Shown in pieces: positions 1-55,771 of a stretch of 55,771 bases of DNA (the first letter of the stretch is position 1; every line of letters begins with the position of its first letter). Source of the DNA: Alphaproteobacteria bacterium (lineage in GTDB: Bacteria; Pseudomonadota; Alphaproteobacteria; Micropepsales; Micropepsaceae); contig JACCXK010000137.1 of NCBI GenBank assembly GCA_013697055.1, forward strand, positions 1 to 55,771, written 5' to 3'. The notes under the pieces were generated by a model, which had not been told where the DNA came from, searched no databases, and saw only the letters and a program-made list of their open reading frames with translations. The position numbers and the translations under genes were made by a program.

Positions 1-1161
1 GCAGCCAGACTTCAAAGCCGATATGGGAATCGCTGGTGGGCGTGGCGGGCGCTGCACCTCTCCACCATCGCCGCCAAAAAGACCATCGCCGCCTATTACG
101 GCAAGCCGGCGGTGAAGAATTATTTCATCTCCTGCTCGGCCGGCAGCCATCACGCCCTGATGGAAGCGACGCGCTTTCCCGCCGACTATGACGGCATGGT
201 CGGCGGCGCGGCGCCCTACAAATGGACGTCGCTGATGCTGGGCCATACCTGGAATGCCCAGCCGGCGCTGAAAGATCCCAGCGCGTTGACGCGCGAAAGC
301 GTCGTGATCCTGCACAAGGCCATGATCAAAACCTGCGACAAGCTTGATGGGTTGGAAGACAGCCTGATCGCCGATCCACGCCGCTGCACCACCGATCCGG
401 TGCAGTTCCAGTGCAGCGAGACGCAAAAATCCGAATGCCTGACCCCGGTTCAAGTGGAAGCAGCGCGTCACATTTATTCCGGCGCAAAAAAATCCGACGG
501 CACCCAACTGATGCCCGGCCAGGTGCGCGGTAGCGAGCTGGGCTGGTACAACCAAAGCGGCGGCGCGACGCCGGGTGGCTCGAGCTGGGATTTCTGGCGC
601 CAGGCGGTGTTCCAGGATCCCGACTTCAAGAACGTCAATTTCGACTTCGACAAGGATACCGAGCGGGCGCTGGCGACCAAGTTCGCAGGAAAAACGCTGG
701 GCGAGGTCTATGACCAGACGGCGAACCTGGACGCCTATCGCGCCCGCGGCGGCAAGTTCATCTTCTTCCAGGGCTGGGCGGATTCGACCATCACCCCGAT
801 GATGGATGTGGAGTTTTACGCCCTCATCGTGGCGCGCTATAGCCAGGCCAAGGCTGACGACTTTTTCCGCTTCTTTCCGCTGACGGGCATGGGCCATTGC
901 AGCGGCGGCGAAGGCTTCTCCCATATCGGCGGCGCGACGGGCGTGCCGCTGCAGAACGACGCCAACCACGACATGGTGCGGGCGCTGGAAGCCTGGGTGA
1001 CCCGGAACGAAGCCCCTTCGGCCTTTATCGGGGCGCATGTGAATGATGACAAAAAAGTCACCGCCACGCGGCCGATCTGCCGCTATCCGCTGGAGGCGCG
1101 CTACAGCGGCCATGGTAACATGTTGGAAGCCGCCAACTTCACCTGCCGCCCGCCTCTCTAG
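1..1161 (+). CDS. Tannase/feruloyl esterase family protein, C-terminal part (cut by window start)
   Basis: The reading frame is open from base 1, so the N-terminus lies outside the window and about 386 residues are visible. It resembles the tannase/feruloyl esterase family of secreted alpha/beta hydrolases that cleave ester bonds of plant phenolics. The nucleophile motif C-S-x-G is at visible residues 45-48 (Cys45-Ser46). The likely acid is Asp261 in GWADSTITP and the likely base is His299 in MGHCSGG. This matches the family's Ser-Asp-His triad with a neighbouring Cys pair. The substrate cannot be told from the sequence. The gene ends about 190 bases before a metal exporter on the same strand and does not look operonic with it. 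Confidence 0.85.
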   Translation, partial: AARLQSRYGNRWWAWRALHLSTIAAKKTIAAYYGKPAVKNYFISCSAGSHHALMEATRFPADYDGMVGGAAPYKWTSLMLGHTWNAQPALKDPSALTRESVVILHKAMIKTCDKLDGLEDSLIADPRRCTTDPVQFQCSETQKSECLTPVQVEAARHIYSGAKKSDGTQLMPGQVRGSELGWYNQSGGATPGGSSWDFWRQAVFQDPDFKNVNFDFDKDTERALATKFAGKTLGEVYDQTANLDAYRARGGKFIFFQGWADSTITPMMDVEFYALIVARYSQAKADDFFRFFPLTGMGHCSGGEGFSHIGGATGVPLQNDANHDMVRALEAWVTRNEAPSAFIGAHVNDDKKVTATRPICRYPLEARYSGHGNMLEAANFTCRPPL

Positions 1162-1351
1162 GCGGTCCCGCGACCTTTTGGCCGGGTTGCAATGGCGCGG
1201 GCCGATGCCTATCTGCCGTTCATGATGATTGGCACTGTCAGGAATCCCCGGTTTTTGCTGTTCAGCGCGCTGTTCGCCGCCGGACTGATGCCGGCCTTTT
1301 TGGGCGCATTCGCCTAGGGATTTTAACCTGCCGAGGCGCTAAACTCCGGTC

Positions 1352-2353
1352 ATGGCGCACGATCACAGTTTGCATCCGCACGGACACGCGCACGGTCATG
1401 ACCACGGCCATGCGCACGATCAAGCCCCGGCCGGCGCGCATGATCATGGCATCTGGACGCGTGATCACGTCTTCCTGGGCAGCGGCCATTCCAGCGCCGA
1501 GACCCGCGCCAAATGGGCCGCCATCGTCACCGCCGTCTTTATGATCGTGGAGATCGTCTGCGGCCTTGCCTACCACTCCATGGCGCTCTTGGCAGACGGC
1601 GCACACATGGCGACCCATGTGGGGGCGCTGGGGCTTGCGGCCGGCGCCTATTGGCTGGCGCGGCGTCATTCGGGAAGCGGCCGCTTTACTTTTGGTTCGG
1701 GAAAGTTCGGAGACCTGGCGGCTTTTTCCAGCGCCATCATTCTGGGCATCACCGCGCTGGTCGTGGCGGTGGAGTCGATCCAACGCATCGTCACCCCTGC
1801 GACCGTTCAATATGGCGACGCGCTGCTGATCGCCTGCATCGGCCTTGGCGTCAACCTGGTCAGCGCCCTGATCCTCAAGGACAATCATTCCCACAGTCAT
1901 GGCGACCATTCCCATGGCCATGACAACAATATGCGCGCCGCCTATGTGCATGTGCTGGCGGATGCGGCCACATCGGTGCTGGCGATCATCGCGCTGGCAG
2001 CCGGCTATTATTACGGGCTTGGGATACTCGATCCCATCAGCGGCCTTGTCGGTGCATTTGTCATCGCCTCCTGGTCCTATGGCTTGATCCGCGACAGCGC
2101 CATGGTGCTCTTGGATGCCGATGCCGATCCCAAACAGTCCGACGACATCCGCGCCTTCCTGGAAAGCGAGCTCAAGGCCCGCATTCCCGATCTGCATCTG
2201 TGGCGGCTGGGCCCGGGCCATCGCGGCTTGATCGTGTCGCTGATCTCGCCCGACGCGATCAGCGCCGAGACCGTCAAGGCCACCCTGCGCCGCCAGTATC
2301 CGGACCTCTCCCATGTCACAGTCGAAGTCGCGGTCTGCGACGGCTGCACATGA
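1352..2353 (+). CDS. dmeF: Cation diffusion facilitator, DmeF-type divalent metal exporter
   Basis: This 333-residue inner-membrane metal/proton antiporter belongs to the cation diffusion facilitator family. The N-terminus (about residues 1-35) and the loop before the fifth membrane helix (about 175-192) are very rich in His and Asp, as in the DmeF/Co-Ni branch. The two HxxxD-type metal sites appear as ALLADGAHMATH (about residue 86) and HVLADAATS (about 200). Six membrane segments are followed by a cytoplasmic C-terminal domain. The stop overlaps the start of the next small gene (ATGA), so the two are probably co-translated. No DmeR-type repressor gene is adjacent. The exact metal (Co, Ni or Zn) is inference. 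Confidence 0.85.
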   Translation: MAHDHSLHPHGHAHGHDHGHAHDQAPAGAHDHGIWTRDHVFLGSGHSSAETRAKWAAIVTAVFMIVEIVCGLAYHSMALLADGAHMATHVGALGLAAGAYWLARRHSGSGRFTFGSGKFGDLAAFSSAIILGITALVVAVESIQRIVTPATVQYGDALLIACIGLGVNLVSALILKDNHSHSHGDHSHGHDNNMRAAYVHVLADAATSVLAIIALAAGYYYGLGILDPISGLVGAFVIASWSYGLIRDSAMVLLDADADPKQSDDIRAFLESELKARIPDLHLWRLGPGHRGLIVSLISPDAISAETVKATLRRQYPDLSHVTVEVAVCDGCT

Positions 2354-2574
2354 AATTCTGGAAGAAAAAACGCGCCCAAGTCGAGAACGCGGTTGACGAA
2401 GTGGCCGTCACCGCCACCGAGTTGGCCGAAAAGACCCTGACCATCGGGGCCGGCGGCGTGCTGCTCATGCTGGGTGCGGCGGCGGTGGGCGCAGCAGCGG
2501 CCTATGTCGCCAACCAGACGTATCAAAAGAAAAAGGCCGCCTCGAAGGCGGCCCGTTCCAAATCCGATAAATAA
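2350..2574 (+). CDS. Small single-span membrane protein of unknown function
   Basis: This 74-residue protein starts with ATG overlapping the stop of the metal exporter by four bases, which suggests translational coupling. It has a basic N-terminus (MKFWKKKR), one hydrophobic Gly/Ala-rich segment at about residues 32-55, and a very Lys/Arg-rich tail. No family is recognised. Coupling to a cation exporter suggests an accessory role at the membrane, but this is inference from position only. Confidence 0.6.
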   Translation: MKFWKKKRAQVENAVDEVAVTATELAEKTLTIGAGGVLLMLGAAAVGAAAAYVANQTYQKKKAASKAARSKSDK

Positions 2575-2579
2575 CCCGA

Positions 2580-2792
2580 TTAGCGGGGAATCAGGCCTTC
2601 GCGCTGCATGCGCTTGCGCTGCAGCTTGCGGTAGCGGCGCACGGCTTCGGCGCGCTCGCGGGCGCGCTTTTCGCTGGGCTTCTCATAGGCGCCGCGCAGC
2701 TTCATCTCCCGGAAGATGCCTTCACGCTGCATCTTCTTCTTCAGCGCCTTGAGCGCCTGGTCGATGTTGTTGTCGCGGACGATGATCTGCAA
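2580..2792 (-). CDS. rpsU: 30S ribosomal protein S21
   Basis: This 70-residue protein has the typical S21 N-terminus ([14 protein letters not shown]), then a highly basic helical stretch with KKKMQREG and an Arg-rich tail. S21 is a small-subunit protein that helps initiation. The length is normal for alphaproteobacteria. It is convergent with the small membrane protein gene, only six bases away, and divergent from def. Confidence 0.95.
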
Positions 2793-2917
2793 AGCGGGCT
2801 CCGGGTCGGGAATTCAAGAGGCGCGGGTGATAGCAGACGGGATTTTGCCTGTCTACCCGCGCAAATTAACGCTCCCCGGCCTTGGCCCGATCCTTTTCGA
2901 GGGCCATATTTCAGGGC

Positions 2918-3466
2918 ATGGCTATCCTGAAAATCGCCCGCATGGGCCATCCCGTCTTGGCCACCCCGGCCCAGGCCGTTTCCGACCCCAAAAGTCCGGA
3001 AATTCGCCGCTTGGTCAATGACATGATCGAAACTATGATGGATGCCAACGGAGCTGGTCTGGCTGCCCCCCAAGTCCATGTTCCCCTGCGGGTGGTGATC
3101 TTCCAGGCCCCCGGCGAGCGCTCCGACCCCGGATTGGACGAAGACGAGCGGTTCGACCATGCCGCCCCCCTGACCGTACTGATCAACCCGGAAATCGCCG
3201 TTATGGACCCCACCCCCGAAGGCGGCTGGGAGGGCTGCCTGTCGGTGCCGGGCCTGCGCGGCTGGGTCGAGCGGCCGGCCCATATCCGCTATCGCGGCTT
3301 CGGCCTGGATGGGCAGATGATCGAGCGAGAGGCGCGCGGCTTTCATGCCCGGGTGGTGCAGCATGAATGCGATCACCTGGACGGGCGGCTCTACACCTCG
3401 CGGATGGGCGACCTGTCGCGGCTGATCTTTGAATCGGAAATCCGTCACTTCCAACAGGCAGGCTGA
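2918..3466 (+). CDS. def: Peptide deformylase
   Basis: This 182-residue metallohydrolase removes the formyl group from the initiator methionine of new proteins. All three family motifs are present: GAGLAAPQ (about residue 46), EGCLSVPG with the metal-binding Cys (about 108), and HECDHLDG with the two metal His and catalytic Glu (about 148). The internal ATG at 2918 gives the standard N-terminus MAILKIARMGHPVL. It is followed four bases later by the COQ9-like gene, so the two are probably co-transcribed. Confidence 0.95.
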   Translation: MAILKIARMGHPVLATPAQAVSDPKSPEIRRLVNDMIETMMDANGAGLAAPQVHVPLRVVIFQAPGERSDPGLDEDERFDHAAPLTVLINPEIAVMDPTPEGGWEGCLSVPGLRGWVERPAHIRYRGFGLDGQMIEREARGFHARVVQHECDHLDGRLYTSRMGDLSRLIFESEIRHFQQAG

Positions 3467-3470
3467 TGCG

Positions 3471-4184
3471 ATGAGCGACGAACCCAAGAACCCGTTGCGT
3501 AAAAAAGCAGCCCAGAAAACCGAGGCGCCCAAAGCGGACGCACCGAAGCCGGAGCGCATGGACGACCAGACCGCGCGCGAAGCGGTGCTGGCCGCCGCCC
3601 TGCCCCATGCCGCCTTTGATGGCTTCACCGACAGCGTGTTGCAGAAGGCCGCGATGGAAGCCGGCGTGAAGGATGTGGCGCGACTATTCGAAAACGGTCC
3701 CGTCAGCCTGATCGAATTTTATTCCACCTGGGCGGATGCCCAGATGGAAGCCAAACTGGCGGTGACGGATTTGAAGGCAATGAAAATCCGCGAACGCATC
3801 GCGGCCGCGGTGAAGGCGCGGCTGGCGGTCTTGCGGCCCCACAAGGAAGCAGCGCGGCGCGCCGCGGCGCTGCTGTCACTGCCCATGAACGCGGCCCTGG
3901 GCGCCAAGCTGCTCTATCGCACCGTGGACGCGATGTGGCGCGCCGCCGGCGACACCTCCACCGATTTCAACTTCTACACCAAGCGCGGCATCCTGGCCGG
4001 GGTCTACGGCTCCACCGCCATGCGCTGGTTCAACGATACGGGCGAGGATGAGAAGGCCACTGACGAGTTCCTCGCCGCCCGCATTGAGAATGTGATGCAG
4101 TTCGAGAAGTTCAAAGCCAAGGCCAAGGACGCGCTTGCGAACTTCCCGGCTTTTGCGAACTTCACCGGGCCGAAAACCAAGTAA
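3471..4184 (+). CDS. COQ9-family ubiquinone biosynthesis protein
   Basis: This protein of about 237 residues matches the COQ9 family, a lipid-binding TetR-fold-like protein that assists the hydroxylase step of ubiquinone synthesis in mitochondria and alphaproteobacteria. A Lys/Pro-rich N-terminal tail (residues 1-30) precedes the helical domain. Recognisable segments are AAMEAG, SLIEFYSTWAD, AVDAMWRAAGD-like, STDFNFYTKRGILAGVYGS and ATDEFLAARI. ATG 3471 is chosen because it sits just after the def stop. The gene ends at a long palindromic region. The role in quinone synthesis is from family knowledge. Confidence 0.85.
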   Translation: MSDEPKNPLRKKAAQKTEAPKADAPKPERMDDQTAREAVLAAALPHAAFDGFTDSVLQKAAMEAGVKDVARLFENGPVSLIEFYSTWADAQMEAKLAVTDLKAMKIRERIAAAVKARLAVLRPHKEAARRAAALLSLPMNAALGAKLLYRTVDAMWRAAGDTSTDFNFYTKRGILAGVYGSTAMRWFNDTGEDEKATDEFLAARIENVMQFEKFKAKAKDALANFPAFANFTGPKTK

Positions 4185-4189
4185 CGAAT

Positions 4190-4319
4190 GTCATTCCCGG
4201 CCGAGCGCAGCAACGCTGCGCGAGGGGAAGGGAACCCAGGTGGGGCGACCGGATCTAGTTTGGCCACCTGGGTCCCCTTCCCTCAGCGCGCCTATGGCGC
4301 GCTTCGCCGGGGATGACAG
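4190..4319. repeat. Long inverted repeat between convergent genes
   Basis: The two ends read GTCATTCCCGGC and GCCGGGGATGAC, and the inner arms read GGGAAGGGAACCCAGGTGG and CCACCTGGGTCCCCTTCCC. The DNA or RNA can fold into one long hairpin. It lies between the convergent COQ9-like and asd genes, where it could act as a bidirectional terminator or REP-like element. Confidence 0.7.
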
Positions 4320-5324
4320 TTAGAGAAGCTCTGCGATCTGCACCGCGTTCAAGGCCGCGCCCTTCAAGAGCTGATCGCCGGCCACGAACATGGCGACGGA
4401 ATGTCCGCTGGGATCGCTGACATCCTTGCGGATGCGGCCCACCAGAATATCGCCCTGGCCGGATGCATCGAGCGGCATGGGGAAATAATTTCTTGCCCGG
4501 TCATCCACGATCTTTACGCCCGGCGCCTGGGACAGGATGGCGCGCACCTCGTCTTCGGTGATGGGGTTCTCGCATTCGAAGGTGATGGACTCGCTATGGG
4601 CGCGCAGCACCGGCACGCGGATGCAGGTGACGCCGACGCGGATCTGCTCGTCCTCGAAGATCTTCTTCGTCTCCTTGATGACCTTGGTCTCTTCGTCATT
4701 GTAGCCGGTATCGGGGTCGATGGCGGTGTTGTGGCTGAAAACGTTGAAGGCGTAAGGGTGCGGCATCACTTTCGGCGTGAAGGGCTTGCCGTCCAGGAAG
4801 GCGCGGGTGCCGTCTTCCAATTCCTGCATCGCCGCCGCACCGGCGCCCGACGCCGCCTGGTAGGTGGAGATGATGACGCGCTTGATGCGGTTCTTCTGGT
4901 GGATGGGCCAGAGCGGCACCAGCGCGGTGATGGCCGAGCAATTGGGATTGGCGATGATGCCCTTGTGGTCGGCGATGCGGCGGGCATTGATCTCCGGGAT
5001 CACCAGCGGCACACCAACGTCCATGCGGAAGGCGGAGCTGTTGTCCACCACCACGGTCCCGGCCTTCACGGCCGCCGGCGCGAACGTCTTGGAAATGCTG
5101 CCGCCGGCCGAGAACAGGGCAATGTCGACACCGTTGAACGCGTCTTCGGTCAATTCCTGGATGGTCAATTCCTGGCCGCGAAAGCTCTGCTTCTGGCCGG
5201 CCGAACGCGCCGAGGCCAGCAGCTTGAGCGAGGCCAGCGGCAGCCCACGGCTTTCAATGCAGCCGACGAATTCGCGGCCTACCGCACCGGTGGCGCCCAC
5301 GATTGCTACGTTCTTGTTCTTCAC
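4320..5324 (-). CDS. asd: Aspartate-semialdehyde dehydrogenase
   Basis: This 334-residue enzyme reduces aspartyl phosphate to aspartate semialdehyde with NADPH, the branch step to Lys, Thr, Met and diaminopimelate. The nucleotide-binding motif GATGAVGREF is near residue 10 and the catalytic Cys lies in ANPNCSAI near residue 130. The start is GTG at 5324. It is preceded on this strand by AAGGAG at a good distance, while the nearby ATG at 5331 is out of frame. A terminator upstream separates it from the purE-purK operon, so it probably has its own promoter in the 5325-5343 region or reads through. Confidence 0.95.
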   Translation of the reverse strand: MKNKNVAIVGATGAVGREFVGCIESRGLPLASLKLLASARSAGQKQSFRGQELTIQELTEDAFNGVDIALFSAGGSISKTFAPAAVKAGTVVVDNSSAFRMDVGVPLVIPEINARRIADHKGIIANPNCSAITALVPLWPIHQKNRIKRVIISTYQAASGAGAAAMQELEDGTRAFLDGKPFTPKVMPHPYAFNVFSHNTAIDPDTGYNDEETKVIKETKKIFEDEQIRVGVTCIRVPVLRAHSESITFECENPITEDEVRAILSQAPGVKIVDDRARNYFPMPLDASGQGDILVGRIRKDVSDPSGHSVAMFVAGDQLLKGAALNAVQIAELL

Positions 5325-5343
5325 TGGTCATCTCCTTCAAGCA

Positions 5344-5376
5344 ATAAAAAAGCCCCGTCCGGTCTGGAGCGGGGCT
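5344..5376 (-). terminator. Rho-independent terminator of the purE-purK operon
   Basis: On the minus strand a GC stem (AGCCCC/GGGGCT) is followed by a run of six T. It lies about 110 bases after the small secreted-protein gene and just before asd. Confidence 0.8.
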
Positions 5377-5485
5377 TGGGTCTTCGGCGTGGCGTTTGTT
5401 TAAGCGCGCGCGATCCCAGCCCCATTAGGCTTGGTGGTCTTGCCAGTCTTCTCTTTCAAAGAAGTGCGCTTGGTCTTCAAGGTGT

Positions 5486-5791
5486 TCACGGCAGGGCTTT
5501 CAGTTCAGCGTCCATCGCGGCCAGCTTTTCCGGCGTCACGACGTCGGGCAAATACTGCACAACATCCGGCAGGGTCAAGTCCAACCCCTCATTGAACTGC
5601 GGATGATTGATCACCTCGGGGAAATATTTGAGGAAAATCGCCTTGGTGACGGGGTTGGCGGCCAGCTCGCCCATCTTGGTGGTCTGCACCGAATATTTCG
5701 CGGCGGGGGCGGTCGGCGCCGGTGCCGTGGGGGCTTGGGCATAAGCCGGCGCGGCAGCCAAAAGGACAAGGGCGGTCAGCAGAGATTTCAT
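5486..5791 (-). CDS. Small secreted protein of unknown function
   Basis: This 101-residue protein has a clear Sec signal peptide ([20 protein letters not shown]). An Ala/Pro/Thr linker and a compact domain of about 65 residues follow, with KYFPEVINHPQFNEGL and VTPEKLAAMDAEL. Its start overlaps the purK stop by four bases (ATGA), so it is the last gene of the purE-purK operon. No domain family is recognised. The link to purine synthesis is probably only co-transcription. Confidence 0.7.
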   Translation of the reverse strand: MKSLLTALVLLAAAPAYAQAPTAPAPTAPAAKYSVQTTKMGELAANPVTKAIFLKYFPEVINHPQFNEGLDLTLPDVVQYLPDVVTPEKLAAMDAELKALP

Positions 5792-6870
5792 GGCATTCTC
5801 CCTTCCAGACGGGTGATGTGCCCCATCTTGCGGCCCGGACGGGCTTCTTTCTTGCCATAGAGATGCAGCGCCCCGCTTTTGGCAAGGCTTTCCCAGGCAT
5901 CGGCCTCATGCCCGATGACGTTTTCCATCACCGCATCGGCGTGACGCGCAGGATCGCCCAACGGCCAGCCGGCCACGGCGCGGATATGCTGCTCGAACTG
6001 CGAACAGGCGCAGGCCTCGATGGTCCAATGGCCGCTGTTATGGACGCGCGGCGCGATCTCGTTGACCAACAGCGCGCCGTCCTTGCCCACAAAAAGTTCG
6101 ACCGCCAGCACGCCGACATAATCCAGCGCGTCGGCGATGGTCTTGGCCATGGCCTTGGCGTCGTTCACTTGGGCGGCGCTGAGGCGTGACGGCACGGTGG
6201 AGCGGCGCAGGATATGGTGTTCGTGTTCATTCTCCGGCGGATCGAAGGCAGCAAAAGCGCCGTCGGCGCCGCGCGCCGCCACCACCGAAACTTCGCAGGA
6301 AAAATCGACAAAGCCTTCCAGGATGGACGGCGCGTTCTTGAAAGAGCTGAACGCCTTCACCGCTTCGTCGGCGGATGCCACTTTCGCCTGGCCCTTGCCG
6401 TCATAGCCGAAGCGGCGGGTCTTCAAGATGCCGCGCCCGTCTAGCTTGGCGAACGCCGTGCGCGCCTGATCCGCTGACGTCACATCGAAAAAGGGTGCCG
6501 TCTTCAGCCCCAGCTTTTCGACAAAGCTTTTTTCCGTCAACCGGTCCTGGGTCATCGCCAGGGCATGGGCGCCGGGGTTCACCGGCACGCGCTCGGCCAG
6601 AAGGGCGATGGCATGGGCGGGAAGATTCTCGAACTCGAATGTCACCGCATCGCAGACCTCCGCGAAACTGGCCAGCATCTCCAGATCGTCATACGGCGCA
6701 TCCATCGCCTGTTCCGTGACCTGGAAGGCCGGCGCGTCCGGCGTGTCGTTGTAGATGCAGGTCTGCAATCCCAATCGGGCCGCCGCCATGGCCAGCATGC
6801 GGCCCAGCTGGCCGCCGCCGACAATGCCTATGGTGCCGCCCGGGGGAACGGGGTGATCCAATTTCTTCAT
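5788..6870 (-). CDS. purK: 5-(carboxyamino)imidazole ribonucleotide synthase
   Basis: This 360-residue ATP-grasp enzyme carboxylates aminoimidazole ribonucleotide using bicarbonate and ATP, and PurE then rearranges the product. The N-terminal motif [13 protein letters not shown] is followed by the ATP-grasp core with [12 protein letters not shown] and the metal site in [13 protein letters not shown]. The length is typical. The start overlaps the purE stop by four bases, giving purE-purK-small secreted protein on one transcript. Confidence 0.96.
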
Positions 6871-7382
6871 TTCGGTTTCTTGGCGACCGACCTGGTCTGC
6901 TTGTCGCGCCAGGCATCCAGCCGCTTCTTCACGCCCAGATCCGAAAGGCCAATGATCGCGGCGGCATGCAGCGCCGCATTCTTGGCGCCGGCTTCGCCGA
7001 TGGCAAAGGTTGCCACCGGCACGCCGCCCGGCATCTGGGCGATGGAGAGCAGCGAATCCAGCCCCTTCAAGGCGCGGCTTTCCACCGGCACGCCCAACAC
7101 CGGCAAGGTGGTCATGCTGGCGACCATGCCCGGCAGATGCGCCGCGCCGCCGGCGCCGGCGATGATCACCTTGATGCCGCGCGCTTCGGCTTCCCTGGCA
7201 TAGGCCGCCATGCGGTCGGGGGTGCGGTGGGCGGACACGATGCCGGTTTCATGGGAGACCCCCAGCGCCTCCAGCATGTGACTGGCGCCTCTCATGGTCG
7301 CCCAATCGGACAGGCTGCCCATGATGATGCCCACCTCTGCCCTTTTGGGGGACGGTCTGGCGGCTTTGCTTCGGGTTGCCAT
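6867..7382 (-). CDS. purE: 5-(carboxyamino)imidazole ribonucleotide mutase
   Basis: This 171-residue class I PurE has the motifs [12 protein letters not shown] (residues about 18-30), SAHRTPDRM and [11 protein letters not shown]. It converts N5-CAIR to CAIR next to purK. A short Arg/Lys-rich N-terminal extension precedes the core. It is divergent from the diguanylate cyclase gene, with about 150 bases for promoters in between. Confidence 0.96.
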
Positions 7383-7531
7383 GGGGATGCTCCAGCGAAG
7401 CGGCGCAGTATAGGCAGCAAAAAGCCCAAGGAAAGAGCCGTTTTAAGACTCGTTAACCATTCCTTGAGAAGGATAAACGCATTCTTAAACCCGCGGCCGG
7501 TAGCTTTGCCCGGCCAGAAGGCGAATCCGCG

Positions 7532-8266
7532 ATGAAAGTCGAACGCAACAGCCCCTCCCGGCCGACACGCTCGGTGGCCCAGGCCGCTTATGCCCGCCGG
7601 GTCGAAGCCACCGATAGCCTGGGCGGTGCGGATTCGCTGGCGCCCGCGGCCAGCGTGCTGGGTATTCCCGAGGCCGAGTTCACGCCCAAGGTGCGAGACG
7701 CCATCATGGGGTTGATGAGCGAAGTGGACAGCCTGCGCCGCGAGCTCAGCCAGACCCGCGACCGGCTGGACGAGGTGGAAAAGACCGCCGACCAGGACGG
7801 CATGCTGCCACTGCTCAACCGCCGCGCCTTTGTGCGCGAGCTGACGCGCTACATCGCCTTCACTGGCCGCTACAACACGCCGGCCTCGCTGATCTATTTC
7901 GATCTCAATCACCTCAAGCGCACCAACGACACCCATGGCCATGCCGCAGGCGACGCGGTGCTGTCGCATTTCGCCGATGTGCTGCAGGCGCATGTGCGCG
8001 ACAGCGATTGCGTGGGGCGGCTGGGCGGCGATGAGTTCGGCGTACTGCTCTCCCACGCCAACCAGGAACAGGCCTTGAAGAAGGCCGACATCCTGGCGGC
8101 GGCGCTGGAAAATTCGCCGACCAACTGGAACGGCCATGCCATTCCCATCAGCTTCGCCTATGGCGCATTCGAGCTGAAAGCGGGCGATAATCCCGACACT
8201 GCCATGGCGCGCGCAGACCAGGCGATGTATGCGCAGAAGAAGAGCCAGCGCGCGGCTGCCGAGTAG
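7532..8266 (+). CDS. GGDEF diguanylate cyclase
   Basis: This 244-residue protein has an unstructured and coiled N-terminal part (about residues 1-85) and a GGDEF domain. The active-site motif RLGGDEFG is near residue 165. An intact inhibitory site RDSD lies exactly five residues before GGDEF, so the enzyme should make cyclic-di-GMP and be product-inhibited. There is no membrane segment and no recognisable sensor domain, so it is probably cytosolic. The N-terminal RRxxSLxxxD-like coiled region resembles a dimerisation helix. Confidence 0.9.
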   Translation: MKVERNSPSRPTRSVAQAAYARRVEATDSLGGADSLAPAASVLGIPEAEFTPKVRDAIMGLMSEVDSLRRELSQTRDRLDEVEKTADQDGMLPLLNRRAFVRELTRYIAFTGRYNTPASLIYFDLNHLKRTNDTHGHAAGDAVLSHFADVLQAHVRDSDCVGRLGGDEFGVLLSHANQEQALKKADILAAALENSPTNWNGHAIPISFAYGAFELKAGDNPDTAMARADQAMYAQKKSQRAAAE

Positions 8267-8269
8267 CGG

Positions 8270-8677
8270 CTATTGCGCCACCCGGTCCATCGCGTGTGCG
8301 ACGGCGTCCGCTTTTTCCATTTCGGGCGTATAGGCTTCGATCTTCTGGACATTGCAGCTGCGCCCCAGGCCGCCGAAATCGGTATCGCGCCGCGACACCA
8401 GGCTGTCGCCCCTTTCCACACAGGCCAGGCGTGATTGTTCCATGGTCTGGAATCCCAGCCGGCTGGTGTCGTCCAGCGCGCGGCAGGCGCCGGCAAAGCT
8501 GACCAGGAACTTCTGCTTGGCGTGATCGGTGACGATTACCGCGCGATTGCCCAGACGGGGCTGGAACGCGGCGGTTTGGGTGCGCTGCAGGCAAACCGGC
8601 GCGGCCATCGCCGAGACAGTGGAAAGCACCAAAAAGACAAGGGCCGCGTTGCGCATCTTCCCGATACGCAAACACAA
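8270..8677 (-). CDS. Small secreted protein of unknown function
   Basis: This 135-residue protein carries a Sec signal peptide ending near AMA-AP. Met8 (8656) is an equally good start and gives a tidier signal. The mature part has four Cys (VCLQRT, GACRAL, RLACVERGD, GRSCNVQ), which suggests disulfide bonds in the periplasm. It may belong to an uncharacterised proteobacterial family (DUF6491-like), but this is weak. It is convergent with the diguanylate cyclase gene, four bases away. Confidence 0.6.
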   Translation of the reverse strand: MCLRIGKMRNAALVFLVLSTVSAMAAPVCLQRTQTAAFQPRLGNRAVIVTDHAKQKFLVSFAGACRALDDTSRLGFQTMEQSRLACVERGDSLVSRRDTDFGGLGRSCNVQKIEAYTPEMEKADAVAHAMDRVAQ

Positions 8678-8699
8678 CCCTTACGGATCAAAACCCGAA

Positions 8700-8812
8700 A
8701 ACCTCCTATTCGTCATGGCCCGCTTTATGCGGGCCATCCATACGGTAACAAGGTCATGGATGGCCCGGACAGTCGCTAGCGACAGCGTAGCGACGGGTCA
8801 TGACGAAAGTGG
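8700..8812. repeat. Palindromic intergenic sequence
   Basis: CGTCATGGCCCG near the left end and CGGGTCATGACG near the right end are inverted copies. An inner pair GGGCCATCCAT/ATGGATGGCCC also folds. The site sits at the 3' end of icd and looks REP-like. Confidence 0.5.
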
Positions 8813-10024
8813 TTAGGCCATCGCCTTCTTCAAATTCTCGTCAACCTTGTCGAGGAAACCTTCGGTGGTCAGCCACTTCTGGTCCGGGCCGACCAGCAGC
8901 GCCAGATCCTTGGTCATGAAGCCCTGCTCGACGGTGTCGACGCAGACCTTCTCCATGGTCAGCGAGAACTTGGCCAGCTTGTCGTTGCCATCCAGCTTGG
9001 CGCGATGGGCCAGCCCGCGCGTCCAGGCGAAGATCGAGGCGATGGCGTTGGTCGAGGTCGCCTTGCCCTTCTGATGCTCGCGGTAATGGCGGGTCACCGT
9101 GCCGTGCGCGGCTTCGGCTTCCACGGTCTTGCCGTCGGGGGTCATCAGCACGCTGGTCATCAGGCCCAGGCTGCCAAACCCCTGCGCCACGGTGTCGGAT
9201 TGCACGTCACCGTCGTAATTCTTGCACGCCCAGACATAGCCGCCGCTCCACTTCATTGCGGAAGCCACCATGTCGTCGATCAAACGGTGCTCATAGGTGA
9301 TCCCCTCGGCCTTGAACTTGTCGGCGAACTCCGCATCGAACACCTCCTGGAACAGGTCCTTGAAGCGGCCGTCATAGCCCTTGAGGATGGTGTTCTTGGT
9401 CGACAGGTACAGCGGATATTTGCGGCCCAGCGCATAATTCATCGAGGCGCGGGCGAAATCCCGGATGGAATCATCCAGATTGTACATCGCCATGGCGACG
9501 CCGCTGCTGGGCGCCTTGAACACTTCATGCTCGATGGTCTTGCCGTCATCGCCGACGAATTTGATGGAGAGGGTGCCGGCGCTGGGGAACTTGAAGTCGG
9601 TCGCCTTGTACTGGTCGCCAAAGGCATGGCGGCCGATCACGATGGGCTGGGTCCAGCCGGGCACCAGGCGCGGCACATTCTTGCAGATGATCGGCTCGCG
9701 GAAAATCACCCCGCCCAGGATGTTGCGGATGGTGCCGTTGGGCGACTTCCACATTTTCTTGAGCTTGAATTCCTCCACCCGGGCCTCATCGGGGGTGATG
9801 GTGGCGCATTTCACGCCCACGCCATGCTTCTTGATCGCCTCGGCGCTATCGATGGTCACCTGGTCGTTGGTGGCGTCGCGGTTCTCGACGGAAAGGTCAT
9901 AATAGAGCAGGTCGATATCCAGATAGGGCAGGACCAGCTTCTTCTTGATCAGGTCCCAGATGATGCGGGTCATCTCGTCGCCGTCCAGCTCGACCACCGG
10001 ATTGGCAACCTTGATCTTTTCCAT
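8813..10024 (-). CDS. icd: NADP-dependent isocitrate dehydrogenase
   Basis: This 403-residue enzyme converts isocitrate to 2-oxoglutarate in the TCA cycle. It is the eukaryote-like homodimeric type common in alphaproteobacteria. Recognisable parts are [29 protein letters not shown] (substrate Ser), [10 protein letters not shown], the metal-binding [10 protein letters not shown] and [10 protein letters not shown] near the cofactor site. The length is normal. It is divergent from trmJ. Confidence 0.97.
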
Positions 10025-10107
10025 CTCGTATTTCCTCGAAATTTGATGCGGGAGGGGATATAGCGGGCGCAGTTAAACCAACAAAACCGCACCCGTCAAA
10101 GCGCCAA

Positions 10108-10872
10108 ATGATCCCACCCGCCGTCATCCTTTCCCACACCCAGATGGGCGAAAATGTCGGGTCCGCCGCCCGGGCGATGAAGAATTTCGGGCTGACGGAC
10201 CTGCGCCTGATCGCGCCCAAGATGGAATGGCCCAATGACCGGGCCCAGATGCTGGCCAGCGGTGCGGGCGACATCCTGGAGCGAACCCGGATCCATGGCG
10301 ATGCCAAGGCCGCGCTGGCCGATTGCCAGCTGGTGCTGGCAACCACGGCGCGGGGCCGGGATGTGACGCGCGAAGTGCTGACGGCACAGGCCGCGGCGCA
10401 GCGGTTGCGCCAGGCGTCGGAAGCGGGCGTGAAGACCGCCATCCTGTTCGGCGGCGAACGGGCCGGCCTGGACAATGACGAAATTTCCCTGTGCGACGCG
10501 CTGATCACCATTCCCACCGCGCCGCTGCCGCGGACCAAGGACACCGAGCTCAAGGCCTCATCCCTCAACCTGGGCCAGGCTGTCCTGCTGATGGGCTATG
10601 AATGGCTGAAGTCGGCTGACACCACGCCGGCCGTGCGCATCCGGGAGCGCATTGCGGTGCCTGCCAGCCGCAAGGAATTGGTGGAGCTGTTCGAACATCT
10701 TGAAAAGGAACTGGATGCCGCCGCATTCTTCTTCCCGGCCGAGAAGCGGGGCGCCATGGTGCGCAACATCCGCGCCATGATATTGCGCTCCGGCCTGACC
10801 GACCAGCAGGCCCGCACCATTCGCGGCATGATCGTCGCCCTGGTGCGCAACAAGTATAGAGGCCAGACGTGA
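10108..10872 (+). CDS. trmJ: tRNA (cytidine/uridine-2'-O-)-methyltransferase TrmJ-like
   Basis: This 254-residue SPOUT methyltransferase has the motifs GENVGSAARAMKNFG at residues 14-28, FGGERAGLDNDE near 113, and a knot segment with IPTAP and SSLNLGQAVLLMGYEW near 150-165. The family 2'-O-methylates position 32 of tRNAs, next to the anticodon. The C-terminal helical part (about 180-254) fits TrmJ rather than TrmL. The stop overlaps the start of the next gene. Confidence 0.88.
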   Translation: MIPPAVILSHTQMGENVGSAARAMKNFGLTDLRLIAPKMEWPNDRAQMLASGAGDILERTRIHGDAKAALADCQLVLATTARGRDVTREVLTAQAAAQRLRQASEAGVKTAILFGGERAGLDNDEISLCDALITIPTAPLPRTKDTELKASSLNLGQAVLLMGYEWLKSADTTPAVRIRERIAVPASRKELVELFEHLEKELDAAAFFFPAEKRGAMVRNIRAMILRSGLTDQQARTIRGMIVALVRNKYRGQT

Positions 10873-11738
10873 GCGCCCTTCCTGTTATCGGTCTTGTCCT
10901 GGTTGCCGCGCTGGCCATCGCCTTCGCGGTGGTGCCGCTGCTGCGGATGAAAGACCTGAAGCGCCGTTGGCTGATATTGAGCGGGATCGCAATTGCGATG
11001 ATCGCGATTGGCGGCGGCGTTTATTTCCTGCTGGGAAAGCCGCACATGGCGCAGCGCGAGGCCGCTGGCATCAACACCCGCGAGATCAATGGCCTGATCC
11101 CCTTCCTGATCAAGCGCGTTCACGAACATCCCGAAGATGCGCGCGCCTGGCGCTACCTGGGTCAGGCCTACATGACCGCCAACGATCCGCGCAATGCCGC
11201 CAAGGCGCTGACGAAAGTCATCGCCTTGACCGGCAAGGGCGATGCGCAGCTGGATGCGGCGTATGGCGAAGCGCTGGTGCTGGGCAGCGGCAGCGATGTG
11301 CCGCAGGAAGCGGCAGACGCCTTCGCCGCGGCGCTGGCGGTCGATCCGCACAACGCGCCGGCGCGGTTTTATCTGGGTCTTTACAAGGCCAGCCACAATG
11401 ATCGCGCCGGCGCCATTGCGCTGTGGCAAAGCCTGCTGGCCGACACGCCGACCGCCACGCCGCTGCACCAGATGCTGGTGGACCGCATCGCGATCTTGAC
11501 CTCGCAAGGTCCGGGCGGCGCCCCCAATCCGCGCGCCATGGTGGACATGCTGGCGGCGCGATTGAAGGCCGATCCCAATGACGCGCTGGGCTGGGTGCGC
11601 CTGATGCGCGCCTATACGGTGCTGGGCGAAAAGGAAAAGGCGCAAGCTGCACTGGTGAGTGCCCGCAAGGCCTTTGCCGATAACAAGGACGCCCAGACCG
11701 CGTTCACCACCGCGGCCAAGGCGCTGAAGCTTCAATAA
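10869..11738 (+). CDS. TPR-repeat membrane protein, CcmI/CycH-like
   Basis: This 289-residue protein starts at GTG 10869, overlapping the trmJ stop. Two membrane segments (about residues 4-24 and 34-54) precede a periplasmic region with tetratricopeptide-like repeats (DARAWRYLGQAYMTAND, NAPARFYLGLYKAS, ALGWVRLMRAYTVLGE). This layout is that of CcmI/CycH, which chaperones apocytochrome c during maturation. No other ccm genes are nearby, so the assignment is by architecture only. Confidence 0.65.
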   Translation: MSALPVIGLVLVAALAIAFAVVPLLRMKDLKRRWLILSGIAIAMIAIGGGVYFLLGKPHMAQREAAGINTREINGLIPFLIKRVHEHPEDARAWRYLGQAYMTANDPRNAAKALTKVIALTGKGDAQLDAAYGEALVLGSGSDVPQEAADAFAAALAVDPHNAPARFYLGLYKASHNDRAGAIALWQSLLADTPTATPLHQMLVDRIAILTSQGPGGAPNPRAMVDMLAARLKADPNDALGWVRLMRAYTVLGEKEKAQAALVSARKAFADNKDAQTAFTTAAKALKLQ

Positions 11739-11739
11739 C

Positions 11740-11835
11740 ACTCACCATGGCCGGCCTCCGAGCCGGCCATCCAGAGCAACAAACACCGACGCTTGTTGCC
11801 CTGGATGGGCGGGTCGAGCCCGCCCATGGAGAATT
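11740..11835. repeat. Twin inverted repeats between convergent genes
   Basis: CATGGCCGGC/GCCGGCCAT forms one hairpin, CAACAA...TTGTTG another, and GGGCGG/CCGCCC a third. They lie between the convergent TPR gene and the HpcH-like gene and may terminate both. Confidence 0.5.
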
Positions 11836-11838
11836 GGG

Positions 11839-13011
11839 TCAGTAAGGCATCTTGCGCTTGGTATAGAGCCGGTCGGCCTGAGACCTTTCTTCGGTCGATG
11901 GTCCCATGCGCCGTCCCTCGTCGATCTCCTGTTGCGGCGTTGCGCCGGGAGGGCCGTTGCCCAGCCATTGGACCTTGTTTGCCTTGGCCGCAAGACGGAT
12001 GCGTTCCAGGTCTTCCTCCAACCGCTTGGAGGCCGGCAGCGCGGCGCGCTGCGCCTGTGTGAGGTCGCCCCGGATCGCATCCCAGCCCAGATGCGACCAG
12101 CCATTGTCGGATGGACCGGGCTCGGCAAAGGCAAGGCCGCGCACTGCCATCAACTGTTCCGCCGCCATGGCGGAGCGGCGATTCTCCAGCTTGAAGCCCA
12201 TGCTGATCTCGCCCTTGGGATTGTGCGGCCAGGTATCGGCAAGACGCAGATACTCGGCATTGCTGACGCCCCAGATATGCGAGGCGAAAGACTGGCTGCC
12301 CGCACCGCGCACGCCTTCGATGGGAAGTTCGGGCACGCCGGGCCAGGTCCATTTGTAGCGACCGCCCGCGATGGCGATCTCGGCGGCCTCCGGCGATTCC
12401 ATTTCGCAGATCAGCACGCCATGGGCGCCCGCCGCCAGCGACTGGTGGATCTGCCAGACATTGGCGCGCATCGACGGGCCGTCAAAGCCCCAGGCCGGCA
12501 AGGTGACGAACACCATGGGCGTGCGATGACCCGACGGCGTCGGTCCGCCATCCACCAGTCCCTGCATGAAGTTGCGCAGGCCATCGAAGCTGAAGCTGTC
12601 ATTCTCCATCTCATAGTTGATGGCATCGCACCAGGTCTTGGCCATGCGCTTGCCTTCCTCATAGGTGTCCGGCGCGCCGGAGGCGCCGAACTCCGCATAG
12701 GCGACAACCTGGTTGTCTTCCCACAGCTCGATCGCCTTGTTGATGCGGCGCGGCTTGTAGTTGGGATCGACGGAGGCAACCATCGGCAGGGTGCGGGCCC
12801 AGTTGGCCTTGAAGCCATAACCCTTGCTGGCGGTGCCGATATAATGCGGGCTGTCCAGCATGGAGCGGCCGGTGGCCTTGGGAACGCCCGGCGGATAACC
12901 GTCAGGCGCGGCGCGTCCCTGCGCAATTGCACCGGTGGCGGCGACAGCGCCGGCGCTGACCATGCCGAAGCCTCTCAGAAAATCACGCTTCTTGATGTGT
13001 TTGATGTCCAT
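11839..13011 (-). CDS. Exported HpcH/HpaI aldolase-like protein
   Basis: This 390-residue protein has a Tat-like signal (KKRDFLRGFG then a hydrophobic Ala-rich stretch ending near AIAQG). The mature part resembles the HpcH/HpaI aldolase/citrate lyase TIM barrel, with GAHGVLICEMESPEAAEIAI matching the metal-binding Glu strand near residue 205. These enzymes normally act in the cytosol on 2-keto-3-deoxy acids, so the signal peptide is unusual. The C-terminal 90 residues are helical and charged and have no clear match. The substrate is unknown. Confidence 0.65.
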   Translation of the reverse strand: MDIKHIKKRDFLRGFGMVSAGAVAATGAIAQGRAAPDGYPPGVPKATGRSMLDSPHYIGTASKGYGFKANWARTLPMVASVDPNYKPRRINKAIELWEDNQVVAYAEFGASGAPDTYEEGKRMAKTWCDAINYEMENDSFSFDGLRNFMQGLVDGGPTPSGHRTPMVFVTLPAWGFDGPSMRANVWQIHQSLAAGAHGVLICEMESPEAAEIAIAGGRYKWTWPGVPELPIEGVRGAGSQSFASHIWGVSNAEYLRLADTWPHNPKGEISMGFKLENRRSAMAAEQLMAVRGLAFAEPGPSDNGWSHLGWDAIRGDLTQAQRAALPASKRLEEDLERIRLAAKANKVQWLGNGPPGATPQQEIDEGRRMGPSTEERSQADRLYTKRKMPY

Positions 13012-13044
13012 TGCGTTCCCCAGTTGTTGTTTGAGGAAAGCCTG

Positions 13045-13818
13045 TCACTTCCCTCGCGCGCTGTCAGCCGGATTTATACGCTGCGGTGCAGCACCAAGGC
13101 TGCGCACCAGTTCCTCCAGCGCGCATGTGGCGCGTTCCACCGCGTCGCCGTCGCGGCCGCGCACCACCAGTTGCGCCCCAAAAGGCTTGTCGGCGCCCTC
13201 GCGATAGAAGGGATAGGAGCCAATGGAAACATCCTTGTTGTCCTTTTGCACCTGGGCCAGGCCCGGTGCGATGACACCTTCGGGGACATTGGCCTCCACC
13301 GTCACGCTCTGCACCGAGGGCCCGCGCGGCAGTTCCGGCGCGATGGCCTCCAGCATGACGCGCATCACCATCGGCACCCCCGCCATCACATAGACATTGT
13401 CGATATGAAAACCCGGCGCGCCCGACACGCTGTTGGCGACCAAAGCGGCGCCGTGGGGAATGCGGGCCATGCGCTTGCGCATGTCATTGAACTCGCCGGG
13501 GGGATAGCGCGCTTCCAGCAGGGCATAGGCCTCCGGGTGATAGCCGATGCCCACGCCAAATGCCTTGGCCACCGCATCGGCGGTGATGTCGTCATGGGTG
13601 GGGCCAATGCCGCCGGTGGTGAAGACAAAGTCATAGGCCCCGCGCAAGGCGTTCAGGGCAGCGACGATCTCAGCCTCCGCATCGCCCACCACCCGAACCT
13701 CCTTCAGGTCGATGCCCAGCGCCGTCAGGAAACGGGCGATATGGTTGGTATTGGTGTCCTGGGTGCGCCCGGACAGGATTTCGTCGCCGATCACCAGGAC
13801 TGCCGCGCTTTTCGTCAT
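13045..13818 (-). CDS. CinA-like / molybdopterin-binding domain protein
   Basis: This protein of about 257 residues starts at ATG 13818 (MTKSAAVLVIGDEILSG). The molybdopterin-binding fold is clear from IGDEILSGRTQDTNTN and TTGGIGPTHDDIT (about residues 66-78). It matches the stand-alone N-terminal domain of CinA, whose family includes nucleotide pyrophosphatases, but it lacks the C-terminal amidase domain. It is divergent from map with 46 bases between the start codons. Confidence 0.8.
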   Translation of the reverse strand: MTKSAAVLVIGDEILSGRTQDTNTNHIARFLTALGIDLKEVRVVGDAEAEIVAALNALRGAYDFVFTTGGIGPTHDDITADAVAKAFGVGIGYHPEAYALLEARYPPGEFNDMRKRMARIPHGAALVANSVSGAPGFHIDNVYVMAGVPMVMRVMLEAIAPELPRGPSVQSVTVEANVPEGVIAPGLAQVQKDNKDVSIGSYPFYREGADKPFGAQLVVRGRDGDAVERATCALEELVRSLGAAPQRINPADSARGK

Positions 13819-13864
13819 AGGTTCCTGTTTGGCTTTGGCGTTCAGACCATTATATTGGCCCGGC

Positions 13865-14698
13865 ATGACCATCCTACCCCAGTCCGAGATTTTTGAGGCC
13901 GTCCGCAAGGCCCATTTTGCCGTGACCCTGCATCAGGCATCCGATTTCGAGGGCATGCGCAGGGCCGGCCGGCTGGCGGCCGAGGTGCTGGACCTGATGG
14001 TGCCCCTGGTGAAACCGGGCGTCACCACGGCCGCCCTGGACAAGGTGGCCTATGATACCATCATCGCCCATGGCGCCATCCCGGCCTGCCTGGGCTATCG
14101 CGGCTATCGCCACACCGTCTGCACCTCCATCAATCATGTGGTCTGTCACGGCATCCCCAATGACAAGCCGCTGCGCGACGGCGACATCGTGAACATCGAC
14201 GTCACCGTGATCCTGGATGGCTGGCACGGCGACACCAGCCGCATGTATCCGGTGGGCGAAGTGAAGCGCAAAGCCGAGCGGCTGGTCGAGATCACCTATG
14301 ACTCCATGATGCGCGGCATCGCGGCGGTGAAGCCGGGCGCCACCACCGGCGACATCGGCCATGCCATCCAGAGCTTCGCCGAAGGCCAGGAGAAGTGCGC
14401 CGTGGTGCGCGATTTCTGCGGCCATGGGTTGGGCAAGGTGTTCCATGCCCTGCCCAACATCGTGCATTACGGCAAGCCCGGACACGGCATCGCCCTTAAA
14501 CCGGGCATGTTCTTCACCATCGAGCCCATGATCAACCTGGGCGGCTATGGCGTGAAGGTGCTGGCCGATGGCTGGACCGCGGTGACCCGCGACCGTTCGC
14601 TATCGGCGCAGTTCGAGCATTCCTGCGGCGTGACGGAAACGGGCGTGGAGATCTTCACCCTGTCGCCCAAAGGCTTGGACAAACCGCCTTATCTCTGA
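13865..14698 (+). CDS. map: Methionine aminopeptidase, type I
   Basis: This 277-residue metalloenzyme removes N-terminal methionine after deformylation. Metal ligands lie in [16 protein letters not shown] (two Asp, about residues 116 and 127), [12 protein letters not shown] (His), FFTIEPMI (Glu) and [11 protein letters not shown] (Glu). ATG 13865 gives [14 protein letters not shown], a common alphaproteobacterial start. The radC gene follows 10 bases later. Confidence 0.96.
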
Positions 14699-14708
14699 CG
14701 GGGACGGC

Positions 14709-15395
14709 GTGGGGGATTCAACCGACAGTGGAACGGCCGGTCATCGCCAGCGGCTGCGTACGCGGTTTCTCAGGGGCGGCGCCGACGCCATGCCCGACTA
14801 CGAATTGCTGGAAATGACCTTGTTCGCCGCCGTGCCCCGGCGCGACACCAAGCCCCTGGCCAAGGCCCTGCTGGCGCGCTTCGGCACCTTCGCCGAAGTG
14901 ATCGCCGCCCCGCCGGCGCGGCTTATGGAAGTCAAAGGCGTGGGCGACAGCATCGTGCAGCATCTGAAGATCGTGGAAGCCGCCGCGCATCGTTCGGCCA
15001 AGACCCAGGTGATCGGCCGCCCTGTCCTGTCGTCTTGGACGACGCTGCTGGATTATTGCACCGCCGCCATGGCGCGGGTGACCAACGAGGAATTCCGCGT
15101 GTTGTTCCTGGACCGCAAGAATGTGCTGATCGCCGATGAGGTGCAGAATCGCGGCACCGTGGATCACACGCCGGTCTATCCGCGCGAGATCGTCAAGCGC
15201 GCCCTGGAGCTGTCGGCCTCCTCCGTCATCCTGGTGCACAACCATCCCAGCGGCGATCCCACCCCGTCCAAGGCCGACATCGCCATGACCCGCGAAGTGG
15301 CCACCGCCGCCAAGGCGCTGGGCATTGCCGTGCATGACCATCTGGTGATCGGCCGCGGCGGCCATGCCAGCTTCAAGTCGCTGGGTCTTCTTTAG
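14709..15395 (+). CDS. radC: RadC-family JAB/MPN domain protein
   Basis: This 228-residue protein starts at GTG 14709. An N-terminal helix-hairpin-helix part ([13 protein letters not shown]) is followed by a JAB1/MPN domain with the metal motif [14 protein letters not shown] near residues 176-190. RadC proteins are often called DNA-repair proteins, but their biochemical role is not settled. Its stop overlaps the stop of the small gene on the opposite strand. Confidence 0.92.
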
Positions 15396-15538
15396 CGGGC
15401 GAAAAACCACCACACCGCGGCCAGCGCGATCACCGCCAGCGCGATGGAAAGCGTCAGCACGGTGGTGACGCCCTTGACGTTGACGGCCTCGCGCGCTTCG
15501 GTTGCGGTTTCAATGATCTTGTCGCCGTCTTTTTCCAC
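15392..15538 (-). CDS. Small single-span membrane protein
   Basis: This 48-residue frame starts at GTG 15538, with CAGGAG seven bases upstream on the minus strand. It reads a charged N-terminus ([19 protein letters not shown]), then one membrane span from about residue 27 and a WWFFAR end. Such short proteins are easily missed by gene finders. It is convergent and overlaps radC by three bases. Function unknown. Confidence 0.6.
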
Positions 15539-15698
15539 GCGCTGCTCCTGAAAAATACCGCTTCGGCAAGGATGTCACCTCCCCTACCCGCGCACAAGCA
15601 GAGGCTTTACGGCAGGCCTTGGCCGGGCCTTGGCCCGGCCCTTTGCGCGAATCTGTCATCCGCGCTAGAAGCAGCGGCAGTCCAGCAATGGTTTCTCC

Positions 15699-17000
15699 AT
15701 GATCCCCCGCTATGCCCGCGAACAGATGGTTTCGATCTGGTCGCCCGAAAGCAAATTCCGCATCTGGTTCGAAATCGAGGCGCATGCCACCGACGCGCTG
15801 GCCGAGCTGGGGGTGGTGCCGAAAGACGCCGCCGCAAAGGTCTGGGAAAAAGGCAAGAACGCCAAGTTCGATGTGGCGCGCATCGATGAGATCGAGCGCG
15901 AGGTCAAGCATGACGTCATCGCCTTCCTGACGCATCTCTCGGAAATCGTCGGACCCGAAGCACGCTTTGTGCACCAGGGCATGACGTCATCCGACGTGCT
16001 GGACACCTGCCTGAATGTGCAGCTGGCCCGCGCCGCCGACCTGCTGATCGCCGATACTGACGCCCTGCTGGCGGCGCTGAAGAAGCGCGCCCTGGAATAC
16101 AAGATGACGCCGACCATTGGGCGTAGCCATGGCATTCATGCCGAACCCACCACCTTCGGCGTCAAGCTGGCCACCTATTATGCCGAGTTCACCAGAGCCC
16201 GCGCCCGGCTGGTGACGGCGCGCGCCGAGATCGCCACCTGCGCCATTTCCGGCGCGGTCGGCACTTTCGCCAATATCGATCCACGCGTCGAAGAACATGT
16301 CGCCAAGGCGATGGGGCTTTCGGTAGAGCCGGTGTCCACGCAAGTCATTCCGCGCGACCGCCATGCCGCCTATTTCGCGACGCTGGGTGTCGTCGCATCG
16401 TCACTGGAACGGTTGGCGGTGGAAATCCGTCACTTGCAGCGCACCGAAGTGCTGGAGGCAGAGGAATATTTCTCGCCCGGGCAGAAGGGCTCCAGCGCCA
16501 TGCCGCACAAGCGCAACCCGGTGCTGACCGAAAACGTCACGGGCCTGGCCCGCATGGTGCGCAGCTATGCGCTGCCTGCCATGGAGAATGTGGCGCTGTG
16601 GCATGAGCGGGATATCTCGCACTCCTCGGTCGAGCGCTACATCGGTCCCGACGCCACCATCACCCTGGATTTCGCGCTGGCCCGCATGACCGGGGTGATC
16701 GAGAAGCTTCTGGTCTATCCCGAACGGATGCAGAAGAACCTGGATGCCACCCACGGCCTGGTACACAGCCAGCGGGTGCTGCTGGCCCTGACCCAGGCGG
16801 GCCTGCCGCGCGAGGACAGCTATCGCCTCGTCCAGCGCAACGCCATGCGGGCCTGGAATGGCGAAGGCAATCTGCTGGACCTGTTGAAGGCCGATCCCGA
16901 CGTCTCCAAGGCGCTGCCGGCGGCCCAGCTCGAAGCCATGTTCGACCTCGGCTATCACCTGAGCCGCGTGGACACAATCTTCCGGCGGGTGTTCGGCTAG
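15699..17000 (+). CDS. purB: Adenylosuccinate lyase
   Basis: This 433-residue fumarase/aspartase-superfamily enzyme acts twice in purine synthesis, splitting SAICAR and adenylosuccinate. The signature [10 protein letters not shown] is near residue 262, with [10 protein letters not shown] near 88 and [14 protein letters not shown] near 140. It sits in a purine cluster with purC, purS, purQ and purL downstream. Confidence 0.97.
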
Positions 17001-17308
17001 GCCGTCAGCGCCTTCACAGCGGCGGCCAGCTCTTCGGTCATTTTGGCGCGGATCGCGGTGTCGGACACCGAGACGTCCAGTTCACTGCGCAGTTTGCGGA
17101 ACACATCCGCGTCGCCGGCTTCCTGGAAATCGGCGGCAATGACGCTGTCGGCCATGTCTTCGGCGGCCTGGCCGGTCAGGCCCTTTTGCCCCGCGACCCA
17201 AAGGCCCAGCGCGCGATTTCGCCGCGCTTCCACCTTGAAGCGCAGTTCGGCGTCATGCGCCCACTTGCCTTCAAAGCCCTTGCGGCGGTCATCCATGCCG
17301 TTGGACAT
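16997..17308 (-). CDS. ATPase inhibitor subunit zeta (DUF1476)
   Basis: This 103-residue protein ([19 protein letters not shown]) belongs to DUF1476, known as the zeta subunit that inhibits the F1-ATPase in Paracoccus and other alphaproteobacteria. The N-terminal inhibitory helix contains [18 protein letters not shown] and is followed by a four-helix domain. ATG 17308 is preferred because AGGGAG lies seven bases upstream. It is convergent with purB (four-base overlap). Confidence 0.88.
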
Positions 17309-17491
17309 CTGCAACTCCCTGTAAATAAATGCTTTTCCACACAGTGCCCCACCATCTTAGCAACATTGCGACATGTTCCCATATGGATGTGGGTATGCAC
17401 CGCAAAACATTGCCGCAGCCAAGCCCAATCCGGTAAGTTCAGCCTCCATGGGCCGCGAGGCGTTAGCCGCCCTTTTTCGAGGACAACAGCC

Positions 17492-18256
17492 ATGAAACGC
17501 CGCCGCGTCATCTACGAAGGCAAGGCCAAGATCCTTTACGAAGGCACCGAGCCGGGCACCGTGATCCAGTATTTCAAGGACGACGCCACCGCCGGCAATG
17601 GCGCCAAGAAGGATACCATCGAGGGCAAGGGCGTCCTCAACAACCGCATCAGCGAATATCTGATGACCCAGCTGGCGGGGATCGGCGTGCCGACCCATTT
17701 CGTGCGCCGGTTGAACATGCGCGAGCAGCTGATCAAGGAAGTCGAGATCATTCCCCTGGAAGTGGTGGTGCGCAACGTCGCCGCCGGCTCCATGTCCAAG
17801 CGCTTGGGCATCGAAGAAGGCACCGCCCTGCCCCGCTCCATCATCGAATATTACTACAAGAATGACGGGCTGAACGATCCTTGGGTCAGCGAAGAACACA
17901 TCACCGCCTTCGGCTGGGCCAGCCCGCAAGACCTGGACGACATGGTCAACCTGACCATCCGGGTCAACGACTTCCTCTCCGGGTTGTTCCTGGGCGCCGG
18001 CATCAAGCTGGTGGACTTCAAGCTGGAGTTCGGCCGGCTGTGGGAAAATGACTATATGCGCATCGTGCTGGCCGACGAGATCAGCCCCGACAATTGCCGG
18101 TTGTGGGACGTCATCACCAACGAGAAGATGGACAAGGACCGTTTCCGCCGCGACATGGGCGGCGTGATCGAAGCCTATAGCGAAGTCGCAAAGCGCTTGG
18201 GAATCATGCCCGAATCGGTGCAAGGCGAGAACAAAGGTCCCGTCCTCGTACAGTGA
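17492..18256 (+). CDS. purC: SAICAR synthetase
   Basis: This 254-residue ATP-dependent ligase adds aspartate to CAIR. Motifs include [11 protein letters not shown] near residue 8, [12 protein letters not shown] near 90, and [11 protein letters not shown] near 175. ATG 17492 is used because the frame upstream has no family similarity and an A/G-rich stretch (CGAGGACA) precedes it. The stop overlaps purS, the first link of a four-gene operon. Confidence 0.96.
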
Positions 18257-18507
18257 GTCCTGCCGTGAAAGCCCGCGTCTTCATTACCCTGAAAAATGGC
18301 GTCCTGGATCCTCAAGGCAAGGCCATCGGCCATGCCCTGAACGGGCTGGGCTTCGGCTCTGTCGGCGAAGTGCGCCAGGGCAAGGTGATCGACCTGGAAT
18401 TGTCGGGCAGCGATCAGGCCAAGGCGAAAGACGAGCTCAAGGCGATGTGCGAAAAGCTGCTCGCCAACACCGTAGTCGAAAAATACGAGATCGAACTGAA
18501 GCCATGA
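18253..18507 (+). CDS. purS: Phosphoribosylformylglycinamidine synthase subunit PurS
   Basis: This 84-residue protein is the small subunit that bridges PurL and PurQ. The core reads [20 protein letters not shown]. The start may be GTG 18253, overlapping the purC stop, or the GTG four codons later, which gives the usual N-terminus. The stop overlaps purQ (ATGA). Confidence 0.93.
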
Positions 18508-19172
18508 AGTCTGCGGTTATCGTGTTCCCCGCTTCCAACTGCGACCGTGACGCCAAGGTGGCGCTGGAGCAGATGACGGGCAAGACGCCCGCCATGGTCT
18601 GGCACCAGGACAGCGAGCTGCCGGACGTGGACCTGGTGGTGCTGCCAGGCGGTTTTTCCTATGGCGATTATCTGCGCTGCGGCGCCATGGCCAGCCAGTC
18701 GGCGGTGATGCGCTCGGTCAAGGCGCATGCCGACAAGGGCGGCATGGTGCTGGGCGTCTGCAACGGCTTCCAGGTGCTGACCGAAAGCCACATGCTGCCC
18801 GGTGCCCTGATGCGCAATGCCGCGCTAAAATTCGTCTGCAAGCCGGTGGGCCTGGAAGTGCAGGAAACACAGTCCGGCTTTACCCGCAAATATGAGAGTG
18901 GCCAGCGCGTCACCTTTCCGGTGGCCCATGGCGAAGGCAGCTATTTCGCCGATGAAGAGACGCTGGACCGCTTGGAAGGCGAAAACCGCGTCGCCTTCCG
19001 CTATGCCAAGGGCGAAAATCCCAATGGCGCGGCCCGCGACATCGCCGGAATCCTCAGCGAAAAACGCAATGTGCTGGGCCTGATGCCCCATCCCGAGCGG
19101 GTGGTGGATGACGTGTTGGGCGGCACCGACGGCCGCGGGCTTTTCCAAAGCCTGATCGAAGCCCTTTCTTGA
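18504..19172 (+). CDS. purQ: Phosphoribosylformylglycinamidine synthase subunit PurQ (glutaminase)
   Basis: This 222-residue class I glutamine amidotransferase supplies ammonia to PurL. The nucleophile Cys is in GVCNGFQVL near residue 86, and the His-Glu pair is in LMPHPERV near 195. It overlaps purS and lies seven bases before purL. Confidence 0.96.
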
Positions 19173-19179
19173 GACACGC

Positions 19180-21384
<2,205 letters not shown>

Positions 21385-21407
21385 CTTACGAACCAAGGAT
21401 CGACGTC

Positions 21408-21641
21408 ATGGGCATGAAGGGCACGGAAATCGAGAAGTTCATCAAGGACGCGTTTCCCGACGCGGACATCGAGATGAAGGACCTGGCCGGTGACGACAAT
21501 CACTGGGCCGCCGTGGTCAAATCATCCGCCTTCAAGGGCAAATCCAGAGTCGCCCAGCACCAGATGGTCTATGCCGCCCTGAAGGGCAATATGGGCGGGG
21601 TGCTGCATGCCTTGCAGCTCACCACCATCGCCAAGGACTGA
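21408..21641 (+). CDS. BolA-family protein
   Basis: This 77-residue BolA-like protein has the H-x-H-free short form with AVVKSSAFKGKSRVAQHQMVYAAL. BolA proteins pair with monothiol glutaredoxins in iron-sulfur handling. A monothiol glutaredoxin gene (grxD) lies about 2 kb downstream on the same strand, which fits a functional pair. It is probably co-transcribed with purL. Confidence 0.88.
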   Translation: MGMKGTEIEKFIKDAFPDADIEMKDLAGDDNHWAAVVKSSAFKGKSRVAQHQMVYAALKGNMGGVLHALQLTTIAKD

Positions 21642-21671
21642 GCCAAATCTCTCCAGCGGCGTTTAGGACCC

Positions 21672-22564
21672 ATGCGTCTTCTCCTCATCGCCGCCCTTGC
21701 TCTCCTGGCCGCCGCGCCTGCTGCGGCCGTGCCGGCATCCCCTGCGCCCGTGCGCCCCACCCTGACCACCGACAGCGGCCTGACCTACAGCGAATGGCTG
21801 CCCAGGGGATTTGCGCTCCATCATCATGACGTGCCGCTGATTCTGTTCAGCCATGGCTTTGGTGGCTGCGCCCAGCAGTCGCGCACCCTGACCCAGGCGC
21901 TGGCCGATGCCGGCTATGCCGTTCTGGCGCCCAACCACCAGGACAAGGGCTGCGAGCGCTACACCACCGGCATGGCGGCCGGCATGTGGAAGATGATGAC
22001 TGGGCAAGGGCCAGACAAGCCGTTCAGCAAGGACGCCGAATGGGACGCCGGCACCGAGGTCAGCCGTGCCAGGACACCAAAGCCCTGCTGGATTTCGTCC
22101 TGAGCCATGAGCCTTACAAAAGCGCGCTCGATCCGGAGCGCGTCGGCCTGATGGGCCATTCGCTGGGCGGCTATACCGTGCTGGGGCTGGCGGGGGCGTG
22201 GCCGGAATGGCGTGACCCGCGCTTCAAGGCGGTGCTGGCGCTGGCGCCCTATTCCTTGCCTTTCATGACCAAGGAGACGCTGGGCAAGATCGGGATCCCC
22301 ACCATGTATATGGGCGGCACCGGCGACATGCTGATAAGCGCCGAGACGGTGGCGCAAAGCTATGCCATGACGCCAGCCCCCAAATATCTGGTGATCCTGA
22401 ATGGCGCCGGGCATTTTTCCTTCACCGAACTTAACATGACGCATCAGGCGACCATCGCGGCCTATGCCGCGGGCTTCTTCGACCGCACGCTGAAGGAAAA
22501 GCCGGCGCCAAGGCTGGACCAGCCCGCCGGCAGCCAGGTCGCGCAATATGAGCACAGCCCCTAA
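21672..22564 (+). pseudogene. Exported alpha/beta hydrolase (dienelactone-hydrolase-like), one-base frameshift
   Basis: The first frame gives a signal peptide (MRLLLIAALALLAAAPAAA) and the hydrolase N-half with ILFSHGFGGCAQQS. It runs into a stop at 22101-22103. The second frame continues the same protein from about 22073 with ALLDFVLSHEPYK, the nucleophile motif GLMGHSLGGY, the acid in GGTGDM and the His in GAGHFSF. Adding one C in the GTGCCAGG stretch near 22068-22072 restores a protein of about 297 residues. This is either a true recent frameshift or a homopolymer sequencing error. The protein would be periplasmic. Confidence 0.8.
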
Positions 22565-22570
22565 AGCGCA

Positions 22571-22661
22571 ATCCGGAAAATCGGAATCGATTTTCCGGTA
22601 GATGGCGCGACAAACCAAAAATCCAGACAAGATCCGATTTCAAAGAAATCGGATCTTGTCT
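22571..22661. terminator. Two strong hairpins between convergent genes
   Basis: CCGGAAAATCG/CGATTTTCCGG forms one hairpin. A 16-base perfect stem pairs 22625-22640 with 22646-22661 (AGACAAGATCCGATTT with its complement). They lie between the hydrolase and the Rsm22-like gene, and probably act as terminators on both strands. No long T-run follows. Confidence 0.5.
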
Positions 22662-23604
22662 AGAACAGGTCGCCCCATTCCCGCTTGCGCACCATGCGGT
22701 ACGCATCCTTGTCACGCGACGCCACGAACTGCGCCCGCAGGCCGGTTTCATCACACAGCTTGAACGTCAGGCCGGGCTTTGTTTCCAGCGGCGGTGCCAG
22801 AATAAGGGCGCCGCTGCTGACCTTGTCTCTTGTCACCACAACATAGGCATAACGCTCGTCCTCGAACGGCACGTTCGCGCCCTTGAGCAGCATGTGATCG
22901 CGGCTACGCGGCAGGCGCTGGGAAAAATGGCACCAGTCATCGCCCGAGATGGGGCAGTTGTTGTCGTGGGTGCACGGCGCGGCGACATGCGCGCCGTCCG
23001 CGATCAGTGCGGTGCGCGCGGCGCGGATGCGGGCAAAACCATCCGGCGTGCCGGGCTCGACCAGCGCCAGCACCCGCGCACCCGAGGCCCACAAATGCCG
23101 CGCGGTTGCCGCCGCCGAAGCTTCCGGCAATTCGGCCAGCACATAGCTGGCGACGGTGAGATCGGCTTGCGGCTTGTCTGCGCCCAGATCGCCACCGACG
23201 ATGTCCGCTCGCGCCAACAGACCGCCATCGGCCAGCTTGCGCGCGAGCGCGCGCAGCGCCGGATTGTGATCCAGCATGGTGACGGTTTCGATCCCCGGCC
23301 ATTGCGTCACCGCCGCCCAGCTTGCCGCGCCGGTACCGGCGCCGACGTCCAGCAGGCTGGCAGGGGCAAAATCCGGCATTACTTCAGCCAGGCGCGCAAA
23401 CACCGCGGCGCAGGCCGCAGTGGTGGCCGGCATGCGCGCCACGGCATAGGCCGCCGCATCGGCCGGGGTGACGATGGCTTGGCTCGTGGCGCCCTTGCGG
23501 TAGCCGGCCGACTGTTTGCGCGCGGCTGCGACCATGTCCGCGCGCGGCACCCCTTCCAGCAGGGCCGCGATGGCAGTGGTTAAAGCGGGCGGCAGTTGCA
23601 TCAA
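22660..23604 (-). CDS. Rsm22-like ribosomal small-subunit methyltransferase
   Basis: This 314-residue protein matches the Rsm22 family of SAM-dependent methyltransferases linked to the small ribosomal subunit. The SAM motif LLDVGAGTGAASWAA is near residue 84 and motif II is SYVLAELPE near 153. Cys residues in CTHDNNCPISGDDWCHFSQR near 212-230 fit the zinc or Fe-S site of this family. Met2 (23601) is an equally likely start. It is divergent from grxD. Confidence 0.85.
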   Translation of the reverse strand: MMQLPPALTTAIAALLEGVPRADMVAAARKQSAGYRKGATSQAIVTPADAAAYAVARMPATTAACAAVFARLAEVMPDFAPASLLDVGAGTGAASWAAVTQWPGIETVTMLDHNPALRALARKLADGGLLARADIVGGDLGADKPQADLTVASYVLAELPEASAAATARHLWASGARVLALVEPGTPDGFARIRAARTALIADGAHVAAPCTHDNNCPISGDDWCHFSQRLPRSRDHMLLKGANVPFEDERYAYVVVTRDKVSSGALILAPPLETKPGLTFKLCDETGLRAQFVASRDKDAYRMVRKREWGDLF

Positions 23605-23693
23605 AATCCAGCGGAAACGGGGGTTTCCGGGCCGTCTTGACCCATTGCCACACCGTGCTTAGATCATACTTGAGTTTCAGCGAGAGTTCCCAA

Positions 23694-24026
23694 ATGTCCG
23701 ATGTCCAGGCCCGTATTGCCGACGAAGTGAAAAGCAGCGACGTGCTGCTGTTCATGAAGGGCACTCCCGGCTTTCCCCAGTGCGGCTTCTCGGCCGTGAC
23801 GGTGCAGATCCTGTCCCACATCGGCGTCAAGTTCAAAGCCATCAATGTGCTGGAAGACCCCGAAATCCGCGACGGCATCAAGGCCTATTCCAACTGGCCG
23901 ACCATCCCCCAGCTTTATGTGAAGGGCGAGTTTGTCGGCGGCTGCGACATCATCAAGGAAATGTTCGAGCAGGAAGAGCTGGTGCCCTTCCTGGAGCAGC
24001 ATGGCGTGGCGCTGGAAAGCGCTTAA
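23694..24026 (+). CDS. grxD: Monothiol glutaredoxin, Grx4 type
   Basis: This 110-residue protein has the CGFS active site (FPQCGFSAVTV, about residues 27-37), a TIPQLY-containing glutathione site and GGCDIIKEM. CGFS glutaredoxins carry Fe-S clusters together with BolA proteins, and a bolA-like gene lies 2 kb upstream. ATG 23694 gives the usual N-terminus MSDVQARI. It is followed by a terminator. Confidence 0.95.
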   Translation: MSDVQARIADEVKSSDVLLFMKGTPGFPQCGFSAVTVQILSHIGVKFKAINVLEDPEIRDGIKAYSNWPTIPQLYVKGEFVGGCDIIKEMFEQEELVPFLEQHGVALESA

Positions 24027-24200
24027 TTTTGACCCCCATCCGTCGCAACTCGGGTTTGCTCCGCAAACACCTCGTTGCGCCGTTCGGCCATCTTGGCCGA
24101 TGGCCTCACTCCCCCTCCAGCGGCTTCGCCGCGAAGGGGAAGGTATCTTTCGGATGCGGAATGCCTCGCTCGAGCCTAGACGCCTCCGCCATGCGCCAAT

Positions 24201-24240
24201 AAAAAGCCCGCCATTTCTGGCGGGCTTTTTCTTTGTCTTT
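24201..24240. terminator. Bidirectional rho-independent terminator
   Basis: The stem AGCCCGCCA/TGGCGGGCT is preceded by AAAAA and followed by TTTTT. It can therefore terminate grxD transcripts on the plus strand and rpsD transcripts on the minus strand. Confidence 0.85.
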
Positions 24241-24248
24241 TTGGCCGA

Positions 24249-24863
24249 TCAGCGCGAGTAAAATTCGACGATCAGATGCGGCTCCATCTGCACGGCGTAG
24301 GGAACGTCCGCCAGCTTGGGGGTGCGCAGCAGCTTGACCGACTTGGCTTCGCTGACTTCCAGGAAGTCCGGCGTGTCGCGTTCGGCGCTCTTGGAAGCTT
24401 CCAACACCAGCGCCATTTCGCGGGCCTTGGGACCCAGCTCGATCGTGTCCTTTTCGGTCACATGGTACGAGGCGATGGTGACGCGGCGGCCATTGACCTT
24501 GACGTGGCCGTGGCTGACCAGCTGGCGGGCGGCGAACGGGGTCGGCACGAACTTGGCGCGATAGACCACCGTATCCAGGCGGGTCTCCAACAGGCCAATC
24601 ATGTTCTCGCCGGTGTCGCCGGGGCGGCGGGCGGCGTCAGTGTAGTACTTGCGGAACTGGCGCTCGGTGATGTTACCGTAATAGCCCTTGAGCTTCTGCT
24701 TGGCCTGCAGCTGGGTGCCATAGTCGCTGAGCTTCTTGGCGCGGCGCTGGCCGTGCTGGCCCGGACCATAGGAGCGCTTGTTGACCGGGCTCTTGGGACG
24801 GCCCCAGATATTCTCGCCCATGCGGCGGTCGAGCTTGTACTTGGAATTTTGGCGCTTGCTCAT
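24249..24863 (-). CDS. rpsD: 30S ribosomal protein S4
   Basis: This 204-residue primary 16S-binding protein starts with [20 protein letters not shown] from ATG 24863. The S4 RNA-binding domain includes [15 protein letters not shown] and [18 protein letters not shown]. As usual in alphaproteobacteria it stands alone, not in the alpha operon. Confidence 0.97.
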
Positions 24864-25089
24864 CAGTCCTGCTTTTCGAATTTGGGTCCGGCAGGGTGCC
24901 GGAAAGGCGCGCACTATATGCAGCGACTTCCTTATGTCAAACGCATGCAACCACAGGTTTAGTATGCAATATCTTGCTTAGTATTATCAATGGCTTGTGC
25001 CATTATCACGCGCACAATTTTTCCGTTGCCACGCAAATGTTTACGCCGACCTGCGGAACCGGGGCCGCCACCTTGGGTTTTCTCAGGGC

Positions 25090-25275
25090 ATGGCGTTTCT
25101 CATCAAATACATCAAGGACGGCGCGTTCGTAGCCACCGAGCCTTGCGCCGGGACCCTGGACGAAGCCACCAAATCGGCCACCACCGGGGTGAAAGTGCAT
25201 CGGGCCGAAGTGGCCGCCGTCATGGACGCCAAGGATCTCGATGGCGCCCCCAAGGCGCTGGTGACGGCGGATTGA
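25090..25275 (+). CDS. Small protein of unknown function
   Basis: This 61-residue frame starts at ATG 25090 (MAFLIKYIKDGAFVATEPCAG), just after TCAGGGC. The composition is GC-rich and like the flank, so it is not island DNA. It lies 122 bases before the tRNA-Leu fragment. No family is recognised. The frame may be real, but the support is only codon usage and position. Confidence 0.45.
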   Translation: MAFLIKYIKDGAFVATEPCAGTLDEATKSATTGVKVHRAEVAAVMDAKDLDGAPKALVTAD

Positions 25276-25397
25276 AGGACGCGCGGTCCCGTCCTAGGCT
25301 TGCCGCATGAGACCCACGGCGCTGCTGTCCCCTGTCCCGCAATGCGCGCGCGCCGCAATCGCCTCTCCCATGCGATTACGATAGAGCTTCACAACAC

Positions 25398-25437
25398 GGC
25401 CCCGTGGCGGAACTGGTAGACGCACCGGACTTAAAAT
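25398..25437 (+). pseudogene. 5' half of host tRNA-Leu(UAA), cut in the anticodon loop
   Basis: The sequence gives the acceptor strand GGCCCCG, the D-arm and the 5' side of the anticodon stem (CCGGA), then the loop CTTAAAA. From 25437 on it no longer follows a tRNA. The missing 3' half lies 24.6 kb away at 50000-50056. The halves fit: acceptor GGCCCCG pairs with TGGGGCC (one G-U), the variable arm GTTCC/GGGAC and T-arm GTCTG/CAGAC fold, and CCA is encoded. Joined length is 88-89 nt. The anticodon is UAA. Confidence 0.95.
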
Positions 25438-25441
25438 ACAG
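25430..25441 (+). other. attL core
   Basis: The host anticodon loop CTTAAAA is joined to the island arm TACAG. The 5' arm is the host anticodon stem CCGGA. Confidence 0.85.
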
Positions 25442-25493
25442 ATACGTGATGATACATCAGTTCAGAACCACTCACTTAGCTGTCCGCAGTGTC

Positions 25494-25511
25494 ACTACCC
25501 GATGACTACCC
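25494..25511 (+). promoter_or_regulatory. Tandem ACTACCC motifs, putative left arm-type recombinase sites
   Basis: Two copies of ACTACCCG occur 11 bases apart (25494 and 25505), about 57 and 68 bases from the core. A matching pair occurs at the right end (49917 and 49930), in the same orientation. Tyrosine recombinases of the lambda type bind such arm repeats. The assignment is inference from position and symmetry. Confidence 0.5.
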
Positions 25512-25512
25512 G

Positions 25513-25863
25513 ATGAGCCACGGCGTTCCTCAGTTAAACGTACTTGAAAAATTTGCGACGACCATCCGTAGCGAATGGGATCGGCAGCCGAAGGATGCGT
25601 TCAAACTCGCCGCACTTTGTAGGAGGGCCCAAGCTGCAGTTCCCCTCCATGAACGGGCATTACTTATTGCGAAAATTGGCATCGACAAGTCTACCTTTTC
25701 GAAGCTTGTAAATATCGACCTCGACGAGCGGTTAAAGGTCGTCTGGGTCCGGGCGACGCTTCCGAACCATTATCCTACGTTGGACTGCATCAGGCGCTTT
25801 ACGGACTACCAGCTCGCGGCCGCGCTTGATGACGGGATAATAACGCAGGAAACGCGCACCTGA
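25513..25863 (+). CDS. Putative DNA-binding/replication-type regulator at the attL end
   Basis: This 116-residue protein starts at ATG 25513. GTG 25489 is an alternative that would put the arm-site repeats inside the gene. The central part IGIDKSTFSKLVNIDLDERL resembles a helix-turn-helix, and LPNHYPTLDCIRRFTDYQL with DDGIITQET resembles a motif seen in plasmid and phage regulators. It is the first island gene and points inward from the captured tRNA promoter. It could be an excision or integration regulator. Function not proven. Confidence 0.55.
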   Translation: MSHGVPQLNVLEKFATTIRSEWDRQPKDAFKLAALCRRAQAAVPLHERALLIAKIGIDKSTFSKLVNIDLDERLKVVWVRATLPNHYPTLDCIRRFTDYQLAAALDDGIITQETRT

Positions 25864-26374
25864 GACTGAACGGGGACCGTGCTCGCAAGGGGTTTGTCCA
25901 ATACCAATGGTACTACACCTCAGGGCAGAGAGCCTTTCAGAAAGGCCCTAGAACGCTCGAGGCACTGTTCGCTGCCTGATGGATGCGTCGCGGCCTTCCG
26001 TCGGTTGACCGCGTCTCTTCCAAGTCGCTGAGGGGCCGGCATAAGCTGTTTGACATTGTGAATTTACCCGAAAGGGTTCGTGCTCCAATCTGGAGCATGC
26101 AAACGACCGCCTTGGGATGCCAGAAGCGGTTCCTCCCAGCCCGCGAGCAAAAATCCTCCCTGGCCCAAGCCTTGGCATAATACTGTTTGCTTTGGGTCAT
26201 AAGCGGACATTCCGCCCCGGCACCTGAATGTCCGCTTTACCCCCAAAGCGGTCATTCGTTCGAGGGCAGCCCAATGGCTGCTTCTGACCCAAAGCGGACA
26301 CTCGTTCCTCCGACGCCTGAAGAGGAGCCCCCGTACAAGTTTCCTGGTCCCTTCTGCCACCAAAGGTGCTGTTT
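25864..26374. other. No confident gene; contains a twin-hairpin repeat
   Basis: Competing short frames overlap without ribosome sites or family similarity. The only structure I see is repeat copy A at 26190-26302. Confidence 0.5.
26190..26302 (+). repeat. Twin-hairpin repeat, copy A
   Basis: A half-unit (GGGTCATAAGCGGACATTC) is followed by a full unit: TGTCCGCTTT...AAAGCGGTCA, a spacer, then GCTTCTGACCCAAAGCGGAC. This is the same family as the copies at 27554, 30580, 32540, 33564, 35706, 36388 and 38886. Confidence 0.75.
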
Positions 26375-26399
26375 GGAACAATCCCAAGGCAGCGGCGTT
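26375..26399 (+). promoter_or_regulatory. EcfG-type (general stress) promoter before the dodecin gene
   Basis: GGAAC (26375-26379), a 16-base spacer and CGTT (26396-26399) match the alphaproteobacterial EcfG consensus exactly. Downstream lie a possible microprotein and the dodecin gene on the same strand. Confidence 0.7.
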
Positions 26400-26439
26400 G
26401 ATGTTCTAGCGGTTCTAGTGACGGAGACGGAGCTGCCAA

Positions 26440-26514
26440 ATAAACAACGTCTTCTATATCGTCGGTCTTATAGTCATAGTCCCAGTTGTGCTCGGTTATT
26501 TTGGGCTCCGCTGA
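26440..26514 (+). pseudogene. Membrane microprotein reading frame with ATA in place of a start codon
   Basis: The frame codes NNVFYIVGLIVIV and ends YFGLR-stop, a 24-residue single-span peptide. It closely resembles the coupled microprotein at 44071 (YLVGLVVVV...). The first codon is ATA, seven bases after GGAG, where ATG would be expected. It may be a decayed copy, an ATA start, or a base error. It lies between an EcfG-type promoter and dodecin. Confidence 0.4.
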
Positions 26515-26554
26515 GCTGGGCAGCCGTGAGAATTTTCAATCTTAGGAGAGAGAT

Positions 26555-26755
26555 TTGGCTATTGCGAAGGTAATTGAAGTCATCGCCAGTTCCCCGAAGG
26601 GGTTTGAAGATGCGGTGTCAAAGGGGATTGCGAAGGCATCCGAGACTGTCACCGGAATCGAAGGTGCTTGGGTTAAGGAAATGAAGGTCGTCGTGAACAA
26701 GGGTAAAGTTACCGCATGGCGAGTGATCCTCTCCATCACCTTTATTGTTGAATAG
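26555..26755 (+). CDS. Dodecin family protein
   Basis: This 66-residue protein forms, by family, a hollow dodecamer that stores flavin. The start is TTG 26555, preceded by AGGAGAGAG. The core VIEVIASSPKGFEDAVSKGI and WVKEMKVVVNKGKV match dodecins, including the flavin-stacking Trp. A perfect EcfG-type promoter lies 156 bases upstream, which fits a stress-induced role. Confidence 0.92.
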   Translation: MAIAKVIEVIASSPKGFEDAVSKGIAKASETVTGIEGAWVKEMKVVVNKGKVTAWRVILSITFIVE

Positions 26756-27088
26756 CGAGCGTCTGGCCTATCGGTTTAAATCGATATAAACCGAAGCGCG
26801 TTGGGCCCTTTAGCGCATCGAATAGCTGCGCATGGCCTTCTGCGCTGGCACCGCAGCGTCCCTAAAGGCGCAAAGCAGTTCTCTTCACTAGTGAAAACTG
26901 AAATGCCTGGCTCACCAACCTTGAGCTCGAGCCCGGTCTTACCCTGACAAAATATCAGGTTGACCTAATTGGAAGATTACTGGAGCGCGCCCTGGGGCTT
27001 GGCTAAGACCCATGGCCAGGGTTTGCAGTCACTGATAATCTACCGCGGCCCCTTAGAGGGCTAAAAAAAATAACGGGGTGGAATCAGA
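26756..27088. other. No gene seen
   Basis: I see one short inverted repeat (CGGTTTA/TAAACCG near 26773-26794) and no coding frame with support. Confidence 0.5.
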
Positions 27089-27343
27089 ATGGATGCTCAA
27101 GGTCTTCTTATTTGGTTGGTTATTGGTGCAGTTGCCGGCTGGCTCGCAGGCACATTGGTGAAAGGCGGCGGGTTCGGACTCGTTGGCGACATTATCGTGG
27201 GTATCGTCGGTGCCTTCATTGGCGGATTCCTCGCGGGCGCACTTCATATCAGCATTGGCAGCGGAATAATTTCATCGATCCTTACTGCCACCGTCGGTGC
27301 GGTTCTGTTGATCCTTTTGGTGCGGATGATAAAGCGGGAATGA
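27089..27343 (+). CDS. GlsB/YeaQ/YmgE family stress membrane protein
   Basis: This 84-residue protein has three membrane segments with Gly-rich cores (LIWLVIGAVAGWLAGTLVKG, GLVGDIIVGIVGAFIGGFLAG and a C-terminal span). It matches the transglycosylase-associated/GlsB family, which is commonly stress-induced. It is followed by a strong terminator. Confidence 0.93.
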   Translation: MDAQGLLIWLVIGAVAGWLAGTLVKGGGFGLVGDIIVGIVGAFIGGFLAGALHISIGSGIISSILTATVGAVLLILLVRMIKRE

Positions 27344-27387
27344 GGACAGGCCTTGTTACATGGAGGCTAGTTAGAGACTCTGGAGAA

Positions 27388-27420
27388 AGGCCCAGGTTTA
27401 TCGCTGGGTCTTTTTCTTTT
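27388..27420 (+). terminator. Rho-independent terminator
   Basis: Stem GCCCAG/CTGGGT followed by TTTTTCTTTT, 45 bases after the GlsB-like gene. Confidence 0.85.
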
Positions 27421-27553
27421 GTACGCGCAGCTAAAGAAAGATCATGACCAAAGAAGAACGTGTGGGGCTGCGCTGGACTGACCAGTGCGCCGTATTCGCT
27501 CCAGCAGCGACTCGACCTAAGCCATAGCGCGGCAAAATTATAGAGTCCTGACG

Positions 27554-27630
27554 AATGTCCGCTTTTGGCGCAAAGCAGACATTGGTACAGCCAGGCCTGA
27601 ATGGCCGATCCTGGCCCAAAGCATACATTC
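27554..27630 (+). repeat. Twin-hairpin repeat, copy B
   Basis: TGTCCGCTTTTGGCGCAAAG then CAGACA forms the first hairpin. A degenerate second hairpin with CTGGCCCAAAGC follows after the usual 20-base spacer. Confidence 0.8.
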
Positions 27631-27709
27631 GGGAGATGGCAGAGGTCAAAAACTGGCAAGTCGGCTGATGCGACGAGACCGAGGAGGGCGCTTGAGTTAC
27701 ACTAATCTC

Positions 27710-28094
27710 ATGGAAAGCAACGCGCCCCTCTGGCTCCCCCGCCAACAGTCCGAAGACTGCGCGCATGCGCGTGCCTATCTCGGTCTGCTCTTTGCGCCGC
27801 GCGCCGCTGTAGCGCTGGCAAAAGCGCTGGGTAAAGCTCCAGTCACCCTCCATGCAGCCAAGGATATTGTCCGTGCTGCACGGCTGGCTCCGCTGCGAGC
27901 CACCAACGCCAAGGTCGCCGCGAACCTCAGGAAGATCGCCAAGGGCAAGAAGTTGCCGCCTATCCTGCTGGTGCGGGGGCGACGCCACACTGGATCTGCC
28001 CCTCATCGTGGCCGACGGTATGCACCGCCTATCCGCAGCTTGGTATGCTGATGAGACTTCGGCAGTTGCCTGCTGTCTGGTGGGCAGACCTTAG
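27710..28094 (+). pseudogene. ParB/sulfiredoxin-like protein, frameshifted
   Basis: The first frame from ATG 27710 reads MESNAPLWLPRQQSEDCAHA through KGKKLPPILLVRG. The continuation DATLDLPLIVADGMHRLSA is in another frame and ends at 28094. One extra G in the five-G run at 27975-27979 explains the shift. The repaired protein of about 127 residues has the ParB/Srx-like end with ADGMHRLSAAW. It is either a homopolymer error or real decay. Confidence 0.7.
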
Positions 28095-28273
28095 AGCTAA
28101 GTCCTTCGCATGCCGTGCCGGCGTAAGCATAGGCTTTGGTTTCTGAGTACGGCAAATCAATGTAAGGGTCCCGCATCTATCGCCGCGGGGCCATTTTCTT
28201 GCGGTAATGTCCGTGGACTCGGTGCTGTCAAGCGAATATTCTGGTTCAGAGAATTATCAAATTGTGAGGTAAT

Positions 28274-28714
28274 ATGCGTTTTGGGATTTTCGCTTTACTG
28301 GCGGTAAGCGCCACTCTTTGCGGTGGTGTTTTCGCCGCACCGATGCCTCCTGGCACCACTGCGGTCTGTAAAGACGGTAGCTATTCATCCGCTGCCTCGA
28401 AACGCGGCGCCTGCAGCAGTCACAAAGGGGTTGGCCAATGGATGGGCCCAACAGAAACTGCTGCACCAGCGCCCGTTGCATCCGCGCCCGAACCTGCACC
28501 CGGCCGTTCACCGATCATGCCCATGCCTTCCAAAAGCGCTCCCATGTCTTCTGCCATGACAGGAAGCGGTCAAGTGTGGGTGAACACCAAGTCTAAGGTC
28601 TATCATTGCCAAGGTGATCGCTGGTTTGGCAAAACCAAGGCGGGAAACTACATGACAGAGGCTGCTGCAGTTTCTGCCGGCGACAGGCCCGATCACGGTA
28701 GGGCCTGTCACTAA
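28274..28714 (+). CDS. Secreted DUF3761-like protein
   Basis: This 146-residue protein has a Sec signal peptide ending near VFAAP. TTAVCKDGSYSSAASKRGACSSHKGVGQW (about residues 29-57) fits the short DUF3761 Cys domain. A Pro/Ala linker follows, then GQVWVNTKSKVYHCQGDRWFGKTK, a common repeated pattern in secreted proteobacterial proteins. GAGG lies before ATG 28274. Confidence 0.8.
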   Translation: MRFGIFALLAVSATLCGGVFAAPMPPGTTAVCKDGSYSSAASKRGACSSHKGVGQWMGPTETAAPAPVASAPEPAPGRSPIMPMPSKSAPMSSAMTGSGQVWVNTKSKVYHCQGDRWFGKTKAGNYMTEAAAVSAGDRPDHGRACH

Positions 28715-28772
28715 AAGCAGGGTTCACTATTATCCTGCGATAGGCCCTAGCGTAGGCGGTGGGGCCTTTTGC
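28682..28772 (+). terminator. Two hairpins at the end of the DUF3761-like gene
   Basis: GACAGGCCC/GGGCCTGTC forms a nine-base stem overlapping the end of the gene. AGGCCC/GGGCCT followed by TTTT (28742-28770) looks like the actual terminator. Confidence 0.65.
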
Positions 28773-28912
28773 GTTTTGGCTGTTGGAAAATCCTTCCTGC
28801 GTCCCTAAAAGGACCGACCACTCTGTCATGTTGAGTTCATCCCTGATTTGCTCAAGGTTGGACATTCTGCGGGGTTCCGACATCTAGGACGAACTGCCGG
28901 GCGAAATGCGTT

Positions 28913-29461
28913 TCAAACCATCTTTTCCGCCTCGTCGGGGGACGGGAGCCGCCCCTGAGGCGTGAGCTGGTCTACCACCTCCGGCAGTTTCGCACTCAAA
29001 CCAGACATCAAGTCCTGTTTGGACATTCCCGTTTGCTCTAGGAGCCACTGGACACGTTCCGGGCCCAGCGCTTCTTCCAGCTGAGCAGGCCCGATTGCTT
29101 TATTAGGCCCAGACTCAATCCAGCTACTGGCCGTTTCGCCATGACCGTTGCTTTGGAAACGCTTAAGAAGGTCGCCAAGCCCGCCACTCAGAATTGCGCC
29201 AAGACCACCGCCTGCTAGCAGACCACCTAGACCGCCGCTCCCTAGGCCCGCGCCGGACAGGATACCTGCCAGCGGCCCCATGCCGGGGTTTTGCGTGTTT
29301 CCGCTGGAAGTTAGATCAGGGTGATTCCTACCAAGCATATCCGCTAAGCGCCCCTGCCCTCTAAATGTGCGATATGCAAGCACGCCCATCAAAGCCAACA
29401 TTAGCGGCGAGATACCGCTTCGCTGGTTTCCCGACGAGCCAAGAATATCAAGTAAGCCCAT
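28913..29461 (-). CDS. YidB-family (DUF937) protein
   Basis: This 182-residue protein starts MGLLDILGSSG. A Gly-rich middle (GLGSGGLGGLLAGGGLGA) is followed by the DUF937/YidB core with SWIESGPNKAIGPAQLEEALG and LLEQTGMSKQDLMSGLS. The function of YidB is unknown, but the gene is often in stress or envelope contexts. It lies 35 bases after the DUF3597 gene and probably shares its EcfG-type promoter. Confidence 0.88.
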   Translation of the reverse strand: MGLLDILGSSGNQRSGISPLMLALMGVLAYRTFRGQGRLADMLGRNHPDLTSSGNTQNPGMGPLAGILSGAGLGSGGLGGLLAGGGLGAILSGGLGDLLKRFQSNGHGETASSWIESGPNKAIGPAQLEEALGPERVQWLLEQTGMSKQDLMSGLSAKLPEVVDQLTPQGRLPSPDEAEKMV

Positions 29462-29496
29462 ATGAACGCCTCCGTGTTAGGTCGATAAGGTCAGGT

Positions 29497-29907
29497 TTAG
29501 TCCCGCAGTGAAGCAGGGACATGCCCACCATTCTCAGATAGCTTCTTCCATACGGCTTTCTGCAAGGCGATGTTTTGTTCGGCCGAGCCGTCAGCACCGG
29601 CATGGACATCAAGTTCCTTAGCCAAATCTTTGCGAGCGGACAGGCTTGAATCCAGGTCGAGCATTTTCAGAAGATCAACAATTGAAGTCTGCCAGTTACC
29701 GCCTCCGCCCTTTTTAGCGGCCAACTCTGTCAAGACCTTCTCCACATCGACCGGCTGGTTCGGGTTGGCTGGTTCAGCGGGCTTGGCACCAGAAGAGATC
29801 GGGTGCTGGGGAGTTGCGGGGGACTGCACCGGACTCGTTCCAGAGGGCGGCAACTGCGTTCCTCCAATACTAAAGATCTTGCTCAGTATTGTGCCGAAAA
29901 TGCTCAT
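29497..29907 (-). CDS. DUF3597 protein
   Basis: This 136-residue protein starts at ATG 29907 (MSIFGTILSKIFSI). After a Pro-rich linker, the domain with VDVEKVLTELAAKKGGGGNW and SIVDLLKMLDLDSSLSARKDLAKEL fits DUF3597. AAGGA lies before the start. A perfect EcfG-type promoter is at 29935-29959 on this strand, giving a two-gene stress operon with YidB. Confidence 0.88.
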   Translation of the reverse strand: MSIFGTILSKIFSIGGTQLPPSGTSPVQSPATPQHPISSGAKPAEPANPNQPVDVEKVLTELAAKKGGGGNWQTSIVDLLKMLDLDSSLSARKDLAKELDVHAGADGSAEQNIALQKAVWKKLSENGGHVPASLRD

Positions 29908-29934
29908 CGGGGTTCCTTTGATGTCTCGGGCGTG

Positions 29935-29959
29935 AACGTTTTTCCAACACAAATGTTCC
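29935..29959 (-). promoter_or_regulatory. EcfG-type promoter for the DUF3597-YidB operon
   Basis: On the minus strand GGAAC (29959-29955), 16 bases and CGTT (29938-29935) match the consensus exactly. The start codon follows 27 bases after the -10 element. Confidence 0.75.
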
Positions 29960-30558
29960 ATACAGATAACGGAATGACGAACCCAAAGCGTAACTCTGCC
30001 GCGCCTTTGATTTTGCGGAAATCAGGTCATGAGCTGCTAGCGGACGGGCGCAATGCGATGATTGTCATTGCGGGTTTTAACGCTTTAAGCACGGTTCAGG
30101 ACTGGACAGAACAATCGAAATTGAACTGCCCACGCGGGTACACTCAAAACTTCTCTTGGCGCAAGGCAAATGAGGCGTCGGAAGTGATTAGAGCTAGGCC
30201 TGTAGGAACTAACGTGACTCTCGTAGGTCACAGCTTGGGTGGCGGTCATGCGCAGCTAATCGCCCAGGAGCTTCCCGCGGGCTCGATACATACCCTGATC
30301 ACAGTCGCATCATTTGTCCCCAACACCGTAAATTCTCACACTGTGCAGGGCAAAGTTGGCCACTGGCTCAATATTCTATCTGCTCCATTTTGGTCGGATA
30401 GATTGCTCGACTTCGCCGGAACTTTAATAGGCTGGCATAACCAGGGTATTGTCTGTGGCGCCTCAAATTACCGCAGCGAGTTTCCACATCACGATTTCTA
30501 TCGAATGATGCAGTCGGTAGCAATATTGCCTAAGTTCAAACCGGTGCTCGATCTCTGA
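29953..30558 (+). CDS. Alpha/beta hydrolase, lipase-like
   Basis: This protein of about 201 residues starts at ATG 29953, or 29974 seven codons later. The nucleophile elbow VTLVGHSLGGGHAQLIAQ is near residue 95, as in lipases of the Lip3/EDS1-like type. MIVIAGFNALSTVQDW precedes it. A His in FPHHDFYRM near the end could complete the triad. There is no signal peptide, so it is probably cytosolic. The start overlaps the divergent EcfG-type promoter. Confidence 0.75.
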   Translation: MFHTDNGMTNPKRNSAAPLILRKSGHELLADGRNAMIVIAGFNALSTVQDWTEQSKLNCPRGYTQNFSWRKANEASEVIRARPVGTNVTLVGHSLGGGHAQLIAQELPAGSIHTLITVASFVPNTVNSHTVQGKVGHWLNILSAPFWSDRLLDFAGTLIGWHNQGIVCGASNYRSEFPHHDFYRMMQSVAILPKFKPVLDL

Positions 30559-30799
30559 GTAGTGGCCTGCCTTGCAGTGAATGTCCGCTTTTGGCGCAAA
30601 GCGGACATTGGGTTGTCCGGGCCTGAATGGCCGCTTAAAGCGGACATTCCCGACTATTCTAGGAGTCCAAGGCTGAGAAGACATATGTTTCCCTTTGGTC
30701 ACTGCTTCAGCTGCTGCAATCCGGAGATTGCGGGGTAGGAGCCGGGGTTACCGTTGGGACAGCGGCGACCGTGAAGCTGATCGAGGAATTGCAGGCGGC
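30559..30799. other. Intergenic stretch with repeat copy C and a gene remnant
   Basis: Repeat copy C is at 30580-30649. A frame ending GTAATVKLIEELQAA-stop at about 30801 looks like the end of a broken gene with no start. Its family is not recognised. Confidence 0.4.
30580..30649 (+). repeat. Twin-hairpin repeat, copy C
   Basis: The first hairpin TGTCCGCTTT-TGGCGC is closed by AAAGCGGACA. The second is shortened to GGCCGCTTAAAGCGGAC. It lies 21 bases after the hydrolase gene. Confidence 0.85.
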
Positions 30800-30985
30800 C
30801 TAAGCCTCCCGAAGGGCACGATAATAAGGGTCTGGACTAAGTGCGCGCCTGTGTCTCTCGCCAGTCAGGATCGAGCCGATAGACGTTTCGGATAACCCAT
30901 AGTCCTGAGCTAATTGCTGGATTGCCCGCCCAGCTTCGTAGGCAGCAAGCATCTTGCGGTTTCGCAGTGCATTATTCGGCATCAC
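30800..30985 (-). CDS. Small helix-turn-helix protein
   Basis: This 61-residue frame contains AAYEAGRAIQQLAQDYGLSETSIGSILTG, a good helix-turn-helix like those of Hin-type or resolvase C-terminal domains. It may be the remnant of a recombinase or a small regulator. No catalytic part is nearby. Start ATG 30985, or the next codon. Confidence 0.5.
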   Translation of the reverse strand: MMPNNALRNRKMLAAYEAGRAIQQLAQDYGLSETSIGSILTGERHRRALSPDPYYRALREA

Positions 30986-31182
30986 ACGCCCCCCGCCAAG
31001 AGTTTACTGAGGACCGGGGAAAAATCTAGCGGGGTGCAGAAATGTTGGACGCCGCTGGCCTGCAACCGAACTGCATCATTGCTACCGTGGGTTTATGAGC
31101 GCTCGAGACACCAAGCCAGCATTGAGCTGAACAGGAGGAATAGCCGCTTTCGATGCAAACGCGGAAATTGCCACCCGCTAAC

Positions 31183-31656
31183 CTAACCCTTTGACCAGTT
31201 GCGCCATTCGTTGGTGACCAGTGTCAGTGTCAGGGTATCGAACAGCGCTAGTCCTAGGACCCAGATCGACCAGTGTTTCGATAGGTGAAAGCCAAAGAAA
31301 GCTATGAATCCCAACAAGATTGCACTGGCGACGGGAAACACCCAGCGGCCACGCCCGCGCAGCAATACTGCGGTAATGGTCATCTTAAGGGCACCATGCA
31401 TAAATAGATAGAAGATCACGAAATAGCCCCGCGTCTGACTGAGCGCCGCGGCACCTTGCAGCACCAGCTGGGCCGTGTGGGTGTGACCACCTTCATAAAG
31501 ATCTAGATCAATGACCCGCAGTGCCAGGACATACAATCGCTGCGGCCCGAATATGGCGATGATCGCCCCGCTGCAGAATTCGAGCAGGCCAAACAGGCCC
31601 TTGATGATGATTGTGATCAGATAAGCGGTATGAAGCTGGGTACTGCGCGAGATCAT
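31183..31656 (-). CDS. DUF2127 membrane protein
   Basis: This 157-residue protein has about four membrane spans (LITIIIKGLFGLLEFCSGAI, FVIFYLFMHGALKMTITAVL, WVFPVASAILLGFIAFFGFH and WVLGLALFDTLTLTLV). The order and the motif HGALKM fit DUF2127. Function unknown. Confidence 0.85.
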   Translation of the reverse strand: MISRSTQLHTAYLITIIIKGLFGLLEFCSGAIIAIFGPQRLYVLALRVIDLDLYEGGHTHTAQLVLQGAAALSQTRGYFVIFYLFMHGALKMTITAVLLRGRGRWVFPVASAILLGFIAFFGFHLSKHWSIWVLGLALFDTLTLTLVTNEWRNWSKG

Positions 31657-31943
31657 ACCCCTTATACATCACGATGGCCCGCCGGTGACTAGTGACCCGC
31701 TGGACCTGACGGTCGTCGGACCGTCCGGCGGTTCAGCACCGGCGAATGACCGCTATTGCGGATGAGCGAATATTGCAGCGCATACGCGTTCTAGAGGACG
31801 AATCTGATTGGATTATGTAATATCGTTAGCACCCGGACTTTTGGCAAATCAATGCTGCCTCCGTTCACAACAGGTTCAGGCGCGGCTTGCCAAAGTGTGC
31901 TCCCTCAAAAGAAGCTTTACTTAAAACGCGGGAGCCTTAGACA
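31657..31943. other. No gene seen
   Basis: Probably carries the divergent promoters of the DUF2127 and cytochrome genes. I see no EcfG-type match. Confidence 0.4.
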
Positions 31944-32489
31944 ATGATGACTCTGGTGAAGACGGTTGCAGCTGGCGGCTTGACCATCCTTGCAATGACA
32001 CATCCATCCGGCGCAGCCAATGTGAAACCAGCGCTTTACACAGCGGCTCAGGCGGAACATGGCGCAAGCGTGTACCAACAGTCTTGCGCAGCGTGCCACG
32101 GCAACTTGCTGGAAGGCGTGGCCGCTCCAGCCCTAAAAGGCCTAGGCTTTAATGAGATGGCCAAAGCTCAAAGTCTTACGGTAGATGGGCTGCTGATGGT
32201 GGTGGCCAACACTATGCCCCAGTCCGATCCCGGGTCTCTCAAACCGGACCAGGTTAATGCAGTGGTGGCCTATATACTGCAGCAGAACAGCTATCCCGCG
32301 GGAGCCACGGCCCTTACGGCAGACACTGCTGCGCAGGCACATATCAGTATGAGGACGGGGTTGAAGAACGAAGGCCAAGTCCGGAAGGCAGACATCCGTG
32401 ACGACAAAGGAGGGGTGCCTAAAGAGGATGGCGCGATAGTTGCGAGACCAAAAGCTAAGGTGCATCGCAGAGCGAAGCACGCACGGTAA
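31944..32489 (+). CDS. Exported c-type cytochrome
   Basis: This 181-residue protein has a signal peptide ending near SGAAN. One heme site CAACH is in QQSCAACHGNLLEGV (about residue 50), and the axial Met is probably in NTMPQSDP (about 92). It resembles the mono-heme class I cytochromes of dehydrogenase partners. The C-terminal 45 residues are very basic (AKVHRRAKHAR end), which is unusual. Confidence 0.85.
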   Translation: MMTLVKTVAAGGLTILAMTHPSGAANVKPALYTAAQAEHGASVYQQSCAACHGNLLEGVAAPALKGLGFNEMAKAQSLTVDGLLMVVANTMPQSDPGSLKPDQVNAVVAYILQQNSYPAGATALTADTAAQAHISMRTGLKNEGQVRKADIRDDKGGVPKEDGAIVARPKAKVHRRAKHAR

Positions 32490-32539
32490 GCCCCATTATC
32501 TTCCAGACTCTCGACACGACACCATGCGCGCGGGGCCAG

Positions 32540-32617
32540 AATGTCAGCTTTTGGCGCAAAGCAGACATTGGGCTGACCTGGGGCGGAATGACGGCTCGTG
32601 ATCGAAAGCGGACATTC
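32540..32617 (+). repeat. Twin-hairpin repeat, copy D
   Basis: First hairpin TGTCAGCTTTTGGCGCAAAG then CAGACA; the second is degenerate and ends GAAAGCGGACATTC. It lies 50 bases after the cytochrome gene. Confidence 0.8.
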
Positions 32618-32712
32618 GGTTCTGCAGCTCCCGTGCGGGACCTCTAAGTGTCCTTAAGTGTCCTTTTCCCATTCCGTGCGTTTACACCTCGGACAATTTC
32701 AAAGGAAACTCC

Positions 32713-33030
32713 ATGAAACACGCGCAGAAACTGCTTATGTTAGGTGTCGGCGCAGCCCTAATCGGCTTTAGCGGCGCTATCGTTCCCAGCATCGCTGCTG
32801 AAACGCGAGCCGAGGAAAAGGCGGAGCAGCAGACATTCAACAACCGGGAAAGCGCTGAACAGAAGGCCTTCGATGCCAAGGAGGCGAAAGAACGCGCGGC
32901 CTTTAAGGGAACGGGCAAGGAAGCCCGAGCCTTTGACAAGGAAGAACGCGCCGAGCGCAAGGCCTTCAATAAGGAGGAGAGATCGGAGCGTAAGGACATG
33001 AATAAAGAAGAGAAGAACGAAAAGCACTGA
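32713..33030 (+). CDS. Secreted highly charged helical protein
   Basis: This 105-residue protein has a signal peptide (MKHAQKLLMLGVGAALIGFS). The mature part is almost entirely Glu, Lys, Arg and Ala, with repeated blocks such as EQKAFDAKEAKERAAF and ERAERKAFNKEERSERK, so it should be one long charged helix. No family is recognised. A strong terminator follows. Confidence 0.7.
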   Translation: MKHAQKLLMLGVGAALIGFSGAIVPSIAAETRAEEKAEQQTFNNRESAEQKAFDAKEAKERAAFKGTGKEARAFDKEERAERKAFNKEERSERKDMNKEEKNEKH

Positions 33031-33056
33031 CGAAGATTACTTCTTTCTTTGAAAAA

Positions 33057-33087
33057 GGCCCGCTAAAATTGCCAGCGGGCTTTTTTC
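33057..33087 (+). terminator. Rho-independent terminator
   Basis: Stem GCCCGC/GCGGGC followed by TTTTTT, just after the charged helical protein gene. Confidence 0.9.
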
Positions 33088-33166
33088 TTTCGTTAGAGCC
33101 GAAAACCTTAGAATTCAATTCGCGCGCGGGACCAATTCGATTAACCTCGAAAAATGTTTGCAGTAG

Positions 33167-33376
33167 TTAGTACCCGATACCGATTGAGGGGAATGAAGCT
33201 GCCGCCGCAAGGCTCGCTTGCGCCGAATAGGCAGAGACGTGCGCTGTCGCGTTCGTGTTCAAGCTAGTTCTGCTATCTTCGTCAACGGAAACGCTGGCGG
33301 TCGAAAGGCTGGTGAGCATCGAAAGTACTGCAAGCATTGCAGTGGCGAGAGAGACAACTTTGATGTGTTGGAACAT
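33167..33376 (-). CDS. Small secreted protein of unknown function
   Basis: This 69-residue frame starts at ATG 33376 with GGGGTGG upstream. The N-terminus (MFQHIKVVSLATAMLAVLSM) is a signal peptide, and the rest is rich in Ser, Ala and Thr. No family is recognised. Confidence 0.45.
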   Translation of the reverse strand: MFQHIKVVSLATAMLAVLSMLTSLSTASVSVDEDSRTSLNTNATAHVSAYSAQASLAAAASFPSIGIGY

Positions 33377-33563
33377 TATCCACCCCAGTTCAAATCGCCG
33401 GCTTAGCCTATTTCTTAGCCATGAACCCGCTATATAAACGGTGCCTGCAATTTTAAAGATTGCATGGAATTTCGGACCATTTTTGAACAAACTCCGTCGG
33501 AAGGCCGGCAAGCGTGTAGAGCGACTTATCGGATGCCCTATAGACCTACATCACTCACCGCCC

Positions 33564-33600
33564 GAATGGTCGCTGTTGGCGCAAAGCGGACATTGGCTGG
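33564..33600 (+). repeat. Twin-hairpin repeat, copy E (first half only)
   Basis: AATGGTCGCTGTTGGCGCAA then AGCGGACATTG. No second hairpin is seen. Confidence 0.7.
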
Positions 33601-33763
33601 CAGCCTCTCGAACTCGAAGGCTAGGCCACTCCCGGACCGCGAAAAGCGAACCGATGTCCCGTCCCAGACCTCAAATCAGCGTTTGCAATTTGTTAACCAT
33701 ATTCCCTGAGAGTGGCGTGCTGTTTGTTTGGGACTGGGGGCTTCCATATTGGGGAGCTCTGTC

Positions 33764-34966
33764 ATGCCTACCGTTCTCAGCCTCGCATCGAAACAACTCC
33801 CATCCGACGGTGTTGATTTCCAGCAGGTCTTCGAAATCCTCCCTGATCCGGCTGTTATCGTATCGCCGGACAAGAGGATCTCTGCCTGCAATCGGAACTT
33901 CAGAGAGCGCTTTCCTGTTTTGCTCGAAGACCGATTTGTTGAAACACTCCATCAGCAATTTTCTACCGGCGAAGTCATCGGTGAAATTGCGGCCCTGTCT
34001 TATGTGGAGCCTAAAAGGCAGTCTATCGCAGGCGGGAAAACCTGGCCCGCCCTCCAGCCCAGGATAACCTTGCTGCCATCCGGCGGGCTGTTCATTGTCT
34101 TCAAGCCGCTAAACACCGACGAACTCGACTATGTGCGGGAAATAGGCGCACTCAGGGAGCAACTCAGGCTGTCGCAAGAGCGCATGCATTCCGCCCTAGC
34201 TGCAGTAGCGAACTGTAAGAGAAATTTTGCCGATGCCGGCCATGAATTGAGAACGCCGCTCAATGCGATTGTGGGCTTCTCGGACATGATGCGTCAGCAG
34301 ACATTCGGTCCAATGGGGGACGAGCGATATCAACGTTATACCGAAATTATTCATTCCAGCGGTGAGAGACTGTTGAACGCGATCAACGACGTTCTCGACT
34401 TCGCCAAGCTCGATGCGGGTAAACTGGAACTTCAGGTCGAGCAGGTAGAGGCTTTAGAGGTAGTAGTCGACAGCGTGCGGGAGCTCGAATGTCTGGCCAC
34501 CAAATCGCGAATTGGTGTCAGCGTTCACGTTTGCGATAGCGTTTCCATTATCATGGCGGACAAAGTCCGCCTGCGCCAAATGCTTACAAACCTGCTGTCC
34601 AACGCCCTCAAATTCACACCGGAGGGCGGTGAGATAAGCATTGATATGTTTAAGCGGCGCGGAAAAGTGGCCATCTCGGTGTCAGATACGGGGATCGGGA
34701 TGCGAGACGCTGACCTGCCAACCGTCATGCAGGCATTCGGCCAAGTAAAAACGCCATCCAAAATCAGTCAAAAAGGCACGGGATTGGGGCTGCCCCTGAC
34801 CAAAGAACTGGCAGTACTTCATGGCGGCGGTATCGAGATAGAGAGCGTGGTTGGATTCGGGACAACAGTGACAATTATGCTGCCGATTGAAGGTCCAACC
34901 GCCCAACAAGAAACACTGTATCAAGACATTTCAGTCACCAGCGCTTCCTCGCAGACCGCACATTAA
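33764..34966 (+). CDS. PAS-domain sensor histidine kinase
   Basis: This protein of about 400 residues starts at ATG 33764 (MPTVLSLASKQLPSDGV). A PAS-like domain covers about residues 20-125 (FEILPDPAVIVSPDKRISACN). The phospho-His is in DAGHELRTPLNAIVGFSDMM, the N-box is NLLSNALKFTPEGG, and the G-boxes are SDTGIGM and GTGLGLPLTK. There is no membrane span, so it is cytosolic. No response regulator is adjacent, so its partner is unknown. It sits alone between two repeat copies. Confidence 0.93.
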   Translation: MPTVLSLASKQLPSDGVDFQQVFEILPDPAVIVSPDKRISACNRNFRERFPVLLEDRFVETLHQQFSTGEVIGEIAALSYVEPKRQSIAGGKTWPALQPRITLLPSGGLFIVFKPLNTDELDYVREIGALREQLRLSQERMHSALAAVANCKRNFADAGHELRTPLNAIVGFSDMMRQQTFGPMGDERYQRYTEIIHSSGERLLNAINDVLDFAKLDAGKLELQVEQVEALEVVVDSVRELECLATKSRIGVSVHVCDSVSIIMADKVRLRQMLTNLLSNALKFTPEGGEISIDMFKRRGKVAISVSDTGIGMRDADLPTVMQAFGQVKTPSKISQKGTGLGLPLTKELAVLHGGGIEIESVVGFGTTVTIMLPIEGPTAQQETLYQDISVTSASSQTAH

Positions 34967-35360
34967 AATCTCATGTTGTTTGGATCATTCCTGAAGATTG
35001 CCAGCTTCACTCTCAATGCAGGATTGGTATTCTTGTTGATGCCGCAAGAGCCGCGGCTGGGGCTTGATCACAATCAATTGTCAATCTGGAGAAGATTGCG
35101 GAGCTCAGTGTTTGAAGATCTGCACAAAGTCAAAACAGATCTGGAATGTTCTAGGAGCCCCCCCTTCAGAAAGGAAGGTGGCACCGGTCAGCGACAAAAC
35201 CATGCCTCAACTATACCGACCAGCGGCGGTTCGGGCGCAATGAGTGCGCAGGAGAATCATTCTACCGGCGATAGAACCATGCCCCACTTGCCTAAGAGCG
35301 TTTTGGGTTTGAGGATGGCTCGCATATGACGGCGAATTTTAAAAGTAGGGTGACTAGTTC
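34967..35360. other. No confident gene
   Basis: A frame at 34973-35329 begins with a hydrophobic stretch but becomes unlike protein. I do not call it. Confidence 0.4.
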
Positions 35361-35624
35361 ATGGCGGGTATGAAGCGAGGCCGGCCAGCCAAAGAATATG
35401 ATGTCAAATTCTACGTTACCTGGAACCAGGTCCGCCGCGCTTTCGATGTCAGGCGGGATGGCGTACCCACCGGTGGATTTGCTCAGGACAAAATCACAGC
35501 GATCGGACTAGCGATCGTAGAAGCACAGCGAGTAGTGGTAAAAGGCAATACAGCCTGCGTCTACGCCTACAACCAGGACGGAAATCGGATAGTGGAGTGG
35601 GCTTCTGGCGACGCCCCTTCATAA
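35361..35624 (+). CDS. Small DUF2188-like protein
   Basis: This 87-residue protein has KFYVTWNQVRRAFDVRRDGVP, then an Ala/Ile-rich helix (KITAIGLAIVEAQR) and VYAYNQDGNRIVEW. The pattern resembles DUF2188, a short beta-alpha-beta domain, but the match is weak. Start ATG 35361 follows a short AGGGTGA-like site. Confidence 0.55.
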   Translation: MAGMKRGRPAKEYDVKFYVTWNQVRRAFDVRRDGVPTGGFAQDKITAIGLAIVEAQRVVVKGNTACVYAYNQDGNRIVEWASGDAPS

Positions 35625-35951
35625 TCGGTTAGAATGGTTGAATGCCGGGACCTTTGATTAAGCCGCCCGGGAGCTGGCATAGCCGGTCAAATAACACTAG
35701 TTTGGCATGACCGCTTTTGGCGCAAAGCAGACACTGGGCTAGCGCTGGCGGAATCGCATCTCCTGACCCATAGCTGACGTTCCTTGCCGCAATCAAATCG
35801 CCTAGTGAAGCTCGACAATTTCCAGTTGAGCCCCCCTCTGTTATATCAGTAAGCCAGAGGCTTGAGTTACAGCTGCCTTGTACGCGGGCACTGTTACAGT
35901 TAGCTGAATCCTGAGATTGCGAGGTTTTCGGTCCGGGGCTAGTGTCTGACG
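35625..35951. other. No gene; repeat copy F
   Basis: Holds the repeat at 35706-35783 and no supported coding frame. Confidence 0.5.
35706..35783 (+). repeat. Twin-hairpin repeat, copy F
   Basis: First hairpin ATGACCGCTTTTGGCGCAAA then GCAGACA; second degenerate, around CCTGACCCATAGC. Confidence 0.75.
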
Positions 35952-36146
35952 ATGGACGACAGCCACGCCAGCAGCGACGCCTACATCAATGGGTACAAAG
36001 ACGGCTGGCGATCCGTTCCTCGTAGCGGAACGCCTCCCCAGGTTCCAGGGTTCGTTTCCCCGCACTTTCTAGTGGAAGGGAAATCCCACTATGAATCCGG
36101 CTATGAGCGCGGGCGGACCGCAGCAGGAGGTAGCCCAAATGCCTGA
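35952..36146 (+). CDS. Small polar protein of unknown function
   Basis: This 64-residue frame (MDDSHASSDAYINGYKDGWR) has repeated GYxxGxR-like motifs (INGYKDGWRS and ESGYERGRT). It overlaps the next frame by about 55 bases, so one of the two starts may be wrong. No family recognised. Confidence 0.4.
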   Translation: MDDSHASSDAYINGYKDGWRSVPRSGTPPQVPGFVSPHFLVEGKSHYESGYERGRTAAGGSPNA

Positions 36147-36294
36147 AGTCCCCCAAGGCCCCACGCCGCTGCCGCCCGATGTGATCGGTAGCGCAAAGAT
36201 GACCAGCTTCGAAAACTCGCTCCGGTGGAACGTCATTGGCAGGGTTATCATTGCGGTGTTCGTGATAGCAGCATTTTGGTATTCCCACGTCTGA
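36091..36294 (+). CDS. Small C-terminally anchored membrane protein
   Basis: This frame of up to 67 residues, or about 51 from the internal ATG at 36139, has a Pro-rich start (VPQGPTPLPPDVIG) and a single C-terminal membrane span (VIGRVIIAVFVIAAFWYSHV). The shorter version begins near the end of the previous gene and fits better. Function unknown. Confidence 0.45.
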   Translation: MNPAMSAGGPQQEVAQMPEVPQGPTPLPPDVIGSAKMTSFENSLRWNVIGRVIIAVFVIAAFWYSHV

Positions 36295-36387
36295 CGCACC
36301 CAAACGCCAGCCTTGAACGCTACGATGACAGGGCGCGGAGAAAGGCCCCTTGTACCGGTGTTATGGGTCCAAACTGGCCGCATCTTG

Positions 36388-36464
36388 AATGACCGCTTTT
36401 GGCGCAAAGCGGACATTGGGCTGCCTAGGCCGGAATGACTGCTTTTGACCCAAAGCGGACATTA
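36388..36464 (+). repeat. Twin-hairpin repeat, copy G
   Basis: This is the best-kept copy: TGACCGCTTTTGGCGCAAAG then CGGACATT, a spacer with CTGCCTAGGCCGGAA, then TGCTTTTGACCCAAAGCGGA then CATT. Confidence 0.9.
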
Positions 36465-36583
36465 GGACGAAATGCGAGGGGAAGTCCGCACCGAGACCGT
36501 GCGATGCGCGAGTGGCCATGAAATCTGCGCCGAATTGCCTGGAAAGCAACCGCGACAAGATCCGAGTAACCAAATAATTGCAG

Positions 36584-37024
36584 CTAAAATTCAGAAGGAC
36601 GTGCGACTTTTTGAACCCCGTACAACTTTGCTATCGCATCAAAAATATCCACAATTTCCTCTGCGATGCTCAGTGCTTCGTCGTCATGCATCAACGCCGC
36701 CGTCGCAGCCACGTTCCCCTCTCCAAACTTAGCAGGAATGCACGTCAGTCGTTCGCGCACCGCATGTACTCGGCGCAAAATATCAGGGGTAACGTTCTCA
36801 CGGTTAAGGAGGCACAAACTAGATGTAAAAGCAGCGCCGATCCGTATTTGAAGACGTTCACTACCGGTCGCCATCCTGCGCACCGCCAGATAACTTTTCT
36901 CCCATGCATAGGCGAGACTAAAGGTTGGCAAAGTTACGTCTAACAATGGGTTCTTTCCCGCTGTGCCGGCAGAAACGGCGAGAGCGTCAACTACCTTGGG
37001 CAGCGTTGTGGTGCTGTAGACCAC
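36584..37024 (-). CDS. Protein of unknown function, third gene after the sensor kinase
   Basis: This 146-residue protein starts at GTG 37024, 21 bases after the receiver gene on the same strand. It appears all-helical and soluble, with LRRVHAVRERLTCIP and EALSIAEEIVDIFDAIAKLY. No family is recognised. Its position suggests a link to the two-component pair. Confidence 0.55.
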   Translation of the reverse strand: MVYSTTTLPKVVDALAVSAGTAGKNPLLDVTLPTFSLAYAWEKSYLAVRRMATGSERLQIRIGAAFTSSLCLLNRENVTPDILRRVHAVRERLTCIPAKFGEGNVAATAALMHDDEALSIAEEIVDIFDAIAKLYGVQKVARPSEF

Positions 37025-37045
37025 CTAAAGCCCAAAAGATACCCA

Positions 37046-37408
37046 TTACTTTAGGGCATCGCGTATCAAGCTGACGACATTGTCCACGTTATAAGGCTTG
37101 GGAAAGAAAGGATAACCCGGCGCAAGCTGTGAAGTTGTTTCGGCCTTACCGGTATTGCCGGACGCAAGGAAGACTGGAATTTTCGGATACTTATCGCGCA
37201 TCCAGAGCGCAAGCTGGAAGCCGTCCATCTTACCGGGCATCCGTATATCAGTAAGCACTAGATCGATTGTCAGCTCACCCTGCTCCAATATTTCGGCGGC
37301 TTCATCACCGCTGCCGGCTTCAACTACTTCGAAACCTGCTGACTCCAGAACCTCCGCAAGCACAAGACGAATAAGCACTTCGTCTTCAACTATCAAAATC
37401 CGGGACAA
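37046..37408 (-). CDS. Single-domain response regulator (CheY-like)
   Basis: This receiver of about 120 residues has the acidic pair in RILIVEDEVLIR, the phospho-Asp in DLVLTDIRMPG, and the conserved Lys in FPKPYNV. There is no output domain. I choose TTG 37408 because GGAGG lies five bases before it. The upstream ATG at 37492 would add 28 residues unlike the family. It pairs with the sensor kinase upstream. Confidence 0.9.
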   Translation of the reverse strand: MSRILIVEDEVLIRLVLAEVLESAGFEVVEAGSGDEAAEILEQGELTIDLVLTDIRMPGKMDGFQLALWMRDKYPKIPVFLASGNTGKAETTSQLAPGYPFFPKPYNVDNVVSLIRDALK

Positions 37409-37548
37409 GCTCGCCTCCGTAGACCCAACATGTATCGAAGCTGTTAAGAACGGCGGGAACGGGTAAGCGTTCCGAAGGGCGTAGGTCGCCATGCGTTTGA
37501 ATTTGTTGTTAAACCCACAATCAAAAGTTTCGGCTTCGCGCGTTCCTG

Positions 37549-38631
37549 TCAGGCAGTAAAAGTGACACAGAACTCCGAGCCGCGCCCTTTGCTCCGTGGA
37601 TTGGCAGTAAATTCGCCGCCGAGTTGTTTGGCTAGCAATCCAACGACCTTCATACCTAGTCCGGTTTTCGCCGTTTTGGGGTCAAACCCAGAGGGTAGTC
37701 CGCCGCCATGATCACTCACTGTAAGTATCCGTTGACTGCCCCTGATATGATACGACACGGCAATTGTGCCGTCGCCATGCTTTGCCGCGTTTGTAACCAG
37801 TTCGTTTACAATGAGGCCAACTGACTGCATCGTTTTCGCGGAAACCTCCTCATCGTCTCCCTCAACGACAATGGTTTTTCCTAGAACTCCCGACAGATCT
37901 TCACACAAGCGCCTTATAAATGCGAGGCAGTCGTTGCCATCGCCGACAATGCCCGCTGAAAAATGTCGATGAACGCGGGCAACCGTGGCGACGCGATTGG
38001 CTGCAACCTCAAGTTGGTGTGCAGCGTCGTTTCCTGGTGAACGACTTTGCATCGCCAGCATACTGGATACGAACTGAAGGCTGTTCATGACACGGTGGTC
38101 AATCTCCTGCGCTAAAGTCTGCGCTTGAGCCACTGCGGTTCGCGCGGAGAGCCGAAGCTCCAGCTGATCCATGACAATCGACGCAAGGTCGGTGAGATCA
38201 TCTATTTGGCCTTGGTCGATAGTCCGGGGCTGCTTGTCGATTACACACAGCGTTCCAAGGTTAAAGCCATCGCTCGTTTGCAAGGGGACACCAGCATAAA
38301 AGCGCAGCCCAAAATCGCCCGCAACAAGGGGATTGGCGAGCGAGCGGATATCGGTGCTGGCGTCTTCAAGAATGTGCGGGTCTTGCGTGAGGATGGCAGA
38401 CGCGCAGAGCCCAGGCTTGCGGTCAATCTGCTCCACCGGCAATCCATGATGCGATTTGAACCAGATACGGTCGGTGTCTACGACGCTGATTATCGCGATA
38501 GGTACGTTGAAGCGGCGTGCTGCTAGAGCGGTTATGCGATCAAAAGCGCCGTCTGGCGGCGTATCGAGGATATCGTAACGCCGTACCGCCATCATCCGCT
38601 GGGGCTCATTGATTGGAATGATGGCGTTCAT
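37549..38631 (-). CDS. GAF-domain sensor histidine kinase, HisKA_2/HWE type
   Basis: This 360-residue cytosolic kinase has a GAF domain at about residues 20-165 (NVPIAIISVVDTDRIWFKS and FYAGVPLQTSDGFNLGTLCVID). A HisKA_2-type dimerisation helix follows, with the His in EIDHRVMNSLQFVSSML near 190. The ATPase domain has NELVTNAAKHGDG and GLGMKVV. Kinases of this class feed the general stress response in alphaproteobacteria, which fits the EcfG-type promoters in this island. A receiver gene follows 140 bases later. Confidence 0.92.
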   Translation of the reverse strand: MNAIIPINEPQRMMAVRRYDILDTPPDGAFDRITALAARRFNVPIAIISVVDTDRIWFKSHHGLPVEQIDRKPGLCASAILTQDPHILEDASTDIRSLANPLVAGDFGLRFYAGVPLQTSDGFNLGTLCVIDKQPRTIDQGQIDDLTDLASIVMDQLELRLSARTAVAQAQTLAQEIDHRVMNSLQFVSSMLAMQSRSPGNDAAHQLEVAANRVATVARVHRHFSAGIVGDGNDCLAFIRRLCEDLSGVLGKTIVVEGDDEEVSAKTMQSVGLIVNELVTNAAKHGDGTIAVSYHIRGSQRILTVSDHGGGLPSGFDPKTAKTGLGMKVVGLLAKQLGGEFTANPRSKGRGSEFCVTFTA

Positions 38632-39029
38632 CTTGTCCTCTTCGCCCGTAAGGCGTGCAGACTAAGCCATCTGGGCAAAATATCTCAAGCCGCGATTGCC
38701 CCCCTAGTTGGCCACAGGAATCATGGATCGTGAACCTCTTAGGGGCACTCTCTGCTATTCCTTCCATGCAAGGCCGGCCATACGGACGGTTCCGTACGGT
38801 TGGCATGAACCGTTGATCAGAAGTGGAACGGTCGGCTTCCGGAATGGTCGCCGGAGTTGGGGCGATCCAAAATGCGCATTGCGAACTCCGCTTTTGGTGG
38901 AAGGACGTTGGCCTTACCAGAGCGGAAAGCCGCTTCTGACCCAAAGCGGACGTTGCTATTGCGATGACGGCCTGGAGGTAGGCGAAGATAAGCTTCGCCG
39001 AGCGACCTCGGCTTTTTGCTCCCACTCTG
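38632..39029. other. No gene; repeat copy H
   Basis: Contains the repeat at 38886-38955 and otherwise only short competing frames. Confidence 0.5.
38886..38955 (+). repeat. Twin-hairpin repeat, copy H
   Basis: The first hairpin is degenerate (CTCCGCTTTTGGTGGAAGGA). The second, GCCGCTTCTGACCCAAAGCG then GACGTT, is well kept. Confidence 0.7.
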
Positions 39030-39737
39030 TCAGGGAGAGCCGGTCAGTATGCTTTCCTTGCCAGCGACGGTGGTGGCTCTCAATTTATCTACGGCGTTCT
39101 GCAGGCTCTCGCTCGCAGATGCAGCCGTGAATCCCTGAACGATCCCTTCCTGTTTGATATCATCGAACACCTTCTCGGCGCGCTCACCGGCCTGGCTCGC
39201 AATATCACGGATCTGGTCCTTCACCTTAGCAGCGGCGGCTCCCGCCAGTTCCTGCTCGACGGCCGTAGAGGCAAACATGGACGCAATTCCAGCCCCGATA
39301 CCAGCGCCTACAATGCCTAAGAGGAGCGGCTGCGCTTCCAAGGTTACGGCGAAGTTCTTCTGTACGGAATTTCCGATCTGCCGCCCAACCTGGACGCCCG
39401 TGCGGGAGGCTTCCACTTTCGCCGACATAGCGGTATCGACGGCGCCTTCGACGCCCGCCTTGGCAGCGTCGCTGGCGTACTGCACCGCTTCATCGACCTT
39501 GCCAGCCACCTTGGCGGCAGCAGCCCCGGCACCTTCCGACGCACTCCGGAAACCGTCGGTGACAAACCGAGCCGCGCCCGGCAACGCATTTGAAAATGAA
39601 GCGATTTTCGTCTCGCCAAAGACCATCCATAGAATTCCGAGGCCAAGAAACCCCGCAGCAACGGGATTTTCGCGAATGGCGTTGTTCAACTGCTTCACGA
39701 AGGCGCCGCTAGTATTTGTGTTTGTAGCGATTGTCAT
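39030..39737 (-). CDS. Membrane-associated amphipathic helical protein, last gene of the DUF3618 operon
   Basis: This 235-residue protein starts at ATG 39737 (MTIATNTNTSGAFVKQL). It has hydrophobic segments at about 26-42 and 130-150 (LLLGIVGAGIGAGIASMFAS), separated by Ala/Lys/Glu-rich amphipathic helices (AAAAKVAGKVDEAVQYASDA). This apolipoprotein-like pattern is common in alphaproteobacterial stress genes. The start overlaps the holin-like gene by four bases. Confidence 0.7.
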   Translation of the reverse strand: MTIATNTNTSGAFVKQLNNAIRENPVAAGFLGLGILWMVFGETKIASFSNALPGAARFVTDGFRSASEGAGAAAAKVAGKVDEAVQYASDAAKAGVEGAVDTAMSAKVEASRTGVQVGRQIGNSVQKNFAVTLEAQPLLLGIVGAGIGAGIASMFASTAVEQELAGAAAAKVKDQIRDIASQAGERAEKVFDDIKQEGIVQGFTAASASESLQNAVDKLRATTVAGKESILTGSP

Positions 39738-40126
39738 TTGGCGAGGTTCCTTGCTGCGGCAACGTCCTGACTGAGCTGCTGCATGGTGTTCTTCAATTTG
39801 AGCCTTTTGGGGTTCAGCCGGCCTAAGCCGGTAACCAGAAATGCCGCGCTCAAAGCGCCTCCGACCACGGCGGATATGAGATAGGACAACGGCTCGGAGA
39901 TTCCCATCTGGGAAAGCCACGTCGCCAAGGCAAGTAGCACCATGGCAACAGCCGGAATCATCAAAACCCCGGCAACGACCAGCAATGCCGCGCCCCTTCC
40001 AGCCTCGTCTATCTTTTTGGACAACTCCGCCTGGGCAAGGCGCACCTCTGTTACAACCAGATGCCCCAGTTGATCGACCACATCGCCGAACAGGGCGGAA
40101 ATTGACTTGCTGTCGGTGGGTAACAT
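39734..40126 (-). CDS. Phage-holin-superfamily / DUF1469-like membrane protein
   Basis: This 130-residue protein has an amphipathic N-terminal helix (LGHLVVTEVRLAQAELSKKI) and two membrane hairpin segments (GAALLVVAGVLMIPAVAMVLL and YLISAVVGGALSAAFLVTG). It fits DUF1469 / putative actinobacterial holin-X, a chromosomal stress family, not an actual phage lysis gene. Confidence 0.85.
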   Translation of the reverse strand: MLPTDSKSISALFGDVVDQLGHLVVTEVRLAQAELSKKIDEAGRGAALLVVAGVLMIPAVAMVLLALATWLSQMGISEPLSYLISAVVGGALSAAFLVTGLGRLNPKRLKLKNTMQQLSQDVAAARNLAK

Positions 40127-40142
40127 TGCGCGCCTTCCTGGT

Positions 40143-40691
40143 TTACGATTGAGCAGGCGAGTTTATCGTGTCCGCCGTGACCTGAGCGGATGACGGAGGC
40201 GCACTTTTCAGGAAGCGCAACGCCGCAAAACCCAGGACAACGGCACCGCCGAAAAACAGCGCGGGTTGCCGCCGGGCAACATCTTCGACTTCTGTGATCA
40301 GCTCCCGCACATCGCGTTGACGTACGGCCTTGGCCACGGTGCTAAGCTCGCTGCCCGCCCGCCGGATGTAGCGCGCCGCCTGAGGGACGTCAGCCTCGAA
40401 CTCTCCCGCCGCGCGATGGATCGCGTGGGCCACCTTGTCGAGATATTCGGCGCCAACATTTTTCTGCTCACTGACGGCCGACTTCACCTTTTCGGTCGTG
40501 TCGTCAAGGATATCCTTCGCAGCATTTCCGATTTCGTCTGCTTCCTGCTTGGCGGCTTTGGTAACGGAATCCGCGACGGTCGATGCTGTCTGTTTCAAGT
40601 CGCTGCCGACCTGCCGTGCCTGCTCTGCCAGGCTCGCATTCGAGTCACCGCGCGAGGGGCCGTTATCAAATGACGTGTCCGAGATGGTCAT
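40143..40691 (-). CDS. Amphipathic membrane-anchored protein
   Basis: This 182-residue protein has long Ala/Lys/Asp/Glu-rich amphipathic helices (ASTVADSVTKAAKQEADEIG, KVKSAVSEQKNVGAEYLD) and one membrane span near the C-terminus (PALFFGGAVVLGFAALRFL). It resembles proteins that accompany DUF3618 and DUF1469 genes. It is the second gene of the operon, 12 bases after the DUF3618 gene. Confidence 0.7.
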   Translation of the reverse strand: MTISDTSFDNGPSRGDSNASLAEQARQVGSDLKQTASTVADSVTKAAKQEADEIGNAAKDILDDTTEKVKSAVSEQKNVGAEYLDKVAHAIHRAAGEFEADVPQAARYIRRAGSELSTVAKAVRQRDVRELITEVEDVARRQPALFFGGAVVLGFAALRFLKSAPPSSAQVTADTINSPAQS

Positions 40692-40703
40692 GAAAATTCT
40701 CCG

Positions 40704-41699
40704 TTAATTCAAGTTGGTAGGTGAAGCATCTGAGGCGAGTTCCGTCCCGGCGCCGTTCCCGAGCGCTGTCGTCAGGCCTTTATCCACGACCGCCTTGACC
40801 GCGACCGCCGTACCTTCGATCGTTTTAGAAAGCCCTTCGGTTGAGAGGCCTTCGCGAGCGGCGGCGGCGGCGATATCTCCCACAATGCCTGCGGCGGTGT
40901 CCTTAGCGCGCTCCACGCCCTGCGCGACCGCGCCGCGCGCGGAATCTTTGACGTCTTCGCTGGTTTCGCCGAACATTCTGTTTTCCGCTTCGGATATGGG
41001 AATAGATGCGGCAATGAACGCGCCCACCGCCAATGCAAGACCGCCGGCTACGAGCGGGTTTTTGTCGATTAGATCCTCGATGGCTGTCTTGGAGCGGACG
41101 GCTACCCGGGCGCCCGCGTCACCGAGATCAGACACGCTTGCAGATACCTTGTCCAAGGCCTCCGCAGAGGTTTCCTTCACGCTGCGACCCGCTTGGTTTG
41201 CCGTTCCCGTCGCAGAATCCAGGAGGTCTTGCGCCTTGTCGCTGACGGTATCCTTCATAGCGTTGACGCTGGCGACCATCGTGCCTTCGGCGTCTTTCAC
41301 CGATTGGGCCAGATCATTCGCCTTGTCGCTGACCGCTTGGGAAAGCTTTCCGTTGTTCTGTCTTGATAGCAAGACGCCGCCGCCGATGAGCAGCAACGGT
41401 ACCGGGATGGATTTCAAAATGCCCCACAAGGGGTAAGCGACCGCGGCCCCGATGGCGACAGCCTGGAGGGGGTTATCGTGTGCCTTGCGCTGGATGGACG
41501 AGAGAATCTGACTGCTTTCTTCGCGCACGAAGCCCTTGAACTCCTCCTTGATATGGGACGGCGACAGACGATCTTTCAGATCGTCGATGGTGCCGGCGAC
41601 CTTGCTGTTCAGCTCCAGCACCGAAGTCTCAAGGCCCTCGCGGGTGATCTCCGCCTCCCGGCTAAGCTGCCTTACCGAGTTCCCATTCTCTGAGATCAT
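40704..41699 (-). CDS. DUF3618-like membrane protein, first gene of a stress operon
   Basis: This protein of about 331 residues starts at ATG 41699, with GAGGAG nine bases upstream. The DUF3618-like N-terminus (REAEITREGLETSVLELNSK) is followed by a membrane span near 85-105, long amphipathic helices and another hydrophobic pair near 210-225 (PLVAGGLALAVGAFIAAS). It heads a four-gene minus-strand operon and has an EcfG-type promoter 47 bases before its start. Confidence 0.8.
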   Translation of the reverse strand: MISENGNSVRQLSREAEITREGLETSVLELNSKVAGTIDDLKDRLSPSHIKEEFKGFVREESSQILSSIQRKAHDNPLQAVAIGAAVAYPLWGILKSIPVPLLLIGGGVLLSRQNNGKLSQAVSDKANDLAQSVKDAEGTMVASVNAMKDTVSDKAQDLLDSATGTANQAGRSVKETSAEALDKVSASVSDLGDAGARVAVRSKTAIEDLIDKNPLVAGGLALAVGAFIAASIPISEAENRMFGETSEDVKDSARGAVAQGVERAKDTAAGIVGDIAAAAAREGLSTEGLSKTIEGTAVAVKAVVDKGLTTALGNGAGTELASDASPTNLN

Positions 41700-41743
41700 G
41701 CCAACAACTCCTCGGTCACGACTATGCTGAGATTGCCCGATAT

Positions 41744-41770
41744 GGAACACATCGCTCGGGAAAACGTTCC
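41744..41770. promoter_or_regulatory. Palindromic, bidirectional EcfG-type promoter
   Basis: On the plus strand GGAAC (41744-41748), 16 bases and CGTT (41765-41768). On the minus strand GGAAC (41770-41766), 17 bases and GTT (41748-41746). One 27-base site therefore offers -35 and -10 elements in both directions. The minus direction serves the DUF3618 operon. No confident gene lies in the plus direction. Confidence 0.7.
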
Positions 41771-42514
41771 GGGCGCGAAGCAGGTCCCTCGCGGTTCGCT
41801 TCCCTCGCGCCCTCAAGCGGAGACCCGGAGTGCAGTCACGCAATTGGGTGCAAATGCCGCTCCGCCCTCGGCCGTCGGCGGAAGGTGCGTTTATGTACTA
41901 CGGCACTACGCCAGCCCGGGCCCGCCCGGATCTCTATCAGCACAGGCAATGACGAAAACATGGAATGTTGGGCCAGGTTGCTGCTCGCCGATGCAAGGAC
42001 CGACATTCCAGAGCCTACGCTACGCTCGTTGGCCGACCTGGTTGGAGCCGTCTGCAATCGAGCCGGCGCCGCCATCCCAGCCGGCAGGGCCGCCAATCGA
42101 AACTCAGCCCGCAGGGCTGTCGCCGACACCCCAGCCGATTGGGCTGCAGCCGGTCTCTAAGCCAATAGCACTACCGCCGGACTCCGCTCCGAGCACGCTG
42201 CCGCCGGCTCCTGTGCCGGCCTCACTATAGCGACACGGCGTTGAGGTTGCCGTTGCACGGCGGTCACGTGACGCCCTGGCTCGCAAATCGCATGACGCGA
42301 TTGGGCGCTATTATCTCGCCAGCTATTATTCTTCATTATGGCCATGATGAATTTCTATCGCATTTTTAGTTTGACGCACCAAAGAGGCCGGATTCCTTCT
42401 GGCCTTTCTAGCAACGGCGATCACGATCGAAACTCCACGCAAAATGTGTCGGACCGGCATCCTGTGTCCGTTCTAAGGCCACCCTTGCTGGGGCAGTTTG
42501 GTTCCGCGTGAATA
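41771..42514. other. No confident gene downstream of the plus-strand EcfG site
   Basis: A plus-strand frame ending at 42230 is Pro-rich near its end (LSPTPQPIGLQPVSKPIALP), which could be a real protein tail, but its upstream part is not convincing. A hairpin GAGGCCGG/CTGGCCTTTC near 42384-42412 might end a plus-strand transcript. Confidence 0.35.
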
Positions 42515-43534
42515 TTAGTCAGCGAGTTTGGTGGACGCCTTGCGCGGCGGACGCGCCCTTGAGCCGGGACGATTAACCTTGGGCGAACGTTTCAAATCCA
42601 ACTCGCAAACGATTTCCGCTCCAGTTAGGAGAAGCACAATTGAAAGCCAAATCCATGTCAAAAAGCCCACCGCTCCGCCTAGCACTCCGTACGTACGGTC
42701 GTAACTGCCGAAATGGAGTGCGTACCATGTAAATAGCCAGGTTCCGAGGAGCCAGAAGAGGGCAGCAAAAGTGCTTCCCCAAGTAATCCAACACCACGGC
42801 GTTCGCACCCTATCTGGGCCATAGCGATAGATTACTGAGATTACTGAAGAACAAATACAAAAGCCCAGCGGCCATACCAAAATATTATAGGTCGTCTGCA
42901 GCAGCGTGCTGTGCTGGGACGCAATAAGTTTCTGAAGCGTGACACTTAAATAGATGACACCGGCTGCCAAGGTCACAACCACAACCGTCAGCAGCAACGT
43001 ACCGATAGTCAGCTTTAGAAAGCCTCGTGTTTCAACAGTCTCAAACGCAATGTTCAGACCGTCTATTATGGACTTTATCCCTCCACTCGCACTCCACACC
43101 GCAACTATGAACCCCAACGCGAATGTAAGATCCAGAGCAGCCGGCTTTGTGGCAATGAGGCGCTTTAATTCGGTCGAAATAACCAAAATAGCGCCCCCCG
43201 GAAGAAATCCCGATACCATCTGCAACCCTTCGAGGAGCGAGCTACGGTCCTCGAAGAAGCTGTAAAGAGAAACCACACAGGCAATGGCAGGAAAAATCGC
43301 TAGTAGAAAGAAAAAGGTGATGCCACCTGCCACTGCCGGGATACGGTCTTCTGAAAACTCGGAGTATATCCGTTTTGCTAACGTCACAAGATTCACAGCA
43401 CGGCGTGCTGTGCCTTTCCGAAGATAGACTGATGACCGAGCCCAAAAGCCGCGGATCACGGGAGCGAGGTCGTGGAGTAGAGCGCGAACTGGGCCAAGTG
43501 TGCCGCCCTTATCGAGTCTGGGGTGGCCCTTCAT
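42515..43534 (-). CDS. YihY/virulence factor BrkB family membrane protein
   Basis: This 339-residue protein has about six membrane spans. The family signature is AVAGGITFFFLLAIFPAIACVVSLY near residue 62, with FGSYDRTYGVLGGAVGFLTWIWLS near 275. Despite an old name linking it to RNase BN, the family is of unknown function and is often stress-related. It stands alone on the minus strand. Confidence 0.93.
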   Translation of the reverse strand: MKGHPRLDKGGTLGPVRALLHDLAPVIRGFWARSSVYLRKGTARRAVNLVTLAKRIYSEFSEDRIPAVAGGITFFFLLAIFPAIACVVSLYSFFEDRSSLLEGLQMVSGFLPGGAILVISTELKRLIATKPAALDLTFALGFIVAVWSASGGIKSIIDGLNIAFETVETRGFLKLTIGTLLLTVVVVTLAAGVIYLSVTLQKLIASQHSTLLQTTYNILVWPLGFCICSSVISVIYRYGPDRVRTPWCWITWGSTFAALFWLLGTWLFTWYALHFGSYDRTYGVLGGAVGFLTWIWLSIVLLLTGAEIVCELDLKRSPKVNRPGSRARPPRKASTKLAD

Positions 43535-43610
43535 AATTCTTCCTCGGCAAGAAATCGCGATGGGTCGGAGGGATCATGTCGCCGGTTCAAATTTTGAGCC
43601 CAGCGAGATT

Positions 43611-43856
43611 CTACTGTGATGTTGTGGAAGCACTCGGCTGGACGAGGCCTTTTCCTGCACGCCATTCCTCCGCCTGTTCCCGAGTCCATCCCGCGGGCCA
43701 AGAAATGTCAGTCCCATTACTCAAGATTCTTGGCTCGGTGAAGCGGTGGCAAGAACAATAAAGATCGACATACCCTGCGATAGGGTCTGAGCACACCTGA
43801 ACATCCTCTTCGGACATGCAGCCGGGTTCATGCGCGTCAGGATCGGGGTACCGCAT
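43611..43856 (-). CDS. Small Cys-containing protein of unknown function
   Basis: This 81-residue frame starts at ATG 43856 (MRYPDPDAHEPGCMSEEDVQ). It contains Cys residues in VCSDPIAGYVDLYCSCHRF and an amphipathic WTREQAEEWRAGKG. It reads like a real protein, but there is no ribosome site and no known family. Confidence 0.4.
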   Translation of the reverse strand: MRYPDPDAHEPGCMSEEDVQVCSDPIAGYVDLYCSCHRFTEPRILSNGTDISWPAGWTREQAEEWRAGKGLVQPSASTTSQ

Positions 43857-43988
43857 TTTACGAGTCAGGAGATCAGTGAGTGCCAAAACAAGTACCCGGG
43901 ATGAGGCTAGGAGGATATTCCAAAGCAACGCGCCGGGTGCCACTTGGTGCCTTTTCTGCCACCAGGCCGGTCTCGCCCGCCGGGTCGT

Positions 43989-44013
43989 GGAACCATGGCT
44001 ACAACAAGGCGTT
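43989..44013 (+). promoter_or_regulatory. EcfG-type promoter before the membrane microprotein pair
   Basis: GGAAC (43989-43993), a 16-base spacer and CGTT (44010-44013). The microprotein start codon follows 57 bases after the -10 element. Confidence 0.75.
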
Positions 44014-44070
44014 TGCAAGGCGCGCCGCAATTCAGGCGGACTTTAGAAGTTTTCAAAACTGGAGACAGAA

Positions 44071-44145
44071 ATGCACGGAATCATTTATCTTGTAGGTCTC
44101 GTAGTCGTCGTGCTGGCAGTTCTCTCATTCATTGGAATTCACTGA
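44071..44145 (+). CDS. 24-residue membrane microprotein
   Basis: ATG 44071 follows GGAGACAGAA. The peptide starts MHGIIYLVGLVVVVLAV and ends SFIGIH, one membrane span with short ends. Its stop TGA overlaps the next ATG by one base (TGATG), so the next gene is translationally coupled. It lies directly downstream of an EcfG-type promoter. A close relative is seen at 26440. Confidence 0.65.
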   Translation: MHGIIYLVGLVVVVLAVLSFIGIH

Positions 44146-44993
44146 TGAGCGCGGTGGGAGAGACCACGGCTGCCATCCGCAGTTCTCATTTCCAATGGCC
44201 TGCGATTTTCGGTGGCGCGGTAGCTGCCGCGGGAGTCTCTTTCACCCTACATTCGTTCGCGGCAGGCGTCGGGCTGTCGGTTCTTTCCACGGCGCCGACT
44301 TGGCGGGACTCGAACGCGTTTTACTGGGTGGTTTGCGGCCTGTATCTTCTGTTCGTGTCTCTTTGTGCATTCGCGTTGGGCGGCTACATCGCCGGCCGCA
44401 TGCGGTCGCCCTTAAACATTGGTTCGGCGGAGGCGGAATTCCGCGACGGAATGCACGGCCTTGTAACGTGGGGGCTTGCGATTCTAATGACAGCGGCACT
44501 AGCGCTCGGCGCGGGTGCTATTGCCTCCCAGGCGGTCGCACCCTCGGGCGGTTCTACCGGAGCCGCTCAGTCGGTCGCGGGTGAAAACATCATAGCATCT
44601 GAATTGGATGAACTGTTCCGGGCTCAGCGTCTCCCTGCAGACCTAGTTTATCGTCGCGCCGAAGCTGCGAGGATATTGTTGAAGGCCTCTAGTCATGACG
44701 GCATTCCTCGAGAGGACAAAACCTACCTTAGCGCCATGGTAGGTAGCACCACTGGCATCGGGCCCAGTGAAGCCACCGCGCGGGTGGATCGGGAAATCGA
44801 AGCTTCTACGCGAGAACTACGCCGTGCGCGGATCGCGTCAGTTTTACAAGCGTTCTTCGTCGGTGCGGCGTTGCTTGTTGGTGCGGCCGTAGCTTGGTTC
44901 ACAGCTGAGGAGGGTGGCCGTGATCGAGAGGCAAACCGGTTGTTTATATGGGAAGGCTTCCCTCGTACTCGTGCCCGGTCCCAGCGGACATAG
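44145..44993 (+). CDS. Multi-span membrane protein of unknown function
   Basis: This 282-residue protein starts at ATG 44145, coupled to the microprotein. It has four membrane segments: WPAIFGGAVAAAGVSFTLHS, FYWVVCGLYLLFVSLCAFAL, LVTWGLAILMTAALALGAGA and a C-terminal VLQAFFVGAALLVGAAVAWF. A soluble helical loop of about 110 residues separates the third and fourth. No named family is recognised. The upstream promoter suggests a stress role. Confidence 0.75.
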   Translation: MSAVGETTAAIRSSHFQWPAIFGGAVAAAGVSFTLHSFAAGVGLSVLSTAPTWRDSNAFYWVVCGLYLLFVSLCAFALGGYIAGRMRSPLNIGSAEAEFRDGMHGLVTWGLAILMTAALALGAGAIASQAVAPSGGSTGAAQSVAGENIIASELDELFRAQRLPADLVYRRAEAARILLKASSHDGIPREDKTYLSAMVGSTTGIGPSEATARVDREIEASTRELRRARIASVLQAFFVGAALLVGAAVAWFTAEEGGRDREANRLFIWEGFPRTRARSQRT

Positions 44994-45153
44994 ATGACAA
45001 TCAGCCGCTTTTAATAGTCGTTTACGAACAGTCGCTGTCTATTGTGGTGATGCATTGATCCACTCGTTTATTTTGATTCAAGTGTTTAATCAGATCGGTT
45101 TAGAAGGCCCGCTGGCGCGGGAGAATTATGATTGAGCGACACCGGATTAGATA

Positions 45154-46110
45154 ATGAAACTTGCTGGAAGTCCGCAGCTTAGGCCACGCCATGCTATAGG
45201 AGGCCAATCCGTCACATGCGTGATCAATGGATCGGCTAGGTCGAACGGCGCTTCCGAAGCGAAACAGCGGGTTGTTGAGCTATTCAGGTTACGCGGTCGG
45301 GAGGTCAACGTAGTGTTGGCTGAAAACGGAAGTGACATTCCAGAAATCGTAAGGCGCGCCATATCGGAACGCAGCACCGTTGTTGTGGCAGCCGGCGGCG
45401 ACGGCACCGTCAATGCAGTGGCTTCAGTCGTGCTGGGTAGCCATGCTGCATTGGGTGTGTTGCCGCTCGGTACGCTCAATCACTTCGCCAAAGACTTGGG
45501 CATCCCCATGGATTTAGAGGAGGCGGTCGAAACCGTGATAAACGGGTCCACCATCCATGTGGACGTGGGCAAAGTGAATGAGAGTATCTTTCTAAACAAC
45601 TCCAGTCTCGGCCTTTATCCCGCCATCGTACGCCACCGAGAAGACATCCAGAAAAAGGGCCATGGGAAATGGTGGGCCTTTGCGGTTGCGACCGTACAAG
45701 TGCTCCGGCGGTATCAACGGCTCTACGTACGATGGAAAATAGAGGGCAAGCCAGAGGTCAGCGAAGAGACCCCGTTTGTTTTCATAGGAAATAATCAATA
45801 CGAAGTCTGCGGCTTGCGGATTGGGAAAAGGGACTGTGTAGATGCGGGAAAACTGTGGGTATACCGCGCACCCCAGGCAAGCCGGTCATCACTGCTTCGT
45901 CTAGCCATCGACGCATTCCGAGGAAAGTTCGATACGCGCGAACTAGCGACCTTTGCCACCGATACGTTGAGCATCCGGACGCAGAAGAACCATGTACACG
46001 TGGCCACGGACGGCGAAGTCCAAACCATGCGAGGTACATTAAACTATTCTATCCTTCCGAAGGGTCTAAGTGTCATCGTCCCTCAGACGCGAGTTTCTAA
46101 ACCGGGTTAG
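45154..46110 (+). CDS. Diacylglycerol/sphingosine kinase-family lipid kinase
   Basis: This 318-residue protein has the nucleotide motif VVVAAGGDGTVNAVAS near residue 75, GVLPLGTLNHFAKDLGIP near 104 and HVDVGKVNESIFLNNSSLGLYP near 135. These define the DgkB/YegS kinase fold, which phosphorylates lipids. It is followed nine bases later by a phosphoesterase and then a PAP2 phosphatase, suggesting a lipid-phosphate module. Confidence 0.9.
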   Translation: MKLAGSPQLRPRHAIGGQSVTCVINGSARSNGASEAKQRVVELFRLRGREVNVVLAENGSDIPEIVRRAISERSTVVVAAGGDGTVNAVASVVLGSHAALGVLPLGTLNHFAKDLGIPMDLEEAVETVINGSTIHVDVGKVNESIFLNNSSLGLYPAIVRHREDIQKKGHGKWWAFAVATVQVLRRYQRLYVRWKIEGKPEVSEETPFVFIGNNQYEVCGLRIGKRDCVDAGKLWVYRAPQASRSSLLRLAIDAFRGKFDTRELATFATDTLSIRTQKNHVHVATDGEVQTMRGTLNYSILPKGLSVIVPQTRVSKPG

Positions 46111-46119
46111 GCGGTCCTA

Positions 46120-46926
46120 TTGCGAACAATCGCGCATATCTCTGACCTCCATTTCGGGCGCGTAAATTGCGCCATACTTCCTGCACTCACTGCTGTAATC
46201 AACGCTGTGCGGCCGGACGTTGTTGCAGTTTCTGGCGATTTGACACAGCGCGCGCGTTCCAAGGAGTTTGGAGCTGCGCGCGAATTCTTGGCCACTCTTC
46301 CCGAGCCGCAGATAGTGGTGCCAGGCAACCATGATGTCCCGTTGTACGATATTTTTAGACGTTGGTGGTCACCACTTAAGAGATATCGCAAATATATCAG
46401 CGACGACCTAGAACCGTTTTTCGCCGATGAAGAGATCGCCGTATTAGGCGTCAACACAGCACGATCATTCACGTTCAAAAACGGTCGCATCAACGCAATA
46501 CAGGTGGCGAACAGCTGCAATCGCCTTGGTAAAGGGGCCCAGAATGGCGTCCGCATCCTTGTTACCCATCACCCATTCGGTGTGGAGGAACGGGGCGGCG
46601 CAGATATTGTTGGGCGAGCCGATATGGCAATGACTGAGTTCGCGCGATGCCGCATCGACGTGATCCTGACCGGACATCTTCATGTCAGCGGCATCAGCAG
46701 TAGTGCAGCCCATTATGCTCTGCCTGGCTATTCCGCCCTCTTCATTCACGCTGGTACGGCGACTTCGGTTCGTCAGCGCGGCGAAGTGAACGCCTGGAAT
46801 CTCATACACATAGATGGCGAAGCGATTTCGGTCGACTGTTTTGTCTGGGACGCGACCCATCAGAAATTCACAATCACAAAAACCTCTAACTTCAGACGAG
46901 GCCCAGAAGGCTGGTCTGAAGCTTGA
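46120..46926 (+). CDS. Metallophosphoesterase, cyclic-nucleotide/phospholipid type
   Basis: This 268-residue enzyme starts at TTG 46120. The metal motifs are in order: HISDLHFG, VSGDLTQRAR, VPGNHDVP, VTHHPFG and LTGHLHVSG. The set matches class III phosphodiesterases such as CpdA/GpdQ. Its stop overlaps the start of the PAP2 gene (TGATG). Confidence 0.92.
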   Translation: MRTIAHISDLHFGRVNCAILPALTAVINAVRPDVVAVSGDLTQRARSKEFGAAREFLATLPEPQIVVPGNHDVPLYDIFRRWWSPLKRYRKYISDDLEPFFADEEIAVLGVNTARSFTFKNGRINAIQVANSCNRLGKGAQNGVRILVTHHPFGVEERGGADIVGRADMAMTEFARCRIDVILTGHLHVSGISSSAAHYALPGYSALFIHAGTATSVRQRGEVNAWNLIHIDGEAISVDCFVWDATHQKFTITKTSNFRRGPEGWSEA

Positions 46927-47561
46927 TGAATCGGCGGCGCAAGGATATGTGCAATAAAGACGCTCGTCCTTTATCTGTTGTCGTCCCGGCTCTAGCCCTC
47001 ACAGCGTTTGTCGTCCTTGCAGAAGCGGTTATGCGCGGCGCCACCGTGCAATGGGACAATGCGGCTCGTGCCCTAGTTCATGAAGCGGCGGGGCCGCATC
47101 TAACTTCTTTGGCTACAACCGTAAGTAATTTCGGCAGGCTTTTCGTATTAATTCCTGCGACCGCGGCCGTCGTCGGCTGGCTTCTATGGGTTAGGTGGAA
47201 CTCGTCTGCCATAGCTCTAGGGACGACGATGAGTGGTGCCCTCTTGCTAAATTGGGTACTCAAAGCCGCCGTCCACCGCGCTCGTCCAGTGGCCTATTTC
47301 GGTACGGATCCAGAGTCCTTGAGCTTTCCCAGCGGCCATGTCTTCTTTGCTGTGTCATTTTACGGAGCAATCTGCCTGGTTCTCGCCAGCCACCGGAAGC
47401 TCACGCCACTTGTTACTATCCTCAGCACGCTGCTCGTTGGGACGGTAGCCTGGTCACGGGTCTACCTAGGCGTTCACTATCCCACAGACGTTGCAGCGGG
47501 CTTGCTCGTCGGCGTCTTCTGGCTCGGCGTGCTGGCTGTTTCCGGCCTGTTCTCAGAGTGA
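46926..47561 (+). CDS. PAP2-family membrane phosphatase
   Basis: This 211-residue protein starts at ATG 46926, coupled to the phosphoesterase. The three PAP2 motifs are KAAVHRARP, SFPSGH and SRVYLGVHYPTDV, with about five membrane spans. It probably removes phosphate from membrane lipids such as phosphatidate or undecaprenyl diphosphate. With the lipid kinase it forms a kinase-esterase-phosphatase operon. Confidence 0.93.
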   Translation: MNRRRKDMCNKDARPLSVVVPALALTAFVVLAEAVMRGATVQWDNAARALVHEAAGPHLTSLATTVSNFGRLFVLIPATAAVVGWLLWVRWNSSAIALGTTMSGALLLNWVLKAAVHRARPVAYFGTDPESLSFPSGHVFFAVSFYGAICLVLASHRKLTPLVTILSTLLVGTVAWSRVYLGVHYPTDVAAGLLVGVFWLGVLAVSGLFSE

Positions 47562-47650
47562 AGTTCCCACAGACTCTGAGTGAGGGATACCAGTTCTGGA
47601 GCGCTGGAACGTCCGGGTCTCACCACGGAACTTGTCGTTCGAGACCTTAA

Positions 47651-48148
47651 ACCGCGGGCCTCGGCAATAGGACCGGCGTCTGTGAGCATATCGAGTTAGG
47701 TTCGCATCAAATCCAGGTTGTCGCACTGGCAAAAGCGTTGGGAGTGACGGTCAGCCAAATCTTTGCGACAAACGCAATCTTCGTAGCAACGCGCGGTTCT
47801 GACGAACTTAGCGCTTTGGACGTACCCCGTCTCTGGTCTCAGTGTTGGAAAGTGCATCGACGATTTCTTGCTGAAATGCAGCCGCAAATGATCATTGGGC
47901 TCGGTAATGGTGAGATGAGCGCATTTGCCTTGTTAAAATCCGTTGCAAGCGCTTGGACAGAGATTCCAAACCCAAACCGCGAGCCCAAGAGGCAATGGAA
48001 AGCGGGCCATGCGACTTTACCCTTATTTGACGGAGAAGCGTTGTCAGTTCGCATTGTGGGATTACCTCATCCCAGCAAGTCGCGCATTTTCGGAAGCTTG
48101 GTGGAAAACTTTAAGGCGTACGAAGCCACGGTAAATGAGCGAGTTTGA
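47651..48148 (+). pseudogene. Fragment of a uracil-DNA-glycosylase-like protein
   Basis: The frame is open from 47651, but no start with a ribosome site is seen. The first usable codon is TTG 47738. ALAKALGVTVSQIFATNAIFV and QPQMIIGLGNGEMSAFALLK followed by LPHPSKSRIFG fit the C-terminal half of the uracil-DNA-glycosylase superfamily (HPS-like motif). The N-terminal catalytic part is missing, so it is probably a remnant. The family call is tentative. Confidence 0.45.
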
Positions 48149-48228
48149 AAGTTGACACGCAACGACACCTACCTTGCAACACACCCCCTCCTCCGCACCT
48201 ATTTGTATTAACTTTAAAGGACCACACG

Positions 48229-48444
48229 ATGGCTATTGTTCTTTCACTTATCATTGCGGTAGTAGGTTTCGGCTTCGCAATGGCTTTTATCTTCGGACCG
48301 AAGGCGCCCGTCAGAAGTGATGTAGAGAATGTCACGGGCAAGAAACTCTCTCCCTACACTGCTGGTCTGCTGCATCGTCGTTTTGGTGGATGGGAACGAG
48401 CTGATCCGCATGCAAAAGCGGGAATTGTTCCAGCGCCAGCGTGA
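48229..48444 (+). CDS. Small N-terminally anchored membrane protein
   Basis: This 71-residue frame starts at ATG 48229 with AAAGG upstream. It begins MAIVLSLIIAVVGFGFAMAF, one membrane span, and then a polar tail. An overlapping frame at 48329-48520 has a highly charged C-terminus (RMQKRELFQRQRDREKEASR) and could be the true end after a frameshift. Function unknown. Confidence 0.45.
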   Translation: MAIVLSLIIAVVGFGFAMAFIFGPKAPVRSDVENVTGKKLSPYTAGLLHRRFGGWERADPHAKAGIVPAPA

Positions 48445-48568
48445 TCGTGAGAAGGAAGCGAGTCGGCGTTTTGCTGAGCATATGGATCGCACCTTGAATA
48501 GCGATCCGCGCGATAAATGATCCGTTTTAAGGCCTGAATGTGTTGCGAGAAAAGGCATAAGTTGCTCC

Positions 48569-48597
48569 TTTCTCCGACGCATTTCTCGGTCTATAAA
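48569..48597 (+). promoter_or_regulatory. Putative housekeeping promoter of the intron-bearing tRNA-Leu
   Basis: TTTCTC (48569-48574), 17 bases and TATAAA (48592-48597) lie eight bases before the tRNA. This suggests the replacement tRNA does not depend on host flanking DNA. Confidence 0.45.
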
Positions 48598-48605
48598 GAT
48601 GCTCT

Positions 48606-48891
48606 GCGGGCATGGCGGAATGGTAGACGCACCGGACTTATGCAATTGAGTGCCCTTGGGGAAACCCTTGGAGTAGAACTGCCCAAATTCGGGGAACCCT
48701 TCACTGGCAATCCCGAGCCAAGCCCAGCAATGGGAAGGTGTAGAGACTAGACGGGCAGCACCTAAAGCGGAGACGCTACGGTGAAGGGATAGTCCAGACC
48801 ACGAACGCCATCAGGCGGCGGCGAAAGTCGAAGTGGTATGAAAATCCGTTGGGCCGCAAGGCCTGTGCCAGTTCAAGTCTGGCTGCCCGTA
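48606..48891 (+). tRNA. tRNA-Leu(UAA) interrupted by a group I intron
   Basis: Exon 1 is 48606-48639 and exon 2 is 48841-48891. Spliced, they give an 85-nt class II tRNA: acceptor GCGGGCA/TGCCCGT (with one G-U), D-arm, anticodon loop CTTAAAA (anticodon UAA), variable arm GGGCC-GCAA-GGCCT, T-arm GCCAG/CTGGC and discriminator A. CCA is not encoded, unlike the split host gene. The acceptor, variable and T-arms differ from the host tRNA-Leu(UAA), so it is not a duplicate of it. It lies about 1.1 kb inside the right end of the island and probably replaces the tRNA the island broke. Confidence 0.93.
48640..48840 (+). ncRNA. Group I self-splicing intron (201 nt)
   Basis: The exon ends in U at position 34 and the intron ends in G, as required. 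The internal guide GAGTGCC (48648-48654) pairs with exon GGACTT through a U-G splice-site pair, with one bulge. Conserved core elements are P (48685-48697), Q (AATCCCGAGCCAAGCC, 48709-48724), R (GGTGTAGAGACTAGACGG, 48737-48754) and S (AAGGGATAGTCC, 48784-48795). The size and insertion site match the cyanobacterial tRNA-Leu(UAA) class. No homing endonuclease is encoded. Confidence 0.93.
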
Positions 48892-49116
48892 GATCACAAT
48901 GGTGCCTTCGCTCGGACGGCCCCCCATAAATTCAGCCATTTAAAATGACCCGCGGAAGTCACACTTCCGTCGACATGACCCGGCGCGCCGCGCCGCTGGG
49001 ATGCGCGCCAATAACGGGTCAGTGCGGGTCCAGTGTCCGAATATTATTGCAGCTCCCGTTGGCGGGAACACCGTTCGGGTCCCGATAGTGGGCCCCTTGT
49101 GTGTATTGCAGGGTAA

Positions 49117-49827
49117 GATGGCCGCGCGCAAATTATCTATTCGAAAGACCACAACAATCGAGGCTTCGAAAATTTCAGCGTTTCCCATGAGCTGGGCCAT
49201 TATTTCTTGCCAGGGCATCCTGAGGAAATTCAGCGCCAGGGGGGTACCCATCTCTCGCGCGCGAACTTCACCGAAGCATCTTCTATCGAGCTCGAGGCCG
49301 ACCATTTCGCCGCTGGTCTTTTGCTACCGTCTAAACTTACAACCAAGTTTCTCGACCGCCACCAAGTGGGGCTCGAAGGCATTATCGCGCTTGCCGCCAA
49401 GGCTGAATGTTCACATACGGCCGCAGCGATTGCCGCTGCAGAATGTGCGAGCTATCCGATCGCGGTGATTATGAGCCGGGACGCGTCCATCGCGTACGCG
49501 TTTTTGTCGGATAAGTTTAAGTCCCTTGGGCAGTTGGCGTTCCTCCAAAAAGGAAGTCCTTTGCCGAATGGCTTAACTCGGACATTCAACGCCACGCCTG
49601 CCAAGGTGCAGGCCGGCGAGCGAGCATGCGGGCAGACTCACATTGGCGAGTGGTTTGGCGGCCCGAGCGGCATCGCGCTCGACGAAGAGTTGATTGGCCT
49701 CGGAAACTACGGGTTCACGCTCACCGTCCTATCAACCGAAGACCCCGCGCCTGCCTCGGATGAAGAAGAGGACGAAGACGCCGACCTTGAAACGTCCTGG
49801 ACCCCCAAATTCGCATATGGACGCTAG
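49117..49827 (+). pseudogene. ImmA/IrrE-type metallopeptidase, truncated at the N-terminus
   Basis: After a stop at 49114-49116 the frame reads DGRAQIIYSKDHNNRGF and then NFSVSHELGHYFLPGH, with the zinc motif HELGH. ASSIELEADHFAAGLLLP, a typical ImmA/IrrE second part, follows. The only later start (TTG 49207) would remove the catalytic motif, and no start lies upstream in frame. This is therefore most likely the remains of a phage- or ICE-type repressor-cleaving protease. The C-terminus is acidic. Confidence 0.75.
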
Positions 49828-49916
49828 TGTGTTTCGCGCTCATCGCACAGGACAAGAGCTAACAAGTCACGATGCGAAATAACCCAAGCATCCATGTTGC
49901 AACCATCACAACGGAG

Positions 49917-49936
49917 ACTACCCGGTTTGACTACCC
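49917..49936 (+). promoter_or_regulatory. Tandem ACTACCC motifs, putative right arm-type recombinase sites
   Basis: GACTACCCG occurs twice, 13 bases apart, 63-83 bases inside the right core. It mirrors the pair at the left end (25494-25511) in spacing and orientation. Confidence 0.5.
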
Positions 49937-49994
49937 GACAATTGACCGTTGCCAGAAATAATCTTCTAGTCAGCCGCTTAAGGCCCAGACGAAC

Positions 49995-50007
49995 CTGTAC
50001 TTAAAAT
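49995..50007 (+). other. attR core
   Basis: The island arm CTGTA is joined to the host anticodon loop CTTAAAA and the 3' side of the host stem (TCCGT). Confidence 0.85.
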
Positions 50008-50056
50008 CCGTTGTTCCGAAAGGGACGTGTCTGTTCGACTCAGACTGGGGCCACCA
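50000..50056 (+). pseudogene. 3' half of the split host tRNA-Leu(UAA)
   Basis: It holds the anticodon loop, the 3' anticodon stem, variable arm GTTCC-GAAA-GGGAC, T-arm GTCTG/CAGAC, acceptor strand TGGGGCC, discriminator A and CCA. It has no promoter of its own. It completes the half at 25398. A hairpin AGCTTTTCT/AGAAAAGCT follows at 50063-50096 and is probably the old tRNA terminator. Confidence 0.95.
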
Positions 50057-50436
50057 CGCCTAGCTTTTCTTGAGAGCGCAGCGAACTAGAAAAGCTGGTG
50101 CCTGACCGAGCGGTTCACCGCGAGGGAAGACCGCGCGCTCATGGCGGCCCCGGTCTGAGTCTTTAGATTGTCCGTCCTCGCCCCTTCGGGCCTGCGGGCG
50201 GACGGGGCCGGGGCCACATTCTTATTCACGCAAACCCGCGTGAACAAGAATGGTGCCAAGCCGGCCCACCGGTGGCCTAGCGACAGCGTAGGCTACGCGG
50301 AATAAGGGCCGGCGCGGCAGGAAACCTCGCTCAGCCATTGGCCCAGCCCTAATTGCGCACTCCGCTAGCGTTACCGCGTTAACCGTCACCCCTCGAAAAT
50401 GTTGATTCTGCGCGCGGTTGCTCCACGAGTCGCGGC
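50057..50436. other. No gene; several inverted repeats
   Basis: Hairpins are seen at 50063-50096 (AGCTTTTCT arms), around 50185-50210 (GTCCG/CGGAC) and 50217-50260 (GGGCCACATTCTT-like arms with GCGTGAACAAGAATGG). The region probably carries the tRNA terminator and the promoter of the PEP-CTERM gene. Confidence 0.5.
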
Positions 50437-51174
50437 ATGAGCACCACCAAGCATTTCCTCGCGGCCTTAACCATCATCGGCAGCGCCCTGTGCGCGGCTC
50501 CGGCGATGGCGATTCCCTACACGCCCGTCACCGTGTCCAACGTCCAGGTCAACTGGGCCCAGGGCATGGGCACCAACTCCAACGTTGGCGGCATCTATTA
50601 TGCGGGCCCCATCACCTTCACGATCGGCGGCCTGCCGGTCACCGTCTGGTGCGATGATTTCGACAACGCCGTCTATATCGGCAGCGCCGTCCAGTATTTC
50701 CAGACCGACGCAGCCGGCGCGAACGCCTATCTGATCACCCCGTCGCTGACATTGTCGCAGCAGAGCACGCTCGACCACCAGATCGCCGGCCTGGCGTACA
50801 AGGGCTCGATGCTGGCCAAGGCCAACGCCCTGACGTCTGCGACGGGCGCGCAATTCCAGATGGCGATCTGGGAGCTTCAGAATCCCAGCCTGATCAACAC
50901 CGACTTCGCCTTCCAGGCGGCGGTGACCGCGCTGATCGGGCAGGCCTCGACCTATTACACCGACATGCTGCAGGCCGGATATGACTATGGGCAGCTGGTC
51001 TCGCCGGGCTGCGGCCAGGATCCCGCGACCCTGACCCATACCAGCGCCTGCCAGACGCAGGGCCAGATCCTGGTGCGCTACGTTCCCGAACCCGTCAGCC
51101 TGTCGCTGTTTGGCGCAGGCCTCGCCGGCGCAGCCGCACTGCGCCGCCGCCGCAAGACAAGCAGAATCGCTTAA
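50437..51174 (+). CDS. PEP-CTERM sorting-domain protein
   Basis: This 245-residue protein has a signal peptide (ending near APAMAIP), a Gly/Ser/Thr-rich body with WCDDFDNAVYIG, and the C-terminal sorting tail VPEPVSLSLFGAGLAG followed by RRRRK. Such proteins are cut and anchored or released by an exosortase (EpsH family) in exopolysaccharide-producing bacteria. No exosortase gene is in this window. Confidence 0.92.
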   Translation: MSTTKHFLAALTIIGSALCAAPAMAIPYTPVTVSNVQVNWAQGMGTNSNVGGIYYAGPITFTIGGLPVTVWCDDFDNAVYIGSAVQYFQTDAAGANAYLITPSLTLSQQSTLDHQIAGLAYKGSMLAKANALTSATGAQFQMAIWELQNPSLINTDFAFQAAVTALIGQASTYYTDMLQAGYDYGQLVSPGCGQDPATLTHTSACQTQGQILVRYVPEPVSLSLFGAGLAGAAALRRRRKTSRIA

Positions 51175-52274
51175 CGCTCCATCAGCGCGACTTGCAGCAT
51201 CGCCCGCGCATAGGCGGTGTGATAGGCCCAGGCCGCCGCCGCGTTGGTCTTGAGATCGCGGTCCACGTCCAGCCCGCGCGCATGCTCCGGGAAGATCATG
51301 TATTTGTATTTGGCCGCCACCAGCGCCTTCATCACCGCCAGCATGTTGTTGTCGCCATTGTCGGGATAGACCTCGGTGTAATCCTGGCGCGGCACCCGCA
51401 GGCGCACATTGCGGTAATGGACATGGCCAATCTGGTCGCGCTGGCCGAAATAGCGCGCCACCTCCACCGGGTTTTCGCCCAGCTCGCGGGTCACGCCGCA
51501 ATCGAAGATGAGGCAGTTGGCGGGCGATTTGCGGATATCCGCCATCCGCTTCCAGCCGGCCAGGGTGGACATGATCTGGGGCGAGCCGGCGCTGATGGGC
51601 ACGGGCGGATCGTTGGGATGCAGCGCCAGGCGCACGCTGGACGCTTCCGCCACCGGCACCACCGCATCGAGGAAATATTTGAGATTGGCCCAGGTGGTTT
51701 CGGCCTCCTGCACCACCTCGTCTTCGCCCGGCTTGACGCCCTGCATGCGCGCATAATCCACCGACTCCACCCCGGCATCGCCGCGCGTGGGATCGGGATG
51801 GTCGTAATAGGCTTCGTTGGCGCGATGGACATAGAAATTATATTCGACAATGGGAATGCCGGCGGCCGACGCGGCGCGGATGGAAGCCTCCACATCCTCG
51901 ATCGCCTTGTCGCGACCGGTGCGCCCATAAATGATGTCGCGCATGCCGGCGCCCGCCGACCCCGACCAGGGCAGGCCGATATCACCGGCCTTGAGGCCGT
52001 TATCGGCAAGGGTCTTGACCTTGGCCTTCAAGGTATCTGCATTCCAGGGATAGCCGCTGCCGTTCAGAATGATGTGGGTGAGGCCGAGCTGGGTATAGCG
52101 CCGGATGCCCGCCGGATTGATCTCCGAATCCGCAATAGGCCCCAGGCAAATGTGCGGCGTGTCGGGCCCTTCGCTCGGCATGCCCTTGCCCGCCTCCGGC
52201 CAGGCGGCAAGCGCCGGCGTCGCCAGCGCAGCGCCAGAAGCACCTAACAGCGCGCGGCGGTTGATGATGGTCAT
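51171..52274 (-). CDS. Exported mannonate-dehydratase-like TIM-barrel protein
   Basis: This 367-residue protein starts MTIINRRALLGASGAALATP, a Tat-type signal. The mature part fits mannonate dehydratase (UxuA), with ALHPNDPPVPISAGSPQI near residue 220 and NCLIFDCGVTRE near 257, then HVHYRNVR near 285. UxuA normally acts in the cytosol on D-mannonate, so the signal is unusual. Substrate not certain. Convergent with the PEP-CTERM gene (four-base overlap). Confidence 0.8.
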   Translation of the reverse strand: MTIINRRALLGASGAALATPALAAWPEAGKGMPSEGPDTPHICLGPIADSEINPAGIRRYTQLGLTHIILNGSGYPWNADTLKAKVKTLADNGLKAGDIGLPWSGSAGAGMRDIIYGRTGRDKAIEDVEASIRAASAAGIPIVEYNFYVHRANEAYYDHPDPTRGDAGVESVDYARMQGVKPGEDEVVQEAETTWANLKYFLDAVVPVAEASSVRLALHPNDPPVPISAGSPQIMSTLAGWKRMADIRKSPANCLIFDCGVTRELGENPVEVARYFGQRDQIGHVHYRNVRLRVPRQDYTEVYPDNGDNNMLAVMKALVAAKYKYMIFPEHARGLDVDRDLKTNAAAAWAYHTAYARAMLQVALMER

Positions 52275-52302
52275 GCGAGCCCTCCCGACAATTTATGAAA
52301 GC

Positions 52303-54336
52303 TTAAGTCAGATCGACTTTGCGTAAAACCTCTTGTTCGGTGTCCTCAAGCATAGGAACCCCGCACTCTTCCAAATATCTCGCAATCGCGTCGTAGTATT
52401 CAGGAGATCGGGTGGGATCCGACGGATCTCCTAAAGGCACATAAATGACCATGCCCTGGCGCGCGCGGGTGAGCAGCACACGATAGGCATTCGCCAGATA
52501 TCTTCTATCTCGCCCAGCTTTTACATTCTGCCAACGCGTCCCCTTAAAGGCTCGATAGACCCAGCCACCCCTCTGGCGCGAAAAATCAGCGTCCCAGCAC
52601 ACGCCAATCCAGTCCAGCTCTAGGCCCTGAACCGCAAATTCTGTTGCAGCGTCCTCCAAATAGAATGAAGACCGCACGTCATGCCGTGAATTCAGGAACC
52701 AGATGGGCGCATCAAACGGCGCTTTCACAAAAAGCCCTTCAGGCTTCAGGCGCAGCGCTCCCGCAGAGGCTACTAGTCCATATCGTTCCGAACCCCGCGC
52801 TTTGGCACGCAGCCACATGCGTGCGGATTCGAGATCGCGCGTCAGAACGATAGGATATGTTTTTCTGATCGATTGGTAAGTGGCACTTGCAGCGCCTGCA
52901 TCTCCCGCAATCAGATCATTAACAAACTGCGACAACTTCTCAGCACGAAATGAACGGATGGCTGTTGCCAAGTGCAAATCACTGTCTACCTGATGATCCA
53001 GAGATGAGATCATGCCGCGAAGGTCTTTGCCCCAGTGATAATCGGGCTGCAACAGCTGATCGGATGTAAAGACTTTCCATTTGGGATAGCGCTGAGATAG
53101 CGCAAGGAACCATTCCGACAGCCCCGCCTCCCCCGCATAGATTTCCTGGCCGCCACCCACAAGGCAAACGATCGCGCACCACCCCGGATGGCGGTTCATC
53201 ACGCCAATCAGAAATTCCGGCTCCGAAACATCAAACTCTTTATCACCTCTGCGATCGCGCATGAATTTAGAGATTTTGTCACGATCCCAGGCACGTTGTG
53301 CCTCATCAAAAACAACCGTCATTTCATGTGGTGGTGTCGGAGACTGTCGATAGTGATCTCGAAAGTGATGAATATTTTGGATGAAGGATTTCACCTTGCG
53401 GCGCGCATCGCTGATTTTAATCCGGGCACCATTCTTATCTCGTCTCTGGCTTTGATCTTTCGCAAGAGCTTCCCGCAGGACATCGACCAACGGTCCATTT
53501 CCTGAGAGAAACACGGCATTCTCGCCTGAAGGCAATTGCCTGCGCTGCGTAACCAAATTTAGGCCTGCGAGAGTTTTGCCAGCGCCAGGCACGCCCGTGA
53601 TGAAACAAATGACTTTCTCCCCACTGCTCTTGGCCGCCTCTATAATCTGATTCAACCGGTCTGTCGTAACCCCGAGATTTTTCCTTCCTGAAGTGGAAGT
53701 GATTATTTCTTCAACTTTGTGAGATTTATAAAGAGCTTGCGCTGCTTCGACGATGGTTGGTGTTGGCTTATAAGCGCTATTCATCCACGCCAGAGGGTCA
53801 AGCGAGGACTGTTTACGATGACTTCGCACCACTGACGATAATAGCTCGCCAAGTCGATCGCCCACGGAAAGAATCGGAGGGGACACTTCGTCTTCCCAAA
53901 GTGGCAATTGAATGGGCTTTGGCTTTGCATCAGTGGATACGACGACGGGCACAATGATGCGATCATGGCTAGCGGAATGGAAATTCTTCAGATCGAGCGC
54001 GTAATCTGTAACTTGCTCAATGGCAGCAGACGTAAAACGTTCGGCTCCAACCTTGAACTCTATTACGAAAACGATGCCGTCAAGCAGAACTATGGCGTCG
54101 GCTCTCTTTCCCATACGGGGAATGGAAAACTCTAAAGCGAGCCAACCTTCAGGGATGCTGCGAAGGCCCTGGCGAAGAAGCTCGATTTCCTCCAGCCACG
54201 CCATTTTTTCTGCCAGCTCCTGACTATGGCCATGATACCTGCCCAGTTCTCCGTAGATAGCGTTCAGGTCTGACCGAAGAAATTCGACGATCGGAGCATA
54301 ATAATATGCCGATCTAAGCATCGACCATTCAGGCAT
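52303..54336 (-). CDS. PD-(D/E)XK nuclease - DUF2075 helicase fusion, defence-like
   Basis: This protein of about 677 residues starts at ATG 54336 (TTG 54351 is less likely). The N-terminal part has a restriction-endonuclease-like core, RADAIVLLDGIVFVIEFKVG (about residues 75-95). The second part is a superfamily 1 helicase of the DUF2075 type: Walker A in FITGVPGAGKTLAG near 245, Walker B in TVVFDEAQRAW near 345, and NAYRVLLTRARQGMVIYVP near 630. Such fusions are found in phage-defence loci. The start overlaps the preceding gene's stop by eight bases. Base composition is lower in GC than its neighbours, suggesting acquisition. Confidence 0.88.
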   Translation of the reverse strand: MPEWSMLRSAYYYAPIVEFLRSDLNAIYGELGRYHGHSQELAEKMAWLEEIELLRQGLRSIPEGWLALEFSIPRMGKRADAIVLLDGIVFVIEFKVGAERFTSAAIEQVTDYALDLKNFHSASHDRIIVPVVVSTDAKPKPIQLPLWEDEVSPPILSVGDRLGELLSSVVRSHRKQSSLDPLAWMNSAYKPTPTIVEAAQALYKSHKVEEIITSTSGRKNLGVTTDRLNQIIEAAKSSGEKVICFITGVPGAGKTLAGLNLVTQRRQLPSGENAVFLSGNGPLVDVLREALAKDQSQRRDKNGARIKISDARRKVKSFIQNIHHFRDHYRQSPTPPHEMTVVFDEAQRAWDRDKISKFMRDRRGDKEFDVSEPEFLIGVMNRHPGWCAIVCLVGGGQEIYAGEAGLSEWFLALSQRYPKWKVFTSDQLLQPDYHWGKDLRGMISSLDHQVDSDLHLATAIRSFRAEKLSQFVNDLIAGDAGAASATYQSIRKTYPIVLTRDLESARMWLRAKARGSERYGLVASAGALRLKPEGLFVKAPFDAPIWFLNSRHDVRSSFYLEDAATEFAVQGLELDWIGVCWDADFSRQRGGWVYRAFKGTRWQNVKAGRDRRYLANAYRVLLTRARQGMVIYVPLGDPSDPTRSPEYYDAIARYLEECGVPMLEDTEQEVLRKVDLT

Positions 54337-55771
54337 TGAATACCGCCTCAATCAGACGCGGGCCCCGGGTCTGCATCGCATCAGCGAATTGGGCGGCGAA
54401 TTCGGTGGTGGTTTCGGCGCGACTCGCTTCCACGCCATGGCCTTGCGCGATCTTGACGAAATCCAGCACCGGATCGTGCAGGTCCAGCATCGCCAGCGTC
54501 TTGAGGCCGGGATTGAGGGCGCCGACCCGGCCCAGTTCGATGTTGAGGATGTTGTAGCTGCGGTTGGCGCAGACGATGACGGTCACGTCCAGCCGCTCGC
54601 GCGCCATGGTCCAGAGCGCCGGTAACGAATACATCGCCGCACCGTCGCCGGTCACCGCGATCACCTTGCGCTGCGGGCAGGCCAGGCCTGCGCCCACCGC
54701 CATGGGCGGGGCATCGCCGATGGCACCGCCGGTCAGCAGGATCCAGTCATGCAGCGGTCCGTGCTTCAGCGAGGCCTGCAGGCCGCCGCCGGCGGTGAGG
54801 GAATCGTCCGACAGGATGGCATTGTCCGGCATCAGCCGCGCCATGATCGCGCCCATGGAAAAAGCGTCCAGCGCGCCATGCAGCGGCATGTCCGGCACCA
54901 CGCGGCTCACAACACGTCCCGGCGCGCGCGCGCCCAGGCTATCTGTCAGCGCCACCAACGCGCCCACCGCGTCATCGCCCGCCTCGGCCAGGGTCAGCAG
55001 GTCGCAGCCTTCGGGCGTGACCCAACTCGGCTTGTCCGGATAGGCAAAGAAAGTGACGGGGGCCGGCGCGCCCACCAGCACGATCTGTTCCAACCCTTTC
55101 AGGAATTCGACAATGTCTTCGGCGAAATAGGGCACCCGCTCGACTTCCGGCAGGCCATGCCCACGGGTCATGCGCGGGGTGAAATAGTCATGGAACAGCC
55201 GGGCCCCCGTCGCGGCAGCGATGCGGCCCGCTGCTTCCAACCCGGCACGTTCCAAACAGCGGCCGCGCATCAACAGCGCCGTCCTTTTTCCATTCTTCAG
55301 CGCGGCGGCGACGCGGTCGATCACCGCGCTGTCCACCGCTTTGGGCGGCGTCACCGGCAACGCCCTGGCGGGCGCCACCGCCGTGTTCCAGGCGCAATCG
55401 GCGGGCAACACCAAAGTTGCGATTTGTCCCGGTGCGCTTCGTGCCGCCTGCACGCAGCGGGCGCCGTCACCCGCCACTTCGTCCGATGTCTTGCTCTGAT
55501 GCAGCCAGTCCGACACCCCGCCGCAGATCGCCATGATGTCGGAGCTCAGCGGCGCTTGGCTGTATTGCGCATGGCTGGTGGCGTGATCGCCCACGATATT
55601 GACCACCGGGGTGCCTGCCTTGCGGGCGTTGTGCAAAAAGGAAATCGCATTGGCAAAACCCGGCCCCAGATGCAGCAGGGTCGCGGCCGGCGCGGCCTTC
55701 ATGCGGGCATAACCATCGGCGGCGCCCGCCACCACGCCTTCAAACAGACAGAGCACGCCGCGCATCCGGGG
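54329..55771 (-). CDS. Thiamine-diphosphate enzyme, acetolactate-synthase-like (cut by window end)
   Basis: The frame is open to the last base; about 480 residues are visible and the N-terminus (about 40-50 residues with the catalytic Glu) is probably outside. Clear parts are FEGVVAGAADGYARM, HLGPGFANAISFLHNARKAGTPVVNIVGDHA and the diphosphate-binding motif VTGDGAAMYSLPALWTMARERL with N in VCANRSYNIL. The family includes acetolactate synthase, benzoylformate decarboxylase and oxalyl-CoA decarboxylase; the substrate cannot be fixed here. Confidence 0.88.
   Translation of the reverse strand, partial: PRMRGVLCLFEGVVAGAADGYARMKAAPAATLLHLGPGFANAISFLHNARKAGTPVVNIVGDHATSHAQYSQAPLSSDIMAICGGVSDWLHQSKTSDEVAGDGARCVQAARSAPGQIATLVLPADCAWNTAVAPARALPVTPPKAVDSAVIDRVAAALKNGKRTALLMRGRCLERAGLEAAGRIAAATGARLFHDYFTPRMTRGHGLPEVERVPYFAEDIVEFLKGLEQIVLVGAPAPVTFFAYPDKPSWVTPEGCDLLTLAEAGDDAVGALVALTDSLGARAPGRVVSRVVPDMPLHGALDAFSMGAIMARLMPDNAILSDDSLTAGGGLQASLKHGPLHDWILLTGGAIGDAPPMAVGAGLACPQRKVIAVTGDGAAMYSLPALWTMARERLDVTVIVCANRSYNILNIELGRVGALNPGLKTLAMLDLHDPVLDFVKIAQGHGVEASRAETTTEFAAQFADAMQTRGPRLIEAVFNA

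Follow-up and report, generated by a model that had tools for sequence, protein, structure and literature searches.

A group I intron in the replacement tRNA-Leu(UAA) of integrative islands as a probable shield against the islands' own integrase

Why should an island that breaks a tRNA gene of its host bring along a replacement whose anticodon loop is itself interrupted by a group I intron? When such introns occur in tRNA genes, they are commonly regarded as ancient or selfish passengers that bring no benefit to their carrier. The question arises from an alphaproteobacterial contig of the family Micropepsaceae (assembly GCA_013697055.1, JACCXK010000137.1), the 55,771 nucleotides of which are referred to here as the window. 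Genomes, contigs and loci are denoted by G, C and L numbers, respectively, with G000 being the genome of the window.

The replacement tRNA-Leu(UAA) gene is located at 48606-48891 on the forward strand. Its 5' exon (48606-48639) ends in GGACTT and is followed by a 201-nt group I intron with a terminal G (48640-48840) and a 3' exon (48841-48891) that starts with AAAATCC and runs to A73, which places the intron between CTT and AAAA of the anticodon loop. The original prediction had put a group I intron at exactly this point, and a structure search with covariance models agrees, returning a match to the full length of the Rfam model RF00028 (48630-48820, model positions 1-253 of 253, 49.3 bits, E 1.3e-11). 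The score lies 0.7 bit under the gathering score of 50 and a strict scan is therefore empty; the match is just below the curated cut-off yet far from chance, and it is the sole group I match of the window genome at E 0.001. When 20 introns of this type are aligned, compensatory changes are seen at 17 of the 51 predicted pairs, and every one of the 20 has G as its last base. As read from this alignment, ACUU at the end of the 5' exon can pair with an invariant GAGU starting at intron base 9, with a U-G pair at the splice site. The standard tRNA scan of the window missed the unspliced gene, while the joined exons, with CCA added by us, are called tRNA-Leu(taa) by ARAGORN; the intron is predicted to splice to a CTT-AAAA product. 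Unlike most intron genes compared, the window gene has no encoded CCA (48890-48893), so that a CCA-adding enzyme would be needed, and it closes with a G-U pair at positions 1 and 72. The missing CCA had been taken as a mark of foreign origin, a reading that is weak because most intron-bearing tRNA-Leu(UAA) genes seen elsewhere encode CCA; it may reflect drift of the window gene from its relatives.

The host gene for the same isoacceptor is intronless, lies beside rpsD and is interrupted by a 24.6-kb island, the break falling at a repeat that contains CTTAAAA. Its 5' half is found on the attL side (25398-25436, forward strand, with the start at 25398 or 25399) and its 3' half, which encodes CCA, on the attR side (50000-50056, forward strand). 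When joined, the two halves are called tRNA-Leu(taa) by ARAGORN; neither island junction alone yields a tRNA, and the host gene is not rebuilt. The direct repeat, ACTTAAAAT, is 9 bp long and is present in the forward orientation at 25429-25437 and 49999-50007, with the seven-base loop CTTAAAA inside it at 25430-25436 and 50000-50006. In the inferred attP core, CTGTA-CTTAAAA-TACAG, these seven bases are flanked by a perfect 5-bp inverted repeat, and an integrase would presumably cut at the borders of the anticodon loop. CTTAAAA had been proposed as the exchange region of the island; its position within the repeat and at the centre of the inverted-repeat core supports this, although the exact crossover is not readable from the sequence. 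A third occurrence of ACTTAAAA, at 31919-31926, has no tRNA context and was taken as chance.

The rpsD gene for ribosomal protein S4 (24252-24863, reverse strand; Pfam Ribosomal_S4 and S4) encodes a product 80% identical to RpsD of G024. Of the 26 loci of the genus that were read with an intact tRNA-Leu(UAA), 14 have RpsD encoded within their 1.5-kb flanks; RpsD is also encoded at most about 0.6 kb from the split half in G000, G004, G010, G022, G026 and G029, and is the native neighbor of tRNA-Leu(UAA) in this genus. Patterns for the whole gene and for its 5' part matched only the split half and no intact tRNA-Leu(UAA) in G000, a 97% complete assembly in which a further copy may have gone unseen. 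A tRNA scan of this genome, which is incomplete in that Leu(GAG) is missing and in which six long tRNAs and one other were typed, gave 35 tRNAs, the long ones including Leu CAA, CAG and TAG. TTA occurs 8 times in 3385 codons of seven long reading frames outside the island, one of which was checked against a protein family. As TTA is used, though rarely, tRNA-Leu(UAA) is probably needed by the host, and the spare tRNA would become essential after integration.

We consider it probable that these islands rely on tRNA-dependent integration with a spare tRNA that is proof against the integrase, and that the intron provides this proofing for Leu(UAA). Recombination by a tyrosine integrase across CTTAAAA would insert the island into the tRNA-Leu(UAA) gene of the host and leave that gene broken, and the replacement would arrive with the island. 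Because a working replacement shares the anticodon loop, an uninterrupted copy would itself be a target. An intron within the loop would separate the half-sites from 7 to about 208 bp, whereas at the RNA level it would splice out and restore an ordinary tRNA. Related elements appear to shield a Leu(CAA) spare by base changes in the loop or stem. If this is true, a ribozyme hides a gene from a recombinase in DNA while leaving the RNA product unchanged, and so would serve a mobile element in a well-defined way.

The island of the window offers counter-evidence in two respects, namely the lack of a recognized integrase and the position of the tRNA near attR (1.1 kb away) instead of behind an integrase at attL as in relatives. 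No tyrosine integrase was recognized in the island interior (25438-49998): Pfam scans of 30 reading frames, 26 of them inside the island, gave none, and the ten PF00589 matches of the window genome all fall outside the window contig. Three of the element integrases that were checked fall marginally short of the PF00589 cut-off. Tblastn with four element integrases and one broken one also found no match in the window assembly, nor did the integrase alignment profile (A1) used below in G000. Genes recognized in the island by Pfam are YidB-like, DUF3597, DUF2127, cytochrome c, histidine kinase, BrkB-like, diacylglycerol kinase-like and PAP2 genes, and no family indicating transfer is among those found. 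A seemingly truncated frame for an IrrE/ImmA-like M78 peptidase (49132-49827, forward strand; PF06114, E 4.8e-7, profile positions 31-118 of 123) lies between the intron tRNA and attR. The unusual order could possibly stem from a tandem with a second, decayed element; an inner att site between tandem elements was not found in the island. The split target, the likeness of the intron and the pattern across the genus point to membership of the island in the element family described next.

Sixty genomes, comprising 59 relatives from the genus and G000, were searched for the group I intron and for an intact intronless tRNA-Leu(UAA). The intron gene is present in 11 of them (G000, G004, G005, G010, G020, G022, G024, G026, G029, G031 and G036), none of which has an intact intronless gene, versus 41 of the other 49 (Fisher p 2e-7, a value computed on non-independent relatives and for two states that are partly alternatives by nature). 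An apparent intact gene in G031 is an attR with island sequence as its 5' part and is not called as a tRNA by ARAGORN. The 41 intact genes consist of 40 pattern matches and G014, which is one pattern base off; all are called tRNA, 40 of them as tRNA-Leu(taa). In the remaining eight genomes, there is a split half at a contig end (G001), a split gene with a broken spare (G053), a split gene with a spare cut by the contig end (G055) or a match to neither the intact nor the intron form (G003, G011, G034, G037 and G057).

The original prediction tied the intron to the island and would have made the link a coincidence had the gene been spread widely away from islands in close relatives; its placement in the genus favors the tie. 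In 8 of the 11 genomes, one contig holds both the intron gene and a split intronless tRNA-Leu(UAA), the distance between them being about 0.08-2.2 kb in seven and 23 kb in the window; G024 represents a ninth case, in which one of the two intron copies is immediately preceded by a decayed integrase. The last two, G005 and G020, carry the intron gene at the native locus next to lpd, with an upstream flank near rpsD (in G020 1.6 kb off, with one gene between), and no split half or integrase is found around it in the 8.5 kb read for G005 and the 39 kb read for G020. An integrase fragment is present on another contig of G005, and the introns of both genomes fall among element introns (support 88/86 and 87/83, not starred). 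G005 and G020 are perhaps fixed derivatives of elements, which suggests, without proving it, that the spare of an element can become a resident gene. The two copies of G024 (G024:C124 and G024:C146; L188-L190) lie one beside rpsD and one behind the decayed integrase on the lpd side. Further group I matches without a visible tRNA-Leu(UAA) exon were seen at G005:C16 (L147), G065:C438 (L131), G065:C374 (L145) and G020:C19 (L148).

A compact module recurs in G004, G022, G026 and G029, where the intronless 5' half is followed after about 0.1 kb by a tyrosine integrase of 418-463 aa, then within 0.1 kb by the intron-bearing tRNA-Leu(UAA) and finally by cargo. The 3' half marks the opposite end of the island; it shares the contig with the 5' half in G022 and G029, whereas G004 and G026 have it on a different one. 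Islands with both ends on one contig measure about 26 kb (G022), 28 kb (G029) and 15 kb (G031). Repeated CTAGCACA-like motifs left of the core at the right ends of G004, G022, G026 and G029 are possible arm sites. The DNA read shows a decayed integrase in G024, a broken and inverted one in G036 and none in G010, G031 or the window. All five have kept the intron tRNA, which is what an essential tRNA and a dispensable integrase would lead one to expect. In G036 (G036:C3:153800-156400; L196, L197, L234), the integrase is in two parts, the first of which, together with the split tRNA half, is inverted relative to the intron tRNA.

In order to avoid selecting for introns, elements were also sought with the A1 integrase alignment in 385 genomes of the class, 69 of the genus, 398 of the phylum and in IMG/VR. 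Of the 39 integrase rows from the genus, 20 weaker than 1e-80 were dropped (fragments, including pieces from G005, G024, G036 and G055, and other subfamilies), and three good relatives among six IMG/VR loci were kept and the other three dropped, leaving 42 integrases after removal of weak rows. By target, these fall into split Leu(UAA) (12), split Leu(CAA) (7), Leu(UAG) (2), intact fMet-like tRNA-Met (15), intact Arg (1), a Lys-like half (1), second integrases of a tandem (2) and no target seen (2). The target half of L206 was added from sequence, that of L215 was read by eye and L208 was judged by wider DNA, while L250 and L253 belong to a single tandem that has two integrases and one spare. 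A survey of other islands for intron tRNAs of the same isoacceptor, as had been proposed, thereby became possible: an intron-bearing replacement is present in 11 of the 12 split Leu(UAA) elements, four of which (G004, G022, G026 and G029) match by construction since A1 was built partly from them, and in 7 of 8 without these seeds. Eight of the 11 were found by script at up to 1.5 kb from the integrase, two run off the contig inside the intron (L214 and L223) and that of G425 was found by looking further, at about 2.1 kb. The twelfth element, L255, has a split target and no replacement in the 2.16 kb before the contig ends, and no intronless Leu(UAA) spare occurs in the DNA read for any of the 12. 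In the script-found spare L222 of G053, the 5' exon is missing, as is the first half of the intron; the same genome has a split target with a full-length integrase (G053:C67, L296), and intron and intact-gene searches matched no other tRNA-Leu(UAA) there. Both L255 and G053 count against the proposed reading.

Spare genes are also found for the other split Leu targets. An intronless Leu(CAA) spare is present in six of the seven Leu(CAA) elements, the remaining one ending at a contig edge, and both Leu(UAG) elements (L215 and L231) carry an intronless Leu(UAG) spare. By comparison, of 16 elements whose junction holds an intact gene for tRNA-Met or tRNA-Arg, 15 have no spare within 1.5 kb. A spare is thus associated with 19 of 21 targets that are not rebuilt versus 1 of 16 intact targets (p 2e-7, ignoring kinship). 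Within the same 1.5 kb the count is 18 of 21 (p 1e-6), and 14 of 16 without the seeds and L231 (p 7e-6), both p values again ignoring kinship; L231 was counted as non-restoring from its spare alone, its target end being off the contig. So a spare tRNA goes with a target that is not rebuilt.

If the intron serves to keep the spare from being cut, intronless spares would have to differ from their targets in another way. Fourteen Leu(UAA) pairs of target and intron-bearing spare were obtained without an exon pattern, 8 via Rfam and 6 via the integrase, including G055 and G382 with the 3' exon off the contig. In 12 of the 14, the inner three bases of the 5' stem are the same in target and spare, the exceptions being G036 and G382, where the intron is accordingly not the sole difference, and the whole five-base 5' stem agrees in 7. 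The loop after splicing is CTTAAAA, as in the target, in all 12 pairs readable on both sides. Twelve more pairs from named loci are alike, though in these the pattern fixes the 3' exon, and their loop and inner stem were left uncounted. Agreement of inner stem and loop is seen in none of the six intronless Leu(CAA) pairs: the spare has the loop TTCAAAA versus CTCAAAA in the target in four (L243, L244, L250 and L256), and the stem differs in the other two. The difference between 12 of 14 and 0 of 6 has a p of 7e-4 and that for the whole stem a p of 0.05, both ignoring kinship. In L256, target and spare are one base apart in the 12 bases compared, and the TTCAAAA loop is a possible single-base escape from the integrase. 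Searching from this allele gave a further case. An intact Leu(CAA) pattern is matched in 22 of 69 genomes of the genus and has T32 in three, namely the known spares of G004 and G047 and a gene in G441 (L316, G441:C21 around 4554-4807), which was found from the T32 allele alone and has a split C32 half 196 bp upstream, one base different in the part compared. No integrase is present in 10 kb around the G441 gene, which was kept out of the six unselected Leu(CAA) pairs. Among 18 control C32 genes, with the G021 spare excluded, none has a split half nearby (up to about 2 kb on each side, contig permitting).

The simplest reading to cover both classes would be that an element's own integrase must be unable to act on the spare, and the contrast between Leu(CAA) and Leu(UAA) provides the best support for protection by the intron. 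The shielding of the replacement tRNA postulated in the original prediction gains from this contrast, as well as from the recurrence of split half, integrase and intron tRNA in one module; the action of the integrase and the resistance of the intron gene to it are deduced from the arrangement of the genes. It should be noted that the elements are related to each other and that the counts given are consequently non-independent.

The same arrangement is also seen outside the genus. When named genomes were scanned with a sequence pattern, at least 119 loci matched, of which 86 among the matches listed pass the test for a Leu(UAA) intron gene; as the scan selects for introns, proportions among the matches listed are no census, and 33 of 135 candidate loci failed the Leu-exon rule, at least one of which (L043) has an integrase module. 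Integrases of the same family are located directly upstream of the intron tRNA in records of Bradyrhizobium lablabi, Devosia, Caulobacter, Sphingomonadales and Hyphomicrobiales and in those of Granulicella, Edaphobacter (frameshifted) and other Acidobacteria, and several of these loci in records named Alphaproteobacteria or Acidobacteriota have a split intronless half in front of the integrase. Together with 16 others, the 86 introns of named genomes make up 102 Leu(UAA) introns among the matches listed, 30 of which have an integrase or split half nearby and 72 of which have neither in the flanks read. The latter include groups in Bacteroidota, Rhodobacterales, Rhizobiaceae and Burkholderiales, so the Leu(UAA) intron also occurs as an ordinary resident, a finding that counts against the proposed role.

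Residents of this kind suggest another explanation, namely that an ancestral element happened to capture an intron-bearing tRNA-Leu(UAA), the spare complementing the broken gene and the intron being a passenger. Element-free introns are common in the Bacteroidota, Rhodobacterales and Rhizobiaceae records among the matches listed, and a single capture could account for much of the pattern, given the kinship of the aligned element integrases (50-75% identity to the first). In the intron tree, element and other introns instead interleave, with 17 changes between the two, at least 6 of them forced by starred branches (bootstrap unsettled). The nearest rows to the window intron are G010, a Bradyrhizobium element and G026, a group that no starred branch supports. 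Chance capture also sits poorly with the lack of any intronless Leu(UAA) spare in 12 elements, even though intronless genes dominate the genus, and with the changed loop or stem in all six intronless Leu(CAA) spares, and we regard it as unlikely. The intron could also be a selfish one that spread into the anticodon loop by its own homing, its overlap with the island core being coincidence. A cyanobacterial tRNA-fMet intron is a known example of homing into the anticodon loop of a tRNA. At 201 nt the window intron is too short to hold a homing endonuclease gene, and in elements with a whole integrase the intron mostly follows the integrase at near-constant spacing, G425 being the exception, which makes homing very improbable. 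That spare tRNAs evade anticodon nucleases or toxins of the host or rival elements, as reported for phage tRNAs and as the loop changes of Leu(CAA) spares might suggest, is the least credible explanation, because the Leu(UAA) intron leaves the RNA and the mature tRNA would be unprotected.

Returning to integrase-proofing by the intron, a broader proposal can be made, for which we see about even chances: the Leu(UAA) intron would be a selected proofing device, the element family would carry it from phylum to phylum, and some of the resident introns scattered over Pseudomonadota and Acidobacteriota would be fossils, fixed at the native locus after loss of the element. If correct, this would provide a route for moving tRNA introns between bacteria.

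Several known systems resemble parts of this arrangement. tRNA-dependent lysogeny was described by Guerrero-Bustamante and Hatfull (2024) for actinobacteriophages, with one case involving tRNA-Leu(CAA) (PMC10865867), whereas the present islands are in records named Alphaproteobacteria or Acidobacteria and have an intron at the presumed crossover. According to the same article, base mismatches within the overlap usually impair tyrosine integrases severely, though not in every case. In its available text the word intron appears once, in a reference title, and the discussion is silent on how the phage tRNA escapes the integrase, a point to which an intron-proofed spare, if true, would supply an answer (PMC10865867). 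Prophages of Sinorhizobium meliloti break and replace tRNA-Leu(UAG) (PMC11476347), likewise combining an alphaproteobacterial element with a foreign replacement tRNA and resembling the two Leu(UAG) spares (L215 and L231) above; unlike for the intron-bearing spares reported here, the word intron is absent from the available main text of that article. The group I introns of cyanobacterial and plastid tRNA-Leu(UAA), which interrupt the same isoacceptor, are described as ancestral residents (PMC4033280), while here the intron is cargo of islands that target the intronless form. Introns in tRNA genes of alpha- and betaproteobacteria were already known. Among publications covered mostly by titles and the beginnings of abstracts, with subscription literature thinly represented, none was recognized that links site-specific integration with a group I intron in a tRNA carried as cargo. 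Classical anticodon-loop islands (Islander, PMC4383910) combine an anticodon-centered attP with a tyrosine integrase and resemble the fMet elements found here; they rebuild their tRNA, whereas the Leu elements do not and carry a whole spare gene.

The fMet elements place their integrase about 0.1-0.23 kb behind an intact initiator-like tRNA-Met (L209-L213, L216, L226-L229, L246, L248, L249, L251 and L252), and L216 is exceptional among them in having a second tRNA-Met downstream. Searching a phage collection with the G029 integrase gave no relative at E 1e-30. Plasmids contained four relatives from Alphaproteobacteria at E 1e-50; ARAGORN found no tRNA beside three of these, and the fourth lies behind an intact tRNA-Met. 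An IMG/VR locus (L254) has an integrase of the same family after the 3' half of a tRNA-Lys-like gene, and the family may thus use Lys as well.
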